Positions 1-64,000 of a stretch of 64,000 nt of DNA are shown one piece after another. The position numbers and the translations under genes are program-made. Under the pieces are notes generated by a model. The model saw only the letters and a list, made by a program, of their open reading frames with translations. It did no database searches and was not told the origin of the DNA. Source of the DNA: Opitutia bacterium ISCC 52 (GTDB lineage: Bacteria; Verrucomicrobiota; Verrucomicrobiia; Opitutales; UBA2995). The stretch spans positions 620,001-684,000 of the forward strand of contig CP076040.1 of assembly GCA_014529675.2 (NCBI GenBank). Direction: 5' to 3'. Numbering within the stretch: the first letter of the stretch is position 1; each line of letters starts with the position of its first letter.

Positions 1-167
1 ATGCCGATTCCGGCTATGGCGAGGACTAATACCAGGATTCCAAAGTACGAATGTAACTCACTGGCCAGCCCAACCACACCGGCTACTTGATTCACCAGAA
101 AAATAATAAAAGCGGTTCCGAGCAGTAATCCTATGACTTTTGCAAAGTGTTTTAATTCAGTTATCAT
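1..167 (-). CDS. N-terminal fragment of a small membrane protein (runs off the left edge)
   Basis: An ATG at 165-167 on the minus strand opens a frame that stays open to base 1. The visible 56 residues begin MITELKHFAKVIGL and hold two hydrophobic stretches (about residues 9-28 and 42-56), so this is the start of an integral membrane protein. There is no obvious Shine-Dalgarno sequence. It is divergent from the FAH-family gene at 287, leaving about 120 bases for both promoters. The family cannot be identified from this fragment. Confidence 0.55.
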   Translation of the reverse strand, partial: MITELKHFAKVIGLLLGTAFIIFLVNQVAGVVGLASELHSYFGILVLVLAIAGIG

Positions 168-286
168 GGGGAGAGAAATGGGAAATTTTATGGATCCTCT
201 TTTATGGCACACAATCGGGGTGAATAGTTGCAAATTCTGTTTCAAGGGGTGTTGACCTGCAAGTCCTGTCGCCCCCTAATTCTTCC

Positions 287-1093
287 ATGCGATTGATTCG
301 ATATGCAGATGATTCCGGAGTCGCCTACTTTGCGGCTCGTGGCGATGATGGAAATTATTACCGAACGGGCTTGGATGATACCGGTAACCTCGAAGTGACG
401 GACGAGCGTGTGGAGGCTGGGCGATTGCTGGCGCCAGTCTCACCGGTGACCATTTTCGCCGTAGGAACGAATTACCCACTGCATGGCAAGGAGACGGGAA
501 CTAAAATGTCGGATTACCCGGTCATTTTCATGAAAGCGCCCACTACGGTCATTGCTCCGGAGCAGGAAATCGTTCTTCCGCGTCATCTACGCAGCGACAA
601 AGTCGACTTCGAGGGGGAATTGGCCGTCGTGATCGGAAAGCCCTGTAAGAATGTGTCTGAAGAGGAGGCTTTAGAATATGTCCTCGGCTACACTATCGCT
701 AATGACGTCAGTGCTCGTGACTGGCAAAAAGAGTGGGGGGGTGGGCAGTACTGCAGAGGAAAGACTTTTGATACCTTTTGCCCGCTGGGCCCGCAAATAG
801 TGAGTCCAGATGAAATTCCCGATCCGAACAACTTGACGCTACAGACCCGTGTCAACGGCGAGCTCATGCAGGACGGAAATACCAAAGATATGCACTTCAG
901 CGTGGCAAAAGTGATTTCATTCCTGAGCGGTGGAAATACCCTTTTACCGGGAACCACCATTCTCACTGGCACACCGGATGGAGTTGGAGCGGCTCGAACC
1001 CCACAGGTGTTCCTGAAAGAAGGGGATGTCGTCGAAATCAGCATTGAAGGCATTGGCACTCTCAAGAATCCGGTAGTGGAAGAAAAGCTGTAA
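287..1093 (+). CDS. Fumarylacetoacetate hydrolase (FAH) family protein
   Basis: This 268-residue protein has the FAH-superfamily C-terminal fold, whose members hydrolyse, hydrate or decarboxylate beta-dicarbonyl compounds such as 2-oxo-acid intermediates of aromatic or sugar catabolism, usually with Mg2+ or Mn2+. Visible family motifs are VGTNYPLHGKE (about 59-69), DFEGELAVVIGK (about 107-118, holding the metal-binding glutamates E109 and E111), GYTIANDVSARDWQ (about 134-147, D140 a likely ligand) and TGTPDGVG near the C-terminus. Length fits the short single-domain group (fumarylpyruvate hydrolase, oxaloacetate decarboxylase or ureidoglycolate lyase types). The ATG at 287 is the only start that keeps the N-terminal strand intact. 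The exact substrate cannot be chosen from sequence. dapL follows after 91 bases and may or may not be cotranscribed. Confidence 0.9.
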   Translation: MRLIRYADDSGVAYFAARGDDGNYYRTGLDDTGNLEVTDERVEAGRLLAPVSPVTIFAVGTNYPLHGKETGTKMSDYPVIFMKAPTTVIAPEQEIVLPRHLRSDKVDFEGELAVVIGKPCKNVSEEEALEYVLGYTIANDVSARDWQKEWGGGQYCRGKTFDTFCPLGPQIVSPDEIPDPNNLTLQTRVNGELMQDGNTKDMHFSVAKVISFLSGGNTLLPGTTILTGTPDGVGAARTPQVFLKEGDVVEISIEGIGTLKNPVVEEKL

Positions 1094-1184
1094 GGGGCTC
1101 ACTCCTAAGACCGGCATCCATGAAAGTCTCAGGTAAAGCCTTTGACTTTCAATTTTCTCTTTATCAATTTCTCGCCCTTAAATT

Positions 1185-2405
1185 ATGACCAAGATCAACG
1201 AAAACTTTCTCAAGCTAAAGGCTTCATACCTCTTTGCTGACATTGCACGCCGCGTTTCTGAATTCCAGGCCGCCAATCCTGATCGCCCTATCTTGAAATT
1301 GGGCATCGGGGATGTAACCGAGCCTTTACCCGACACTGTATTGAAAGCCTTTCATGACGGAATCGACGAAATGGCAGACCGAAATACCTTTCGTGGCTAT
1401 GGCCCTGAGCAAGGTTATCCATTCCTCCGTGAAGCGATTGCCGCGGTGGATTACCAGTCGAGAGGTGCACCCATCAGTGCAGACGAAGTATTCGTGAGCG
1501 ATGGCGCCAAGTGCGATTCCGGTAACGTTCAGGAGATCTTTGCCGACGATTGTCGCATCGCTGTGCCGGATCCAGTCTACCCCGTCTATGTCGATACCAA
1601 TGTGATGGCTGGCCGTACTGGTGCGAACGTAAACGATCGTTACGAAGGCTTGGTTTACCTCGAATGCACACCTGAGAATAATTACTTCCCATCCCTGCCC
1701 AGTACACCGGTTGATGTAATTTACCTTTGTTTCCCCAACAATCCTACCGGTGCGACTGCGACCAAGGAGCAGTTGGAAGCTTTTGTGAACTACGCTCGTG
1801 AAAACAAGGCGATCATTCTTTATGATGCAGCTTATGTAGCATTCATCCGGGACGAATCACTGCCTCAGTCGATTTACGAAATTGAGGGTGCAGATGAAGT
1901 AGCGATCGAATTTCGCAGCCTATCCAAGAATGCCGGATTCACTGGAACCCGTTGTGCTTACACCATCGTGCCTAAGAAGTTGAAGGGGGTTGATTCCTCG
2001 GGTGAGGAGATTGGTCTGCATGGATTGTGGTCACGTCGTCACAGCACAAAATTCAATGGCACTTCCTATCCGGTGCAAAAAGCAGCGGCTGCTGTGTTTA
2101 CTCCAGAAGGCCAGGCTGAGACACGTGCGTTGACTGATTTCTACTTGAAGAATGCTAAGCACATTCGTGAAAAGGTACAGGCTCTCGGCTTGAGCTGCGT
2201 AGGGGGTGACAACTCACCTTACATCTGGATTAACATGGCGACCGATTCATGGGATGCCTTCGACATGCTGCTCAATAAGGCAGGCGTTGTTTGTACTCCT
2301 GGTGCCGGATTCGGAACTTGTGGTGAAGGCCATATCCGTCTCTCAGCATTCAACTCCTACGAGAATGTGGTGGAAGCCATGGACCGTATTGCTGACGCAC
2401 TTTAA
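1185..2405 (+). CDS. dapL: LL-diaminopimelate aminotransferase
   Basis: This 406-residue class I/II PLP aminotransferase converts tetrahydrodipicolinate directly to LL-diaminopimelate using glutamate, a one-step route to lysine and peptidoglycan precursors typical of plants, Chlamydiae and Verrucomicrobia. The start [17 protein letters not shown] and the block [12 protein letters not shown] (about 38-49) are characteristic of Dap[18 protein letters not shown] (about 69-85), FPNNPTGA (about 183-190) and the PLP lysine K248 in [11 protein letters not shown] are all present. The length equals that of known DapL proteins. It sits alone on the plus strand and is followed by a long non-coding stretch with a repeat and an attenuator-like leader. 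Confidence 0.96.
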
Positions 2406-2425
2406 TTGTTTTAACTGACGCAAAT

Positions 2426-2495
2426 TGTAGGAGGGGCTTTATGCCCCGGTCGCTCGGTCGGCTATCGAAAATCGCGGGGTAAACCCGCTCCTACA
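2426..2495. repeat. REP-like palindromic repeat, copy 1 (TGTAGGAG ... CTCCTACA)
   Basis: The element opens with TGTAGGAGGGGCTTTATGCC and closes with GGGGTAAACCCGCTCCTACA, so the two ends form an imperfect inverted repeat around a roughly 25-base centre. The same terminal octamers recur at 8948-9037, and a diverged version at 3506-3696. It lies just after dapL. No open frame or transposase accompanies it. Confidence 0.6.
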
Positions 2496-2703
2496 TTTTT
2501 CAAACACGCAAGTGTTATTTGTGCATCTTGTGGCTTCTCCCAATTCACTTTTAGCAATTTATTACGCACATTGGATTTGACTTATCCTATCAGTCAGGAT
2601 TTCTAGAAGATCTTTAATGATTCAAAATCTTCACATGCATCTCTCCGCAACCTCCGCGATTTCCGTGGTGGCATTTGTGATTGTGTCCAATAAATGGATG
2701 CAA

Positions 2704-2790
2704 GGAGCGGGTATGAAACTGACTGTTAGATAACAGAATAACAAAACCAATTTCATGAAACCCGCTCCCGGAAAGGAGCGGGTTTTTTTA
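2704..2790 (+). promoter_or_regulatory. Attenuator-like leader with mini-ORF before the GNAT gene
   Basis: GGAGCGGGT at 2704-2712 is both a Shine-Dalgarno sequence for a six-codon mini-ORF (ATG at 2713, encoding MKLTVR, stop TAA at 2731) and a perfect match to the 3' arm of the downstream terminator. The terminator 5' arm (ACCCGCTCC, 2760-2768) can therefore pair either with 2704-2712 or with 2774-2782. The first pairing would free the terminator's 3' arm and cover the mini-ORF ribosome site. A 14-base palindrome CTGTTAGATAACAG (2723-2736) overlaps the mini-ORF. The arrangement is seen directly; a regulatory role is inferred. It could instead be a small RNA with its own terminator. Confidence 0.45.
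2758..2790 (+). terminator. Rho-independent terminator
   Basis: AAACCCGCTCC (2758-2768), a six-base loop, then GGAGCGGGTTT (2775-2785) form a perfect 11-bp stem, followed directly by a run of T. It lies 350 bases after dapL and only 23 bases before the GNAT start codon, so it is better placed to attenuate the downstream gene or end a short leader RNA than to end dapL. Confidence 0.8.
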
Positions 2791-2812
2791 TTTCACATAA
2801 CCAAAACTCGTC

Positions 2813-3328
2813 ATGAATAACAGACGCATACAACCCAAACTGGAACCCCTCGAATGGCGCCACGCCCATGATTTGCAGCGAGTGGTAAATGATCCGACCA
2901 TGAATGAATGGTCCAACATGCCGCATGCCTACTTCTCCAATGGTGCGCAGTCGCTTATTCAACGTAGCCTTCATCAGGCAAGTAAAGCGGGGTCCCATAT
3001 GTTAGCACTCTACGTCGAAGAGGATCTCTCCGGTGTCTTCAGTATTCAGCGCGACTCGGTGGATGCCACTCAAGCGAATCTTCTTTTCTGGGTCGAGTCC
3101 TCCTGCTGGAGAACGGGTCAAGCTATCGCTTACCTGGCCGATGTGGTATCGTTTGCTATGACTGATCTCGGTTTGTCTCAACTGTTCACCACTTGCTTGG
3201 AACGAAACACCCTTTGTACGCGAGCGCTTGAGGACGTTGGTTTCCAGAGGTTCGGCCGCCAACGTTCCTGCAGTTTGGAAAGCAGTGACGATGACACTGA
3301 ACTCAGGCTCGTTGTTCAGGCGGAGTAA
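2813..3328 (+). CDS. GNAT-family N-acetyltransferase (RimJ/RimL-like)
   Basis: This 171-residue protein resembles the Acetyltransf_3 branch of GNAT enzymes, which move an acetyl group from acetyl-CoA to a protein N-terminus or a small amine. Family features are the N-terminal LEPLEWRHAHDLQRVVNDP block (about 10-28), a central FWVESSCWRTGQAIAYLADVV stretch standing where the acetyl-CoA loop and following helix usually lie, and the late block RNTLCTRALEDVGFQRFGR, matching the usual N-x-x-S-x-x-(V/L)-x-E-K-x-G-F ending. The canonical R/QxxGxG/A loop is weak, so substrate and activity are uncertain. The gene sits directly behind the hairpin terminator at 2758-2790, suggesting control by attenuation. 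The ATG at 2813 is the first start after the terminator. Confidence 0.8.
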   Translation: MNNRRIQPKLEPLEWRHAHDLQRVVNDPTMNEWSNMPHAYFSNGAQSLIQRSLHQASKAGSHMLALYVEEDLSGVFSIQRDSVDATQANLLFWVESSCWRTGQAIAYLADVVSFAMTDLGLSQLFTTCLERNTLCTRALEDVGFQRFGRQRSCSLESSDDDTELRLVVQAE

Positions 3329-3348
3329 CTCTATTGGAACACAGTGTC

Positions 3349-3380
3349 AGGTAGGGCGACCTCGCCGAGGGCGCCGATCC
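3349..3380 (+). repeat. Dispersed GGTAGGG/CGCCGAG repeat, copy 1; gap 3329-3738
   Basis: GGTAGGGCGACCTCGCCGAG followed by GGCGCC resembles 16465-16494 and the reverse complement of 36176-36201, defining a short dispersed repeat. The rest of the 3329-3738 gap holds a possible degenerate GCCGAATGTTC element near 3423 (compare 20941 and 32211) and the long REP-like element at 3506-3696. No convincing gene was found here. Confidence 0.5.
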
Positions 3381-3505
3381 CAAGACGGCTCGATCGGGGA
3401 TCAAGCCCGCTGCTCATGAGCGATGCCGAATGTTCATTTGTTGAAGCGTGGGGCCGGGTGCGCATGTGCGGACAGTGTACTCGGCCCTATTATCAAGGAT
3501 CGCTG

Positions 3506-3696
3506 TGTAGGAGCTGCTTCAGCTGCGATCAATCAACCACAAAAAGCACATAAAACACAAAACAAGATCAATAATTCACGTTGGCAGTTTTGAGCCTTCT
3601 GTGCCTTTGTAGGGCCTTCTCACTTCTTTCGTGAAGTGGTTCATCTCTATTAGAGATATTGGTGTAAACAATTTCGCAGCTAAAGCAGTTCCTACA
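3506..3696. repeat. REP-like repeat, diverged long copy
   Basis: TGTAGGAGCTGCTTCAGCTG (from 3506) and TTCGCAGCTAAAGCAGTTCC TACA (ending 3696) are imperfect inverted copies separated by about 140 bases, using the same TGTAGGAG terminus as the elements at 2426 and 8948. The central part is AT-rich and non-coding. It lies between the convergent GNAT and flavin-reductase genes. Confidence 0.5.
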
Positions 3697-3738
3697 ACAG
3701 ATTCCCTGTATCTGATTAAGACAGTCCGCCAAACAAAC

Positions 3739-4350
3739 CTAATCTGGCCTAACAATCGTCAGTATATCGCCAAGCGTAGTATAGTCATTACCTCCGAGAC
3801 GCGCTATCGGATCGAGCTTCTTGGCATCTATTTTCAAACGGTTTCCTGTTTGTTCAGCAACGGTATCGTCCAAGTAGGCAGCGGTCACTTTGCCCAGGAT
3901 TAATCCTTGAGGAGCGGCTCCGATCGCATGAATAGCAAAGCGCTCACAAAGCAAAGCGATCCGTGATTCCTTCAGTCGAGGCAGTGGCCAGCCTTCAACG
4001 GATTCTGTTTCAAGCTTGAGATGTTCGATCTCGGATTCTCCTTGTCCCAGACTCGCTGCCGATGCGGTTACGGCTTCGGCCATTTCTCGATGAGGTATGT
4101 GGATAACAAAGTGGTTTCTATTCTCAATGTTGTTCCAGGTATCTTTCTGGCTGCCATCGTCTTTGCGTCCCACCGATATGGATACGATCGGTGGACTGCT
4201 GGAAACACCATTGAAGTAAGAAAACGGTGCGAGATTGTAGCTTCCGTTTTCATGCTCACTTAGGACCCAGGCTACGGGCCTGGGAACGATGCTTTGAATC
4301 AGCGTGTAGTAAACTTCGTTAGGTGATAGGTTTTCAAAAGATAGAATCAT
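3739..4350 (-). CDS. Flavin reductase (FMN-binding split-barrel) family protein
   Basis: The protein has the flavin-reductase-like split-barrel domain of the DIM6/NTAB type. Members bind FMN and supply reduced flavin to a partner monooxygenase or carry it themselves. Family motifs are IVPRPVAWVLSEHENGSYNLAPFSYFNGVSS-type text near the N-terminus, PPIVSISVGR, DTWNNIENRNHFVIHI and a late RLGGNDYTTLGD block. The start is placed at the ATG at 4350 (MILSFENLSPNEVYY), where family similarity begins; an in-frame ATG at 4389 would add 13 residues that look non-conserved. No partner oxygenase is adjacent, so the acceptor is unknown. Confidence 0.87.
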   Translation of the reverse strand: MILSFENLSPNEVYYTLIQSIVPRPVAWVLSEHENGSYNLAPFSYFNGVSSSPPIVSISVGRKDDGSQKDTWNNIENRNHFVIHIPHREMAEAVTASAASLGQGESEIEHLKLETESVEGWPLPRLKESRIALLCERFAIHAIGAAPQGLILGKVTAAYLDDTVAEQTGNRLKIDAKKLDPIARLGGNDYTTLGDILTIVRPD

Positions 4351-4477
4351 AATATTAATTACGCTGTTAGAAGATCGTATGATCGTCAAACAGTGAACTC
4401 AGTGTGAAAACTCGGGTTGAATTAATCTTTTTTCGGTGCTCCAGATTTACAACTTGTAAGGGGTATTTGCGTGCTGT

Positions 4478-5317
4478 TTAGAAGAAAAGGAAGAGTATCA
4501 CGGGGAGGATGACCGGAGCATCAATCAAGAACTTCAGCTTATCTGTTCCATTCAATTTCGCTTGTAGATAAAGCATCCAAAGGCAAACAGCTGAAAGCAG
4601 TAAGGCCCAATTGAAAATTCCAACGCTTGTAATTACCCAAAGTATAGACGCAGACACTTGTCCGACTAGAAGGAGCTTCAAAATTACGTCGTGGTGAATT
4701 CTGAGTTGGCTGAGTTTCTTTTCCTTTTGCTCCTTATCGATGGAGTGGTCCCAGTGGCTAATTAAGAGCACGTTTGAGAAGCAGAGTATGGCGAATAGAA
4801 TTTGATCAATATATACTTGGCTGTCTGGATCTGACAGCAGGAGTAATGGAAAATAGGATACGCCTATTGAGAATAAAGTGCCGGTTATGATTTCTTTGAG
4901 CGAACCGAGAAAAGGGATTCCTCGCGATAACCGTATAAGCAGGAAGTACAGGTTGATGAGTATAACCAGCCAGATGCCTCCCCAGAATTCTGTGTGGGAG
5001 AGGTTTGTAATAGAGAATATAAGGATACTTATAAACAGGGTTCCCCAGATTACTACGATGGCCTTCCAATTGTTTCTGATAAATTGATGCCTGCGCGTGA
5101 TGGGCTTTTCTTTATCCAGTGACAAGGTGTCAAACAGTCGGTCTGCCATGTAGGCCAACCAAATTGCGCTACCGAGGATCACGGCGTACTTCCAGTGCCA
5201 GGTTCTTCCCCACTGAAGAAAGAAGATCTTTTGCCAGACCACGCCAACCAAGACAGCATCCAGGGACAGAAAATGAAGCCATCTAAATATAATCCCTACC
5301 GCTTCAAACGCCTTCAA
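4478..5317 (-). CDS. UbiA-like polytopic membrane protein
   Basis: This 279-residue protein is nearly all hydrophobic, with about eight predicted membrane segments. Two acidic clusters stand where UbiA-superfamily prenyltransferases bind Mg-prenyl-diphosphate: MADRLFDTLSLDKEK (about 57-71, D59, D63, D68) followed by an RRH motif, and a later HWDHSIDKEQKEK segment. UbiA enzymes move prenyl chains to aromatic rings or other acceptors. The first Asp motif lacks the usual leading Asn, so this may be a distant member with an unknown substrate rather than a quinone or haem enzyme. It is divergent from the MnmC(o)-like gene and has no obvious metabolic neighbour. Confidence 0.6.
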   Translation of the reverse strand: MKAFEAVGIIFRWLHFLSLDAVLVGVVWQKIFFLQWGRTWHWKYAVILGSAIWLAYMADRLFDTLSLDKEKPITRRHQFIRNNWKAIVVIWGTLFISILIFSITNLSHTEFWGGIWLVILINLYFLLIRLSRGIPFLGSLKEIITGTLFSIGVSYFPLLLLSDPDSQVYIDQILFAILCFSNVLLISHWDHSIDKEQKEKKLSQLRIHHDVILKLLLVGQVSASILWVITSVGIFNWALLLSAVCLWMLYLQAKLNGTDKLKFLIDAPVILPVILFLFF

Positions 5318-5702
5318 AAGTGCAAGGGGTTAAAATTAAAAAATTGTGGATGGATGATTTCTGAGGAAATTGGCACAACTCCCCAAAACGCCCTTGTTGT
5401 TCGCTTCGCTGCCGCACAGGTGCTCGGTATGACGGCTAACATCGACATGCGCGATGAACTGCTTTCCAGATTACTACCGATGAGCGGAGCGAAGACACAT
5501 CTACAAGCGCAGCGTAGAATAACAACAGTTTGGTCACGTAGGGACCTGCGCTCCCGCACGTGCTTGTAATCTGCGCCTTGTTCCTCATCACATTGGGTGA
5601 TGTCGCCTACGGCTCGGTACGATGTTTTGAAACTGTAGGGAAATATAACTGCGTTTTCGGTTTTGATACTAGCTGAAGTTATGAAATGCTGAGTCGGAAA
5701 TC
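5318..5702. other. Non-coding gap between divergent genes
   Basis: These 385 bases lie between the UbiA-like gene (minus) and the MnmC(o)-like gene (plus) and must hold both promoters. The stretch 5395-5600 is GC-rich compared with its flanks and opens in several frames, but none has recognisable protein content. It may be another dispersed repeat, though no second copy was seen in this window. Confidence 0.4.
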
Positions 5703-6776
5703 ATGGGAAGCGATTCAAGAGTGCAAGTGGATTACCTGATCGTGGGGCAAGGCCTCGCGGGCAGTTTGCTCGCATTGAATCTTTTGAAGAGAGGCAAACT
5801 GATACGAGTTATCGACGATGGGCACAAGCACGCAGCGTCCAAGGTCGCTGCTGGACTCATTAATCCGATTACAGGCCGTCGCCATGCCCTTACCTGGCGT
5901 TTTCTCGAGTTTTGGAATTTTTTGCAGAGCGATTACGTCCGCTGGGAAGAGCTGCTGGGTGACCTCTTTTTTCATAAAATACCTCTGCTTAGGTTTTTTA
6001 AAAACGACGAGGAGCAGGCACGCTTTGAAAAGAAATGGGAAGCAGGAGGCTTTGAAGGCATCGACGTGGAATATCCGGGAAGCATGGAAGATGTACCCTT
6101 TTGTAAATACGAGGAGCCATCTTATCGCCTGAATCAGACAGGCTACGTAGATCAGGCTCTGTTCATAAAACGCGTTAGGCAGTTTTTGGATCAAGAATCT
6201 GCAGTATTGACCGATACTTGGTCTGACACAGATGTCTCTCGTGAACCCGGGGAGGTGCGCTGGAAAAATATTTCTGCTAAGGCTGTCATTTTCACCCAGG
6301 GATTTCTGGCGAGTGAGAATAGCTACTTTCGTGACCTTCCTTTTCGACATGCGAAGGGACAAATTCTTGATCTCCATGGGCCCGAGCGCCCCCATTCACC
6401 CGTCTTGAATCGAGGTAAGTGGTTGCTCCCCACCGGACCCGGGACCTTTAAAGCGGGTGCAACCTACGATCTAAACAATATTAATCAGGAACTTACTGAG
6501 GCCGCATCGACTGAGATTCTCGATGCCATAGACGGCATGGTCGATGGAGACTTTCAGGTTCGATCTGCCAAAGCAGGCGTTCGACCGGCCTTGCATGATT
6601 TTAAGCCCGTAATGGGTAAACATCCCTGGTGCCCGGAATGGATCATATTCAACGGATTGGGTTCGAAAGGTTCATTGCAGGCACCTCTACTGGCAAAGGA
6701 ACTGGTCGACTACCTTGAGGATGGAGTAGCACTTCCGGCTGAGGCAGATGTCGACCGCTTTCGAAAGTATTTGTGA
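5703..6776 (+). CDS. FAD-dependent oxidoreductase, DAO fold, MnmC(o)-like
   Basis: This 357-residue protein has the D-amino-acid-oxidase type FAD fold. The dinucleotide-binding motif IVGQGLAGSLLA lies at about residues 13-24, followed by SKVAAGLINPITGRR at about 46-60, a segment equivalent to the GASGN..GALYP signature of the MnmC oxidase domain, and a C-terminal RPALHDFKPVMGKHP plus NGLGSKGSLQAPLLA block typical of DAO proteins. MnmC(o) removes the carboxymethyl group from cmnm5(s2)U34 of tRNA to give nm5(s2)U34. The stop overlaps the GTG start of mnmM by three bases, so the pair could do together what the bifunctional MnmC does in enterobacteria. The fold is clear; the tRNA role rests on gene context. 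A general amino-acid oxidase is the alternative. Confidence 0.72.
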   Translation: MGSDSRVQVDYLIVGQGLAGSLLALNLLKRGKLIRVIDDGHKHAASKVAAGLINPITGRRHALTWRFLEFWNFLQSDYVRWEELLGDLFFHKIPLLRFFKNDEEQARFEKKWEAGGFEGIDVEYPGSMEDVPFCKYEEPSYRLNQTGYVDQALFIKRVRQFLDQESAVLTDTWSDTDVSREPGEVRWKNISAKAVIFTQGFLASENSYFRDLPFRHAKGQILDLHGPERPHSPVLNRGKWLLPTGPGTFKAGATYDLNNINQELTEAASTEILDAIDGMVDGDFQVRSAKAGVRPALHDFKPVMGKHPWCPEWIIFNGLGSKGSLQAPLLAKELVDYLEDGVALPAEADVDRFRKYL

Positions 6777-7363
6777 ATTCCTTAAGTCCAGTTGAGGTGG
6801 CCCATCGTTTTATCCGATCTCTGATCAGGAAGGGTGACCTATGCATAGATGCCACGGTGGGTAATGGGCACGATACAATTTTTCTGGCAGAACAGGTAGG
6901 TGAAAAAGGCAAGGTGCTTGGATTCGACGTTCAATCCTCCGCAATCGAATCTACCCGTACTGCTCTGGTGAAAAACCAATTGGCAGCCCGGGTGCAACTG
7001 TTTGAGCTGGGACATGAAACCTTGGGCGCTGAACTCTCCGAAGAGGAGAAAGGTTGTTTGAAGCTAGTGGTATTCAATCTTGGTTACTTGCCAGGATCTG
7101 ATAAATCAGTTGTGACACAAAGCCAGTCAACTCAGCAGGCCTTGGAGCAAAGTTTGGTTAATCTTCAACCCGATGGAGCCATCTCGTTGGTAGCCTACCG
7201 TGGTCATGCAGGTGGAAACGCAGAGTGTGCTGCTGTGGAAGCGTGGGTAGACCAGTTGCCGGCCGATTCCTATTTTTGTCTCCGCTATGAAAGGTGGACT
7301 CATCAGCGTGGACTTACTCCTGTATTCTTTTGGATACAACGGCGCGATAATGACATTGCTTAG
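6773..7363 (+). CDS. mnmM: SAM-dependent methyltransferase, probable tRNA U34 nm5s2U methyltransferase (YtqB type)
   Basis: The 196-residue protein belongs to the rRNA_methylase (PF06962) group that includes Bacillus YtqB/MnmM, which methylates the aminomethyl group of nm5s2U34 in tRNA to give mnm5s2U34. Matching features are PVEVAHRFIRSLIRKGDLCIDATVGNG-type text at the N-terminus with the SAM loop DATVGNGHDT (about 26-35), VVFNLGYLPGSDK (about 102-114) with the family NLGYLPG signature, and AYRGHAGGNAE (about 143-153), equivalent to the YxGHxGGxxE motif. Translation starts at GTG (6773-6775) inside the upstream stop codon (GTGA overlap), so it is translationally coupled to the FAD oxidoreductase. 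Confidence 0.85.
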   Translation: MNSLSPVEVAHRFIRSLIRKGDLCIDATVGNGHDTIFLAEQVGEKGKVLGFDVQSSAIESTRTALVKNQLAARVQLFELGHETLGAELSEEEKGCLKLVVFNLGYLPGSDKSVVTQSQSTQQALEQSLVNLQPDGAISLVAYRGHAGGNAECAAVEAWVDQLPADSYFCLRYERWTHQRGLTPVFFWIQRRDNDIA

Positions 7364-7409
7364 CCGAAACTATACCTCAGATTAGCGACATAGTTCACCT
7401 ATACTTGGC

Positions 7410-8921
7410 ATGAAAGATCAATTGATTCGTGAAATCCTAAAGGCCCGGCAACGGGTCTATTCTCTGGCGCCTGCTACGCCTTTGCAGGAGTTGGACCTAC
7501 AATCGGATTTTCGCTGTTTTATTAAGCGGGAGGATCTATCGCCTATTAATGCCTACAAATGGCGTGGTGCTTACAACCGCATGTGCCAGTTGTCTTCTGA
7601 TGAACTAGCTAAAGGTGTGATCACTGCCTCGGCTGGAAACCATGCTCAAGGTGTTGCGCTGTCTGCTAAGAAGCTAGGAACGAAGGCTATTATTTACATG
7701 CCCCTTTCGACCCCTAAGATGAAACAGAATGCCGTCAAACGTCTGGGCGGGGATCAAGTGGAAGTCGTTCTCAAAGGAGATTCTTATGATGAGGCCTCGA
7801 ATGAGGCTAAAAGAATAAGTGCCGAGAAGGGGGTCACCTATATTCACGCCTATGATGATATGCAGGTGATGGCCGGGCAGGGGACTATAGCCGACGAAAT
7901 TATCATGTCGGGTGAAGGTCCTTTTGATATCGTTTTTCTGCAGATTGGAGGCGGTGGATTGGCCGGTTCCATTGCCGCCTGGCTCAAGCAGGTAAATCCT
8001 GATACCCGAATCATTGGTGTGGAGGGCGAGCATCAGGCCTCAATGGCTGCTGCTATCAAAGCGGGGAAACCCGTGGAGTTGGATTACGTCGACGTCTTCT
8101 GCGACGGTACTGCGGTCAAGCAAGTAGGCGAGCTCACGTATTCAGTTTGTCGTGACGTTGTGGATGAGTTTATGACGGTCAGTAATGAGGAGGTGAGTGC
8201 TGCCATCGAAGTTCTTTGGAATGTTTCGAGAGTAATTCCCGAGCCATCAGGTGCGATGGGCCTCGCTGCCATCCTGAAGCGTCAGTCGGAGCTTTCTGGA
8301 AAGAAAGTAGTTTCGATCTTATGTGGTGCTAACATGGACTTCCATCAGCTGGGTAATATTTCCAGTGCCTCTGGTATCGGCTCCGCTACTAAACGCTATT
8401 TACGATTTCATATTGGAGAGCATCCGGGAGAACTACTGCGTTTGCTCGAAGAAGGACTCGACGGATTTAATATAGTAGACTTCCAATATGGGAAGACTCA
8501 TGAGGTCGATTCATGGCCCATCCTGGGTGTGGAAGGATCGAGTGAAGAATTAGAGCAACTACCCGAGCAATTGAAGGTGGCCTCTCTTGAGTTTGAAGAT
8601 GTAACTTCGAGTCCAGACATCAGCTTCCGAGTGATTCCGTTTCGATCACGACTCATCACTCATCCTTATTTTATCGAACTCGAATTTCCAGAGCGCGCGG
8701 GTGCTCTCCACGACTTTTTATACTCCGTCCGCGGGTCCGCCAACATCTGTTACTTTAATTATCAGTATACGGGTGAACGCGTCGGTCGCGCGTTGATTGG
8801 TTTTGAATTTCCCGATGAGGCTCAACGTCAGACATTCACTGAAGGCATGAGCTCAGGTCATTGGCAGTTTAGAGCCTTCCAGGAGTTGCCTGCAGACGTA
8901 ACGAAGCGGATTGCCGAATAG
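7410..8921 (+). CDS. ilvA: Threonine ammonia-lyase, biosynthetic
   Basis: IlvA deaminates threonine to 2-oxobutanoate, the first committed step of isoleucine synthesis. The 503-residue protein has a fold-type II PLP domain with the cofactor lysine K50 in [10 protein letters not shown], the [10 protein letters not shown] loop, the phosphate-binding Gly-rich QIGGGGLAG segment and a CGAN motif. After about residue 325 come ACT-like regulatory segments ([18 protein letters not shown] and later [18 protein letters not shown]), so feedback control by isoleucine and valine is expected. The length matches the two-ACT biosynthetic enzyme rather than the shorter catabolic TdcB. It sits 46 bases after mnmM on the same strand but has its own spacing, so cotranscription is possible, not certain. 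Confidence 0.95.
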
Positions 8922-8947
8922 TTGCCTGATAAATTACGACTCCTTAC

Positions 8948-9037
8948 TGTAGGAGGAAACTGTTTTTCGCTGTGCTGTCTGCCAAGACCTCGGTAGTTCG
9001 CGACTCGTTTGTCTTTGATTGTTGGGTCGCTCCTACA
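8948..9037. repeat. REP-like palindromic repeat, copy 3
   Basis: TGTAGGAG (8948-8955) and CTCCTACA (9030-9037) bound a 90-base element in the gap between the convergent ilvA and AI-2E-type genes. The termini are identical to those at 2426-2495, and inner bases are diverged. Its position between convergent genes is typical for REP-like sequences. Confidence 0.6.
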
Positions 9038-9058
9038 ACTTTCAAAATTCCGCTACTC

Positions 9059-10246
9059 TTAAGTAACGGGTTCAGGCTCATCCGGTGGCTTATCTTGCCC
9101 AAGCAGCAATGGCACATACTTGGACCTGGCCAGGCGCCAGAAGGTAACGAAGAAGGCTGATAGTGGTATGGCCAGAATCATTCCTAGCAATCCATTCAGA
9201 GCAATGCCCCAGAAAAATACAGAGAAGATGATCATGACCGGATGAAGGCCTGTCTGGTCACCCATGATTTTTGGAGTGAGAATCCAGCCTTCGATCAATT
9301 GGACCGCGATCATGACTGCGATAACCCAAAGGAGCACCATCCATCCTCCGTCCGGTTGAAAATAGGCCAACGGAAGGGCAATACTCACACCCAAAATAGA
9401 TCCGAGATAGGGAATCAAATTCAAGAGACCAATAGTCAGGCCAATAAAGAATCCCGACTTCAGTCCTGCCATCTGGAATCCGAATCCCATCAGGATGCCC
9501 ATGATGAGTGCGATAATGATCTGTCCTCGGAAAAAGGCCACGATCATACCCACAAACTCTCGGACCAGAAAAAGCACATCGTCTTGGTGGTCTTTCTTTA
9601 GGAAGGGTAAAAAGTCGCGCAATCGGGGCACAGCATCTTCCTCAAATTGGAGAAAGTAAAAGAGATACACCGGAATGATGGCGACGGCAACCAGCCATCC
9701 GAGCATGCCAGCTAGCCCTTGTCCGAATACTTTCAGGGCACCACCCGATGCAGTCAGCACGTTTTTCAAGACCGCAACCAGCTGATCGCTAAATTCATTC
9801 AGATTCTCGGTGCTAATCTTGTCTTCAACAAAGCTTAGCCACCCCGGGGCGGTTGTATTCATGTGAGTGATTATCTTTTCGTAGATAACTGGAATCGACT
9901 CAAACAAATCAATCGCCTGTAACGCAATTGTGGGTACAACGACCAAAGTAGATCCAATGAGGATCAACAAGATTAAGCTGTAGAGTATGACGATGGAAAA
10001 AATACGACCGATCTTAAGGCATTTCTCAAACTTCTGAACTAACGGCTTGAGAAGCAGCGTCAGTATCGTGGCCACCGCTACGGGCCAGATGACAGAAGAA
10101 AACGCTGAAAGAAATTTCCCAGCTGCGGTGAATACACCCAGAATGAGAAAGATGATCAGCGCCAAAGCGACGCCTGTTACCGCAGAGGCAACGATCTTTT
10201 TCTGATAAGGTGTAAGTAAAGGTGGCGGCAATGAAGAATCACTCAT
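9059..10246 (-). CDS. AI-2E family transporter (TqsA/PerM-type permease)
   Basis: This 395-residue polytopic membrane protein fits the AI-2 exporter family in length and layout: two N-terminal membrane helices, a third near residue 75, a soluble mid-region (about 100-170), then a cluster of helices. The segment FLPFLKKDHQDDVLFLVREF and the following MIVAFFRGQIIIALIMGILMG and NLIPYLGSILGVS text are typical. Members export autoinducer-2 or act as Na+/H+ or small-solute permeases; the substrate cannot be set from sequence. The cytoplasmic tail is proline-rich. It follows the glutaredoxin gene on the same strand after 54 bases, and an unusual hairpin touches its start codon. Confidence 0.88.
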   Translation of the reverse strand: MSDSSLPPPLLTPYQKKIVASAVTGVALALIIFLILGVFTAAGKFLSAFSSVIWPVAVATILTLLLKPLVQKFEKCLKIGRIFSIVILYSLILLILIGSTLVVVPTIALQAIDLFESIPVIYEKIITHMNTTAPGWLSFVEDKISTENLNEFSDQLVAVLKNVLTASGGALKVFGQGLAGMLGWLVAVAIIPVYLFYFLQFEEDAVPRLRDFLPFLKKDHQDDVLFLVREFVGMIVAFFRGQIIIALIMGILMGFGFQMAGLKSGFFIGLTIGLLNLIPYLGSILGVSIALPLAYFQPDGGWMVLLWVIAVMIAVQLIEGWILTPKIMGDQTGLHPVMIIFSVFFWGIALNGLLGMILAIPLSAFFVTFWRLARSKYVPLLLGQDKPPDEPEPVT

Positions 10247-10270
10247 AAGGGAGGAATGTTGCCTCCCTTA
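10246..10270 (-). promoter_or_regulatory. Hairpin abutting the AI-2E transporter start codon
   Basis: On the minus strand TAAGGGAGG, a seven-base loop and CCTCCCTTA form a perfect 9-bp stem whose last base is the A of the ATG start. The 5' arm contains AGGGAGG, the only good Shine-Dalgarno-like sequence here, which would be hidden when the stem forms. There is no T run, so it is unlikely to be a terminator for the upstream glutaredoxin gene. A translational control role is inferred. Confidence 0.5.
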
Positions 10271-10300
10271 CCTAGGTGAATGCTTCTTTTGCGACAAGGG

Positions 10301-10585
10301 TTAAAAATCATCCTCTTCGCCAAGGCCCAACTCGGTTTTGATATCTGGGCGCTGTTCCAACTCTGAAATAAATTCCTCGGTCGAGAAATCGGCCACGAAA
10401 AAATCGTTAAACTCAAACGTAGGTGTGAGTGATTGCGAACTGATTTCCACCATGCGTTGCATGGAGCCGCGGTTCGAAAGGACGTCTTGGACATTTACTT
10501 CCACTCCGTGTTGACCAAAGAAAGCCAAGGCTTCGTTGCACCAAGGGCAGCCTGGCTTAATGTAGAGAATCGGGATATTACTCAT
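10301..10585 (-). CDS. Glutaredoxin-like protein
   Basis: A 94-residue thioredoxin-fold protein with a dithiol CPWC active site at C13-C16, preceded by a first strand PILYIKPG. The conserved cis-proline segment is seen as LTPTFEF (about 53-59), and FFVADFSTEEFISEL takes the place of the usual GSDDL glutathione-binding end. Glutaredoxins reduce protein disulfides or mixed glutathione disulfides in the cytoplasm. The tail after residue 80 is acidic (GLGEEDDF). The altered glutathione-site residues mean the thiol partner may not be glutathione. It is upstream of the AI-2E-type gene on the same strand. Confidence 0.88.
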   Translation of the reverse strand: MSNIPILYIKPGCPWCNEALAFFGQHGVEVNVQDVLSNRGSMQRMVEISSQSLTPTFEFNDFFVADFSTEEFISELEQRPDIKTELGLGEEDDF

Positions 10586-10730
10586 GGATCGGGCGTTCTA
10601 TTTCTTATTGTTTCTGATTGTTTAAAATCTAGCCTTGTTTTTCCCAATTTGCAACTCCAGCGTTATGCTTGTCGATGTTTTAAAGTCAGCTTTTGTATCG
10701 CATTCTGTCACTGATCCTTCGACCGCTGCC

Positions 10731-13598
10731 ATGGCCAAACCGTCTTTTCAACCTCCGCCTATATTTATCAAAGGTGCTGCTGAACACAATCTGCAGCACA
10801 TTGATGTGACAATTCCCCGTGGCGAGTTGGTGGTTATCACAGGTGTCAGCGGATCCGGTAAGTCTTCCTTGGCTTTTGACACACTCTATGCAGAAGGATA
10901 TCGAAAGTATGTCGACAGCTTGTCGGTCAAAGCACGGCAGTTGTTGGAGCAAATCAAGCGACCGGAAGTTGAGTATATTAAAGGGCTGTCTCCGGTGATC
11001 GCGATTGAACAACGTTCAGGTGCAGGAAACAACCCACGAGCTACCGTTGCCTCCGTTACCGAAATTGCCGACTACGGACGTCTATTGTGGTCGGTGATGG
11101 GCGAAGCTCATTGTCCCAAAGACGGAGGTTTGATTGTTAGGCGTTCCCTGGAAGATTGCCTGCAACGTGTATTTGAAGAACCAGAGGGTAGTCGTTTGAC
11201 GATTCTGGCGCCATATTTAAATGATCGATCGTCTGTTATTCGGGAGGAAATACCTCGATTGAAACAGCGAGGGTTTACCAGGGTCCGCGTCAACGGCGAG
11301 GTGAAGCTGATAGATGATATAAATGTGCTACCCAAGGGCATGCCGCGGGCCACATTGGACTTGGTAATAGATCGAGTCGTTGTAAGGGAAGATCAGCGTA
11401 GTCGCATTGCCGATTCCATGGAATTGGCAATGCGCGAAGGGAGGGATCGTATGATACTCATGTTGCAATCTACATCAGATGATCCGTGGCATGAAGTTTC
11501 TCTGAGCCAAAACCTGGCCTGTTCTGTTTGTGGTGAAACATACGAACCTCTTACTCCACGACTATTTTCTCATAATCATCGAGAAGGAGCATGCCCTACT
11601 TGCGATGGCCTGGGAAAGACATTACAGTTTGTACCCGAATTGCTAGTACCGGATCCTTCAAAGTCGGTAAAAAAGGGAGCGGTCAAAGCGTGGCGCATCG
11701 GATCCAAGCAGATGATCATTCGCCGGAGTGCATTGCTTAAGCAGTTGGCTGAGCAAGTGCCGTTTGACCCAACTGCTCCCTGGTCCGAATTAAGTGAGGA
11801 TATTCAGAAACTCATTTATTGGGGCTCGGGTGAGAAAGAGTATTTGTTCAAGCTAAAGCGTGGAAATGCTAAGCCCGTGCCGGCCACATTTGAAGGTGTA
11901 GTTCCAGAGTTGGTACGGACAGCTAAAGATTCCAGCAGCGACGGTTATCGTGCGCGTCTGATGGCTTATCAGATAAGTCAGACCTGTGAGGATTGCGTAG
12001 GTAAGCGTCTCAATCCGGTTGCTCGCCATGTATTTATAAACGGTCTCAGCTTCGACCAGTTTATGGCCATGCCGATTGAGGAGGCCTATTCCTGGGTACG
12101 GGACCGACAGGCAGACTGGGGCGAGTTAAAACAATTTGAAGAAATAGTAACGGGCTTAAGCCAGCGCTTGGAGTTTGTGGACGAAGTGGGACTGGGCTAC
12201 CTGAATCTGGAGCGTGAGTTCAGCACTTTGAGTGGGGGTGAATCGCAACGTGTAAGGTTGGCGACTCAATTGGGCATGGGCCTGGTCGGAGTGGTCTATG
12301 TCTTGGATGAGCCCTCCATTGGTCTACACCCTCACGACAACGAAAAGCTGATTCAGACACTCTTGGATCTAAGAGATCGCGGAAATGCGGTGGTCGTGGT
12401 TGAGCACGATGAGGAGACCATGAAACAAGCCGACACCATTATCGAACTAGGTCCTGGCGCTGGTATCGAAGGCGGTCACTTGATTTATAGCGGTTCCGTT
12501 GAGGGTTGCATGGAAGCTCCGAAATCCCGAACGGGTCCATTTCTCAGTGGTAAATTGACAGTGATGAAGAACAGCCCGACTCGAGAAGTCGGTGATCGCT
12601 TTCTGGAAATACACAAAGCTAGAGAGCACAACTTACGTTCTATAGATGCATCCTTCCCGGTTGGATTGCTGACCTGCGTTACAGGGGTATCAGGATCTGG
12701 TAAATCGACCTTGGTAAATACCATACTGGCTAATGCCGCTGCCTTTCGATTAAACCGGGCCAAGACCATTCCGGGGAAACATGATCGAATCACAGGGTTT
12801 GAACATTTTACGCAGGTTGTCCGGGTGGACCAATCACCCATTGGTCGTTCACCACGTTCGAATCCGGCAACTTATATTAAGTTATTTGATCTTTTGCGCC
12901 AGGTGTTTTCCCAAACGCCGTTATCTAAGGTTCGTGGGTACAAGCCAGCTCGATTCAGTTTCAACGTCAAAGGTGGAAGATGTGAACGTTGTCAGGGTGC
13001 TGGGGTTATAAAACTCGATATGCAGTTTCTCGCGGACACCTACGTTGATTGTCCTAGCTGCCACGGGCAGCGATACAATCGTGAGACGCTTGAAGTGAGA
13101 TTCAAAGGGCATACGATTGCTGATATTCTCAATATGAGTGTGAGGGAAGCGCTGGAAGTATTTCAGAATTTCCCCAAAGTGCACCGCAAATTGGAAACTT
13201 TGGATGCCGTTGGGTTGGGTTACATTCGCCTGGGTCAATCTGCGACCACTTTATCCGGCGGCGAAGCACAACGCATAAAATTGTCGCTTGAGCTGAGTAA
13301 GAAAGAGCAGGGGGCTTCGCTCTACATTCTCGATGAGCCTACGACCGGTCTGCACTGGCTGGATATTCAACTGCTCATGGATCTCTTGCTGAAGCTTCGA
13401 GACAACGGGAACACCATCATTATCATTGAGCACAATCTGGATGTGGTAAACCTGGCCGACTGGATCGTCGATCTGGGCCCAGGAGGTGGCAAACACGGCG
13501 GATCGCTCCTGTATTCAGGCCCTCGACTGGGTGTAGAAAACTGTAAGGAATCGCTCACTGCAAAGATGCTCAAGGCTTCAGAAAAGTTTCCCGAGTAA
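10731..13598 (+). CDS. uvrA: Excinuclease ABC subunit UvrA
   Basis: UvrA is the DNA-damage-sensing ATPase of nucleotide excision repair, loading UvrB at lesions. From the ATG at 10731 ([15 protein letters not shown]) the protein is 955 residues, close to the usual 940. It has the first Walker [11 protein letters not shown] (about 38-47), a UvrB-binding insert with [11 protein letters not shown], the insertion zinc module CSVC...CPTCDGLG, a first signature LSGGESQR, the second Walker [11 protein letters not shown], the second zinc finger CERC...CPSC, and a second signature LSGGEAQR with [10 protein letters not shown]. An earlier in-frame ATG at 10635 would add 32 non-conserved residues and is rejected. 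The usual EQKTTSRNPRSTV-type segment reads [14 protein letters not shown], a small divergence, so a UvrA paralogue elsewhere cannot be excluded. Confidence 0.93.
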
Positions 13599-13652
13599 GA
13601 ATTGTCTTGGAACCATGGCTGTGTCCGACATATCCCAAGTAATAGATTTTTA

Positions 13653-14660
13653 ATGAAACGTTTCCTTACGATTGGAGCCCTGATTTGGGGATTGGGATTT
13701 AATGCCTGGGCAAAGCTGGATGTAGTATGGCCTACCGAGCATCCACCTGTGGATATGCGTGACTCCTTTTTCTCCCTGCTGCAGCCAACCGCTTCGAACG
13801 AGATTCAGTCTGGAAATTTCGGCTGTGTTCGTTCCCAAGGCTATCAGTTTCATGAAGGAGTGGATTTGCGAGCTTTTAGTAAGGATGGTCGCGGCGAGGC
13901 CACCGACCTGATACGTTCTGTGCTTCCGGGAGTTGTCGTCTACACCAATATTAATAGAAGCAAATCCAGCTATGGCCGCTACATCGTGATAGAGCATCAC
14001 GATGGCGAGATGTATTTCCATACTCTCTACGCCCATTTAAAATCCGTGCATCCAGGCATCACCCGTGGGCAGGCAGTACAAGCCGGTCAACGGATTGGAA
14101 CAATGGGTAGGTCGGCATCCTACACCATACCCAAGAGTCGGGCTCATTTGCATTTCGAGGTCTGTTTCCGTCTCTCTGATGATTTTCAAGGTTGGTATAA
14201 CTGGAAGAAATACAAAGAGAAGAATGAGCACGGAGTCTTCAATGGCATGAACCTGGTAGGCATCAATCCGGCTATATTCTTCGAGCAAACCCAATGGAAT
14301 CATGCGACCCGCTTGAGGCAGGTCCTCGATGCTGAGAAAACGGCTTTCACGGTGATGGTATCCACCAGGCAAGTCCCTGACTTTGTTAAGCGCTATCCCG
14401 CCCTGGTAGATGGATTGATACCGTCCAAAGGCCTTGCAGGATGGCGCATCGAATACACCTATTACGGAGTTCCGAAAAAATGGACCCCACTCATTTCTAA
14501 AAACGGAACCGTCAAAGAGGGCAAGATGGCATTGGAGAATTATGACGAAACGCTTTTGAAGTCCGATGCGTGCCGAAAAATGATTCGAATTCGTAATGGA
14601 AAGCCGACCGTGGGATCAGGATTACAGACTTCCTTACAGTTGATCTTTGGCTTCCGATGA
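13653..14660 (+). CDS. Secreted M23 (LytM-type) metallopeptidase
   Basis: The ATG at 13653 starts a Sec signal peptide (MKRFLTIGALIWGLGFNAWA), with probable cleavage after AWA. The mature protein has the LytM zinc site: HEGVD (H67, D71), YAHL (H128) and HLHFE (H165, H167). M23 enzymes cut peptidoglycan cross-bridges, or act as amidase activators when degenerate; here all zinc ligands are present. The roughly 150 residues after the catalytic core are not recognised. An earlier in-frame ATG at 13602 would bury the signal peptide and is rejected. A small secreted protein gene follows after 10 bases, so the two are probably cotranscribed. Confidence 0.88.
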   Translation: MKRFLTIGALIWGLGFNAWAKLDVVWPTEHPPVDMRDSFFSLLQPTASNEIQSGNFGCVRSQGYQFHEGVDLRAFSKDGRGEATDLIRSVLPGVVVYTNINRSKSSYGRYIVIEHHDGEMYFHTLYAHLKSVHPGITRGQAVQAGQRIGTMGRSASYTIPKSRAHLHFEVCFRLSDDFQGWYNWKKYKEKNEHGVFNGMNLVGINPAIFFEQTQWNHATRLRQVLDAEKTAFTVMVSTRQVPDFVKRYPALVDGLIPSKGLAGWRIEYTYYGVPKKWTPLISKNGTVKEGKMALENYDETLLKSDACRKMIRIRNGKPTVGSGLQTSLQLIFGFR

Positions 14661-14670
14661 CCATACTCAG

Positions 14671-15090
14671 ATGACTATGGAGTATTTGGCAGTCACCCTC
14701 GCGTTATTTTTCTGTCCACTTTCTCTTTTGGCGGATCCCGAAACTGAACCTGGCGACAAGGTTGAAGCGTCTTATTGGGAACAAGCCAAGAAGATGTATG
14801 AAGAGCTCATTTCCGAAGACCGCAATTTAAAGGAAGAATCTAAACAATGGTTGAGCGACGACATCGGTCGCATCGGCGACTGGCAGTATCAGGTTGTGGT
14901 TCTGGACGAGAGCGATCCCATGAAAGTGACTGAAGAGCTTAATAAGCTAGGTGAGGAACGATGGGAGTGTTTCTTCGTCAATGAGTTGGATGGCAAACTC
15001 GCCTTCTATTTTAAAAAGGAACGAATCAGTTACTTGCAGAAAATCTCCGAATTGAAGATTGGTCGCTTAATCGGTGGAGATGAGCAGTAG
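14671..15090 (+). CDS. Hypothetical exported protein with DUF4177-like end
   Basis: This protein of about 139 residues starts with a hydrophobic export signal (MTMEYLAVTLALFFCPLSLLAD). The start is placed at the ATG at 14671; the one at 14647 overlaps the upstream gene and 14677 is also possible. A charged, probably helical segment (about 20-60) is followed by DWQYQVVVLDESD...LNKLGEERWECFFVNE, which resembles the small DUF4177 fold (W-x-Y-x-V-V ... LN-x-LG-x-x-GW). Function is unknown. It lies 10 bases after the M23 peptidase gene and probably shares its transcript, hinting at a cell-envelope role. Confidence 0.7.
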   Translation: MTMEYLAVTLALFFCPLSLLADPETEPGDKVEASYWEQAKKMYEELISEDRNLKEESKQWLSDDIGRIGDWQYQVVVLDESDPMKVTEELNKLGEERWECFFVNELDGKLAFYFKKERISYLQKISELKIGRLIGGDEQ

Positions 15091-15092
15091 GT

Positions 15093-16298
15093 TTAACTCT
15101 TACGTTTAGGCCTTACATTCAGGTAGAGCACGTAGACCATGATGATCGATATCAGGATCAGAATGGATCCTATACCTCCGGTCTTTTTTGCCCCGACCGT
15201 TACCAGCAAGTAAAAGCCCATGAACGGTGCCGCAAATCCCCGAATGCCGGTGAGAAACGTGTGCACAATCATGTAGGCCGCGGTGCGTTCCTGCGGCGCA
15301 AATTTGGTTACCCAAAGATTCCAGGAAAGAGTTCCACCGCCCATGGCGATTCCATTCAAAGCGGTTGAGAACCCTAGAATCCAGATGTTCGTAGTTTGGA
15401 AGAATATCCAGATGGAGATCATTTGCAGTGAATTCACGGCAATTCTAAGCAACATAAAGTCGATGCGATCGAAAAGGATGCCCCACATTCTGGCGGATAA
15501 AAATCGAAAGACGGCGGGTATGAATAAGGTGATAAACGAAACCAAGCTTATCGTCGCAGCCACACCATATTCAGGTTTCAGCAGATACTCGATCCTAAGA
15601 GGATTAGCCATGAGGTTCCCAAGTCCCAGGAACATCCAGCTCAAAAGCATGATTCCAAACTTCCAGTCTGTGAACGCATATCCTATATTCCGGATTGGAT
15701 TTTGAGTCGAATGTTGGTGAACAGGGGTCGATGGCATCCGCCTCATCGCAACGCCCGAAGCAAAGCTTGCCAAACTCAGAACTCCGAGAACCAACACATA
15801 GAACCCAATGTCTAGATCCATTAACCAACCGAAAAGTAAACTGAACACTGAGGTTGCCGCTACGGAGAACATGAAGCTGGTTGAGAAGTAGGTGCCTCGT
15901 TTGTTTGGCGGATAATTCTCCGCGTAGATGTGCGCCATCATCGGCACAGATTGCGTTCCGAAGACGGCTGATAAAATTAACAAAACCAGATAGATATTCA
16001 GGCTTGAGGAGAAAGCGGCCACTGCGATGCACAGTCCCGACAGAAACAGCAAATTACTAGCGATGATGTTTGCCGGTCGACTTAGCCAAGCGAAAAACCC
16101 GAGGGTTAATGGAGTAATGAGGAGCCCTATCGGATTGGCCGCTGCAATTAGGCTCTTTACCTCATTGGGCGCATCGAAGACCTCAATCGCGATCACCAGG
16201 GTCAGCCCCATGTAGCCCGTTTCGAGCACACCCTGTGAGGAGCCTCGCAGCTTATCCCAGAAGTAGGTCTTTCTCGCAATGTCCTCGGCGCCGATCAT
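15093..16298 (-). CDS. Major facilitator superfamily (MFS) permease
   Basis: A 401-residue polytopic protein with about 11-12 membrane helices and the MFS two-bundle layout. Family cues are a long helix pair near residues 35-90, the ENYPPNKRGTYFSTSFMF segment after helix 4 or 5 (the region where the MFS R-x-x-G loop falls), a central cytoplasmic loop (about 185-215) and the second-half motif KFAPQERTAAYMIVHTFLTGIRG. The substrate is not identifiable. The gene points towards the M23 pair (convergent, three bases between stops). nadA lies upstream on the same strand behind a repeat-rich gap, so the gene is probably transcribed separately. Confidence 0.82.
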   Translation of the reverse strand: MIGAEDIARKTYFWDKLRGSSQGVLETGYMGLTLVIAIEVFDAPNEVKSLIAAANPIGLLITPLTLGFFAWLSRPANIIASNLLFLSGLCIAVAAFSSSLNIYLVLLILSAVFGTQSVPMMAHIYAENYPPNKRGTYFSTSFMFSVAATSVFSLLFGWLMDLDIGFYVLVLGVLSLASFASGVAMRRMPSTPVHQHSTQNPIRNIGYAFTDWKFGIMLLSWMFLGLGNLMANPLRIEYLLKPEYGVAATISLVSFITLFIPAVFRFLSARMWGILFDRIDFMLLRIAVNSLQMISIWIFFQTTNIWILGFSTALNGIAMGGGTLSWNLWVTKFAPQERTAAYMIVHTFLTGIRGFAAPFMGFYLLVTVGAKKTGGIGSILILISIIMVYVLYLNVRPKRKS

Positions 16299-16464
16299 GA
16301 AGTGGGAGGACAGTAGGGTCGATGGATCTTATGACGATCACAAAGAGTAGCGCAGGCATCTTGCCTGTGTTTTTTAAATCTTCCTCTTCGTCCTCCTCTT
16401 CCTCCAATCTCCTGACACATTCCGCGAGTACATACCTACGCTGTAAGTCCATTTGAAACCGACT

Positions 16465-16494
16465 AGGTAGGGTCCGATCGCCGAGCGGACCGCC
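16465..16494 (+). repeat. Dispersed GGTAGGG/CGCCGAG repeat, copy 2; gap 16299-16572
   Basis: AGGTAGGGTCCGATCGCCGA plus GCGGACCGCC holds a GGTCCG/CGGACC stem (16471-16476 with 16486-16491) and matches copies at 3349 and 36176. The 274-base gap also holds a small hairpin, GCAGGCATCTTGCCTG near 16351, and purine- or pyrimidine-rich strings (about 16380-16420 and 16502-16545). No gene was recognised in it. Confidence 0.5.
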
Positions 16495-16572
16495 TCTCGG
16501 AAATTTGGAGAAGAAGGGGAGGAGCAAGACGAAGAGTAAGATTCTACTTAGGCTAGCGAGGACCCACTCACT

Positions 16573-17556
<984 letters not shown>

Positions 17557-17648
17557 GTCATCTAAGGTTTTTTAAAATTAGAGGAGCGGGTTAATGCCAG
17601 ATTTCAAGTCGGTCTGTCAACTTGCTTACTTGTCGCACCGCTTTGGGA

Positions 17649-18014
17649 TTAGAGTGAATCTGTTTGGATACGTTCCAGGAGTCGCTCAAATTCAGGGTGA
17701 TTACGCAGATTGGCCAAGTCGGGATCTTCCTTCATCCATTTAATGTCCTTGTATCCGAGATCCACCGCTTGGTTGAGAATTTTCAATGCTTCCTTGAAAC
17801 GGCGTTTGAGGGCCAGGCTGCAGGCCAGATTGTAGTGAACGACAGGATTATCCGGTTTGAGGCGAACCAGTTTCCGGTCCATCTTGAGCCCATCCTCAAT
17901 GCGCCCAACATTAGTGTAAAGGCCTCCCAGGAGCTCGATAACCTCTTCGTATTTTGGCTCACGTTTGAGAATGCTCTCGTAAAAAGAGATCTCGAACTGG
18001 TGTTTGTCGCTCAT
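17649..18014 (-). CDS. Tetratricopeptide-repeat protein
   Basis: A 121-residue helical protein with TPR signatures: YEEVIELLGGLYTNVGRIEDGLKMDRKLVRLKPDNP (about 22-57) and VVHYNLACSLALKRRFKEALKILNQAVDLG (about 58-87). It ends in the KEDPDLANLRNHPEFERLL motif that often closes TPR proteins. There is no signal peptide, so it is probably a cytoplasmic protein-protein adaptor. It ends upstream of nadA and starts 9 bases after the Fur-type gene, so fur and this gene are likely cotranscribed. The partner is unknown. Confidence 0.82.
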   Translation of the reverse strand: MSDKHQFEISFYESILKREPKYEEVIELLGGLYTNVGRIEDGLKMDRKLVRLKPDNPVVHYNLACSLALKRRFKEALKILNQAVDLGYKDIKWMKEDPDLANLRNHPEFERLLERIQTDSL

Positions 18015-18023
18015 TTCCGGGAA

Positions 18024-18485
18024 TCAGCTACGATTCTCACAAGCCCCGTTCGCCTTGAGGCGTTCACAGGTTGCAGAGACCTGTAGACGTTGAGTGTCTA
18101 CTGCGAGTCCTAGTTTTTTAGCTACCGATTGGCCATACCATTCAAGGAAAGGCGCATCCATTTCGAAAATTTTATCGCAGTCCGTGCAGATAACTTGGGC
18201 CTGTGTAGGTTCTTCTTCTCTGGGAGTGTAGTAAAACTTGTAGTCCTTGCCGATGTCGACTTCGCGGACGGACGCACTCTCGGTCAGGATGGGCAATGTA
18301 CGGTAGACGGTTGCACGGCTGACCGTGTGGTCGATCTTGCGGGCCCGCTCAAGCAGGTCTTCAGCGGTGAAGTGATCTTCCGATTGGAAGGCGGCCTCAA
18401 ATATCGCCAGCCGTTGATTGGTTACACGGAGACCCTGTTGAGCAAGATGTGCTCTAAAATTTTCTCTGCTGGAATCGATGTTCAC
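18024..18485 (-). CDS. Fur-family transcriptional regulator, atypical metal site
   Basis: The start is taken as GTG at 18485 ([18 protein letters not shown]), because the 32 residues encoded above it resemble no Fur N-terminus and lie in the divergent promoter region with priA. Residues about 8-80 form the winged helix with [14 protein letters not shown] and [13 protein letters not shown]. The dimer part has one CxxC (CTDC), while the second structural pair is replaced by a C-x7-C ([10 protein letters not shown]). The usual HHDH segment just before the first CxxC is missing, reading [11 protein letters not shown] instead. It therefore looks like a Fur homologue with altered metal sensing; its ligand cannot be named. 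A TPR gene follows after 9 bases. Confidence 0.82.
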
Positions 18486-18596
18486 GCGGGTAATTGGGAA
18501 GAGTAGGAATTTGCCTAGACTAGTAGAATTACAGGAACCAATGTGGGTTCCGTCAATGATTGATCTGCCCCACCTATTCAAGGAGAAGTTGAGCTA

Positions 18597-20837
18597 ATGA
18601 CCGTGAGTATTGCACGGGTATTACCCATTAGTGGCTTTGAGAAATTGTTGGATTATCGGATTCCTACTACGATTGAGGCAGACTTGCAACTGGGGTGCCT
18701 CGTAAGGATTCCCATTCGCAACCGCCAAGAGTTGGGTGTGGTCATGGAGTTTCCTGAAAAGGCGCAACTTCCCCCAGAGAAGCTTAAACAGATCACGCAG
18801 TTGGTAATGCCTCACCCAGCATTGACTCCGGAAAGCACCGAGCTGCTCTACTGGATGCATGACTACTACGGTGCCGGCTATGAGTCCCTGCTTGAGACTT
18901 TCATCCCGGCGGCTGTGCGCAAGGGAATGGGGCAAAAACTCGAGAAGCAGGTCGTCGTAAAATTGCCCTTCGACCTGGATGCCTTTGAGCAGTTAAAAAA
19001 ACGAGCTCGAAAACAGGCGATCACCTATCAGTTTCTGCGCGACCAAATCAAACCCCTCAAAAAGAGCTTGGTCGTTAAAAGGCTGAAGATCTCCCCCTCG
19101 GTCCTCGATGGTCTGATTGAAAAAGGTCTGGTGAAGGAAGTCTCTCAGGTGGTGGAGCGTACGGCGTACGATGACGAGTTGGCTGATGCAGACCAGATCG
19201 GAGACCAGGTCTTTGATCTGACGGAAGAGCAGGATCGCTGTGTGGGATCCATCATGAAGAGTATCGCGGCGAAGAGATTTCAGGTGCACTTGCTCCACGG
19301 AGTGACCGGATCCGGGAAAACAGAAGTATATTTGCGCGCCATCGAGAGAGTCATTCAATCCGGGAAGACCGTCATATTTCTCGTGCCCGAAGTGGCATTG
19401 ACGCCTCAGACCGTGGGGCGCCTGCGAGCACGCTTCAACCGCTATGACTTCAAAACGGTTGTCTGGCACAGTCACCTGAGCAGCGGCGAGCGACTCGATG
19501 CCTGGATGAGCCTGGCATCTGGAGAAGCCAAGGTGGTCGTTGGAGCCCGGTCGGCGTTATTTGCACCGATGAAGAATGTGGGACTCATCATTGTAGATGA
19601 AGAGCACGAGCCAGCTTACAAACAAGAGGAGACCCCGCGTTATCACGCGCGCGACGTCGCTGTCTTTCGCTCAAAAATTTCCGACGCGGTTTGCGTACTC
19701 GGTTCCGCTACTCCGTCTCTGGAATCACTCTACAATGTGTCGGCAAAAAAATACATTTCCGACCGTTTGTTTAAGCGGGTTGATAACCGCCAAATGCCCA
19801 CCGTCCATGTGGTGGATATGCGACAGGAGTTTATCAGCCAGAAAGGAGCCGTGACCCTTTCCCGCATGTTGGTGAATCAACTACGGGACCGCTTGGAACG
19901 AAAAGAGCAGGCCATTCTATTTATCAACAGGCGGGGATATTCGCGCAGTATGATTTGTCCCGAGTGTGGTTGGGTGGCGATGTGCAAGCATTGTAGTATC
20001 CCCATGACCTTTCACCGGAAGATCAACCGATTGGTATGTCACCTCTGTGGCGACGGCCATGATGCCCATTCGCGTTGTCAGGAGTGTCGTTCTTCCAAAA
20101 TTAAATGGAAAGGCACCGGCACCCAGAAAGTTGAGGAAGTGGTTAAGCAGGTTATGCCTCATGCCACGGTTGTTCGCATTGATGCAGATACCATGCAGAA
20201 GAAGAATCTCTTCCGGAAAATCCTGGGTGACTTTCGCCGCGGCCGTATCGATATCCTCGTCGGAACGCAGATGATTGCCAAGGGGCTGGACTTCCCCAAC
20301 GTGACTTTGGTCGGACTCATTGATGCGGATATTTCCATGCACGTACCAGATTTCCGGGCACACGAAAGAACCTTCCAATTACTTGTCCAAGTTGCGGGAC
20401 GAGCGGGGAGGGGCGACATTGCTGGTGAGGTCATTGTTCAATCGTTCACGCCTCATGTGGGTCCTATTCAGTACGCTCGACGAGAGGACTTTGATGGATT
20501 CCTGGAAGAGGAATTACTTGTCCGCAAAGAACACGAATATCCTCCTTACAGAAATCTCATCCATCATCTCTTTCGCGGCATGAATCCGGAGAAAGTCGAG
20601 TTCTACGCCGAGCAATGGGTTAAGCACTTGGAGAAGTCTGACCTTAACTGGCTCGAGATTCGCGGCCCGGTCCCTGCACCCATTGAGAAGATCAAAGACT
20701 ACTACCGCTACCAGATTTGGTATTTCACCAAGAACGTCTCAAAAACCATGCCAGCCTTGGTTGCACTTCGCGAAGACTTCCCCATGTCCGAAGACGTAAT
20801 CGACGTGTTTGACGTCAACCCCGTCAACCTCGTCTAA
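18597..20837 (+). CDS. priA: Primosomal replication protein N' (PriA helicase)
   Basis: PriA restarts stalled replication forks by binding D-loops and loading the replicative helicase. The 746-residue protein has the 3' DNA-binding domain at the N-terminus (IARVLPISGFEKLLDYRIP), a superfamily 2 helicase core with Walker A HGVTGSGKTE (about 234-243) and a DEEH box, a cysteine-rich zinc insert (CPEC, CKHC, CHLC, CQEC; roughly 448-500) and the late motif QVAGRAGRG. Length fits the family. A good ribosome site, AAGGAG, precedes the ATG by 12 bases. It is divergent from the Fur-type gene and is followed by a 686-base non-coding region with inverted repeats. Confidence 0.96.
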   Translation: MTVSIARVLPISGFEKLLDYRIPTTIEADLQLGCLVRIPIRNRQELGVVMEFPEKAQLPPEKLKQITQLVMPHPALTPESTELLYWMHDYYGAGYESLLETFIPAAVRKGMGQKLEKQVVVKLPFDLDAFEQLKKRARKQAITYQFLRDQIKPLKKSLVVKRLKISPSVLDGLIEKGLVKEVSQVVERTAYDDELADADQIGDQVFDLTEEQDRCVGSIMKSIAAKRFQVHLLHGVTGSGKTEVYLRAIERVIQSGKTVIFLVPEVALTPQTVGRLRARFNRYDFKTVVWHSHLSSGERLDAWMSLASGEAKVVVGARSALFAPMKNVGLIIVDEEHEPAYKQEETPRYHARDVAVFRSKISDAVCVLGSATPSLESLYNVSAKKYISDRLFKRVDNRQMPTVHVVDMRQEFISQKGAVTLSRMLVNQLRDRLERKEQAILFINRRGYSRSMICPECGWVAMCKHCSIPMTFHRKINRLVCHLCGDGHDAHSRCQECRSSKIKWKGTGTQKVEEVVKQVMPHATVVRIDADTMQKKNLFRKILGDFRRGRIDILVGTQMIAKGLDFPNVTLVGLIDADISMHVPDFRAHERTFQLLVQVAGRAGRGDIAGEVIVQSFTPHVGPIQYARREDFDGFLEEELLVRKEHEYPPYRNLIHHLFRGMNPEKVEFYAEQWVKHLEKSDLNWLEIRGPVPAPIEKIKDYYRYQIWYFTKNVSKTMPALVALREDFPMSEDVIDVFDVNPVNLV

Positions 20838-20940
20838 ATACGATTTTGAATGGGTGGGTGAAACGGTCGGTAAATTTTGATATTTTGTAGACCCCGTAGG
20901 CGTTTACTTTGATTTAGGTTTTCCAGTTCCACCCACCCGC

Positions 20941-21040
20941 GGGTCAACATGCCGAATGTTCGTCGGCCCTTGCTCAATCACGCACAGGCGTGCGCTCACT
21001 CTCAAAGGCTTCCTCAATGTCGACATCTTGACTCCGTCAA
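20941..21040 (+). repeat. Dispersed ~100-base repeat (GCCGAATGTT ... ACTCCGTCA), plus-oriented copy
   Basis: Shared landmarks with 32198-32302 are ATGCCGAATGTT, a central hairpin ACGCAC...GTGCGCTC, and TCGACATCTTGACTCCGTCA. The central stem here is CGCAC (20981-20985) with GTGCG (20990-20994). It is non-coding and lies downstream of priA. Confidence 0.6.
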
Positions 21041-21318
21041 AACCGTATTTAGAACCGTCGTACCTCGCAGATACTCGTGCGCTGAAGCATCGAAGTTTAT
21101 TGAACTCACTTATACTCAGTCTAGATTTCAGTCCCATGCGTGGTAGGATAGATATTCCTTTGTAGAATGTAAGTGTTCGAAACGCCTGCGATGTTCTAGA
21201 GTGAATTGATACGGGATCTAGATGTCTCGTTTAACGACAACAGTTTCGAATATGACTACTACTGAACTTTGTAGTTTATAGGCGTCCCTACGCCCGCGAC
21301 TCTTTAGAGTTGTTTATA

Positions 21319-21421
21319 CGGAGTCGAGGCGTCGGGCTTGACGATTGATAGACAAAAGAGCGCACGTCTGTGCGTGACTGAAGGCGAGAATGAGGAACAA
21401 CCGGCGAGTCGGCCCGAGGAT
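21319..21421 (-). repeat. Dispersed ~100-base repeat, minus-oriented copy
   Basis: Read on the plus strand, GGAGTCGAGGCGTCGGGCTT, GACGATTGATAGACAAAAGA, GCGCAC...GTGCGTGACTGAAG and the closing CGGCGAGTCGGCCCGAGGAT line up almost base for base with the reverse complement of 32198-32302. It is inverted relative to the copy at 20941. Confidence 0.6.
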
Positions 21422-21523
21422 AGGTGCAAACGAAAACCTTGGTCTATGCTTCCACCCACGGATTTCAGATATTATTAGGAATTTAGAATCCCTTTGCTCC
21501 TATCCGTTAGAGCCAAGTCTAAA

Positions 21524-22930
21524 CTAAACGACTTCCCAGCCAGATCGGACAGGCTCTTTGATAAACCGATCGGCTTCGGGCAGCCCCTTCGCCTTCATGT
21601 TCTTGGCGTCCCATTCGATCCTGGCACCGCCCATACGAACGGAAAGCACACCGAGTAATGCGATCTCTGTCAGACGCGCTGAGTATTCAAAATTCGCACT
21701 GGCAGCGGGTCCGCCTTTGATGGCTTCGATCCAATCACTGTGATGACCACTGACTCGGCGAATCGATTTTTTGGGCTTGTTGATCGATCCACGTAGTTCT
21801 TGTGGGAAGATGCGTGGACTTCCTCCTGCACCATCGCACTGGATGGTTCCTTTGCTGCCTTCGAAGAGAAGGCCGCGTTTGGACAATTGGAAATTATCAG
21901 GGAACGACTCGTGGTGTGCGGGGCGGCCTGCGCCGGCATACCAGGTAACCTTTATGGCTTTTTGTTTTCCTTTAGCTTTGAAGTCGAAATATCCGAGCTC
22001 TCCATGAGGTACGATTTCTTCATTGCTTTGACCAATGGGGTAGACCTGGACCGAGTCGGGGGTTTCCAGGTCGTAGGCCCAGACCGTTGCGTCCATATCG
22101 TGGCAGGCAAAGTCTCCGATGGCTCCACATCCAAAGCGCCAGAAGTCACGCCACTTAACCGGAGTATAATCTTCGTGGTACGGGATAGATTCCCGTGGCC
22201 CTAGCCACTTATCCCAGTCGAAATCGGGTTGAGGAACGGTGGTGCCGAGTGGCATGTTGTGCAGTCCGTTGGTCCAACGTGTAGCGTGGCACCAGGAGTG
22301 GGCTTGCTCTACGTCACCGATGGCACCGGCTTGGAGTAATTCCACTACTTGGCGAATACCTTCAGAGCTGTGCCCCATATTACCCATTTGGGTAGCCACA
22401 CCGGTCTCTTTCGCGATTTGGGCCAGCTTGCGGTTTTCCCACAAGTTATGTGCCATAGGTTTTTCGACGTAAACATGTTTGCCCGCACGCATGGAGTTAG
22501 AGGCGACAAAGGCATGGGTATGATCAGGTGTGGCGCAGAGGACTGCGTCGAGTGCGGATTCCTTTTCAAGCATCTCCAGGAAATCGACATACTCTGCGAC
22601 TTTGTAGTTGGGTGATTTCTTTTGGTAGTGCTCTTCGATCTCGTCTTTCACCGGACCCCGTCCGGCGATATCGCGGTAGTAAAATGAGTTGAGATTCCAG
22701 TACTCGGCGGGATCCGCAATGGCTGTAACTTGCACATCGTCCAGCATGAGCAGTTGGCGCATGTTGTGTTGTCCTTGTCCGCCACAACCAACGATTCCGA
22801 CATTCACCTTTTCACTCGGTGCAACAAAGTTGGCACCCCCTAGCACGTGGCGAGGAATGATCATGGGGAATGAGAGAGCTGCGGTAGCGGTGGCCGCCGT
22901 TTTGACGAAGTTTCTGCGAGATACGGACAT
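21524..22930 (-). CDS. Tat-exported Gfo/Idh/MocA-family oxidoreductase
   Basis: This 468-residue protein starts with a twin-arginine signal (SRRNFVKTAATATAALSF), so it is folded with cofactor before export. The Rossmann motif VGIVGCGGQGQHN follows (about 43-55). The family EKP catalytic-lysine motif is seen as KHVYVEKPMAHN, and the C-terminal barrel holds WRDFWRFGCGAIGDFACHDMD, where G-D-F/x-x-x-H residues normally complete the sugar site. Members oxidise or isomerise sugar derivatives with tightly held NAD(P). The adjacent gene at 23056 is a second Tat-exported member; both are on the minus strand 125 bases apart. Substrate unknown; glycan-derived sugars are likely from context. Confidence 0.92.
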   Translation of the reverse strand: MSVSRRNFVKTAATATAALSFPMIIPRHVLGGANFVAPSEKVNVGIVGCGGQGQHNMRQLLMLDDVQVTAIADPAEYWNLNSFYYRDIAGRGPVKDEIEEHYQKKSPNYKVAEYVDFLEMLEKESALDAVLCATPDHTHAFVASNSMRAGKHVYVEKPMAHNLWENRKLAQIAKETGVATQMGNMGHSSEGIRQVVELLQAGAIGDVEQAHSWCHATRWTNGLHNMPLGTTVPQPDFDWDKWLGPRESIPYHEDYTPVKWRDFWRFGCGAIGDFACHDMDATVWAYDLETPDSVQVYPIGQSNEEIVPHGELGYFDFKAKGKQKAIKVTWYAGAGRPAHHESFPDNFQLSKRGLLFEGSKGTIQCDGAGGSPRIFPQELRGSINKPKKSIRRVSGHHSDWIEAIKGGPAASANFEYSARLTEIALLGVLSVRMGGARIEWDAKNMKAKGLPEADRFIKEPVRSGWEVV

Positions 22931-23055
22931 GGTGTTCTGATTGCCTTTGAGTTTACGACTATACCGCTGTATAACAAAGTGCTAAGCGCATTTTCTTCAA
23001 GAGAATTTAAGTTGGTCGTGTAGCAAGCTACCTTCCTACATGCTAAAAGACTTTT

Positions 23056-24369
23056 CTATACCAGCTTGGTGACCCCTGGCACTGCGACCTCTGCCAGCGG
23101 CAGTTCGCCAAATTTCCATTTCTTTGGAGTCAGATCCATCTTGGACGCATTCATGGCCCATTCCCATTTCAGAGCGCGTCCCGAGTAAGCAGCCATACGA
23201 CCGAGAATGGCGGTCATGGTGCTTTGGGCGATGCGTTCACCTTCGTTGATGGCCTTGCTGTTCCGAATGGAGTCGAGCGTATCGGCGTATTCAACGACCG
23301 CGGGATTCGGTGTTGGGCCGTCGTATTCCCAATTCTTTTTTCCAGAAATGGTAGCATTAGCGAAGCTGGACTTAAGCTGGCCTTGCGTGCCGAACATGAG
23401 CAAATCATTCCGTCCACTGATACCGTCCATTTGTGCACCGAGGTGGGTAATGCGAGCTCCATTGGCGTACTCGTATTCGACGGAAATATTATCCCAGACA
23501 TTTGGATAAGCCGGACCGGTGCGTGACTGACGACCACCGGTGCCGATTACTTGGACGGGATGCCCACCCATAATCCAGTCCACGATGTCCAGATTGTGCA
23601 CGTGCTGCTCAACGATAAAATCTCCGGACGACCAGGTACAGAACAACCAGCGACGCAGTTGCCATTCCATATCCGACCATTCAGGTCTGCGAACCGCTTC
23701 GCTTTCACGCCAGTTGCTCAGGGCACCTCCCAGACGTGTAGATTGACCGCTCATGATTTCTCCCATGGCGCCTCCACGAACTTGTTCGACGAGAGCTTGA
23801 AAATGACGGCCTCGGCGCATCTGAGTTCCAGCGACAACGGTCAGGCCTTTCTTCGCGGCCATCTTCGACGTTTCCACGATGTGCTTCACACCGGCTGGAT
23901 CCACCGCGACTGGTTTTTCAATAAAGCAATGCTTGCCTGCTTCAACTGCGGCGCGGAAATGCAAAGGACGAAATACAGGCGGAGTGGTGAGGATGATCAG
24001 GTCCACATCGCTTTCGATGACCTTCTTGTAGGCATCGAATCCATGGAACATGTTCTCCTTTTTAACCTTATAGATTTTGTCGAAAGGAAGTTCTCTGCGT
24101 TTGAAACTGGCTTGAATCCGGTCCTTTGCCAGATCGAGGTGGTCCTTGAAAAGATCACCCATGGCAACGAGCTCGATGTTCTGGTCGGCGGTAGCACAGT
24201 CCGTGATTCCAGCGCCACATCCACGGCCGCCCAGACCAATCAGTCCTACACGGACTTTTCCCTTATGGTGGTTGCCATATACGTTGGGAACATTGGCGAG
24301 TAGGGAAGCAGCTCCTGCGGCTCCGGTGGTTTTAATAAATCTGCGACGGGATATGGGATCGATGTTCAT
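23056..24369 (-). CDS. Tat-exported Gfo/Idh/MocA-family oxidoreductase
   Basis: A 437-residue paralogue of the downstream gene. It has a twin-arginine signal (SRRRFIKTTGAAGAASLL), a dinucleotide-binding loop VGLIGLGGRGCG (about 40-51), the catalytic EKP motif in KHCFIEKPVAVDP, and a C-terminal domain with FIVEQHVHNLDIVDWIMGGHP, where the conserved catalytic histidine and aspartate fall. The upstream and downstream members probably act on related sugars in the periplasm. It is divergent from the truncated leucine-rich-repeat gene at 24460. No specific substrate can be assigned. Confidence 0.92.
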   Translation of the reverse strand: MNIDPISRRRFIKTTGAAGAASLLANVPNVYGNHHKGKVRVGLIGLGGRGCGAGITDCATADQNIELVAMGDLFKDHLDLAKDRIQASFKRRELPFDKIYKVKKENMFHGFDAYKKVIESDVDLIILTTPPVFRPLHFRAAVEAGKHCFIEKPVAVDPAGVKHIVETSKMAAKKGLTVVAGTQMRRGRHFQALVEQVRGGAMGEIMSGQSTRLGGALSNWRESEAVRRPEWSDMEWQLRRWLFCTWSSGDFIVEQHVHNLDIVDWIMGGHPVQVIGTGGRQSRTGPAYPNVWDNISVEYEYANGARITHLGAQMDGISGRNDLLMFGTQGQLKSSFANATISGKKNWEYDGPTPNPAVVEYADTLDSIRNSKAINEGERIAQSTMTAILGRMAAYSGRALKWEWAMNASKMDLTPKKWKFGELPLAEVAVPGVTKLV

Positions 24370-24459
24370 AATAATCTTGGGGTGAAATATTTTAGATACC
24401 TTAACTTAGGTTGACGAAATCACTATAAAATAGTTCCTTAGGAAAAGACTATGCAATAA

Positions 24460-25332
24460 TTGTATTTCAGTTATCACTTATTCAGCGACCTGAGCCCTAT
24501 TTCTGAATTAACCAGCTTAAGGAAAATTGGGATGTCTACTAACCGAATCATAGACATTTCGCCTTTATCTGGTCTCGGAAATCTTACGGAGCTAAATTTG
24601 AGTTACAATCAAATCACCGATGCAAGCCCTTTGGCTGGTTCGACAAATTTAACCAACCTCAATCTTGTCGGCAATAACCTAGCTGAACCTCCTCCAGTTC
24701 AGAGTAAAGGAGGTCTTTTGGATAACCATGAAGATAGCAGTGTTTTGGATGCCTTGCTTTCGCTGAATACGTTGAACCTTGCTGACAATCAAATCATCGA
24801 CTTATCACCCTTGGCTAATTTGGCTGACTTAGAGTCGATTGATCTGAGTGGAAACTTAGTCGAAGTTATTGAGAGTCTTGCTTCCTTACCTGGTTTGGAG
24901 TCGATTGACTTAAGTGGAAATCAGGTGATCGATATTACTCCACTGGGGTCTTTGGACTTATTGGAAGTCATCGATATTACTGACAATGCAATCTCTGATA
25001 TCAAAGCTCTTTCAAACCTTGATAATTTGACTGAAATTAATCTTGGTGAAAATCCGATCGATCTGTCCGATGGATCTCTACAGCAGGTAATTCTTTCCAA
25101 ACTGTCTTCGTCCATAGCCGAAAACTTGGAGGACAAAGAAACCATTCAATTAATCTTGGGCGAATCAACTGAAGGGGAAAGTGAACTCCTCTTGTTCTGG
25201 TCTGCCACAGGAACACTCCAAATCTCCAATGATCTGATCATTTGGGAAGACGTTCCTGATGCGATTGCGCCGTTTACGCTACCAGCGTCAAACGAAGTGC
25301 AAACCTTTTGGCGTATCGTAGAATCCGACTAG
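24460..25332 (+). pseudogene. 5'-truncated leucine-rich-repeat surface protein
   Basis: The frame codes for about eight internalin-type 22-residue repeats (pattern L-x-x-L-x-x-I-D-L-S-x-N-x-I-x-D-I-x-P-L), from residue 8 to about 205. A C-terminal module (about 225-290, LILGESTEGESELLLFWSA ... PFTLPASNEVQTFWRIVESD) resembles the tail found on many secreted Verrucomicrobia proteins. There is no signal peptide and no good start: the frame opens at TTG 24460, directly after an in-frame TAA at 24457, and begins in the middle of a repeat. This suggests loss of the 5' end. A proline/acid-rich insert (EPPPVQSKGG ...) interrupts the repeats near residues 75-97. Translation from ATG 24532 is possible, but the product would stay in the cytoplasm. 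Confidence 0.7.
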
Positions 25333-25452
25333 GAAATGCCTAGTCTAACCTGGCTATCCTAATGTAATGATGCCAGGGAGCCTGAGTATGTTTTTCGGAC
25401 TCTAATTAGCGGAGGTCATGGCGAGTTCAGCTTTGCTAAAATCCACTTGAGA

Positions 25453-26562
25453 TTAACGTGTAACGAGATCTGAGATGCTCTTGTCGATGGGCAGCGTAGC
25501 GGCGGGTTTGAGGTCGCCTTGCTCTGTGATATGAAATGCGTGAAGGATGCCGCTTTTGAAAGCGGTGACGAGGAGGACCTGGCCGTCGGGGGAGAAGGCG
25601 AACCCCCAGGGGATTTCCCCGGTAGGAGTGAGGCCAAGATGTTTTAAAGAACCATCGTCGTTCACGCGGTAGCGGTTGATGCCGTTGGGGAGGGTAGCTT
25701 CGTTGCCACTCCGTTGGCCGGTGAAGAGGAATTTTCCGTCCTGGCTGATGGCGCAGTCGGAAGCGGAGGTGCCTTTTTCAGGGCCTTGGTCTGAGGGGAT
25801 GACGTCGATGACCTGTTTCAGGGTGAGCTGACCACTCGTGCGGTTTCTTTCGTAAACCGAAGCCCCTAGACCTTGTTCATTACTAAAGTAAACCAGGGGA
25901 AGTTTGGGATGGTAGGCGATATGACGAGGGCCTGTGCCTTTGGGTGGATTCGCATTGTGGGGCTCAAGAGGTGTTAGAGCACCGGTGTCAGAGTCGAAGG
26001 CGTACTGGAGAATGGCGTTGGAGTCTTTAACATAGGGAATGTAAACGAAACGGCTGTCGGGTGAGGTTAAAACCGCATGAGCGGCATTGCGACCTTCATC
26101 GAGGAATGCGACTCGAGAGCCGGGTTTACCTTGTTCGTCGAGAGCGTAGACGTCGATGTGACCACCGCGGTAGTCAGCTCCGAGCAGAAAACGCTGATCA
26201 CGATCAAGGGAGAGGTAGGCATAGCCGTGGTCGAGGGTGAGGGGAGTGTGGTTCTTGTAGCTACCGTCGGCTTCGAGAGTGATGATGGCGGCAGGAGAGT
26301 TTCCTTCGTCACCTACGTTGGTAGAGACATAGAGCAACGGCTCTTCCGGGTGGGCCACGATGGTGGCAGGAACAAAGCCAAGGTCGACTTTTTCGTCGAC
26401 GGTGAGGGAGAGCTCGTCGCCCTTCTCTGTGGCGTGAACGATCCATAGTTGGTTCGTCGTGCGGCTGGGGAGGTAAGCATTGAAGTCGGCGGCAAGAGAA
26501 TGAGCCCACAGCACAGACAGAATGCTCAGAAGGGTTTGGATTGTTGTTGGACTGGATTTCAT
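25453..26562 (-). CDS. Exported lactonase-family (YbhE/Pgl beta-propeller) protein
   Basis: This 369-residue protein has a Sec signal (MKSSPTTIQTLLSILSVLWAHSLA) and a seven-bladed propeller like that of 6-phosphogluconolactonase of the YbhE type. Recognisable blade text is HAVLTSPDSRFVYIPYVKDS, PLEPHNANPPKGTGPRHIAYHPKLPLVYFSNE, SDCAISQDGKFLFTGQR and IPWGFAFSPDGQVLLV. The GPRHIAFHP block is a strong family marker. The exported form is common in Verrucomicrobia and Planctomycetes, where it probably opens sugar lactones made by periplasmic dehydrogenases; that role is inferred from the Gfo/Idh/MocA neighbours. It stands alone on the minus strand. Confidence 0.87.
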   Translation of the reverse strand: MKSSPTTIQTLLSILSVLWAHSLAADFNAYLPSRTTNQLWIVHATEKGDELSLTVDEKVDLGFVPATIVAHPEEPLLYVSTNVGDEGNSPAAIITLEADGSYKNHTPLTLDHGYAYLSLDRDQRFLLGADYRGGHIDVYALDEQGKPGSRVAFLDEGRNAAHAVLTSPDSRFVYIPYVKDSNAILQYAFDSDTGALTPLEPHNANPPKGTGPRHIAYHPKLPLVYFSNEQGLGASVYERNRTSGQLTLKQVIDVIPSDQGPEKGTSASDCAISQDGKFLFTGQRSGNEATLPNGINRYRVNDDGSLKHLGLTPTGEIPWGFAFSPDGQVLLVTAFKSGILHAFHITEQGDLKPAATLPIDKSISDLVTR

Positions 26563-26749
26563 GACTAATAGGGATGGGTGATGTTGTTCATTATTAAGGC
26601 GACTTTTAAAATGTCGAGTATTTGCTATGTGGATACTTGCCCGGAGTTTGAATATAGAAGGCTGATGTGACTGTGAGAAACCTGTCGATTGAATCTTGCT
26701 TCTAGGTATGAAATTGACTCACAGGGGTGAATGAAGCTTTTTCTTTTGC

Positions 26750-27778
26750 ATGTATAAATCTGCAATTATTGGTGTGAGTGGTCCAAGGGCGAGTGAGCAT
26801 GCTGCGGCCTATGTGCATGTAAAACGAAGCACGTTGGCAGCGGTCAGTACTAGGAATGAAGAGAACCTAAGGGCATTCGCAGCTCAGCATGGAGTGGGAC
26901 ATGCTTATACAGACTATCGAAGGATGTTTGCTGAAGTGCAGCCACATGTGGTCCATGTTAACACTCCGCCTCATGTGAGAGTAGAGGTTTTAGAGGCAGC
27001 TATCGAAGCGGGAGTGCCAGCTATTGTTTGTGAAAAACCGATCGTCCTTTCTTTTGAGGACTTGAGTCAGATACGGGCATTAGCTGCATCGAGTAAGTGC
27101 AAGGTGGCAGTTAACCATCAGCTACATTTTCATCCCAATAGATTCTCTTTGCAACAGCAGGTGGCCAACGGTGCGATTGGTCGAGTGACGCATGTCGATG
27201 TCAGCTCCCAACTGAATGTCGTTCATCAAGGCACACACGTCTTACAGGCCATCGCAGCATTTATTCCCGGTTCGAAGGTCGTTTCGGTTCGGGCTACGGC
27301 AACTGGGATTGAAGGTTTAGTCGATAATCCTAGGCATCATTACGCGCCGGATCAGGTACAGGCCGAGATTGTTTATGATAACGGCGTTGAGGCGACTTTG
27401 AACTGTGGGCCAGGGGCACCTTCCGTCGACGGCGCACATGAGATTAACCACCACAAGCGAATCTCGGTGAAAGGAACGGAAGGCGATTTGTTATGGAGCA
27501 TGTGGGGGTGGCAATTGAACACCGCGGACGGCCAAACGAGTGGGGTGCACGATTATTTTGAAGAAGATATTTTGGGACAAGCTGCGATGGTCGAGTCTAT
27601 GATCGATTGGATCGAAGATGATGACTCGCCGATGCCGCTGTGTCTGGACAATGCGCTTGCAGACTTTGAAATCATCATGGGCATGTATCAGAGTATTATA
27701 AGTGAGAGGACCATCACCTTTCCCCTGCAGCCGGAAGGCGACATCCTAAACAAGATCCGCGAAAAACTGAAGGACTGA
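26750..27778 (+). CDS. Gfo/Idh/MocA-family oxidoreductase (cytoplasmic)
   Basis: A 342-residue member with no export signal. The Rossmann start SAIIGVSGPRASEHA (about 4-18) is a variant of the usual GxGxxG loop, since it reads GVSGPRA. The EKP catalytic motif appears as AIVCEKPIVLS (about 92-102), followed by NHQLHFHP, which is the (R/N)-x-x-x-x-(F/H)-x-P segment of the family. The barrel carries the late motif DYFEEDILGQAAMVESMIDWIEDD. It is diverged from both Tat-exported relatives in this window. Substrate unknown. It lies between convergent and divergent neighbours and appears monocistronic. Confidence 0.88.
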   Translation: MYKSAIIGVSGPRASEHAAAYVHVKRSTLAAVSTRNEENLRAFAAQHGVGHAYTDYRRMFAEVQPHVVHVNTPPHVRVEVLEAAIEAGVPAIVCEKPIVLSFEDLSQIRALAASSKCKVAVNHQLHFHPNRFSLQQQVANGAIGRVTHVDVSSQLNVVHQGTHVLQAIAAFIPGSKVVSVRATATGIEGLVDNPRHHYAPDQVQAEIVYDNGVEATLNCGPGAPSVDGAHEINHHKRISVKGTEGDLLWSMWGWQLNTADGQTSGVHDYFEEDILGQAAMVESMIDWIEDDDSPMPLCLDNALADFEIIMGMYQSIISERTITFPLQPEGDILNKIREKLKD

Positions 27779-27834
27779 TAGGCCTAGGAAGCTGTCTTAG
27801 CTTTTAGCTTAGCCGACTGTAAATCCTGGCGGGA

Positions 27835-28746
27835 TTAGTTTGTTAACTTTTCTATGAGGAAATTTTCCAAGCTTCCGTAACTGGTTTCTTTATGTTCAGG
27901 AGATACGACGGTGCATTCCATTCCTAATTTTTTCATGGCTTCCTGTAGCTTAATACCGAGTAGAACGTGGTGCACCCAGATGCCTGGATTGGTCTCATTA
28001 TTTACTGGGACATTTCCGCGATTGTAGGTCATGTAGACAGGAACGTCATCTTTGGTGAGATGATTAATAGCAGAGGCGTCGGCCATCATTTTGTGTACTC
28101 TTTTGTCTGAGAAAAAATCAGAATCCTTCTCGACTCCGAACATGGGATAGAATGCTTCGTGAATTTTGAAGTCACCCAGGTCAAACCAGGCTTTGTAGTC
28201 ACGGAGGTCATAGGTCGATTGACCATTCGAGGTAGCGGCTGCAACAATTCGGGTTGATTGCCGTGAGATGGGGTCTGAACTTCTTGGATCAGCCAGATCG
28301 TCGTGGAAACCCAACCAGAGCGAAATCCCAGCTCCGGCCGAACCTCCATAACAGGCGATTTTTTCCGAATCGATATTCCATTCGTTCGCCCGATGTCGGA
28401 TTGTCTGCAGACAGCGTGCTGCGTCTTCCATATAAATTGGGTAAGTGCCTGTATCAGATAGTCGGTAGTGAATGGCGGCCACTGAAAGGCCAGCTTTCTG
28501 AAACTGTTTTAAGGAATTGGCATTGATATTTTTATTTCCACCTCGAAAACCTCCACCGTGAATGTAGATGACGAGCGGCGTCGGTTTATCGGAAGGTGTT
28601 AGCCAAATATCAAAGACGTGCCGTTCATGATCCCCGTAAGCCACATCCGCGTGGGTGGGTTGTGGTTTTGTGTTTTGTTGAGCGAGACTTGGTAAGCAGA
28701 ATGCCAACAGAATCAATAGGGTAGGGTAAATGCGTTGATGTATCAT
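27835..28746 (-). CDS. Secreted alpha/beta hydrolase (esterase, BD-FAE/HSL-like)
   Basis: This 303-residue protein begins with a Sec signal (MIHQRIYPTLLILLAFCLPSLA) and has the oxyanion-hole motif HGGGFRGG (about 63-70) and the nucleophile elbow GGSAGAG (about 134-140, catalytic serine in GxSxG). A late His at WVHHVLLGIKLQEAMKKLG stands where the catalytic histidine is expected. Such exported esterases commonly remove acetyl, feruloyl or methyl groups from plant or algal polysaccharides, which agrees with the sulfatase-rich neighbourhood; the real substrate is unknown. Confidence 0.85.
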   Translation of the reverse strand: MIHQRIYPTLLILLAFCLPSLAQQNTKPQPTHADVAYGDHERHVFDIWLTPSDKPTPLVIYIHGGGFRGGNKNINANSLKQFQKAGLSVAAIHYRLSDTGTYPIYMEDAARCLQTIRHRANEWNIDSEKIACYGGSAGAGISLWLGFHDDLADPRSSDPISRQSTRIVAAATSNGQSTYDLRDYKAWFDLGDFKIHEAFYPMFGVEKDSDFFSDKRVHKMMADASAINHLTKDDVPVYMTYNRGNVPVNNETNPGIWVHHVLLGIKLQEAMKKLGMECTVVSPEHKETSYGSLENFLIEKLTN

Positions 28747-28882
28747 GATCAGGGTATGAGCGTCTTGAGCAGTGTAGGTATTTTGTCAGGATTATGTCAA
28801 ATACGCCGAAGTCCAGAAGATTAAGGCATTCGTATTACGAATTGGCTTTCAAACATAGGCTTTATTTTCAAACTCCTGGGCC

Positions 28883-29098
28883 ATGGTTACCTCAGAGAAG
28901 CGGTATTGGAATAATGAAGGCTATGTCATCTCAATTCACAAAGGGAGAGATTGGATACGCTTGAGTACTTTGGATCCAGTAAGCCTTAAAGAATTTGTCG
29001 TGGCGGGAGAACTGAATGATGACCGAGATAAACTTGTGGATACGCTGTTTGAAAAAATGGAATCCGTTCTTGGTGATAAGCTGAAGTTAGAATCCTAG
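28883..29098 (+). CDS. Small hypothetical protein
   Basis: A 71-residue acidic/basic mixed protein (MVTSEKRYWNNEGYVISIHK ...) with no membrane segment and no recognised domain. It starts at ATG 28883 and ends directly before the broken oxygenase. Its composition looks like a folded small protein (alternating strand-like VISIHKG, IRLSTL, and a helical KLVDTLFEKMESVLGDKL). Function unknown; the open frame is short enough that it could still be spurious. Confidence 0.5.
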   Translation: MVTSEKRYWNNEGYVISIHKGRDWIRLSTLDPVSLKEFVVAGELNDDRDKLVDTLFEKMESVLGDKLKLES

Positions 29099-29142
29099 GA
29101 AGGATGGTGGTCTCTTCTGAAATTAAGCAACACCTTCCATGA

Positions 29143-29859
29143 AAAAGGTCGTCCATTAATAACACTACTGTCACTGGTTCGAGTGAACTTGAGAATCTGT
29201 TTCCGATTCCTCTGAAACGTTATCGCATTCCCAATCCCGAAGATCTGAATGCTAGGCTTGAAGCTCGTATTCGTGAGGAAATGAGTGCGACTCCCACCTT
29301 GAATGCCACGAATCGTGGAAATAGCTGGAGGTTCGATAAGCAATTCCTGGAGTGGGATAATGATGCGGTTCGAGAACTAAAGGGGCATATGCACAATGCA
29401 GTGGCTTCGATGGTTCGGAGCACCGTGAAGGATCCAGTAGATCAACACTTTCAGGAATGGTTGTTTGAGTCGTGGGTACTGGTGCATCGAAAAGGTGGAT
29501 ACAACGTAGCGCATGTTCATTCATCCGCCCGGTTTACTTGGTCTTGAATTTACTATGCAAAAACGGGATTTGCGCCTGGCACTCCAGTTACTAAGGGAAT
29601 CACTGTGCTTCAGAATCGCAGTGGAGTGCCTAAGGAAATTTTAAACAATCCAGATCCCTTTGAGAGAGAATGTCGGATTACTCCGGAAGCGGGTATGATC
29701 GTTTTATTTCCATCCACCGTTTGGCATTATGTAGAACCTTTTGAAGGTGACGAGGAGCGTATTACGATCCCGTTTAACTGCACGCACGCCGGTTTTGAAA
29801 CTCCGTTCTACAAGAATATGAGCGATTTCTTTGAGATTACCAAAGAGAATTTTATGTGA
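29143..29859 (+). pseudogene. 2OG-Fe(II) oxygenase-like (TIGR02466-type) gene with in-frame TGA
   Basis: One reading frame from 29143 to 29859 encodes a recognisable member of the TIGR02466 / putative 2OG-Fe(II) oxygenase family: LFPIPLKRYRIPNPEDLNARL at the N-terminus, NSWRF, GGYNVAHVHSSARFTW (iron ligand histidine region), IYYAKTG, then GMIVLFPSTVWHYVEPFEGDEERITIPFN with the second histidine and the 2-oxoglutarate arginine. A single TGA at 29545-29547 replaces what should be the Gly of the family S-G-x-Y-Y motif, consistent with GGA to TGA. There is also no ATG, GTG or TTG in frame between the stop at 29140 and codon 29281, so the start may be lost too. A sequencing error cannot be ruled out. 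Confidence 0.78.
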
Positions 29860-30050
29860 AGAAATTTCCGCGGACTGAAGTTATTGACCGATATTAATTA
29901 CATTAAGAGCCGGCTTAGAGATAGGCAGAAGCGTAAAAAAGGGAAGTAGAGTAGCACGTATGGGCATTTTTTAGTGGAAAAGCCCGGCGATCACGTCTCT
30001 TTTATAGATGCAGCAACCCTAAGTGCCGCACCCAAGATTCTACCCTAATA

Positions 30051-32135
30051 ATGCAACGTCTTCTTCCCATCATTCTTACTGTGGTTGTGATGAGCTCGTT
30101 TTCGCTGCTAGCGCAGCAGAACAAAAAGAAAGGGCTGGATTTTGCGCGGGATATTCAACCCATTCTGGAGTCCTTGAATCCAGAGCAAAGGAGCCTGATG
30201 TTGGATTGGGCAGAAGAGGGCGCTCCCCTTCCCGTTGTGGGTGAGCAGGGCAGTGCGCATGGAGATGTGGATTTCTTCCAATCGAAAGTTGCTCCGCTGC
30301 TGGCTAAACATTGTTTGGAATGTCATGACACTAATGCTCGAGAAGGTGCTTTGGACTTATCCCGCAAAGACGCTGCCTTTAGAGGAGGTGACAGCGGGGA
30401 AGCCATTATTCCCGGAAATGCAGAAGAAAGCAGTTTGTGGGAGTCGGTACATTTCGGAGACATGCCTGAGGATCGGGACCCATTATCGCAAGAAGAGCAG
30501 GATATCTTAAAAGATTGGATCAACGACGGTGCAGAGTGGACCGTGGATTGGATCGATCCTGCGGTGTATGAAAAAGAAGCTACCGGTGAAAACTGGATCC
30601 GCAGACTGACCGTGAACGAATACATCGAAACGGTCTACCGGACAACGGGCGTGGATATCGAGAAAGAGGCACGTGAATGGATGCCACCTGATAAACGCGC
30701 AGATGGATTTAGTAATACCGCTTACAACTTGAATGTGGATTTGGGGCATGTGCAGGCTTACGCCAAATTGGCGGCATTGATTGTTCAGCGCATGGACGTG
30801 TTGGCCTTCGCTGATCGATTTTACCAAAACCTGAAATTTACCGATAAGGATATGGCAGCTCTTCTCGAGCCGATGGGGAAGTGGCTCTTGCGTGGACCCT
30901 TGGAAGGAAAAGAACTAGTCGCCATTCGAGGGATCTCTACGACCGTGGCTAGTGCAGGTGGAGAAAAGGAAGAAGCTGTCCGGTTGATGATTGAGGCTAT
31001 GCTGCAATCACCTCGCTTTGTATACCGTGTTGAGAAACAGGTTGGCGAAGCTGGAGTGTCGCCAGTTAGTGAATACGAGTTGGCATCGCGCTTAAGTTAT
31101 ATGCTCTGGGGTGGACCTCCGGATGAAGCGCTATTGGAAGTGGCTGACAAGGGTGAATTGAAATACCCCTTTGTGTTGGGCGAACAAGTGGAACGTATGC
31201 TGGCAGACGAACGAGCCATTGATCGCTCCGCCCAATTTATTTCTGAATGGTTGAATCTGGGGCGCTTGCAAAACCTGCGTCCGAATCCCGATAAATTCCC
31301 CAACTGGAAGCCCGAGCTGGCAACCGCGATGCGCGATGAGACCTTGGCGCTATTTAAGGAAGTGGTGTGGCAACAGAAACGACCATTGACTGACTTGATG
31401 AATGCGCAAGTTACTTTTGCGAGTCCGGAACTGGCTGAGCATTATGGTTTGGTGACCGCGGATGCGACGACAGAAGAAAATGGTGTTTCCAGATACGACT
31501 TGTCCAACACCCCTCATCGGGGTGGCATCCTGACTCACGGGAGTGTACTCACCGTTGGGGGCGATGAAGCCTCTATGGTTACGCGAGGGCTCTTTGTTTT
31601 GCATGACCTCTTGCGTGGAGTCGTCAAGCCGCCACCGCCTGGATTGGATGTGGTACCTATACCGGCCAAACCGGGAGAATCCAATCGGTTCATAGCCATG
31701 ACACGTATCAACGACAATGCCTGCGGAGGGTGTCATGCTCGATTCGAGCCGCTAGCTTTTGCCTTTGAGAAGTTTGATGGAATAGGGGCTTTCCACGAGA
31801 GCGACGAGTATGGGAACGAACTCCGTGAAGATGGTGAGCTTCCGATTCCAGGTGCAAAAGAAACGGTGAATTATGAAACCGTGGCTCAATTGGCGAACCT
31901 TTTGGCCGAGAGTGACCGAGTGAGCAAGACCCTGACTTGGAAAATTGCGCAATGGGCCTTGGGGCGCCCGCTTACTTTGGAAGACGCGCCAGTCCTTGAC
32001 AGAATTCACGAAAAAGCCAAAAAAGAAGGAGGAACTTACCCCGCCGTTATGTCTGCGCTGGTTTCTAGTAAACTTGTTCAAACCACCCGAACCGAACTGA
32101 ATTCCTCACCGGATGATCACAAAGGAGATATTTAA
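30051..32135 (+). CDS. DUF1592/DUF1588 cytochrome-like protein, first haem domain damaged
   Basis: This 694-residue exported protein (signal MQRLLPIILTVVVMSSFSLL) has the planctomycete-type architecture. A PSCyt domain with haem motif CLECH (C88-H92) is followed by DUF1587 (IRRLTVNEYIETVYRTTGVD, about 181-200), DUF1595/DUF1592 (ELASRLSYMLWGGPPDEALL; ADERAIDRSAQFISEWL), DUF1588 with CGGCHARFEPLAFAFEKFDGIG, and DUF1585 (WKIAQWALGRPL). Before the CLECH domain, DFARDIQPILE (about 30-40) looks like the start of another PSCyt domain but passes directly into NPEQRSLMLDWAEEGAPLP, the usual end of one, with no CxxCH. This suggests an in-frame internal deletion. It heads an operon with DUF1552, sulfatase and TauD-type genes. 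The reaction is unknown; electron transfer linked to periplasmic sugar oxidation is often proposed. Confidence 0.86.
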   Translation: MQRLLPIILTVVVMSSFSLLAQQNKKKGLDFARDIQPILESLNPEQRSLMLDWAEEGAPLPVVGEQGSAHGDVDFFQSKVAPLLAKHCLECHDTNAREGALDLSRKDAAFRGGDSGEAIIPGNAEESSLWESVHFGDMPEDRDPLSQEEQDILKDWINDGAEWTVDWIDPAVYEKEATGENWIRRLTVNEYIETVYRTTGVDIEKEAREWMPPDKRADGFSNTAYNLNVDLGHVQAYAKLAALIVQRMDVLAFADRFYQNLKFTDKDMAALLEPMGKWLLRGPLEGKELVAIRGISTTVASAGGEKEEAVRLMIEAMLQSPRFVYRVEKQVGEAGVSPVSEYELASRLSYMLWGGPPDEALLEVADKGELKYPFVLGEQVERMLADERAIDRSAQFISEWLNLGRLQNLRPNPDKFPNWKPELATAMRDETLALFKEVVWQQKRPLTDLMNAQVTFASPELAEHYGLVTADATTEENGVSRYDLSNTPHRGGILTHGSVLTVGGDEASMVTRGLFVLHDLLRGVVKPPPPGLDVVPIPAKPGESNRFIAMTRINDNACGGCHARFEPLAFAFEKFDGIGAFHESDEYGNELREDGELPIPGAKETVNYETVAQLANLLAESDRVSKTLTWKIAQWALGRPLTLEDAPVLDRIHEKAKKEGGTYPAVMSALVSSKLVQTTRTELNSSPDDHKGDI

Positions 32136-32197
32136 ATGATCGAATTAATGGATAACGATGAGATGAACCCAACTGATTGGGAATCGGTTTGTGATCA

Positions 32198-32302
32198 TCC
32201 TCGGGCTGACATGCCGAATGTTTCTCAGATCAGTCTTCAGTTACGCACCAATGTGCGCTCCTTCGTCCTTCATTCGTCAATCTCGACATCTCAACTCCGT
32301 CA
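32198..32302 (+). repeat. Dispersed ~100-base repeat inside an operon gap
   Basis: ATCCTCGGGCTGACATGCCG, AATGTTTCTC, a hairpin core ACGCACCAATGTGCG, and TCGACATCTCAACTCCGTCA match the copies at 20941-21040 and, inverted, at 21319-21421. The element fills most of the 184 bases between the DUF1592 stop and the DUF1552 start, and its end lies 18 bases before the DUF1552 ATG, next to that gene's ribosome site. Confidence 0.65.
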
Positions 32303-32319
32303 GGAAATCAGTTAAGAAA

Positions 32320-33741
32320 ATGAACTCTCAGAACATTAGTCGCCGCACCATGCTCAAAGGTTTGGGAACCGTTGCGGTCGGTTTACCTTTTATGGAGGAA
32401 ATGTTGGTCAGCACCGCGACCGCTGCGGCGAAACCAGCTATCCCGGTACGTGCTTTCAATGTATTTTTCGGACTAGGTATTCCTGCCCCGTTACAAGCTG
32501 AAGGGTTTGACGGAGTACTGGAGCCTCTGCAGGAGATTGGTGATAAACTCCTCATCATGCGCAATGTCGACCAGGTGCGCGCCGACGAAAAAGGCATCAA
32601 CGCACACTTCGATGGAGCCTCTGCCTCTTTTACGGGTGAGGGACCGGAAGGTGAGGCGAAGTCAGGCGGACCTTCCATTGATCAAGTAATCAGGAACCAC
32701 CACTATCCAAACGGTCTTCCCTCTGGGATGGTGCCAACCCTGGCTGGAGGAACCTATTTTCGCCGTAGTCGAGTCAGTCGCTATGTGCATACCTACAACA
32801 TGGATGGTACTGTGGCAGCGACGATGCAGGAACGGCCACGTGATCTTTTTGAACGGGTCTTTGGCTCCATCGATCTTCCAGAAGGCATGACGGCTCGCGA
32901 TCTTCATTTGAAACGTAGCGTCCTGGATTCGGTGGTTAATCAGTATAAGCATTATACCGGTGCTCGGTCACCGCTCGGTGCACAATCCAAGTCTCGTGTA
33001 GCTGACCACCTCGATCGCGTTCGCGAGTTTGAGCAACGCGCTTATTCTCATCGAACGATTGCTGACGGACCCAGTATGCCGCCTGCCTCGCAAATCAAAC
33101 ATGGCGGTGAAGCCGACCCTGGAGGTGAAGGCATCGACATGGAGCTCGATGATCTGGTCACCGAGTGGCGCTTGATGGCCGACCTATACGCATTGGCGAT
33201 TCAAACAGACAAAGCACGATTTGGCGCCCTTACATTTCTTGCCGCCGGCGAGCGACTTCGCATGACTGGGGATTATACTTACAAGGGGCGTCACATCTAC
33301 ACCTTCGACGATGCTCGTGAGCACAATAAGTCTGGATCAGCTGGCTGCAGTCACGAGTGGTGGCACAAATTTGGTGAAGAAAAAGAGAACACCCAGCTAC
33401 GTGCACACGCGCACATGAAAATGCGAGAAATCGCCTACTTCCTGAAGCGCCTGGCCGAAGATGATTGCATCGAAGGCAATGGTAAAACGATCTTAGAAAA
33501 TGCGCTGTTTACGGTATCTACCGAATCGGGTGACGGTCGACATTCCGATGTGAAGCGAGAGCTGTCCGGTATTTTTCACGCTGTGACCGGTGCCAATGGC
33601 CGATTCAAGACTGGCCAGATTATGGATGTAGGTGCAGAAGGTATAGATGTTTATAACTCGATGTTGGATGGAATGGGTGTCGATCATAAGATGGGCCCGG
33701 TTGACCGCGATCGTGTATTCGTTGATGGGATACGTGCGTAA
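32320..33741 (+). CDS. Tat-exported DUF1552 protein
   Basis: The ATG at 32320 begins a twin-arginine signal (SRRTMLKGLGTVAVGLPFME), the classic DUF1552 N-terminus; an earlier frame start inside the repeat is rejected. The roughly 473-residue protein carries the family blocks RAFNVFFGLGIPAPL, SIDQVIRNHH (about 120), LKRSVLDSVVNQYKHY, LDRVREFEQRA, and a late LAEDD...ENALFTVSTESGDGRHSD. DUF1552 proteins are nearly always found next to DUF1592 genes in Planctomycetes and Verrucomicrobia. Their function is unknown; an alkaline-phosphatase-like or sulfatase-like fold is often suspected. The sulfatase gene starts 7 bases after its stop. Confidence 0.92.
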   Translation: MNSQNISRRTMLKGLGTVAVGLPFMEEMLVSTATAAAKPAIPVRAFNVFFGLGIPAPLQAEGFDGVLEPLQEIGDKLLIMRNVDQVRADEKGINAHFDGASASFTGEGPEGEAKSGGPSIDQVIRNHHYPNGLPSGMVPTLAGGTYFRRSRVSRYVHTYNMDGTVAATMQERPRDLFERVFGSIDLPEGMTARDLHLKRSVLDSVVNQYKHYTGARSPLGAQSKSRVADHLDRVREFEQRAYSHRTIADGPSMPPASQIKHGGEADPGGEGIDMELDDLVTEWRLMADLYALAIQTDKARFGALTFLAAGERLRMTGDYTYKGRHIYTFDDAREHNKSGSAGCSHEWWHKFGEEKENTQLRAHAHMKMREIAYFLKRLAEDDCIEGNGKTILENALFTVSTESGDGRHSDVKRELSGIFHAVTGANGRFKTGQIMDVGAEGIDVYNSMLDGMGVDHKMGPVDRDRVFVDGIRA

Positions 33742-33748
33742 AGAGTTT

Positions 33749-35206
33749 ATGGCTAAGATTGTTGCAGCCCTTATTCTTTGGGTGGGAGTTACGCTTCATG
33801 CGCAAACCAAACCGAATGTGTTGTTCATTTCGATCGATGATCTGAATGACTGGATTGGGAGTTTTGAAGGGCATCCTCAGGTTATAACACCTCACATGGA
33901 CAAGTTGGCGAAGCAGAGTGTGCAGTTCTCCAATGCGCACTGCCAGGCACCTATTTGTAATCCGTCACGTGTGAGTCTGATCCTTGGCAAGCTACCTTCG
34001 ACCACCGGTATGTATTTCCTCGGACCCAACTTCAGAGAAGTAGAAGGCACTAAAAACGAGGAGACCATGTTTCAGTTTTTTCGGAAACATGGCTACTACT
34101 CAGCTACCATGGGAAAGATCTTCCATGGTGTTGCCGATGAAGCGTCCTTTGATCACATCGAGAAGTCCAGAGGTTGGCGTCGGCCCAAGGAAAAGCTGCG
34201 TTACACTTTGCCAGGGAGCCATCCCGGCTGGGACTGGGGCGAAGTAGATGTTCCGGATGAAGAGATGGTCGACTACAAAACGGCGGAATGGGCAGCCAGT
34301 GTTTTGCCTGAGCTAGCAGAAAAAGATCAACCCTTCTTTCTGTCCGTTGGGTTTCACCTTCCGCATGTGCCTATCTTTGCTTCGAAGAAGTGGTTCGATT
34401 TGTACCCGCTTGGAGGCGTTCAGCTACCTGCCTCAAGACCGGATGATCGCGATGACTTACCCGAGATTGCGAAACAGCTCACTTTAAATCCGACGGGTCC
34501 ACGTCATGACTACATGATCGAAAGCGACGAAGCCAGGCATGCTGTCAGAGCTTACTTGGCCGCCAACAGTTTTGTCGATTCCCTGGTCGGTATGGTTATG
34601 GATGGCTTGGAAAAGAGTGGCGAGGCGGACAATACGATCGTCGTGGTTTGGAGTGACCATGGATTTCATTTGGGTGAGAAGCTTCGCTGGGCAAAACGCA
34701 CCTTGTGGGAGGAGACCACGCGCGTGCCTATGATCATTTCTGCACCAGGATTTGCTAAGGGTAAACGTAGTCAACGTCCGGTAGGCTTGATTGATTTGTT
34801 TCCGACTTTGGCTGACTTGTGTGGATTACCCATCAAAGATGATTTGGAGGGGCTTAGTTTAAAAACACTGTTACAGAATCCAAATGCAACCTGGGCTCGG
34901 CTAGCCCTCTGCACATTTGGTCCGAATAACCACACCCTGCGCTCAGAGGATTTTCGCTATATACGGTATGCGGATGGTTCCGAGGAATTCTACGACCACC
35001 GAGTAGATCCAAACGAATGGGACAATCAGGCAAACAATCCCAAATACGCCTCCGTGATCAGAGATTTCAGAGGTCATCTTCCAACTATAAACGTAGATCC
35101 ACTTCCGGGCAGTTCGGGTTCTGATTCGCCGCTTTATGGAGAGGGTACTATCCCATTGCAGGAAGCCATGAGGCGTGGAAGGGAAAAACTAGAAGGAATA
35201 AAATAA
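33749..35206 (+). CDS. Formylglycine-dependent sulfatase (iduronate-2-sulfatase-like)
   Basis: From the ATG at 33749 the protein (485 residues) has a Sec signal (MAKIVAALILWVGVTLHAQ) and then the sulfatase fold: PNVLFISIDDLNDW (metal aspartates D30, D31), the modification motif CNPSR (C70-R74) that a formylglycine-generating enzyme converts to the catalytic residue, MGKIFHG, FLSVGFHLPHVP and WSDHGFHLGEK. It resembles the iduronate/choline-type S1 sulfatases, which release sulfate from glycan or small sulfate esters. The frame's earlier ATG at 33647 lies inside the DUF1552 gene and is rejected. Its stop TAA shares one base with the next ATG (TAATG), so coupling with the TauD-type gene is expected. 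Confidence 0.93.
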   Translation: MAKIVAALILWVGVTLHAQTKPNVLFISIDDLNDWIGSFEGHPQVITPHMDKLAKQSVQFSNAHCQAPICNPSRVSLILGKLPSTTGMYFLGPNFREVEGTKNEETMFQFFRKHGYYSATMGKIFHGVADEASFDHIEKSRGWRRPKEKLRYTLPGSHPGWDWGEVDVPDEEMVDYKTAEWAASVLPELAEKDQPFFLSVGFHLPHVPIFASKKWFDLYPLGGVQLPASRPDDRDDLPEIAKQLTLNPTGPRHDYMIESDEARHAVRAYLAANSFVDSLVGMVMDGLEKSGEADNTIVVVWSDHGFHLGEKLRWAKRTLWEETTRVPMIISAPGFAKGKRSQRPVGLIDLFPTLADLCGLPIKDDLEGLSLKTLLQNPNATWARLALCTFGPNNHTLRSEDFRYIRYADGSEEFYDHRVDPNEWDNQANNPKYASVIRDFRGHLPTINVDPLPGSSGSDSPLYGEGTIPLQEAMRRGREKLEGIK

Positions 35207-36057
35207 TGAGTACTACGACCCAGTTTAAGATCGTTCCATTAGCAGGCGCATTGGGTGCCGAGATTCATGGAGTCAATCTTTCTGAGAATCTGGATGATGC
35301 TCTGGTTTCCGATATCCGTCAGGCTTTACTCGATCATTTGGTGATTTTCTTTCGTGACCAGGAACTGTCGCCCGAGCAACACCTTGCCTTCGCTCAGCGA
35401 TTTGGTGAGCTGGACGATCATGATTTTGTAAAAGGCCTACCAGATTACCCATACATCCTTCAATTGGTAAAGGAGGCGGATGAGACGGGAATTAATTTTG
35501 GTGGAACCTGGCACTCGGATGTGACCTACCAGGAAGCTCCTGCCTTGGGCTCCATTTTGTATGCTTTGGATGTTCCTCCAGTCGGTGGTGATACGCTTTT
35601 TGCCAACCAATTTCTCGCCTATGATACGTTGTCGGAAGGCATGAAGAATCTATTGGATGGGCTCATGTGTATTCATTCTGCTAAAGGCATTTTCGGGTTG
35701 GATAGCCGTGCTGATAAAAAGTTCAAGTACATGGCAGTAGAGCCTAGCGAGAAAGCGGATGAGGAAGTTGAGCACCCAGTCGTTCGCACCCATCCTGAAT
35801 CCGGTCGAAAAGGTCTTTTTGTAAACCGTAATTTCTCAACTCGTTTCAAAGGAATGACACTAGAGGAGAGTGCCCCCATCATGAATTTTCTCTTCGAGCA
35901 TTCGAAGCGCGAGGCTTTTACTTGCCGTTTCCGCTGGCAGAAAGGATCCGTTGCTTTCTGGGATAATCGAAGTGTGATGCACTTTGCACTGAACGACTAC
36001 AATGGTCACCGACGTGAAATGCACCGAGTGACTGTTACCGGCGATCGACCCTACTGA
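35206..36057 (+). CDS. TauD/TfdA-family 2-oxoglutarate dioxygenase
   Basis: A 283-residue cytoplasmic enzyme with the TauD fold. The N-terminal KIVPLAGALGAEIHGVNLSE and HLVIFFRDQELSPEQHLAFAQRFGEL blocks are diagnostic. The facial triad is H103-x-D105 (WHSDVTY) and H259 (SVMHFALNDY), with 2OG-binding arginines around R270-R274 in RREMHRVTV. TauD-type enzymes hydroxylate the carbon next to a sulfonate, sulfate ester or similar group, releasing sulfite or sulfate. Placement directly after a sulfatase (TAATG overlap) suggests a joint role in organosulfur use, though other substrates are possible. It ends the four-gene operon. Confidence 0.92.
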   Translation: MSTTTQFKIVPLAGALGAEIHGVNLSENLDDALVSDIRQALLDHLVIFFRDQELSPEQHLAFAQRFGELDDHDFVKGLPDYPYILQLVKEADETGINFGGTWHSDVTYQEAPALGSILYALDVPPVGGDTLFANQFLAYDTLSEGMKNLLDGLMCIHSAKGIFGLDSRADKKFKYMAVEPSEKADEEVEHPVVRTHPESGRKGLFVNRNFSTRFKGMTLEESAPIMNFLFEHSKREAFTCRFRWQKGSVAFWDNRSVMHFALNDYNGHRREMHRVTVTGDRPY

Positions 36058-36084
36058 ATGCTGGCTTCAACTAATTCTCAATTT

Positions 36085-36104
36085 CCATGGTCTTTCGACC
36101 ATGG
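36085..36104. repeat. Perfect 8-bp inverted repeat after the TauD-type gene
   Basis: CCATGGTC, loop TTTC, GACCATGG form a tight hairpin 27 bases after the tauD-like stop. There is no T run, so it is a weak terminator at best; it may instead stabilise the 3' end of the operon mRNA. The word GGTCGAAA recurs at 36129. Confidence 0.4.
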
Positions 36105-36175
36105 CTACTCCTCTTAAAATGTAGCATTGGTCGAAAGAGCAATGAATGTTTGGAATCTTCCTCATTCTTAAAAGA

Positions 36176-36201
36176 GGGCGCCTCGGCGATGCGCCCCTAC
36201 C
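36176..36201 (-). repeat. Dispersed GGTAGGG/CGCCGAG repeat, copy 3; gap 36058-36460
   Basis: The reverse complement reads GGTAGGGGCGCATCGCCGAG plus GCGCCC, matching 3349 and 16465. The rest of the 403-base gap holds a purine-rich string (about 36285-36320), a small inverted repeat at 36085 and a terminator at 36398-36431. No gene was recognised. Confidence 0.5.
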
Positions 36202-36397
36202 CGGGACCTAAGTCTGATGATGGGCAGGGCTCGATCGCCGTTTCGGGTCGAAGCTTCTTGCGAAGCCTGAGGCATCCAATTTTAGAGAAAGAGGAAGACA
36301 AAGATGAAGATATCGCTAAGGACTAGGGCTACATCCTTTCAATTCACCACAACGTCGGTGACGCCCACGTCGTAAAAATCGCATCTACAGCCACTGC

Positions 36398-36431
36398 AAA
36401 AAAAAGATCCGCCCCAAGGAGAGGCGGATCT
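36398..36431 (-). terminator. Rho-independent terminator (minus strand)
   Basis: On the minus strand AGATCCGCC, a nine-base loop and GGCGGATCT form a 9-bp stem followed by a run of T (the A run 36398-36405 on the plus strand). It lies 30 bases after the end of the broken TonB-receptor fragment and would end the TRAP/TonB transcript unit. It was probably the terminator of the once intact receptor gene. Confidence 0.8.
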
Positions 36432-36460
36432 CGAAAAATAAATATGTGATTGAAAATTAA

Positions 36461-37131
36461 CTACCAGCTAAAGGTAGTTCTGAATTGGAATTCTCGAGGA
36501 GTTTGCAATGCGATTCTTTCCAGACGGCCAGCGAGGTCACGACGGGCTTCAGTGAACTCTCTTTCATCGAACAAGTTCCTGATGTTTAATTGGAATTTGA
36601 TATCCACTTTGTCTGTTGCTTTCATGCGGTAGCCCATAAGGAAGTCTACCAAGGTCTTATCATTGCCCCAAATCACCCTTTCGTTGGCCACGTCCGCCGT
36701 TACCGTCATAGGTCCTAATAGCGGATACCACCACCGATATTGAACCCTTCCAGAGCACCTTCGGTAAAACGGTAGCTGGTGAACACATTGGCGCTCTCAC
36801 CACGGGATCCTTGGTCGCCCAAGCCTTCGAAAGCGGTCTCGTTATCGATATAGCGTTGGACGCGATCTGATTCCTCGGCGATGGAGTCGTCTCCAGAAGC
36901 TGGAGTGTAAATGCCCGTTCCGGGCACTCCATCTTCTCCAAGATTGAAGTAAACCTCATCTCCGAAAGAACGCCAGTAAGCATCCGCCCAGCCCCAAACG
37001 GGATTGGATTGCTTTTGCTGGAGCACCATTTGGTCTCCGAAAATCGCGGGAAGCGATACATCCGCCGAAAGGGCACTTGAGATGGTTAAGGAGAAGAGGA
37101 GCGCGAGTAGGGTGGTGGCTTTTGAATACAT
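36461..37131 (-). pseudogene. Chimeric remnant: sialate-O-acetylesterase leader fused to a TonB-receptor C-terminus, frameshifted
   Basis: The first about 50 residues (signal [20 protein letters not shown], then [17 protein letters not shown] and VWGWAD) are the start of a SASA-type acetylesterase. At residue about 51 the text switches to [18 protein letters not shown], followed by [25 protein letters not shown], the late barrel of a Verrucomicrobia TonB-dependent receptor. The frame stops at 36715. A second frame, 36461-36709, shifted by one, continues the barrel (TLVDFLMGYRMK, NIRNLFDEREF) to the terminal FQFRTTFSW, with its aromatic last residue. So this is a deletion fusion of two genes plus a later frameshift. 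It starts 9 bases after dctM. No function is expected. Confidence 0.8.
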
Positions 37132-37140
37132 AATGACCGA

Positions 37141-38442
37141 TTATAGAAATTGAGGCGCTAGCCAGCGGGGTAAGAATAAAATCATTTCAGGAAAAATGAT
37201 GACCAGTATGAGAAGGATCAGCATGGGTACCAGAATGATCGCTACGTCTTTTAATGCATCGACCACTTTGATTTTTCCCAGTGCGCATGAAATGAGAAGG
37301 CAAAGTCCGTAGGGTGGGGTGACTAGTCCGAATGCCAGGGAGATAACCCCAATGATAGCGAAGTGGATAGGGTGCATGCCCACTTTGTTTGCAACGGGTA
37401 GAAGAATGGTTCCGAGAATGATGATTGCGGGAATCGCATCGATGAACATGCCGATGACCAGAAATGCAATGGCGACGAGAAACCCGGTTGCAACTATACC
37501 CGTTCCGTAGTCTGACAGGAAGGCGACCAATGACTCCGGGATTTTGTAATAGGCCAACAGAAATCCAAATGCGGATGCCGTCCCAATACAGAAGAGTGAG
37601 ATGGCAGCTAATCGAGCCGACTCGTAAAGCACATTGGGGAACTCCTTTAAGCCAATCTTGCGGTAGATAAATCCACCGAGGATAGCTGAGTAAACCACTG
37701 CGACAACGGATGCCTCGGTAGGTGTAAAGAACCCAAACACAATCCCACCGACGATGATGGCGGGTGTCACCAATGCGAATACGGCTTTTCCGAGTGCCTG
37801 GAAGAACTCCTTCATCGATGCCCTCTGATAGATGGGATAGTTACGCAGCTTGGCGTAGATGAGAACGGTGCTCATCATGAATACCGCCATCAAGAAGCCT
37901 GGTACCACTCCAGCGAGAAATAGACCACCGATGGAGACGGACATAAGGCCGCCCCAGACAATCATGAGAATACTGGGTGGGATGATGACACCCATGACAG
38001 AAGAGCAGGCCGTGATAGCAACCGAGAAGCTGGTATCGTAGCCCTGCTTCTTCATCGCAGGGATCATTAAGGATCCAATACCGGCAGCATCGGCTGTCGA
38101 AGAGCCCGAGATACCTGCGAATAGCATGCTCACCATCACATTGATATGCCCAAGCCCACCCGGAAGATGCCCGACCGATGCCCGTGCCAGATTGACCAAA
38201 CGTTCTGTAATACCGGAGGCATTCATGAGGTTCGCGGCGAGCAGGAAAAAGGGTACGGCTAGCAAAATAAAGGAATTGTAGGATTTCCACATCTCCTGAA
38301 TGAGCACGAAAGGTGTCATTCGATCGTCGAGGATGAAGACGGGGATACAGGCCAGTCCCAAAGCAAAAGATACCGGAACGCGTATAAGAATCAGGACTAC
38401 AAAAACACCAAAAAGGATGAGAGAAACTTCGCCTGCACTCAT
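37141..38442 (-). CDS. dctM: TRAP transporter large permease (DctM subunit)
   Basis: A 433-residue, 12-helix protein of the DctM family, the ion-coupled translocation subunit of tripartite ATP-independent periplasmic transporters. Typical text includes the N-terminal VSFALGLACIPVFILDD, SYNSFILLAVPFFLLAANLM, ISGSSTADAAGIGSLMIPAMKKQGYD (the conserved loop, about 112-137), VMGVIIPPSILMIVWG, FFTPTEASVVAVVYS and FGLVTPPYGLCLLI. It overlaps dctQ by four bases (ATGA), so the two are translated together. The pseudogene remnant follows after 9 bases. Substrate is decided by DctP and remains unknown. Confidence 0.94.
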   Translation of the reverse strand: MSAGEVSLILFGVFVVLILIRVPVSFALGLACIPVFILDDRMTPFVLIQEMWKSYNSFILLAVPFFLLAANLMNASGITERLVNLARASVGHLPGGLGHINVMVSMLFAGISGSSTADAAGIGSLMIPAMKKQGYDTSFSVAITACSSVMGVIIPPSILMIVWGGLMSVSIGGLFLAGVVPGFLMAVFMMSTVLIYAKLRNYPIYQRASMKEFFQALGKAVFALVTPAIIVGGIVFGFFTPTEASVVAVVYSAILGGFIYRKIGLKEFPNVLYESARLAAISLFCIGTASAFGFLLAYYKIPESLVAFLSDYGTGIVATGFLVAIAFLVIGMFIDAIPAIIILGTILLPVANKVGMHPIHFAIIGVISLAFGLVTPPYGLCLLISCALGKIKVVDALKDVAIILVPMLILLILVIIFPEMILFLPRWLAPQFL

Positions 38443-38936
38443 TCGCCTTCCTCCTCTGCTTCCGGTGTTCTAATCAACTGAAAATCTTTGATAAATTTTT
38501 CGATGAGAAACAGGACCCAGGTAACGCCTGCCAAAGGAAAAGCTACGTAAATGGTGGCCATATTGATTCCGCTCATTTCCGAACTTTGGATCGCTCCGAA
38601 CTGAGCAAACTTGAATCCATAGTAACAGAAAAATCCAGCCATGGTCGCTATGGCGATATGAACAATCAGGTCGCGGATACCTTTGCTCTTATTGGTCTTG
38701 GGGTGGGGTAGGAGATCGACATCGAAGTGGGTGCTATCACGCACCGCAATCATCGCACCAATCATAATGATCCAGACGAAACAGAAACGCGCAACTTCCT
38801 CGGTCCAGATGTAGCGTGGGATGATGCCCGTATAGCGCGAAAGGATTTGTAGCGAAACCGGGATAATGATGAGTCCCATCAATAAGGTTAATAGCGCTTT
38901 GAGGATGCGGTAATAACCTTCGAAGAATGCATTCAT
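38439..38936 (-). CDS. dctQ: TRAP transporter small permease (DctQ subunit)
   Basis: A 165-residue, four-helix membrane protein that pairs with DctM. It starts at ATG 38936 (MNAFFEGYYRILKALLTLLM); an upstream in-frame ATG at 39011 would overlap the dctP end and add a non-membrane tail, so it is rejected. Family features are the second-helix RYIWTEEVARFCFVWIIMIGAMIAVRD segment (about 46-72) with the conserved EE pair, and the following HFDVDLL. It lies 25 bases after dctP and overlaps dctM by four bases. Confidence 0.92.
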   Translation of the reverse strand: MNAFFEGYYRILKALLTLLMGLIIIPVSLQILSRYTGIIPRYIWTEEVARFCFVWIIMIGAMIAVRDSTHFDVDLLPHPKTNKSKGIRDLIVHIAIATMAGFFCYYGFKFAQFGAIQSSEMSGINMATIYVAFPLAGVTWVLFLIEKFIKDFQLIRTPEAEEEGE

Positions 38937-38961
38937 GGTATTCGTATGGCGGATACGATTA

Positions 38962-39954
38962 TTATCGTGTTTCGGTGATCCGTTTAAAAACGGCCGCAGC
39001 ACCAATCTCACTTGCGTAGGCTTCCTGCACCGGAGCTGCTAGCCTGAGGAGCTCATCACGATCAGTGAACACGTGCGTGCGGAGTTTCTTCTCAGACTCC
39101 ATTTGAGCGAGTATCTCAGCGTCTTGTGAGGATTCCATCTGACGTCCAAATCCACCCGCTTCTTTACCGGCCTTGATGATCGCGGCTTGTAAGTCTTCAG
39201 GTAGGCGGCGAAGTGTTTTTCCGCTAAAACAAATTGGGCGAACCGTGATAGCATGTTGGCTTAATACGATCTCAGGACCTACTTCGTAGAATTTCATTTG
39301 CTGGATCCCCGCTGCTTCATTCTCGGCCGCATCAATCACTCCGGTTTGGACTGCATTGTAAATCTCATCGTAAGCAATGACAGTGGGTGCTGCCGTAATA
39401 GCCTGAAAAATGCGTGTTTGAATGGGGGCTCCCATGACGCGGATGTTTAATCCTTTCAGTTCTGCCATATTGGTGATCGGTTTGTTGACGATGAGGTTGC
39501 GTGTGCCTCCCCCTGCATAACCGATCAAATGAACATCTGCGCGTTCCAGGATTTCATCCGCAATGGGTTTAAGGGCGTCACCATCGAGGACGGTGTTCCA
39601 ATGATCTATGTCGCGGAACAGGAAAGGCATATCCATCAAGGGGGCAGATTTGGAGAACGTTGACATGTGCGATGGCGAAACAACCGCGAAATCAATCGAG
39701 AGTCCCTGGCTCATGTAACCAAAGTAGTCCTTTTCCAACCCCAAAGACCTATTGATCTGGAGATCGAATTCGATCGGTTTGCCGTAATACTCCTCCACCA
39801 GTTCCTTAAACTTAACCAGAGTGAGCGTATAAGCGTGATTCTCATCGAATTGAGAGGCTCCAACGAGCTTGATGGTGCCGTCACCTTTGGAACAGCCCAA
39901 ATAGGTAATGGAAAATACCACGGAGGTGATTAGGAGTAAGAAGATGCGTTTCAT
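38962..39954 (-). CDS. dctP: TRAP transporter substrate-binding lipoprotein (DctP subunit)
   Basis: This 330-residue protein begins at ATG 39954 with a lipoprotein signal (MKRIFLLLITSVVFSITYLGC), so it is tethered to a membrane through Cys in LGCSKG. The DctP fold is shown by ASQFDENHAYTLTLVKFKELVEEYYG (about 33-58), APLMDMPFLFRDIDHW, and LKGLNIRVMGAPIQ, whose arginine normally binds the ligand's carboxylate. TRAP binding proteins deliver organic acids such as uronates, sialate, sulfonates or C4-acids. In this neighbourhood a uronate or sulfonated sugar acid is plausible but unproven. It is the first gene of dctPQM and is divergent from the sulfatase at 40075, with about 120 bases between. 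Confidence 0.93.
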   Translation of the reverse strand: MKRIFLLLITSVVFSITYLGCSKGDGTIKLVGASQFDENHAYTLTLVKFKELVEEYYGKPIEFDLQINRSLGLEKDYFGYMSQGLSIDFAVVSPSHMSTFSKSAPLMDMPFLFRDIDHWNTVLDGDALKPIADEILERADVHLIGYAGGGTRNLIVNKPITNMAELKGLNIRVMGAPIQTRIFQAITAAPTVIAYDEIYNAVQTGVIDAAENEAAGIQQMKFYEVGPEIVLSQHAITVRPICFSGKTLRRLPEDLQAAIIKAGKEAGGFGRQMESSQDAEILAQMESEKKLRTHVFTDRDELLRLAAPVQEAYASEIGAAAVFKRITETR

Positions 39955-40074
39955 ATAGATATGGTAAAATGATTGGGCGAGATGGAGATAACTCAACAAA
40001 GAAAGGGGTATGGAAGCGAAGAGGCTTCATTTGAATTGCCTGTGCTCAACCGAAGCCACCAGACTGGTGGGGTT

Positions 40075-41511
40075 ATGTTACTTCGACTGCTTCTACTCCT
40101 AACTATATGCTGTTCACTACTTCCCGCAGCTGATCGACTGCCTAATATCGTCTACATTATGTCGGACGAACTGTCCTATTATGAATTGGGACATACGGGT
40201 AATCCCTACATTAAAACCCCGAATATCGACAAGATGGCGGCCAATGGGCTGCGCTTTACCAATGCTTTGGCTGCTTCTCCTGTGTGTGGTCCGCTTCGTG
40301 GTTGTATGTTGACTGGTAAACACGCAGGTCACGCTTCCGTCAGAGCGAACGATGGAGGGACACCCATTCGTGCTGAGGAAGAAACGATAGCCCAGGTACT
40401 CAAACAAAAAGGCTATGCGACCGGAGGATTTGGTAAATGGGGTGCTGGTGGACGCGGTTCAACGGGCGTTCCCGAGGATCATGGCTTCGATGTCTTTTTT
40501 GGAATCTACGATCAAGTTCATGCCCATACATTTTATCCGCCTTACATTATTCGTAACAGTGAGGAAGTTCCACTGAAGGGTAATATCGGTGGTCGGCATG
40601 GTCAGACCTATATGCACTATGAAGTTATGCGGGAAGGACTTCAGTTTATCCGCGACAACAAGGATCAACCTTTCTTTGCCTACTTCCCGCTTACGCCTCC
40701 ACATGGAATGTACGATATCCCCAAGGACGATCCAGCCTGGGACCAATACCAAGGAGAGGCCTGGATGAAAGACCCGGACGTTCATTGGGAGGCTAAGAAT
40801 TACGCTGCCATGTGTACCATGGTGGATAATAATTTGGGTTCCATTCAGGCTTTGCTCAGAGAGCTTGGGCTCGAGGACGACACCCTCGTTTTCTTCACCG
40901 GTGACAACGGTGGACAGCCTCGCTTCAAGAGTGACGAGCATCCGCATGGTTTTTTTAGTCCCAATGTAAATCCAGAAACCGGAGTCGTTTTTCGGGGAGG
41001 TAAGGGCAATCTCTATGAAGGAGGTTTAAAGATTCCTTACCTGGTTCAATGGCCTCGCAAAATCGAGGCTGGTCGGGTGAGCGACTTTGTATTTACCCAA
41101 TACGATGTGATGGCGACATTGGCGGATCTGACCGGAACCAAAGTTCCAGACGATACGGACGGCAGTTCGGTGTTGCCCGAGATCCTGGGAGAGTCCCACC
41201 GGAAATACAGTCACGATATGTTTTACTGGGAATACCGCGGGCAGACTGCGGTTCGCTTTGCCAATTGGAAAGCTGTGCAGCCAAAGCCTTCTGCTGAGTG
41301 GGAACTTTACAACCTCGACTCGGATATTTCTGAAACCATTGACCTTTCCAAACGTCACGGAGATATCTTGGGTAAAATGAAGGCCTTCGCCAAAGCTTCA
41401 CACGAGCCCGTGCGACCTGGCACTTTTGCTGACCCCGATCGCACGCTTCATGAACGTGATCGTTGGGCCAAGTGGGGGACTTCTGGGGAGGATCCTAGAA
41501 AGAAAAAGTAG
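40075..41511 (+). CDS. Arylsulfatase-type sulfatase with CGPLR motif
   Basis: The ATG at 40075 begins a Sec signal (MLLRLLLLLTICCSLLPAA). The 478-residue protein has the sulfatase start PNIVYIMSDELSYYELG (metal residues D31, E32), the modification site C71-G-P-L-R75 followed by GCMLTGKH, the GKWGAGG lysine segment and TGDNGGQPRF. The usual serine or alanine before the arginine is leucine, an unusual core, although cysteine, proline and arginine are kept. An earlier in-frame ATG at 39973 would mask the signal peptide. It is divergent from dctP and leads a cassette with DUF1552 and DUF1592 genes. The substrate is probably a sulfated glycan. Confidence 0.9.
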   Translation: MLLRLLLLLTICCSLLPAADRLPNIVYIMSDELSYYELGHTGNPYIKTPNIDKMAANGLRFTNALAASPVCGPLRGCMLTGKHAGHASVRANDGGTPIRAEEETIAQVLKQKGYATGGFGKWGAGGRGSTGVPEDHGFDVFFGIYDQVHAHTFYPPYIIRNSEEVPLKGNIGGRHGQTYMHYEVMREGLQFIRDNKDQPFFAYFPLTPPHGMYDIPKDDPAWDQYQGEAWMKDPDVHWEAKNYAAMCTMVDNNLGSIQALLRELGLEDDTLVFFTGDNGGQPRFKSDEHPHGFFSPNVNPETGVVFRGGKGNLYEGGLKIPYLVQWPRKIEAGRVSDFVFTQYDVMATLADLTGTKVPDDTDGSSVLPEILGESHRKYSHDMFYWEYRGQTAVRFANWKAVQPKPSAEWELYNLDSDISETIDLSKRHGDILGKMKAFAKASHEPVRPGTFADPDRTLHERDRWAKWGTSGEDPRKKK

Positions 41512-41637
41512 CTGCTTTCATTTTGAGTTGATAGTTATGTAGCTTGATGTCCCCGAGAAACTCCTGTAAGTCCTAGATCCTACTTTAATCAGAATCCCCG
41601 AGGTTTAAGCCTCAACTACCCTAAATTATTTACTTCC

Positions 41638-42939
41638 ATGAAACGCGTGCATTTCAGTTTTGCGAATCATGTCTCACGGCGATCTTTCCTTAAGGGAATC
41701 GGCGTTAGTCTGGCGCTTCCGGCTATGGAAAGCATGTTTCCCGCCTTTGCTGCAGCTCCTGTTCAAAACGGCCCGAAACGTCTGGTGGCTGTTGGGAATT
41801 CATTCGGCATGTACCAGCCGTCATTCTTTCCAGGCGAAACAGGTTTCGAGTATGCGGCTCCAGAGTTGCTCCAACCTTTGGATAGTCTCCGGAATCAGTT
41901 TACCGTTATGTCCAACTTGGACCATGGACTGACTGGGGGGCACTTTTGTGTGCATTCGTTCCTCTCAGGTGTGTTGAAGGTGGATGCGAAGAACATGCCG
42001 GATGGAAACATAAGTGTCGATCAGCGCGCTGCAGAAGTGCTCGGCTCCGCAACACGTTTCCCAACGCTCACCGTAGGCTCGAGTGGTGGGTTGCATAATG
42101 GTTGTCAGATGTCCTGGACTCGTTCCGGCGTGCGGGTTCCTCCCATCTCGGGACCTCGCGAACTATTTAGAAAACTCTTTGAGCAAGATTCTGAAGCAGG
42201 CAAAAAAGCGGCTACGGAAAGATCTGTACTCAAAAAATCGATACTTGATTCAGTCATGGCGGATGCCAAGTCGATGTCGAAGTCTGTGACCGCCCAGGAC
42301 CGTGATAAGCTCGATGAGTATCTCACCGCCGTAAGGGAAACGGAAGTGAAGGTAGACCAAAGTCGACATTGGATTGGAGTAGCGAAACCGGATGCTCCGA
42401 TGGATGAACCGAGCAATCAGGGTATCGTTTTGGATTTGCCTACCTTATATGACTTGATCGTGCTAGCCCTGCAGACCGATTCGACACGCATTGCCTCACT
42501 AGAAATTTCCAGTGAGCAATTTGATGCATCCATTTTGGGTGTTTCTGGTGGCTATCACCTAACCTCGCACCATGGGCAGGAAGAGAATAAGATCCGTGAT
42601 CTGGTTAAGCTTGAGCTCTATCAGACTCAACAATTCGCAAATTTCCTTGGCAAATTGAACACCCTCCAGGATGCCTCCACCGGAGGAAGTCTCTTAAATG
42701 ATTCTATGGTGCTCTTTGGTTCAGGCATGGGAAATTCGAATGCGCATACGAACACCGATCTGCCTATCATTCTTGCGGGAGGTGGATTCAAGCACGGACA
42801 GCATATAGCTTTGCCTAAGGAAGGGTATAGAAGATTGCCGTTATCCAATCTTTATCTGTCCATCTTGCACCGAATTGGTATTGAGGATGAATACTTTGCT
42901 CACAGCACGGGTACATTGTCGCAGTTGGAAACCACTTGA
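41638..42939 (+). CDS. Tat-exported DUF1552 protein (second copy)
   Basis: A 433-residue paralogue of the 32320 gene. The signal SRRSFLKGIGVSLALPAMES holds the twin arginines. Family blocks include RLVAVGNSFGMYQPSFFP, EYAAPELLQPLDSLRNQFTVMSNLDHG, SVDQRAAEVLG, SILDSVMADAKSM and the late FGSGMGNSNAHTNTDLPIILAGGG, the usual near-C-terminal signature. Function of the family is unknown. It is 126 bases after the sulfatase and 13 bases before the DUF1592 gene, the reverse of the gene order in the first cassette. Confidence 0.93.
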   Translation: MKRVHFSFANHVSRRSFLKGIGVSLALPAMESMFPAFAAAPVQNGPKRLVAVGNSFGMYQPSFFPGETGFEYAAPELLQPLDSLRNQFTVMSNLDHGLTGGHFCVHSFLSGVLKVDAKNMPDGNISVDQRAAEVLGSATRFPTLTVGSSGGLHNGCQMSWTRSGVRVPPISGPRELFRKLFEQDSEAGKKAATERSVLKKSILDSVMADAKSMSKSVTAQDRDKLDEYLTAVRETEVKVDQSRHWIGVAKPDAPMDEPSNQGIVLDLPTLYDLIVLALQTDSTRIASLEISSEQFDASILGVSGGYHLTSHHGQEENKIRDLVKLELYQTQQFANFLGKLNTLQDASTGGSLLNDSMVLFGSGMGNSNAHTNTDLPIILAGGGFKHGQHIALPKEGYRRLPLSNLYLSILHRIGIEDEYFAHSTGTLSQLETT

Positions 42940-42952
42940 TCCGAGTTTCACT

Positions 42953-45403
42953 GTGAAGCGCTTTCTAGTTTTCTTTTTTGTAATAGGCTTTGTTCATGTC
43001 GACTCCTTGGTCGCAGCAAACTTTGAATCCCAGTTCCGTGAATTCACGGAAGAGTATTGTATTTCGTGTCATGGCCCTAAAAAGCAAAAAGGCGATCGAA
43101 GATTTGATGAGCTAACCTTGCCGATTGAAGATTCTGCGACACTGATTCATCTGCAGGACATTCTAGACATCATGAATCTCGGGGAGATGCCTCCCGAAGA
43201 TGAGGAGAAACAACCCACGGTTGAAGGAGTGCTCCAGATGATCGAAGGGCTCACTCAGACGGTGGAAGCCCATCATGAATTGCTTTCCAGCACGGATCGG
43301 CAGACTGTGTTGAGGCGCCTGAATCGCAGGGAGTATCTGAATACCATTCGAGATCTTCTGGGGTTGGATACGAGCCTCTTCGATCCCACTCAGGCATTTC
43401 CTAGAGATGAAGAGGATAACCACGTGGATACGCTGGGAGATCAATTGGTGACTTCAAGTTACCTGCTCGACCGCTATGTGGATGCGGCGGATGAAATCAT
43501 CGAGAAGGTATTTGAGCTTGAAGAAAAACCACCGGTTGAGACCTGGCATTTTACAGATAACTTTCGGGGGTTATCCGGACTGGGTTCGACCATGGAGCAG
43601 ATTGCTGACTATGAATACATTGCCCTGTTCGAAGTTCCTACGTCTCAGCGCCACGAAGGTGCTTATGGCACTATCCATGATTTCTTGGAGGGTGTGCCCT
43701 ATGATGGTCGTTACCGCATTCGTTTTCAGGCTGAGTCCAAATACCGTGCCCACGACCACATTGCTCGCGTCTCTACGACCAATCCAGAGCAGTTGCATGA
43801 ACTGGCTATCGTGCCTGGTGATGAACGGGTGGGGGAGATAGGGATTCCGCAACGAATTGAGCCCACTCTGGCCTCCTTTACGCTGCCTGACGATCAAATG
43901 GAATGGTATGAGGCTACTGTGTGGCTGGATGCCGGCTACACACCTCGCTTCACTTTTCCAAACGGGACTAACAATCTGCGGAGTGCCTTCAGGCCTTTGT
44001 TTGACGAAATTGCTCCTACGCTTGATGAGGAACTCCAGGATAATTTTGGAAACCGGAAATTTGTGACCCTCGAATACGGAGGGCTTCCTCAAATTCGTAT
44101 CCATGAGGTTGAGATTACGGGACCGCTTTATGATCAGTGGCCGAGTAAGGCTCAGAAATCAGTTTTGCTAGGTGAATCATTTTCGGCGGAAAAAGTTGCG
44201 AAGCTGGTGTCCCGTTTTGCATCCCGAGCCTTTCGTCGTGTGGCAGCGAAGCATGAGGTCGATCAGCTCATGGCCTTCTATGACGTTCGCAGATCATCTG
44301 GGTTGTCTGAGTTTCAGGCATTCAAGGATACCCTGAAGCGTGTGCTCTGTTCTCCCGGATTTCTCTATATGGATGAGCCTGGTGATGACGAAGGGCAATT
44401 ATCCGACCATGCATTGGCTTCACGCTTATCCTACTTTCTCTGGTCTTCGATGCCGGATGAGCCGTTATTGAAACTCGCCTCTCGTGGACAGCTCGGAAAG
44501 TCGAGAGTATTGAAGAAACAGATACAGCGAATGCTGAAGGATTCCAAAGCGGAGGCTTTTATCGCAAATTTTGTTGATTTGGTTTTGACCTTGAAAGATC
44601 TCGGTTCCCAGCCCCCGGACCGGAAGGCCTTTCAATTCTACTACGAACGGAATCTGCAAAAGTACATGTATGAAGAAACCCGACTGTTCATAGAGCACCT
44701 ACTTACTAAGAACCGTCCTTTAACGGATTTGGTGGATGCCGATTACACTTTCATAAATGAACCATTGGCAGAGCTTTATGACTATGAGGGTGTGAGTGGA
44801 TTGGATTTTCGGAAAATTGAGAGATCGGATCCCATACGCAGTGGAGTGTTGGGGCATGCATCCATTCTGACAGTGACTGCGAATGGAATTGATACCTCGC
44901 CGGTTATCCGTGGCGTTTGGATCCTTGAAAATATTCTCGGGACGCCTCCATCACCTCCACCCCCAGATGTTGAACCCTTTGATCCGGATACTCGTGGCGC
45001 TGTATCTTTGCGCGACCAACTGGAGAAGCATCGCAAGAATCCTACTTGCTACGATTGTCATCGAAAAATTGACCCGCTCGGATTTGCGTTAGAATCTTTC
45101 GATCCTATAGGTCGATGGCGCTCCCAGTACGATAACAATCTGGCTGTCGATAGTTCAGGTACGATGTCGGATGGCACGTCTTTTCAAAATACAGCCGAGT
45201 TCAAGAGCCACTTGCTCGGTCGTCGTGATCAGATAGCGCGCGCTATTACCAGCAAGTTGTTAACTATAGGAACGGGGCGGCGTATGGAAGCGGGGGACCG
45301 GAGGGAGATCGATCTTATCATCGCAAGCGTAGAGGATCGAGGCGATGGCTTTCGCGACCTGATTGAGGAGATGGTCCTTAGTGAGATCTTTTTGAGTAAG
45401 TAG
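42953..45403 (+). CDS. DUF1592-family planctomycete-type cytochrome protein (complete)
   Basis: The start is GTG 42953, giving an export signal (MKRFLVFFFVIGFVHVDSLV); the in-frame ATG at 42875 lies inside the DUF1552 gene. The 816-residue protein has the complete layout: PSCyt1 with haem motif CISCH (C36-H40), DUF1587 (RRLNRREYLNTIRDLLGLD), a carbohydrate-binding-like middle section (about 200-400), DUF1595 (RFASRAFRRVAAKHEVDQL), DUF1592 (ALASRLSYFLWSSMPDEPLL), DUF1588 (CYDCHRKIDPLGFALESFDPIG) and DUF1585 (ITSKLLTIGTGRRME). It is probably a periplasmic or surface haem protein working with the DUF1552 partner 13 bases upstream. The reaction is unknown. Confidence 0.92.
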   Translation: MKRFLVFFFVIGFVHVDSLVAANFESQFREFTEEYCISCHGPKKQKGDRRFDELTLPIEDSATLIHLQDILDIMNLGEMPPEDEEKQPTVEGVLQMIEGLTQTVEAHHELLSSTDRQTVLRRLNRREYLNTIRDLLGLDTSLFDPTQAFPRDEEDNHVDTLGDQLVTSSYLLDRYVDAADEIIEKVFELEEKPPVETWHFTDNFRGLSGLGSTMEQIADYEYIALFEVPTSQRHEGAYGTIHDFLEGVPYDGRYRIRFQAESKYRAHDHIARVSTTNPEQLHELAIVPGDERVGEIGIPQRIEPTLASFTLPDDQMEWYEATVWLDAGYTPRFTFPNGTNNLRSAFRPLFDEIAPTLDEELQDNFGNRKFVTLEYGGLPQIRIHEVEITGPLYDQWPSKAQKSVLLGESFSAEKVAKLVSRFASRAFRRVAAKHEVDQLMAFYDVRRSSGLSEFQAFKDTLKRVLCSPGFLYMDEPGDDEGQLSDHALASRLSYFLWSSMPDEPLLKLASRGQLGKSRVLKKQIQRMLKDSKAEAFIANFVDLVLTLKDLGSQPPDRKAFQFYYERNLQKYMYEETRLFIEHLLTKNRPLTDLVDADYTFINEPLAELYDYEGVSGLDFRKIERSDPIRSGVLGHASILTVTANGIDTSPVIRGVWILENILGTPPSPPPPDVEPFDPDTRGAVSLRDQLEKHRKNPTCYDCHRKIDPLGFALESFDPIGRWRSQYDNNLAVDSSGTMSDGTSFQNTAEFKSHLLGRRDQIARAITSKLLTIGTGRRMEAGDRREIDLIIASVEDRGDGFRDLIEEMVLSEIFLSK

Positions 45404-45418
45404 TTACAGCCAAATTAT

Positions 45419-46099
45419 TCAGGGTTGGGTCCAATCGAAGGCTTGCGTGTAAGTTCTTCGAGGTAATCTGGGGCCGGACAGAACTTCATTCTTAGGTAGG
45501 TGTGTTGCCAGGCGTTTCTTTACAGCTGCGTATTCCGGGTTTTCAGCGAGATTGGAGAATTCGTGTGGATCACTGCGATGATCATAGAGTTCTTCATCTC
45601 CGTTTACGTAGTGAATGTAACGCCAATGTTCTGTTCGGACGGAATGATTGCCTGGCATTTGTGTCGTGAGTGCAGGGTAAGGCCAGTTTCGTTTGGGATC
45701 TTTTAAAAGCGGAACGAGGCTCCTTCCTTCGAGCCCCAATTTTTCAGGCAGTTGGCACAGCTCAATCAGTGTCGGGAAAAGATCGATGAGCCCAACCGCT
45801 TTTGGGCTGCTGCTTGCCGGGGTGGTGATTCCTGGAGCACAAATGATGAGTGGTACCCGAGTCGACTCCTCCCAGAGCGAGCGTTTTTCCCAGTGCATTT
45901 TCTCACCAATGTGAAATCCGTGATCAGACCACAAGACTATGAGTGTGTTGTTGGCGTAGTCACTTTTATCGAATGCTTCCAGCAACTTGCCGACGCAATG
46001 GTCGGTAAAGGTCGCGGTTGCCAGGTAGGACGCGACGGCTTTGTGCCAAAGTCCGAGGAAGAGGCAAACAGTTAGGAGTAATAAGGGATGTCTTTTCAT
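45419..46099 (-). pseudogene. Sulfatase with internal deletion (signal peptide fused to C-terminal half)
   Basis: The 226-residue frame starts with a good Sec signal (MKRHPLLLLTVCLFLGL) and passes at once into WHKAVASYLATATFTDHCVGKLL, text that normally lies two thirds along an S1 sulfatase of the iduronate-2-sulfatase type. After this come WSDHGFHIGEK, EESTRVPLIICAPG, GLIDLFPTLIELCQLP and a C-terminal YDHRSDPHEFSNLA, as in the intact sulfatase at 33749. The CxPSR modification site and the first metal aspartates are missing, so it cannot be an active sulfatase. The join is in frame, so the product could still be exported, but loss of about half the enzyme argues for a remnant. Confidence 0.82.
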
Positions 46100-46168
46100 C
46101 TCGAATGTAAATTAACTGAGATTAACCTGTGTTTGCAAACGACTAACACAAGGTGGGATGAGAAGAGA

Positions 46169-47368
46169 TCATTCAAGTTCCAGTTCTGCGTAGCGGCGTT
46201 TGATGGCTTCTTTAATTTGTGGATCCACGGATGCTTGGAGCAGGTAATGGTCCCCAGGCGTCCATCCATCGAAACTTGAATAATAAGTTGAGGTTCTCCG
46301 CTTTAGTTCATCATCGGAAATGGGAGAAAGGTTCAGCTTCTCTTCTAAGGACCGGAGTAAGAAGGTAGCTGCCATTTGATTGGCGGCTTCATCCCAGTGA
46401 CCATCGTTTTCAAAATGCCAGTCTTGGTAATCGTACTGTTCGATATTGTCGTAGAATAGTTTAAACAAATCTACGGTATCGATTTCGGGCGGAATGAAAT
46501 GCCTGCTCTGGTATTCCTGAAGGCGGGGTAGGAGAACCACATGGAATTGAGCTCCTTGGTTTTCCGCTGTTTGTTTCCATTCGAAGAGTAAGGCTTTGAA
46601 GATCGCGACGACGCTTGCCAACTCCGCCGTCTGTTTTCCTTTAAAGGCTGCATTTTCAAGGAGCACCCCCGCCTCATCCTGAAACCGCGTTGCCTGGGCG
46701 CGTTTTTGGAAGGTGCCGATTATGAGATAGGTCAGGTGGAAGCGGCCCACGGTTTTTTTCCACAAGGACGTCGGCTGGGCCTGGGTTTGAATCAATTGCC
46801 CAGACTCATCTAACTCGAAGAGATCATTTTCATAAATGTTCCTGAGGTCGTTGACGCAAAATAAATAATAGATGTGATCCAGTTCATCCGAGAATTCAAA
46901 ATCTCGATAGCTTAGGAAAGATTGGCCGGTGCCATAGCCGTCGACTCCAAAGTTCAACACATTGAAAGGGGAACCACTTTCGTTCAGAAGATAGTCGAGG
47001 AATTCTACAAAGGTTTGTTGAGCTGGTAGTCTCAGGTTTTCCAGGAAGGAATCACCAAAGAATCCGATGTTGGTAGCCTCTTTGATTGCCTTGGGCTTGA
47101 CGTCCCTGTGCTGCCGCAAAGAAAGATTATTGTGGTAGACCGGATGCGACTTTCCGGTGTCGGGATGCTCACGTGTGTAATGGGTGTTTTTCGTCCTTAC
47201 CCAAATACGGCTCATGCTTCGCTCATACTTGGCATCGGCAGCGTATTCATATTTTGGATAGAAAACGCGAAGTCCCACTTCGAATGCTCCGAGTGGGAGG
47301 AGAAGAGAAACAATAACAAGGGCGCCTTTCGAGAGAAAGTGCCCGGTCCTCCCCTGTGATGTTCTCAC
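46169..47368 (-). CDS. SGNH/GDSL-like hydrolase, membrane-anchored
   Basis: A 399-residue protein with one N-terminal membrane anchor (GALVIVSLLLPLGAFEVGL, about 15-33). Block I of the SGNH fold is IGFFGDSFLE (about 101-110, nucleophile serine S107 in GDS), a glycine block is NFGVDGYGTGQS, block III is FCVNDLRN, and the late DGHWDEAANQMAA holds the Asp-x-x-His-like pair (DxHW type). SGNH enzymes of this shape act as carbohydrate esterases or O-acetyl transferases. The substrate is unknown, but deacetylation of glycans fits the region. It lies between the sulfatase remnant and the 2OG oxygenase on the same strand. Confidence 0.75.
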   Translation of the reverse strand: MRTSQGRTGHFLSKGALVIVSLLLPLGAFEVGLRVFYPKYEYAADAKYERSMSRIWVRTKNTHYTREHPDTGKSHPVYHNNLSLRQHRDVKPKAIKEATNIGFFGDSFLENLRLPAQQTFVEFLDYLLNESGSPFNVLNFGVDGYGTGQSFLSYRDFEFSDELDHIYYLFCVNDLRNIYENDLFELDESGQLIQTQAQPTSLWKKTVGRFHLTYLIIGTFQKRAQATRFQDEAGVLLENAAFKGKQTAELASVVAIFKALLFEWKQTAENQGAQFHVVLLPRLQEYQSRHFIPPEIDTVDLFKLFYDNIEQYDYQDWHFENDGHWDEAANQMAATFLLRSLEEKLNLSPISDDELKRRTSTYYSSFDGWTPGDHYLLQASVDPQIKEAIKRRYAELELE

Positions 47369-47390
47369 AATACCTGTTTATCCTCAGACT

Positions 47391-48305
47391 TTAACCGGCC
47401 TGAGAAGCAAGTATGCATTGCTGAATGTGTTCACCTGCGGTTATGGGTCCGTATTTGGCTGGTGACTCTGCGGTAATACAACTCGGAATAGTTTCAATCA
47501 GTACATCCGGATCCGGGTCGCTAAAGAATGCGATGGATTGTCTTCCATTCTTCATAGCTGCTGGACGTGGTACTACCCGGTGCGGGGTCGATTTGAAAAA
47601 ATCATTGCTCCAGCGAGAAATTAAATCGCCGGTATTGATGACGACGGTTCCGGGGATGGGGGGCGCGGGGATCCAGTCGCCTTCGAGGTTTTGAACTTCC
47701 AAGCCTCCTGCATCATCTTGGAAGAGCACCGTGAGTGTTCCGTAGTCAGTGTGTGCGCCGGCTCCGAGTTGTCCTTCTGCTGCTCCCTCTACAGGTGGGT
47801 AATGAAGTAAGCGGAGCGTTTGAGTAAGTCCGGTATGCCTTGCATCAAAGAAACCAGGCTCTAGATCGAGCGCGATTTCAAAGGCACCCATTACATTCGA
47901 AGCGATGTTGCAGACACGGTTATAAAAGACGCGCATGAACGCTTCGAACTGAGGATTCGGCCACAGTTCTGGGCCGCTTGGCAGGCGTTTCAAATTGCGA
48001 CTCGTGAAGGTTTCTTTCAAGTCAGCTGGTTTGCTTGGGTTGAGTGCTTCTCCCTGCATCTTTCCGTAGCCGTGATTGAACTCCACGTTGAAGGGCACCT
48101 TCAGCTTTTCATCACTGTGGAAAAGTGAGTAGGCGATATCGAAGGCTGCTTCCAAAAGGTCATCCGACATCCCAAAATTTTTAAGGTAAGTAAAACCAAC
48201 TTCGTGGGCAGCGGTATAGATTTCTTGGGCTACTTTTTCTCGGCCTGCTTGTGTGCCTTCGAGATAGGGACCCATATCAATGATCGGAATGTCTGAATCG
48301 CTCAT
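47391..48305 (-). CDS. Isopenicillin-N-synthase-like 2OG-Fe(II) oxygenase
   Basis: The start is ATG 48305 (MSDSDIPIIDMGPYLEG); an in-frame ATG at 48473 would overlap the divergent gene and add a basic tail that does not belong to the family. The 304-residue enzyme has the DIOX_N start (IPIIDMGP ... AAHEVGFTYLKNFG) and the iron triad H185-x-D187 (GAHTDYGTLTVLFQD) plus H242 (STPHRVV), with the 2OG pair R255-x-S257 (RQSIAF). Relatives hydroxylate, desaturate or cyclise small metabolites. No pathway partner is evident. It is divergent from the enolase-superfamily gene, with about 85 bases between. Confidence 0.9.
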   Translation of the reverse strand: MSDSDIPIIDMGPYLEGTQAGREKVAQEIYTAAHEVGFTYLKNFGMSDDLLEAAFDIAYSLFHSDEKLKVPFNVEFNHGYGKMQGEALNPSKPADLKETFTSRNLKRLPSGPELWPNPQFEAFMRVFYNRVCNIASNVMGAFEIALDLEPGFFDARHTGLTQTLRLLHYPPVEGAAEGQLGAGAHTDYGTLTVLFQDDAGGLEVQNLEGDWIPAPPIPGTVVINTGDLISRWSNDFFKSTPHRVVPRPAAMKNGRQSIAFFSDPDPDVLIETIPSCITAESPAKYGPITAGEHIQQCILASQAG

Positions 48306-48390
48306 ATCAGCTAGTTCTAGTAGTTTTGGAGGTAAAGAGAAGTAAAAGTTCACATTGCATTGAAGAAACTTCCTTAGCATGCTCCATGCC

Positions 48391-49623
48391 ATGAATCGAC
48401 GACGCTTTCTAGGAGGACTAGCCGCTGCAGGCTTGGCTGCCAGTACCAGATTTTCAAACGTGGCGTTAGCCAATCACCATGAGGATACTAAGCTGAAAAT
48501 CACCTCGGTGGATGCCTATCCTGTGAAACTGTGGGAGCGCTCTGACCAAGGAAAGTTACCAGAGTTTACCTCAGACTTCGATCCGAAGCGTTGGCGATAC
48601 AAAGGACCGTTTGCTCAGCTGGCTAGCGCCATCATTGTGGTGATCAAGACCAATCAAGGTATCACCGGATTTGGCATGGGTGCTGGCGGGGCAGTTGCCT
48701 GTAAGATTATTGAGGGGCATTTACGCCATCTGCTTATCGGTACGAATCCCCTCAATATCGAGCTGCTCTGGGATCAAATGTACACCGCCGGGGATTTTTA
48801 TGGTCGTCGTGGAGTATTTGTCATGGGCCTGAGTGGTGTGGACAATGCCCTTTGGGATATTCTCGGAAAACATGCCAATCAACCCGTTTACCGTTTACTG
48901 GGCGGCACGACGAAAGAACGAATTCCGGTTTACCACACAGGCACGCCCGATGTAGTGGAGAATGGATTGAAGCTAAATATCCAACACTTCAAAGTCGTTA
49001 CGTGGAATGGTCTCGCTGAAGGAGAGGAAGGGAAGCAACAAACCATCAAAGATCTGGATGCTGTTCGCAAAAAACTAGGTAATGACAAAACCATGATGAT
49101 CGAATGCGTGGCCGGTTGGGATGATACCGACTTCGTCATCGATATGGCACGTCGAATGGAGCACCTGAACCTTTACTGGATCGAAGAACCCTTATCGCCT
49201 GACAACATCCTGGGTTACGAACGACTCGTAAAAGAAATCTCCAGTACGCGTATCGCGAACGGCGAACACGAGTATACGCGTTTCGGATTCGCCGAATTGA
49301 TCCGTCACAAAGCGGCCGATGTGCTTCAGCCCGATGTGACTTGGTGTGGTGGTGTAACATCATTGAGACGAATCGCAGCTATGGCCGCAGCCAACGATCT
49401 TGAGTTTACACCTCACCGAGGGGGTTGTCTTTACGGTTTGCCCCTTTGTCTCTCATCTACCCAGTGCAATTGGGCCGAGAGTTTTGGCACTACGGACGAT
49501 GGGACTGACCTGATGAATGCGATGAGTGCTCCGTTTGAGGATGGACATTATTTACCATCCGACGAACCTGGGTTCGGTACTGCTCTTACAGAAAAGATGG
49601 TTTTAGAGCATGTATTGGCCTAG
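48391..49623 (+). CDS. Tat-exported enolase-superfamily dehydratase (L-rhamnonate dehydratase-like)
   Basis: The ATG at 48391 begins a twin-arginine signal (MNRRRFLGGLAAAGLAAS). The 410-residue protein has the mandelate-racemase/enolase N-terminal cap and barrel. Metal and catalytic residues are seen in MMIECVAGW, WIEEPLSPD and ANGEHEYTRFGFAEL, with the late QPDVTWCGGVTSLRRI and TPHRGG (catalytic histidine), a set closest to L-rhamnonate dehydratase. Such enzymes remove water from an aldonic acid to give a 2-keto-3-deoxy acid. They are normally cytoplasmic; the Tat signal implies periplasmic action. The secreted DUF1080-like gene follows after 24 bases. Confidence 0.85.
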   Translation: MNRRRFLGGLAAAGLAASTRFSNVALANHHEDTKLKITSVDAYPVKLWERSDQGKLPEFTSDFDPKRWRYKGPFAQLASAIIVVIKTNQGITGFGMGAGGAVACKIIEGHLRHLLIGTNPLNIELLWDQMYTAGDFYGRRGVFVMGLSGVDNALWDILGKHANQPVYRLLGGTTKERIPVYHTGTPDVVENGLKLNIQHFKVVTWNGLAEGEEGKQQTIKDLDAVRKKLGNDKTMMIECVAGWDDTDFVIDMARRMEHLNLYWIEEPLSPDNILGYERLVKEISSTRIANGEHEYTRFGFAELIRHKAADVLQPDVTWCGGVTSLRRIAAMAAANDLEFTPHRGGCLYGLPLCLSSTQCNWAESFGTTDDGTDLMNAMSAPFEDGHYLPSDEPGFGTALTEKMVLEHVLA

Positions 49624-49647
49624 CCGTCATTTCCCCAAATACACCCT

Positions 49648-50331
49648 ATGCAAAAAATAGCCCTACTCATTTCTTTTGTGCTGTTGGTGAATTTCGCATC
49701 AGCGAAATCTACCTATCAGCTTTCCACTCCAGGAAAACTGCTGCTCAGTGAGGACTTCGGTTCGGCTGAGCTACCCGAACTCTTTACAGTGGGTGTAGGA
49801 GATTGGGCGATCATTGAGGGTACGCTTCGAGGCAGGCAGCAACCTGAAGATAAGCATACAGCTTTTCGGAAGATCTACCTCGACCACTACCATGTCATTT
49901 ACGAATACGATATGAAGCTGGAAGGTGCAGGCTTTACCCGCCTGATGATCAACTGGGATCTGGTGCACGTTTCCAAAGGAGAGATCCACCTCGACAAGGC
50001 TCAGGTGTATAAAATCAAAGAAAAAGGAAAGCGGGACCAAATGGCTGCACAGAACCGCGATCAGGGACTTGATCCATTACAAGGTAACTACGAGGAAAAA
50101 ACACACCCTGTGAACGAGGTGCCATTGAACCTGAAAGCAGGGCAATGGTACCACGTCATTCTCGAATCGGTAGGCGACAAGATGTGTTTACAGATCGATG
50201 GTCAAACTGTGATGGCAGAGCACGTGGGTTTTACAGAGAAGAAAGACAACTTTGGTTTTCAAGCTGGTGGCTATAATACTCACCTCTACATCGACAACGT
50301 TCGAGTCAGAGAGGCGATTCCCAAAAGGTAG
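49648..50331 (+). CDS. Secreted DUF1080-like (concanavalin-fold) protein
   Basis: A 227-residue exported protein (signal MQKIALLISFVLLVNFASA). Text such as LLSEDFGSAELPELFTVGVGDWAIIEGTLRG, LDHYHVIYEYDMKLEG, LKAGQWYHVILESVGDKMCLQIDGQTV and FGFQAGGYNTHLYIDNVRV fits the beta-sandwich of 3-keto-disaccharide hydrolase / DUF1080 proteins. These are abundant next to Tat-exported Gfo/Idh/MocA oxidoreductases and may act on or bind keto-glycosides. The precise activity cannot be given. It lies 24 bases after the enolase-superfamily gene, probably in one transcript. Confidence 0.78.
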   Translation: MQKIALLISFVLLVNFASAKSTYQLSTPGKLLLSEDFGSAELPELFTVGVGDWAIIEGTLRGRQQPEDKHTAFRKIYLDHYHVIYEYDMKLEGAGFTRLMINWDLVHVSKGEIHLDKAQVYKIKEKGKRDQMAAQNRDQGLDPLQGNYEEKTHPVNEVPLNLKAGQWYHVILESVGDKMCLQIDGQTVMAEHVGFTEKKDNFGFQAGGYNTHLYIDNVRVREAIPKR

Positions 50332-50537
50332 TTGGAGTACGGATAAACGATTCTATATTGTGATGCAGGTCATTCATAGTTGATTTCTTTTCTTGGTATG
50401 AAATCAATTCGTTAGAAATTAAGACCAAGTATTGGAAGCATTGCTGTCTCTCGAAGTCGCTGCCGTTTCGAAGAATTAAAAAAATTGTTAATACATTTCA
50501 GCAGCCGCATTGAAGTTAGCTCCAGCAACTGGTTTTC

Positions 50538-50759
50538 ATGTGCACTGATGGAGTTATGATTACAGAATATTATTCAACTCTTCCACCTCAGCAGGAATCG
50601 AAATTTCAAGTTGGGTCAGTTCATGTGAACAGGAAAGGGTCTTACGAGATCTTGGCCATTAATAATCCTCAAGCTAAGATACGTTATCAGGATGGTACCG
50701 AAACCGTGTGTAACTTGTCTGCTTTGCGCAGAATCGAGGCCAATCTTTTAAGCAACTAA
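50538..50759 (+). CDS. Small hypothetical protein
   Basis: A 73-residue soluble protein (MCTDGVMITEYYST; an alternative start is ATG 50556). The stretch VGSVHVNRKGSYEILAINNPQAKIRYQDGTETVCNLSALRRI has the alternating strand pattern of a small beta-barrel of the kind that ends many DNA- or RNA-associated proteins (G-x-Y-E-V-L ... I-R-Y-x-D-G). It is not assigned to a family. It has no operon partner; the 206 bases before it look non-coding. Confidence 0.55.
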   Translation: MCTDGVMITEYYSTLPPQQESKFQVGSVHVNRKGSYEILAINNPQAKIRYQDGTETVCNLSALRRIEANLLSN

Positions 50760-50966
50760 GTCCGCTTAGAAGTTGATCATTCCCTGTTGCTTGCGACGGG
50801 GTTTCTCATCAGGCATATCGCCGACGGCGAGTCCCTGCTTTGTGGTTCAATAGGCATTTACCCTGTAGCATTCTGCGGGAGTAGCTTATTAAAGAAATCG
50901 GGGTCTTTTGAATCGAGTTTTTAAGCTAGAGATCGTCCACGTTGCTCATCAGGTAGAACGAGTTTC

Positions 50967-51263
50967 TCAGATAGTTCCGACTGGATCTCCTTTACGAGGC
51001 ATGAGGATTGCAATTCCGAATATGATGCCTGCCCCAATGATTGCTCCTAGTATGGCGCATAGATAAGTGAGCGCATCAAAGCTTCCAGCCTCGGCTCCAT
51101 TCATAATCTGAATGATCCCATAGATCACGACCCCAGAAAATTCGCCAATGAGCCAAGCGATTACCAGTAGTAATTGCATCCAAATGGTGGACTCATAGCC
51201 CTTGTTGTTTAGGAGTTTTCCCAGTTGTGTCCAAAGGAACCAGATGGCGATTATTTCTAACAT
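50967..51263 (-). CDS. Small membrane protein
   Basis: A 98-residue protein with three hydrophobic helices (about 1-14, 28-52 and 68-88) and a short basic tail (MPRKGDPVGTI). There is no signal cleavage site. The family is not recognised. It is flanked on both sides by about 200 bases without genes. The downstream gap, 50760-50966, contains the short palindrome TCGCCGACGGCGA. Confidence 0.65.
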   Translation of the reverse strand: MLEIIAIWFLWTQLGKLLNNKGYESTIWMQLLLVIAWLIGEFSGVVIYGIIQIMNGAEAGSFDALTYLCAILGAIIGAGIIFGIAILMPRKGDPVGTI

Positions 51264-51483
51264 GTGAGTGGCTTAAGTGATGTTATAACATTTTTCCAAA
51301 TAACTCTCCGACGACGATTCTGGAGATAGGTTTCGATCTTACTAAGAAATCCACTGACTTAGGCGGGGAAAATATAGCGAATCGAGGATCGATACTGGAA
51401 GAATGAGAAGAGCACTAAGGAGGGGTGTCTTTTTCATCCCTTGAATGTAAGAATGCCAAGTAAGTGGTCAACGCATCATTGAA

Positions 51484-53241
51484 TCAAGGGATCTCTCCTC
51501 TAAGTCTGTAAAAGGTCCCCACTTCGATCTCTAACGCTTCAGCTTGAAGCCACATGTCTGACTCCGTTCCGGTAAACGCCAGGTTGGTCGCAAGCTCCGA
51601 AGAGAAATCGTAGGAACCCAAAACGACCCAAGAATCCTTCAGCGTGGTGGATTTTTCCAAATAGAATATACCGCTCGCAGTTTCCTCTGTTCGAATCGGG
51701 AAGCTTACCAAGAGACTATTTCCATCGATTACAAACGAGGCAGTCCGTTGTGCCCCTTCGGCTTCATTGCCATACAAAAAGTCCATGAGCTCTGGAATGC
51801 CATTGGCGTTTTGATCTTTATTGGGCTGGTCCGGATCAATGCCTTTCAGCTCTCCGCAATAAGCAAAGTTGAGTGGCCAGGGTTCGACCATCAGTTCCAT
51901 GGCATTGAGATAAGCATATCGACCAGCCCCGTTCGGACTCGGTGCCACGATAATTTCGAGATTGCCCTCATTGTCTGCAACCATTCTGGGAAGGGTCGCA
52001 ATATCGCCCCCATTATCAGTGGCGTCCAAATCGACCGACCGTCCATTGACGGTAAACTGGGTCATCCTATCAATCGATCCGTCGGTACCACTTTTAGCGG
52101 CAAAGAAACTGAGCCGGAAGGATTGGTCTGTGGGTAATTGGCTGAGTACGATACTGGCTGGGTGTGTGAGAGCCGCCTCGTGTCCTTCTTCACTACCGGT
52201 CCACCAGTAGTCCGCCGTAACCTGTGACGGATACAATTCCCCGGTGGAAGTTCCTTCGTCGTCCATGCCTTCAAATCCATCATTGATAGCCAGGCCGACT
52301 TGCCTGGGAGCACCATCCGAGTTGAGCAAGCCAGTGAGCACTTGGATGGGATCGCTTGGATCTACGGAAATATTATTCCATGTTGTTCCATTGGGTTGTC
52401 TGTGATTCCAGCCGAAATCGAAAAGGAGGGTCTCTTCGTCCTGGAGGGGTGAATAAGCGTAGGGCGTCTCTGGTAATGTTTTTGAAAACATCCAGGCATA
52501 GAGTGAATCATTTAAATCTTCTTCTGGTCCGCCTTCCCAAATATCGGTAAATCCAGTTTCATCTGCGTAAATGGGGGACCAATCATTGTGAGCAAAGCCG
52601 GGCAGTTTTGTGAATCGAGGCTGTCCACCGGCATCCTTGATATCCTTGATCATGTTGGTGGTCTCCGCGAGATCGACGATTGGGTCGTTGTCACCGTGGA
52701 ATGCCCAAAGGGGAATCCCCGATGAACCTAATAGCGTTGTGGCCTCATATTTCGCACGCGCAGAGAACGGAACCCCTGCAGCAAATATATCTAAGCCTTT
52801 GGAAGCGGCATCCCAGGTTCCTCGACCACCCACGGATATTCCGGTTATATATATTCGGTTTGGATCCACTGGCAGGCTCGCTGCCAAGGTCTCAACGAGT
52901 TGCCGGAGAACTATGGGATCCCAGTATTGGTAGGGAGGAGGGGGCTCAGGGGCTTGAGGGGCCAACAGGAATGCCGGATACTCGTTGCCCATACATGAAT
53001 CGATCAGTGGCTGGATGTGGGAGATAACGTGTTTCTCATTATCATCTCCGCTTTCAAAGGATCCATGCAGAAATAGTATGAGGGGGAGGCGATTTTCAGG
53101 ACTGGCACTCTCTGGGGAGTAAAGCCGGTAAATATATCCTGCAAATCCCGTCGTACTCCCTTCGATAGGGTCAACCTGAGCCTTTAGACTAGTTGCTAAG
53201 AGCAGCGTGATGACAGCGATAGAGCTCGAAATGCGATTCAT
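51484..53241 (-). CDS. Secreted multidomain alpha/beta hydrolase (depolymerase/esterase-like)
   Basis: A 585-residue exported protein (signal MNRISSSIAVITLLLATSLKA). The first about 250 residues are an esterase/PHB-depolymerase-like hydrolase: LPLILFLHGSFESGDDNEKHV (oxyanion region), ITGISVGGRGTWDAA (GxSxG nucleophile), PLWAFHGDNDPIVDL (acid region) and FAHNDW (probable catalytic histidine). The middle part (LLFDFGWNHRQPNGTTWNNIS and later) resembles the LamG/autotransporter-like module of Verrucomicrobia secreted proteins. A dockerin-like phrase ADQNANGIPELMDFLYG-type repeat and a C-terminal LEKSTTLKDSWV module end the protein. Polysaccharide or polyester deacylation is likely; substrate unknown. 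Confidence 0.83.
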   Translation of the reverse strand: MNRISSSIAVITLLLATSLKAQVDPIEGSTTGFAGYIYRLYSPESASPENRLPLILFLHGSFESGDDNEKHVISHIQPLIDSCMGNEYPAFLLAPQAPEPPPPYQYWDPIVLRQLVETLAASLPVDPNRIYITGISVGGRGTWDAASKGLDIFAAGVPFSARAKYEATTLLGSSGIPLWAFHGDNDPIVDLAETTNMIKDIKDAGGQPRFTKLPGFAHNDWSPIYADETGFTDIWEGGPEEDLNDSLYAWMFSKTLPETPYAYSPLQDEETLLFDFGWNHRQPNGTTWNNISVDPSDPIQVLTGLLNSDGAPRQVGLAINDGFEGMDDEGTSTGELYPSQVTADYWWTGSEEGHEAALTHPASIVLSQLPTDQSFRLSFFAAKSGTDGSIDRMTQFTVNGRSVDLDATDNGGDIATLPRMVADNEGNLEIIVAPSPNGAGRYAYLNAMELMVEPWPLNFAYCGELKGIDPDQPNKDQNANGIPELMDFLYGNEAEGAQRTASFVIDGNSLLVSFPIRTEETASGIFYLEKSTTLKDSWVVLGSYDFSSELATNLAFTGTESDMWLQAEALEIEVGTFYRLRGEIP

Positions 53242-53371
53242 TTAAGTAGTGGAGTTGTCCATGAGATTTGGATCACCGAAAATATTGAATCCAATGTTGA
53301 TCGAATGAAGGGGACGAACCGAAGTCGCGGGATGCATAAACAGGCTTTCTGACAGCTTTTTAACGGAGCAT

Positions 53372-53968
53372 CTAATACTCCTCCTGCTTACGCCTGTTTT
53401 GCCGAACCACTTCGTAGAGGCATACTCCGGTTGCCACAGATATATTCAGGCACGGGACCTCTCCCACCATCGGAATGGAGATCAAGTCATCGCAGGTGTC
53501 CATAGTCAGCCTGCGAAGTCCGCTTCCCTCTGATCCCATGACGATACCAATAGGGCCGGTCAGATTCTTGTCGTATAGATCATGAGTCGCTTGATCCGAT
53601 GTTCCGATGAGAAACAAACCAGCTTCCTTCATCTTGTTCATCGATTGTGCTAGATTGGTCACTTGGACTAAAGGCACCGATTCTGCGCCCCCTGAAGCAA
53701 CTTGGCGAACCGTTTCGGTGATAGAAGCAGCTTTATTCTTCGGAGTCACAACAGCTAGAACACCTGCGGCATCCGCTGTGCGTAGACAAGCTCCCAAATT
53801 GTGGGGATCTTCGATGCAGTCGAGGATGAGCACGGTTGGACTTTTGAGCTCGAAGATTTTGTCATACAACTCTTCTTCCGACATGCGGGGTAGGGGTGCG
53901 TTCAGGTCAGCGTGCTGGCTGCCCCGGTCCCGGTTGAATGCTCTGGATTTCTGATTTCGTCTAGCCAT
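53372..53968 (-). CDS. rlmB: TrmH-family 2'-O-ribose RNA methyltransferase (RlmB-like)
   Basis: A 198-residue SPOUT methyltransferase. Motif 1 is LILDCIEDPHNLGACLRTADAAGV (catalytic Asn and Arg), motif 2 is IGIVMGSEGSGLRRL and motif 3 is ISIPMVGEVPCLNISVATGVCLYEV, the classic SpoU set with the trefoil knot. The family methylates ribose 2'-OH, for RlmB at G2251 of 23S rRNA. The roughly 80-residue N-terminal L30e-like RNA-binding domain of RlmB is missing, replaced by a short basic stretch, so the target may be a different RNA position. The length still falls within the short TrmH-like group. Confidence 0.84.
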   Translation of the reverse strand: MARRNQKSRAFNRDRGSQHADLNAPLPRMSEEELYDKIFELKSPTVLILDCIEDPHNLGACLRTADAAGVLAVVTPKNKAASITETVRQVASGGAESVPLVQVTNLAQSMNKMKEAGLFLIGTSDQATHDLYDKNLTGPIGIVMGSEGSGLRRLTMDTCDDLISIPMVGEVPCLNISVATGVCLYEVVRQNRRKQEEY

Positions 53969-54015
53969 GGTGTGGGTCAGATGAAACCATCTTCGTCCTT
54001 GGGATCAACTCTCGA

Positions 54016-55548
54016 TTATCTGTCATCTGGTCCGTCAGGCTCTCCTGTCGTTTCTTCCAAACTTTTTTCAAGGCACTTGACCAGCCCTGCCAAAGTAGGA
54101 TTCTCTACTATTTCTTTCTGCGTTAGTCTTAAGGAGTAGTCTTTCTCTATTTTATTTATCAGACGAATTGCAGTGAGCGAGGTTCCTCCAAGTTCAATCA
54201 GGTTGCTCTCCAAATATATCTCTGATCCGGGAAATAAGTCCTCCCAATAGCTTGCGAGTGATTTTTCAATTTGAGAATGAGGCTTATTTTTGGGTGTGCT
54301 TCTACCGTTGTCATTGATTTCAGACTTATCGGGCATCCTTCCCAAGTATTCGAGGCAACCATCGTGATTAAGGTTTCCCAAGTCTCTTGATCTCCAGATT
54401 CGCTGGTCAAGCTTCTCCGGATTCGGGATAAAGTGTTCCAGGGTTTTGTTTGGGTCATTCCAATAACCGGGGCTGATGTAAGGACTGCTTACAACGATCT
54501 CGCCCGGTCCTTCTGTTTGCAGGTTTCCGTCAGCCCCAATTGTATATACTTTCATATCTTCCACGGGGTGCCCAACCGATACCGGATGTTTCGGCAACGT
54601 GGAGGCTTTATCAAAAAAGAACTGGTGGAAAATACCAGTTTCCGTTGTGCCCAGTCCATTGACCAAACGACAAGCCGGTGGAGCAAGCTCTTGGTAGGTA
54701 GCCAAGTCCTCAGGCCAGGATGGGTCACCTTCCAGACGAATCCATCTCAGCTTTGAGTGTCGACTTTTCCGGTTCAATGCGAAGCGAAACAACTCCGGCA
54801 CGGAATGGTAAATAGTGATTCCCTTATCTAGAAGCCAGTCGGGCAATTCCGCCACATCACTAGATTGTATCCTTTTAGGGAATACACTTGCTCCATTAAG
54901 GAGTGCTCCAAACTGACTGGAAAGGCAGGCGCTGAGGTTGGGTGCATGTAGGAGGCTCAAACGATCACTGGAACTGATTCCCAGGCTGTTGGTGTATCGC
55001 ATGACATTGTGTAACAGGTTTCGATGGGTATCCATGACTCCCTTGGGAGCGCCGGTAGAGCCACTCGTGAAATATACATATGCCAATGATGTGGGTTCGA
55101 TTGGGATAGTTGGATTGTCGACTGATAGGCCGCCGTCGAGTGTGTCCAAGCAGATGATTGGAATCTTGAAGTTGTCCAATTCTCCAAAAGATTTCAGAGA
55201 GCTACTTTCAATAATGATCGCTTCTGGATTTAAGCGTTTAAGTAGTTTCAAAGCAGCATCCGGGGCGGACTGTGGATCCAAGGGTGTATAGAAAAGGCCT
55301 GCCTTTAATATGCCCAAACCGGCGGAGATGAGTAATGAACCTTGATCACATAGCGTCACTACCGGGCCATTCTTCAGGCCGAGTCCAAGTAGAGCGTGAG
55401 CAATTTGATTGGCGGATTCGTTGAGCTGCTTGTAACTGAGTTTGCCCTATTTATCTTGGACGGCCAAACGATCAGTGTAACGACAGACCTGCTTCTCAAA
55501 CCGACTGGGAATCGATTGTTCAATTTCAGATTTTGGAAACAGGTTCAT
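54016..55548 (-). pseudogene. NRPS-like adenylation-PCP didomain protein with in-frame amber stop
   Basis: Translation from ATG 55548 reads MNLFPKSEIEQSIPSRFEKQ ... RLAVQDK, then TAG (55447-55449), then GKLSYKQLNESANQIAHALLGLGLKNGPVVTLCDQGS and on to the end, all in one frame. Removing that one stop gives a textbook adenylation domain of about 510 codons: YFTSGSTGAPKGVM (A3 core), GLGTTETG (A5-like), SVGHPVEDMKVYTIG (A6-like), RSRDLGNLNHDGCLEYLGR (A7/A8), then a carrier domain with LIELGGTSLTAIRLI, whose serine would take phosphopantetheine. Translation could restart at GTG 55359, but that loses about 63 residues including the A1 region. It is not adjacent to any condensation or thioesterase domain. 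Probably a nonsense pseudogene or a sequencing error. Confidence 0.75.
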
Positions 55549-55642
55549 TGGGAATCAGAGGGTTCAAATCGCACAAGAGCTTCTACTTTACGATTACTAT
55601 TTTGTTTTGCTCAATCGTCATTCTTCTGAAGGCTCATCCCCA

Positions 55643-56065
55643 ATGAGTCCGAGGCCTAAATCTATGGTGAGGGGTGATTCTCTCTGTCCTTGTAAGAGTA
55701 CGCAAACGTACTACGACTGCTGCATGCCTTTTCATCATGGTAAAGCAAAGCCAACTACGGCCGAACAGTTGATGCGTTCTCGCTACAGCGCCTACTTCTT
55801 CCGGCGTGTGGATTACCTCGTTGATACGACTCATCCAGATACCAGGGCAAAGAACCTCAAGCAGGAATTACAAAATACTATTAACGACGTCAACTGGAGC
55901 TATTTAAACATCGTTGATGTTGTAAACGGTGGTAAAGATGACAAGACGGGCAAAGTCGAATTCGTTGCCGATTACTATGTTAACGGAGAACTACACCAAC
56001 TCCAGGAACGATCTCGCTTTCGGAAATTTAAAGGGGCCTGGAAATATTTGGACGGTAAGCAGTAA
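55643..56065 (+). CDS. YchJ/UPF0225 family protein with SEC-C zinc motif
   Basis: The start at ATG 55643 gives a 140-residue protein. The SEC-C metal motif is seen as SLCPCKSTQTYYDCCMPFH, normally C-x-C-x8-C-C/H, and is followed by the family block PTTAEQLMRSRYSAYFFRRVDYLVDTTHPDTR and the later EFVADYYVNGELHQLQERSRFRKFKGAWKYLDG. This is the conserved YchJ/UPF0225 layout. The function is uncharacterised; the NTF2-like C-terminus and the zinc motif suggest ligand or protein binding. It is divergent from the broken adenylation gene. Confidence 0.9.
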   Translation: MSPRPKSMVRGDSLCPCKSTQTYYDCCMPFHHGKAKPTTAEQLMRSRYSAYFFRRVDYLVDTTHPDTRAKNLKQELQNTINDVNWSYLNIVDVVNGGKDDKTGKVEFVADYYVNGELHQLQERSRFRKFKGAWKYLDGKQ

Positions 56066-56333
56066 CAATTAAAGTGAGCCGAACGGGTCTTCTTGTGCTC
56101 GCTCTTGTTAAAGGCACATTAGGAATGCCCGCCTGGATTCGGGTTTTGAGAGATTACATTCCTTGAGTCTTTAAAATTCAATTATTAGGGGAAAAAGAGA
56201 TTTTAGAATTTGCCATATCTCCAACTACCCTATATCTAGTAACGGCTTTATTATGGTTTTCCTTCTCTTGGCTTGTTTGAGGTAATGGAAAGGATATCTG
56301 CCCAAGAAATTTAATTTTTAAATCCTCCTCCCC

Positions 56334-56953
56334 TTGAAGTTTTTATTCCCTCTGGCAGTCCTATCTTTATCCCTGTGGTCTTCAGCTGCACTATCCGGCC
56401 AGATCTTATACAGTGACCTCCAAAATATATCCATTCCTAACGGTCTTGATGGAGTTTACCTCAAATTAGAGCCATTGGATTCAGGCCCATCGGAAGGATC
56501 AGTGCCGGATAGGATCTCAACCCCTACTTTGGAGTAGCCGCGTTTCTCTTTTCTTCAAGCAGTTTTACTCCCGCTCGTGCTGGGAATCTAGACACGGATC
56601 GTATCCTAGCTTTTGATGCGGGAGATTTAATCAATGGATCTAGTGGGAGTTTCGTCAGCGGACCCGGTGGTTCGGCTACTCACCTAGGAGTGAACTATGA
56701 TCAATTTTTTATAGGTACCCCAAGTTACTTAGGCTTTCAGTTTTTACCGGATGGATCCACCTGCACCGTTTTTGGTTGGATGAAAGTGACGCTGACAAAC
56801 AACCTGGCTGGGGCCCTTATCTACGAGAGTTCAGGGGGAAGTATTATCGCAGGAGCATCCGCTATCCCAGAACCGGGTACCGCTACCCTAATACTGGGTG
56901 GGATTTCTATGCTGGTTGTTTATACAATCAAGCGAAAGCGAAGTGCTCTCTAA
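56334..56953 (+). pseudogene. PEP-CTERM surface protein gene with frameshift and nonsense codon
   Basis: The 5' part, from TTG 56334, gives a signal peptide (MKFLFPLAVLSLSLWSSAALS) and IPNGLDGVYLKLEPLDSGP in one frame, which stops at 56537. The 3' part continues in the next frame as DLNPYFGVAAFLFSSSSFTP ... GSSGSFVSGPGGSATHLGVN ... GWMKVTLTNN and ends with IPEPGTATLILGGISMLVVYTIKRKR, a clear PEP-CTERM sorting tail. At the join the downstream frame reads S-A-G-TAG-D-L-N-P (TAG at 56510-56512), where relatives have G-W-D-L-N-P, so a TGG to TAG change appears with the frameshift. Two lesions argue for a real pseudogene. It implies that an exosortase system exists, or once existed, elsewhere in the genome. 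Confidence 0.78.
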
Positions 56954-56985
56954 TGGGTCATCTCGATTGCATGACCGCCTAAGAC

Positions 56986-57984
56986 TCAAGAGCCTTCTTC
57001 TTCGACACTGGGGGCTACCAGATTTCCCTGATCGTCCGTCTTTAGGTAAATTCCAGACAGCTGAAGTAGAAGTACTTCTAACGCTTCGTAGTATTCCTCT
57101 TCTTGCAGCTGATCCTTCCGCTTACGAAGTAATTCAAGTTCAGCCTCAAGGCCATCGCGATCGATGCGTTGCTCGGGAGAGAGGAGTTTCTCAAGTTCGG
57201 AAGGTATGAGCGCGATTTGGTGGGAACGAAACCCGTCAGTTTCCTGGTCACCTTTTGCTCGTTTGGTGACACGGGTGCCTCGAAACCAATCGGGTGGTGT
57301 GCCAAGTTTGTCGCCGTTGTCATCAAGAAGTGAATGTTCGGATGCCAGCCGTGCCTCTCCTGTATAAAAGGCATCTACGTAATTGGCTGTGGTTAGAAAG
57401 GCTTCCAGTAAAGAAGTCTGCCCATCCTGGTCGATATCCCCTTCCTCGTTGGAAATGACATCTGCAAAGAACTCCCCGAATCGGGCATAATTGATTTCGT
57501 CTGGATTGCGAGTTGCGGAGATTAGAATGCGATTACGTCCTGTGAGTGATGTCAGAAATTCGCTACCGGCGGATCCACCGTGGATCATGATAAATGTCCG
57601 AGTCATGGCCGGAAGCCAGACTTCCATGTCTCCGGCGGATAGGTCAGGTCCTGTTAGATTGAGGTAAGCATCGCGACGATTGTGGGTGCCGTGTCCAATA
57701 TAAACGATCCATGCGGGGATGGTGCTGGCTGTATCCAAGTTTTGGATCCATTCTTTGATCCGATCTTTGTCATTCGTATCGCCTGCATGCTCTAAGCCAA
57801 TAACGGTAATCTCAGCCTCTGCTTTCTCTCCGGCTTCTAGCCAGGCCTCTGCAGCATCTGAAAACCCTTGAGCATATTTCTTTTCACCGGCGGCGCCAAC
57901 GATGACCAGAATATCGTGGTTGATGGCCTGCGAACTGATCGTGGCCGCCAAAAGGATCAAACAATGAATAAAGAATGTTCTCAT
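56986..57984 (-). CDS. Exported caspase/C13-fold-like protein without catalytic cysteine
   Basis: A 332-residue exported protein (signal MRTFFIHCLILLAATISSQA). Its fold text looks like clan CD peptidases: HDILVIVGAAG strand, RIKEWIQNLDTASTIPAWIVYIGHGTHN (GHG in the catalytic-histidine position, about 97-99), then FIMIHGGSAGSEFL, where the nucleophile Cys is expected but absent; the only cysteine is C8 in the signal. After that come NRILISATRNPDEINYARFGEFFAD, an EF-hand-like DIDQDGQTSLLEAF, and SLLDDNGDKLGTPPDWFRG. It is therefore a catalytically dead relative or a member using another residue. It overlaps the upstream VWA-like gene by four bases (ATGA). Confidence 0.75.
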   Translation of the reverse strand: MRTFFIHCLILLAATISSQAINHDILVIVGAAGEKKYAQGFSDAAEAWLEAGEKAEAEITVIGLEHAGDTNDKDRIKEWIQNLDTASTIPAWIVYIGHGTHNRRDAYLNLTGPDLSAGDMEVWLPAMTRTFIMIHGGSAGSEFLTSLTGRNRILISATRNPDEINYARFGEFFADVISNEEGDIDQDGQTSLLEAFLTTANYVDAFYTGEARLASEHSLLDDNGDKLGTPPDWFRGTRVTKRAKGDQETDGFRSHQIALIPSELEKLLSPEQRIDRDGLEAELELLRKRKDQLQEEEYYEALEVLLLQLSGIYLKTDDQGNLVAPSVEEEGS

Positions 57985-60377
57985 GCGAGTCCTCTCATTC
58001 TTCTAACCGCCCATTCCAATAGGAAGCATATTAAGATAGCCATAAACCACCAGCTCTTATGCCAGAGTGGGGTGGTGTAGACTTCGGTCACAGGTGCTGG
58101 GTTGCGGGCCAACAAGTCACTTAGCTTTCCCAATTCAGAAAACCCAAGGACTTGTCCTCCGGTTTTACTGGCAAGGTTTTCCAGAAGCGGCCGGTTAGGT
58201 TCCAGTGAACGGAATTCATCGGCTGCAGGGTCGAGTACCCAGCCTGCTTCAGCCGTTCCCAGTACGGCACCTTCGGAATCTGTAACTTCGACCGTGGCCA
58301 AATAGGCTCCGGCATCGCGTGCTTGAAATTCGCTGACAAAGTGTCCCGGGGAGTCTGATACGGGTTCAGCGTAAACGGTGACCTCTTCAAATCCACCTTC
58401 TGCCGATTCATCCCCCAGCTTTGAAACTCTTTGGATGGTAATTCGTGACTGAGCCAAATCGACCGGTTGGTATGATTTATCTCTGGCGATGACTTTAAGC
58501 TGAGTCGTTTCACCTTGTTTTTCAGTCTGTAGTTCAACCTGTAACACATTGTCGGTAACTAGCCAGCGCGTGAGCTGTCTCCAGAAACGCGCCAGGTCAG
58601 CCTGCTCTTCAGCGCTTTTTAGTCCCCAGCGCCAGAGATCACCGATTGCCAAGCATGCGACTCTTCCAGATCCAAAAGGTTGAGCTACGAGACCCGGGTA
58701 ACGATTACCGCTCCGATCGCTGGCTTCAACCAGAACTTGGGCACCTGGCTTTAGACTACTCAAAGCATTGAGCACTTTGAAATAGGGCATGGCGCGTTGT
58801 CTCTCGCGCTCCTCAGATTCAATGGGTCTTACTCGCACCCAGGGTTCTACCCAACCTTCACGGGTCAGCTCCCATTGTAATTCTGTTTGTGGAGCTACTG
58901 CTGGCTCGCGATCCAGGTAGACGGGCATCGCAGCGGCCAAGGGAGTTTCTGCATAGTCACCATTGTTGAGTGCGTCTGCGCCGCCTAGGAGCAGTAGACC
59001 TCCGCCACGTTCGCTAGCAAAACGTCGGAGCAGAGACAGCTGGTCAAAGGAAAAGAATTCAGCTTCCACGTCGTCAATAATGACAGCATCATATTCAAAT
59101 AGGACCTCAGGGGTCTTCGGAAATCCTCCCAATAGCTCATCCTCATCCCGGGTATTAATACGCACGAGTACCGGCTGGTCGTAGCGCTCCGTTTCGTCTT
59201 CCCGGCCAAATCCCCGGTAAAGTGGATTGCTTGATTCTCCGGAGCGTCCTTTGAATTCGAATTTGGGTTCGCGGCGGGCTACTCGGATGAGCCCGACCAG
59301 ACCCATTTGATGATCTTCCGCCAGGGCGCGATTGAGAAACTTAAATTCCCAGTTCGGCCGACCACTGACATATAGAATCCGATATTCTTGCTGCCCTTGA
59401 TCGAGCATAAACAGGCGACGATTATTCAAGGTGGTTGCTTCTTCTGGATCCAGGGTATCTTCAGTAAGGTTGGTATCCTCGGTTTGCTCAGCGGCGACCT
59501 CGTAGAATTGAATGCCTGAATCCAGTGGTCTCCAGCGAAAGTTTATGGCCTGTGGTTCGCTGGCACTTCTACCGGATACTCTTACCGGATCCGGGAGATA
59601 GTCTGCATCGGTCTCACTACCCAGGCTGTTTTCTGTGTCCAGGGCTCGGACTTTTACATCTACCGATTTACGGTATCCACCACGGCTGGCGACCTCAGCG
59701 GTCAGTGTCACCGGTGCATCGTCAAAAGCTGTTTGCCGAATTTCGATTCGGTCAATGCTTACATCCGGCATCTGTCCAGGATTCCCAACCACGATGGGGT
59801 AGACGGGTGGCAAGTCTGGTAGCATGGCTAGGCTTTCATCGAGATCCGTGGCGTTGCCATCGGTTAACACCACGACTCCTGCCAAGGGCAGTCCATTAAA
59901 ACGATCCGCCAGGCTTTCTAATGATTGCCCTAAGTTGCTGCGATCTCCTTCGAAATCGAGCTGGGTAAAATCCGGTATGCGACGTAGGTCTCGGTCGAAC
60001 TGGTAAGGACGTACCTGGAAGGCGTCATTCAAGTCGGCCAGCCAACTGCTTTCTATGCCCGTCAGGTAATCAAGCATCGTATCTCCACGAGTGAGCTCTG
60101 CACCGTTTTCTTTCAGTTGTAGTCCTTGGCTGTTGTCCGAGATGACCGCCACGATATTGGCTCCGCGTGCCGCGCGTTCCGAAGTCCAATTGGGTTCCAG
60201 TAGAAATAATAGAATGAAGAAAATCCCCAGAATACGGAAGGCGAGGGGAAGCCAGAATTTACCTCTTACGGGTCCCAACGGTTTCCATCCATACCATGCC
60301 AACGGTACTAGGACAACTGCGGCCAGTAATATCAGCCACCAGGATTCTGCGTTAATAAATGTGATCGATCCTATCAT
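57981..60377 (-). CDS. VWA/amidotransferase-fold membrane protein of the DUF4175 operon
   Basis: A 798-residue protein. Two N-terminal helices (WWLILLAAVVLVPLAWYGW and LAFRILGIFFILLFLLEP) are followed by a VWA-like part (VAVISDNSQGLQL ... GVVVLTDGNATDLDESLAMLP, where DxSxS is reduced to DNSQG) and then a class I amidotransferase-like domain (DAVIIDDVEAEFF ... RGGGLLLLGGADALNNGDYAETPLAAAMPVYL). A carboxy-terminal segment HKSWWFMAILICFLLEWAVRRMRG spans the membrane again. Such proteins accompany MoxR/DUF58/BatA-like operons in PVC bacteria and are of unknown function. It starts 13 bases after the DUF4175 stop and overlaps the next gene by four bases. Confidence 0.84.
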   Translation of the reverse strand: MIGSITFINAESWWLILLAAVVLVPLAWYGWKPLGPVRGKFWLPLAFRILGIFFILLFLLEPNWTSERAARGANIVAVISDNSQGLQLKENGAELTRGDTMLDYLTGIESSWLADLNDAFQVRPYQFDRDLRRIPDFTQLDFEGDRSNLGQSLESLADRFNGLPLAGVVVLTDGNATDLDESLAMLPDLPPVYPIVVGNPGQMPDVSIDRIEIRQTAFDDAPVTLTAEVASRGGYRKSVDVKVRALDTENSLGSETDADYLPDPVRVSGRSASEPQAINFRWRPLDSGIQFYEVAAEQTEDTNLTEDTLDPEEATTLNNRRLFMLDQGQQEYRILYVSGRPNWEFKFLNRALAEDHQMGLVGLIRVARREPKFEFKGRSGESSNPLYRGFGREDETERYDQPVLVRINTRDEDELLGGFPKTPEVLFEYDAVIIDDVEAEFFSFDQLSLLRRFASERGGGLLLLGGADALNNGDYAETPLAAAMPVYLDREPAVAPQTELQWELTREGWVEPWVRVRPIESEERERQRAMPYFKVLNALSSLKPGAQVLVEASDRSGNRYPGLVAQPFGSGRVACLAIGDLWRWGLKSAEEQADLARFWRQLTRWLVTDNVLQVELQTEKQGETTQLKVIARDKSYQPVDLAQSRITIQRVSKLGDESAEGGFEEVTVYAEPVSDSPGHFVSEFQARDAGAYLATVEVTDSEGAVLGTAEAGWVLDPAADEFRSLEPNRPLLENLASKTGGQVLGFSELGKLSDLLARNPAPVTEVYTTPLWHKSWWFMAILICFLLEWAVRRMRGLA

Positions 60378-60390
60378 CTAAGTGGTACGC

Positions 60391-63300
60391 CTAGCTATCT
60401 CCTCCCAGTGCTTCATAATATTTCTTCACAGAGTTGGCAAACTTGGGCGGTACGGGATCTCGATCGATAGGTTGTAAAGTATCCGGTTTGTCCTTACGCA
60501 GCAGTTCCTGTTGAACCCAGGATTCCACTTCTCTAATCGGTTTCAAAATCGAGTCGTCAATGTCTTCCCATTGTGGTGGGTTTCCATGGCGTTTAAATTC
60601 AGCGCGCATGCGTTCAGCTTGTTCTCGAGCTTCTTGCATTTGTTGGCGGGCTTCTGGAAGATCGAGTAGCTCTTCCACGGTGCGAACTCGCTCATTCCAA
60701 TCGACAAAATTATCTCCAGTGATGGGGCCGTCCCAACTTCCACCCTGATTATTCCACGAACGGATCAGGTCATTGATGTCTTGGAGTTGGCCACCGCCAC
60801 CTCCACCACCGCCGCCAGTTGCTTGTGTTCTTCCTGGTTGTTGCCCTGGTTGTGGTTGTCCACTTTGAGAACCTCCACCACCTTGCTGGCTACCCCCTTG
60901 TGCCAAAGATTCAGACGGCTGGCTGCCGGGTTGACTTCCACCTTGTTGGCCTCCCTGTTGTTGGCCTGATTGTTGTCCGCCTGGTTGCTGTCCCGGTTGT
61001 TGCCCGGGTTGTTGACCTTGTGATTGGGCCAGTTGTCCCTCCTGTTCTTCTCCTTGCCCTGGTCCTTGACCAGGTTGTTGGCCTTGCTGAGATGGATTTT
61101 GTCCGTCCTGTTGTTGTCCAGGAGTTTGACCGGCTTGCTGGCCTTCCTGTTGCGATGGATTACTACGACGCTCGCCTTGTTGACCGGCTGACGGGTTTCC
61201 ACCTTCTTGTTGATTACCCGCGTCCGCGAGGGATCCTTCCGGTCTTTCCTGTTCCAAGTCGTTTAACAAATCGTCGAGTTCTTCCTGTGCGAAACGCAAA
61301 GCCGTGGTTTCGTCACCCATGACACTCGAAGCCGCTTCTTCAACCGCGTCGGCGAGTTCGTTCAAAGACTGCTGCAACCCAGGTTGCATTTGCTGGACCT
61401 GATCAAGGAATCCCCGTTCTACGAGTTCCTTTGCAACGCCCAGGTTTTCTCCCGTTTCATTTTGATTTTGGCGACGAAGCAGATCGTATAGTTTTCGGTG
61501 CAGGGTGGGTTCACCAGTTTCGGAGTCCTCAGTAATCTCACGTAAGTCGCGCATGAGTGCTTCCAGGTCTTCCTGTTGCCGATTGTATTGCTCGGTTACT
61601 TCTTGTCTATTTCCAGATCCATCGAGCGTAGGCGCTATTTCGTTTTGTAAGCGATCCAACTCCTCCGAAATATTTCTTTGATTTTCCGCTAATTCCCGAG
61701 CTGCATCCCTAACCTGACGCATGGATTCAGAAAACTGGCTCGAGGTTGATTCTTTAAATTCATCCTTCAGCTCCTCCAGGTTTTCTTGAGCGCGACTACC
61801 AGCGGCCAGTGCCTGAGAAACTTGCTCCTCTTGGAGTGATTCACTAATGTTTCGCATATCCTCACGAGCTTCCTGAAGTTGTTCACCAGCTTGCCGCATT
61901 TCTCTGTCTTGAGGCAGCGTATCCATGCGCTGTTGGACTTCGTCCATTTGTGTGACCATAGTGCGCTGCTCTTCTTCAAGGCGTTTCAGCTCGCGTCGTA
62001 TTTTGTCTCGTTCTTCTTCGTCCTCCGCAGCAGCCAAGGCTGTTTGCAATTCCCGCAATCGTTCATTTACCTGTTGTTGGCGACGGGCCAGCTCACTGAG
62101 TTTACTCAACACTTCCAGCTGTTGCCTCTCTTCCGGGGAGGTCAGTGCCTGAGCCTGGCTTTCAGTCTCATAGCGATTTTCCTCATCGTTAAAATCCAGT
62201 TGATTCAGCTGGCGTTGGTTCCGGTTTTGTCCACCGCCGCCTCCTCCGCCTTGTTGGCGACCTTGAGTCACTCTCATCTCACGTGGACGCATGCTTAGAA
62301 GGGATTGGTAAGCGCCTTGGGTTGCCAGCCAGGCTTCCTCAAGGGGATCTTCAGAGACTTTGTCGACCACTTCAGTGAAGTGCTCAATCGCTTGCTCCAT
62401 GAATTCGCCGGCTTGATTTGCTGCATCCAGGAGTCGTTCTTCTTCGAGTTCCATTTTGGTTTGTTCCAACTGCATCTGTGCTTGTTGTTGGGAATCCAAA
62501 ATGATCTGTGAGTCTTCCCCAAAGCGGTCATCGCCTTCGCCTCGTTGCATGAGTTTGAAGGTAGCGATGGCAATCTCTCTCTGTTGTTCGAGTAACTCCT
62601 GCTCTTGTTGAGAGCCACCGCCTCCTCCGCCACCGCCGCCGCCACCTTCACCTTCGCGGTAGATTTCTTCCAGCGAGCGTACTTCGGCGTAGTAAATATC
62701 GCTTAATGAGCGCCGTGACTCACCATCGACTCCATAGTCTTCGGCCCAGGCAAACCAGCTGACTAGTTGATCTACTTCCACCGCTTCTTCTTCAAGAGCG
62801 TATAGGCGATTGAAATTTGCCTGGAGTGCGTCGGGATCTCCGCTTTTGAGAGACACATATTCTGGCGCGCTGGAACCAATTGCAACGGCCATGCCGTAGT
62901 CGATCAAACCAAAATCGTCATTGGCTTTGGCTTCCAAGGTAAGCTCTTCAATGGGTGAAACCGCTTGGTCGCCTTTGGGGAACGTGAGTTCGAGCGTCGG
63001 CTTTTCGTTGTCGCGTACTTCGATACGAACATCCGGCGGGTAGGAATTGCCCCGACCTTGATCATCGGTGAGGTGCAAGTGGTAGCGTAAGGATTCAGTG
63101 AGAACGATTTCTGTCCCGAATTTTGTGTTTTCCGGATTTTTAGGGGATAAGGCAATACGTGCTCCATCGCGGTCAACTAGTTCCACCTTGGCGAGAGGTT
63201 TGTTAACGAGAAATTGGTAATTCAAACGAGTGCCCTCTGCCGCGCTCACGCGTCGAGTATCCTCAATCAGTCGATCTCGTATACCGGTATAGTTGGGATA

Positions 63301-64000
63301 ATCGAGAAACGCATCGGCCTGAACGAGTGCGGGTAGATCGTACACGTCCATGCGATAGGTCTGTGTTTCATTTCCAGGATACTCTACGTAATAGTGGGCC
63401 GCTTCTTCGACCGAAGCCAAGGTGTAAGCAAATATAGGGTCGGAGAGACTTTGGGCCATCGGATAACGAAGGGTCGTCCCATCATCTTGTTGGAGAATGA
63501 GTGTAGCTGTTCTTGGAAAATCTCCTTTGAACCGCGCAGCAATCACCAGTGCCGAGCTTCTTTCAACTTCGACGTCGCCGGGTGTGACTTCTACAGACGA
63601 TACAAGGACCGGCATAGTGGGAGCATCAATCCAATGGCTTTCTCCTTTTGAAAACCAGGATAGTGATCCTAGGCCCAGCACGAGTATGAGTGCACCAAAA
63701 TGTTTTAATCGAAGCTGCCGCTGTTTTCTTTTTCCTGTGTCTTCCCAGTATTGGAAAAATGAGAACTGCAAAGCACTCGTAATTACTTTCTCTTGGAGGA
63801 AATTGTAACCTTCAACCGGGCGCTTTTGTTCTGAGGCAGTGGTCAGCATGTTGCCGAGCTCAGGAAATTTTTCTTCAACTGATTTCGCTGTCTCGCTGAA
63901 GTCTAGCGGCGTCTTCAGTTGGCCTAAAAGGTTGAGGAACCAGGTTACTAAAACAACCCCACATACAGCTGGAAATATCAGATTGCTGGTGGCGGGCCAG
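60391..64000 (-). CDS. DUF4175-family protein, Gln/Gly-rich, 5' end outside the window
   Basis: The frame is open to base 64000. An internal ATG at 63849 is not the real start, because upstream codons still read sensible family text (WFLNLLGQLKTPLDF ... TAKSVEEKFPELGNML), matching the DUF4175 N-terminal RxxEERHPEL-type block. The 1,203 visible residues hold one membrane helix near residue 100 (FGALILVLGLGSLSWF), Ig-like or coiled parts, long Gln/Glu coiled-coil segments (about 470-850), poly-Gly runs of nine residues, and a low-complexity GQQPGQ-rich region (about 950-1080). DUF4175 proteins occur with MoxR-type operons in PVC bacteria. The low-complexity stretch probably links envelope parts. 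The downstream VWA-like gene starts 13 bases after its stop. Confidence 0.85.
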   Translation of the reverse strand, partial: WPATSNLIFPAVCGVVLVTWFLNLLGQLKTPLDFSETAKSVEEKFPELGNMLTTASEQKRPVEGYNFLQEKVITSALQFSFFQYWEDTGKRKQRQLRLKHFGALILVLGLGSLSWFSKGESHWIDAPTMPVLVSSVEVTPGDVEVERSSALVIAARFKGDFPRTATLILQQDDGTTLRYPMAQSLSDPIFAYTLASVEEAAHYYVEYPGNETQTYRMDVYDLPALVQADAFLDYPNYTGIRDRLIEDTRRVSAAEGTRLNYQFLVNKPLAKVELVDRDGARIALSPKNPENTKFGTEIVLTESLRYHLHLTDDQGRGNSYPPDVRIEVRDNEKPTLELTFPKGDQAVSPIEELTLEAKANDDFGLIDYGMAVAIGSSAPEYVSLKSGDPDALQANFNRLYALEEEAVEVDQLVSWFAWAEDYGVDGESRRSLSDIYYAEVRSLEEIYREGEGGGGGGGGGGGSQQEQELLEQQREIAIATFKLMQRGEGDDRFGEDSQIILDSQQQAQMQLEQTKMELEEERLLDAANQAGEFMEQAIEHFTEVVDKVSEDPLEEAWLATQGAYQSLLSMRPREMRVTQGRQQGGGGGGGQNRNQRQLNQLDFNDEENRYETESQAQALTSPEERQQLEVLSKLSELARRQQQVNERLRELQTALAAAEDEEERDKIRRELKRLEEEQRTMVTQMDEVQQRMDTLPQDREMRQAGEQLQEAREDMRNISESLQEEQVSQALAAGSRAQENLEELKDEFKESTSSQFSESMRQVRDAARELAENQRNISEELDRLQNEIAPTLDGSGNRQEVTEQYNRQQEDLEALMRDLREITEDSETGEPTLHRKLYDLLRRQNQNETGENLGVAKELVERGFLDQVQQMQPGLQQSLNELADAVEEAASSVMGDETTALRFAQEELDDLLNDLEQERPEGSLADAGNQQEGGNPSAGQQGERRSNPSQQEGQQAGQTPGQQQDGQNPSQQGQQPGQGPGQGEEQEGQLAQSQGQQPGQQPGQQPGGQQSGQQQGGQQGGSQPGSQPSESLAQGGSQQGGGGSQSGQPQPGQQPGRTQATGGGGGGGGGQLQDINDLIRSWNNQGGSWDGPITGDNFVDWNERVRTVEELLDLPEARQQMQEAREQAERMRAEFKRHGNPPQWEDIDDSILKPIREVESWVQQELLRKDKPDTLQPIDRDPVPPKFANSVKKYYEALGGDS

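Follow-up and report, generated by a model that had tools for sequence, protein, structure and literature searches.

An FAD-dependent oxidoreductase gene overlapping mnmM as a candidate cmnm5(s2)U34 oxidase in Verrucomicrobiota and other phyla

In the window, the 64,000-nucleotide stretch of Opitutia bacterium ISCC 52 DNA analysed here, a gene for an FAD-dependent oxidoreductase overlaps a gene for the tRNA methyltransferase MnmM. Judging from sequence comparisons, the two genes very likely constitute an operon that finishes the synthesis of mnm5(s2)U34 in tRNA, with the oxidoreductase predicted to convert cmnm5 to nm5 and MnmM to convert nm5 to mnm5. According to this proposal, MnmE and MnmG, encoded elsewhere in the genome, would make cmnm5(s2)U34. 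The oxidoreductase would oxidise the N-CH2-COOH (N-carboxymethyl, glycine-like) part of cmnm5(s2)U34, hydrolysis would then give nm5(s2)U34 and glyoxylate, and MnmM would use SAM to convert nm5(s2)U34 to mnm5(s2)U34. In Verrucomicrobiota, Planctomycetes and several proteobacterial lineages, the oxidoreductase would carry out the first half-reaction ahead of MnmM.

Both open reading frames lie where the first-pass annotation had placed them, and the TGA stop codon of the oxidoreductase (6774-6776) does sit inside the GTG start codon of mnmM (6773-6775), as the sequence GTGA reveals on direct reading. The features of the pair are as follows.

5703..6776, + strand: DAO-fold FAD-dependent oxidoreductase, 357 aa (Pfam PF01266, 95 bits); candidate cmnm5(s2)U34 oxidase (MnmC(o)-like activity)
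5838..5882, + strand: SKVAAGLINPITGRR motif, oxidoreductase aa 46-60, at the position of the MnmC(o) GASGN..GALYP signature in alignments
6582..6584, + strand: codon for Arg294 of the oxidoreductase, invariant in its family, in MnmC(o) (E. coli R567) and in ThiO
6651..6671, + strand: NGLGSKG motif, oxidoreductase aa 317-323; GS[K/R]G as in MnmC(o), absent from ThiO
6773..6776, + strand: 4-bp GTGA overlap of oxidoreductase stop and mnmM start, by direct reading
6773..7363, + strand: MnmM (YtqB-type), predicted nm5(s2)U34 tRNA methyltransferase, 196 aa, GTG start (NF053511, 196 bits; PDB 8h0s)
7076..7105, + strand: MnmM motif NLGYLPGSDK, aa 102-111; N102, Y105 and K111 correspond to B. subtilis N101, Y104 and K110

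The same 4-bp overlap, but with ATG, is present in the three nearest relatives (L077, L078 and L079), which are 60%, 58% and 53% identical, respectively. Such an overlap suggests that translation of the two genes is coupled, which would match the supply of the two enzymes. A 503-aa open reading frame resembling PLP-dependent threonine dehydratases, named from its own sequence, lies 47 bp past mnmM on the same strand (7410-8921) and could be co-transcribed with it.

The assignment of the second gene to the YtqB/MnmM type holds firmly. Its product scores 196.2 bits against the NCBIfam MnmM model NF053511, for which the curated cut-off is 135 bits, and it is matched by YtqB/MnmM chains in the PDB (8h0s, E 2e-34). 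The residues reported to be essential in B. subtilis MnmM are D34, N101, Y104, K110, Y141 and H144 (PMC9976899), and alignment places D34, N102, Y105, K111, Y142 and H145 at these tRNA-contact and catalytic positions in the window protein. The counterpart of B. subtilis Lys11 is His11 by ungapped extension only, the pairwise alignment beginning at residue 13, and most of the MnmM members aligned here likewise carry His at position 11. The window MnmM is predicted to catalyse the methylation of nm5s2U34 to mnm5s2U34.

We examined the remainder of the pathway in the genome that holds the window, a single contig of 4.8 Mb that is 97.8% complete. As a check on its proposal, the first-pass annotation had suggested asking whether mnmEG is present and mnmC absent, and this is what we find: mnmE (346.7 bits) and mnmG (753.3 bits) are neighbours at 4.49 Mb, and a profile search of the genome detects no MnmC(m)-type methyltransferase (PF05430). 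Nor does any protein of the genome exceed the 180-bit cut-off of the radical SAM family TIGR01212 (MnmL/YhcC), the best score being 26.7 bits. The genome holds three further long DAO matches. One of them comes nearest to glycerol-3-phosphate dehydrogenase without reaching that model's cut-off, another resembles N-methyl-tryptophan oxidase and exceeds the cut-off, and the third gives 95 bits with ThiO, which is under the cut-off. These searches leave MnmM as the one methyltransferase after MnmEG, and the product of the overlapping gene as the one obvious candidate for the oxidase.

The nearest named relatives of the oxidoreductase come from Opitutales MAGs, and conserved pairing with mnmM, which had been put forward as a further check, is evident in related genomes. 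We scanned 288 Verrucomicrobiota genomes, counting MnmM only above the NF053511 cut-off, and found MnmM in 46 and the oxidoreductase in 60. All 46 genomes with MnmM also carry the oxidoreductase, compared with 14 of the 242 without MnmM (Fisher p 3e-41, a value that ignores shared ancestry). By coordinates, the two genes are adjacent or fused in 14 of the 46; elsewhere they can be 2.7 kb apart (G243) or unlinked, as in genus g29 of family f8. Of the weaker oxidoreductase matches, 17 were retrieved, and each of these falls within the same clade of the tree. An apparent premature stop in one oxidoreductase gene (G102) was rejected because it sits upstream of the start codon.

The pairing extends well beyond this phylum. 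A wider scan of named genomes yielded 80 oxidoreductase loci, of which 39 have MnmM downstream in the same orientation, within about 100 bp or overlapping in 37 of them; these 39 loci include Verrucomicrobia, Methylomonas, Methylobacter, Crenothrix, Mariprofundaceae and Chromatiales MAGs. MnmM is the sole widely conserved neighbour of the oxidoreductase in loci outside Bacteroidota, and a search across the Bacteroidota loci found no conserved neighbour. At another locus (L085, 4192-5679, + strand), the mnmM frame runs on without a stop for roughly 300 codons upstream, out of frame with the oxidoreductase gene that it crosses; this is probably a high-GC effect.

At five of the 80 loci, all from planctomycetes (Rhodopirellula, Schlesneria, Planctomyces and Planctomycetaceae), a single open reading frame of about 570-660 aa carries both domains, and Pfam gives their order in two of these fusions (L100 and L104) as DAO followed by rRNA_methylase/MnmM. 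A further oxidoreductase-MnmM fusion, of 548 aa, is present in a one-contig Verrucomicrobiota genome (G223, L058), and the tree requires the fused state to have arisen at least twice, once in the planctomycetes and once in this genome. A predicted fold of a planctomycete fusion (pTM 0.57, five sequences) has two domains joined by a low-confidence linker at residues 359-379. This model suggests that the fusion comprises two independent catalytic domains, and we claim no interface between them.

Where MnmM is lacking, the oxidoreductase is usually accompanied by a different methyltransferase, MnmD. Among the 14 Verrucomicrobiota genomes that have the oxidoreductase and lack MnmM, six (family f23) carry a stand-alone PF05430 protein and two carry a fusion of Tgt to PF05430. 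As a result, a known or probable nm5U methyltransferase is present in 54 of the 60 oxidoreductase genomes of the phylum, and neither methyltransferase was found in the other six. Of the 49 genomes from which the named loci come, 20 have MnmM and 23 have strong PF05430 matches (E below 1e-15), none has both, and in six neither is clearly present; TIGR01212 (MnmL) is absent from all 20 of the MnmM genomes. Every one of the 23 strong-PF05430 genomes belongs to Bacteroidota, and lineage is thus a confounder of this distribution, but family f23 provides an independent case, within Verrucomicrobiota, of the oxidoreductase occurring with PF05430 in place of MnmM. The oxidoreductase probably supplies the first half-reaction for MnmD in Bacteroidota.

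PF05430 matches within frames of about 700 aa in Verrucomicrobiota families f3 and f4 were considered as bifunctional MnmC and rejected, the retrieved sequences being Tgt (queuine tRNA-ribosyltransferase, PF01702) with a C-terminal PF05430 (MnmC(m)/MnmD-type) domain. Such proteins unite two wobble-position activities in one chain. Two of them are defined by Pfam.

L158 2213-4330, - strand: Tgt-PF05430 fusion, genome G088
L161 1841-4018, - strand: Tgt-PF05430 fusion, genome G160

Both genomes are without MnmM and keep the DAO oxidoreductase (L187 and L188), and they may combine the same oxidase with a methyltransferase arrangement of a third kind. In addition, the PF05430 frame at L162 (G102) starts out Tgt-like, and G045 and G075 contain PF05430 frames of about 690-730 aa.

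The oxidoreductase itself reaches no curated NCBIfam equivalog in a profile search. Its best-scoring NCBIfam model is ThiO (TIGR02352), at 80.5 bits with a cut-off of 250.8, and the MnmC(o) model TIGR03197 (MnmC_Cterm) gives 70.4 bits with a cut-off of 174.2. TIGR03197 is matched by all 28 of 28 oxidoreductase relatives; the family is related to MnmC(o) but outside TIGR03197. A tree built with nine MnmC(o) and six ThiO or ThiO-like reference sequences gathers the family into a single clade (support 100). This clade groups weakly with MnmC(o) as its sister (support 81), and the alternative placement beside ThiO is not rejected (p-AU 0.42). The oxidoreductase is probably closer to MnmC(o) than to the glycine oxidase ThiO.

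Individual residues point in the same direction. The conserved residues of MnmC(o) that are matched in the window include R294, G252 (E. coli G518), G305, G320-S-K-G323 and R352, and five of the E. coli positions (G518, R567, G578, G619 and R653) are more than 98% conserved in MnmC (PMC3648344). R294 (R567) is invariant across the oxidoreductase family, MnmC(o) and ThiO alike. In contrast, G305 (G578) and G320-S-K/R-G323 (616-619) are common to the oxidoreductase and MnmC(o) and not to ThiO, with K322 of the window standing for the Arg at the third place of E. coli G616-S-R-G619. R352 (R653), found in 29 of 40 relatives, is likewise MnmC(o)-like and absent from ThiO. The motif SKVAAGLINPITGRR had been said to occupy the GASGN..GALYP position, and the alignment agrees, pairing S46-P55 of the window with S304-P313 of E. 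coli MnmC.

If the oxidoreductase were a ThiO-type glycine oxidase, or some other amine oxidase of small molecules linked to mnmM by a common operon and nothing more, then the rank of the ThiO model and the p-AU of the ThiO sister placement would be readily understood. The same is true of its predicted structure (AlphaFold2, pLDDT 95.1, pTM 0.93), whose top matches are glycine oxidases (Z 36-37), followed by iminodiacetate oxidase and MnmC (Z 34). However, fold comparison failed to tell ThiO from MnmC(o), since Z is about 34-37 for both, and glycine oxidase is the closest structure to MnmC(o), the two catalysing analogous reactions (PMC3648344). Moreover, iminodiacetate chemically resembles the cmnm side chain. 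The ThiO score is far under its cut-off, no thiamine genes lie alongside, and the YRHG motif that precedes the C-terminal helix of ThiO is replaced by NGLGSKG in the alignment; cut-off, motif and gene context speak against ThiO itself. Given also that mnmM is the one neighbour widely conserved outside Bacteroidota, that the two have fused at least twice, and that occurrence of the oxidoreductase tracks tRNA methyltransferases, we consider a small-molecule oxidase quite unlikely.

A tRNA enzyme of the same pathway with another role, such as acting on another 5-substituted U34 intermediate or on selected tRNAs, would leave nm5U to come from the ammonium route of MnmEG. With ammonium, MnmEG can yield nm5 directly (PMC3936742), so an oxidase is not a strict requirement for MnmM. 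Some genomes also hold MnmM together with a TIGR01212 protein; of 38 Verrucomicrobiota genomes with MnmM that were tested, four have such a protein and 34 lack it. Nevertheless, the MnmC(o)-like residues and the glycine-oxidase-like site fit the cmnm side chain, and parsimony also weighs against this reading, which is very unlikely. That the pairing is an inherited operon devoid of functional meaning is scarcely credible, for although label changes are clustered on the tree, such that conservation partly reflects ancestry, the independent fusions, a co-occurrence that is complete even for unlinked genes, and the possible switch of methyltransferase partner all argue otherwise. We therefore continue to favor a two-gene operon in which the oxidoreductase would serve as the cmnm5(s2)U34 oxidase for MnmM.

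Comparison with known systems clarifies what is preserved in this arrangement. The same two reactions are expected as for E. coli MnmC, an MnmC(m)-MnmC(o) fusion, and the oxidase halves share the DAO fold, the invariant Arg, the GS[K/R]G motif and a C-terminal Arg that most members keep. Unlike E. coli MnmC, however, the window has separate overlapping genes with the oxidase first, its methyltransferase is MnmM rather than MnmC(m)/PF05430, and its oxidase belongs to its own clade under the MnmC(o) cut-off. The pair had initially been described as a split MnmC. This description remains apt for function but not for origin, because the gene order is reversed and neither half passes an MnmC model; the arrangement is better viewed as a functional rebuild. 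The accompanying idea of a pathway rebuilt from non-homologous parts applies to MnmM, which is a non-orthologous replacement, but not to the oxidoreductase, which is homologous to MnmC(o) within the glycine-oxidase-like DAO superfamily and has active-site and C-terminal residues in common with it. Relative to ThiO and the iminodiacetate oxidase IdaA, the family shares the DAO fold and FAD oxidation of a glycine-like C-N bond, but it is without thiamine context, lacks the ThiO YRHG motif, and follows tRNA methyltransferases in its presence.

The methyltransferase is of the same family as B. subtilis MnmM (YtqB), being over the curated cut-off and keeping the tRNA-contact residues, but it is paired with an FAD oxidoreductase. 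The radical-SAM protein MnmL is credited with the first step in Bacillus, and B. subtilis mnmM is not simply unlinked, because it sits with mnmL (ytqA). The reactions, MnmM and the DAO fold are already known, and the FAD family with MnmM is a new arrangement of a known pathway. Our search found no literature on this FAD family with MnmM; Jaroch et al. 2024, whose abstract reportedly mentions fusion proteins and alternate arrangements, was outside that search, and prior notice of the fusions is therefore possible.

On balance, it is more likely than not that the DAO family represents a further widespread class of cmnm5U34 oxidase, the third beside MnmC(o) and MnmL, and that it serves non-orthologous methyltransferases. 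In Verrucomicrobiota, Planctomycetes, methanotrophs and Mariprofundaceae its partner would be MnmM, encoded next to it, fused to it or at an unlinked site; in Bacteroidota and some Verrucomicrobiota it would be MnmD, either on its own or as a fusion to Tgt. When MnmM was discovered, the MnmC(o)-like enzyme of organisms with MnmM was unknown, and such an enzyme was also predicted for lineages with an orphan MnmC(m), for example Bacteroides (PMC9976899). If our proposal is true, the DAO family would fill the MnmC(o)-like role that these authors foresaw in organisms carrying either MnmM or an orphan MnmC(m). MnmL is the answer for some Gram-positives, and the DAO family offers a concrete candidate for several Gram-negative phyla. 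The family would show how one step of a pathway can be kept while the next is carried out by unrelated enzymes.
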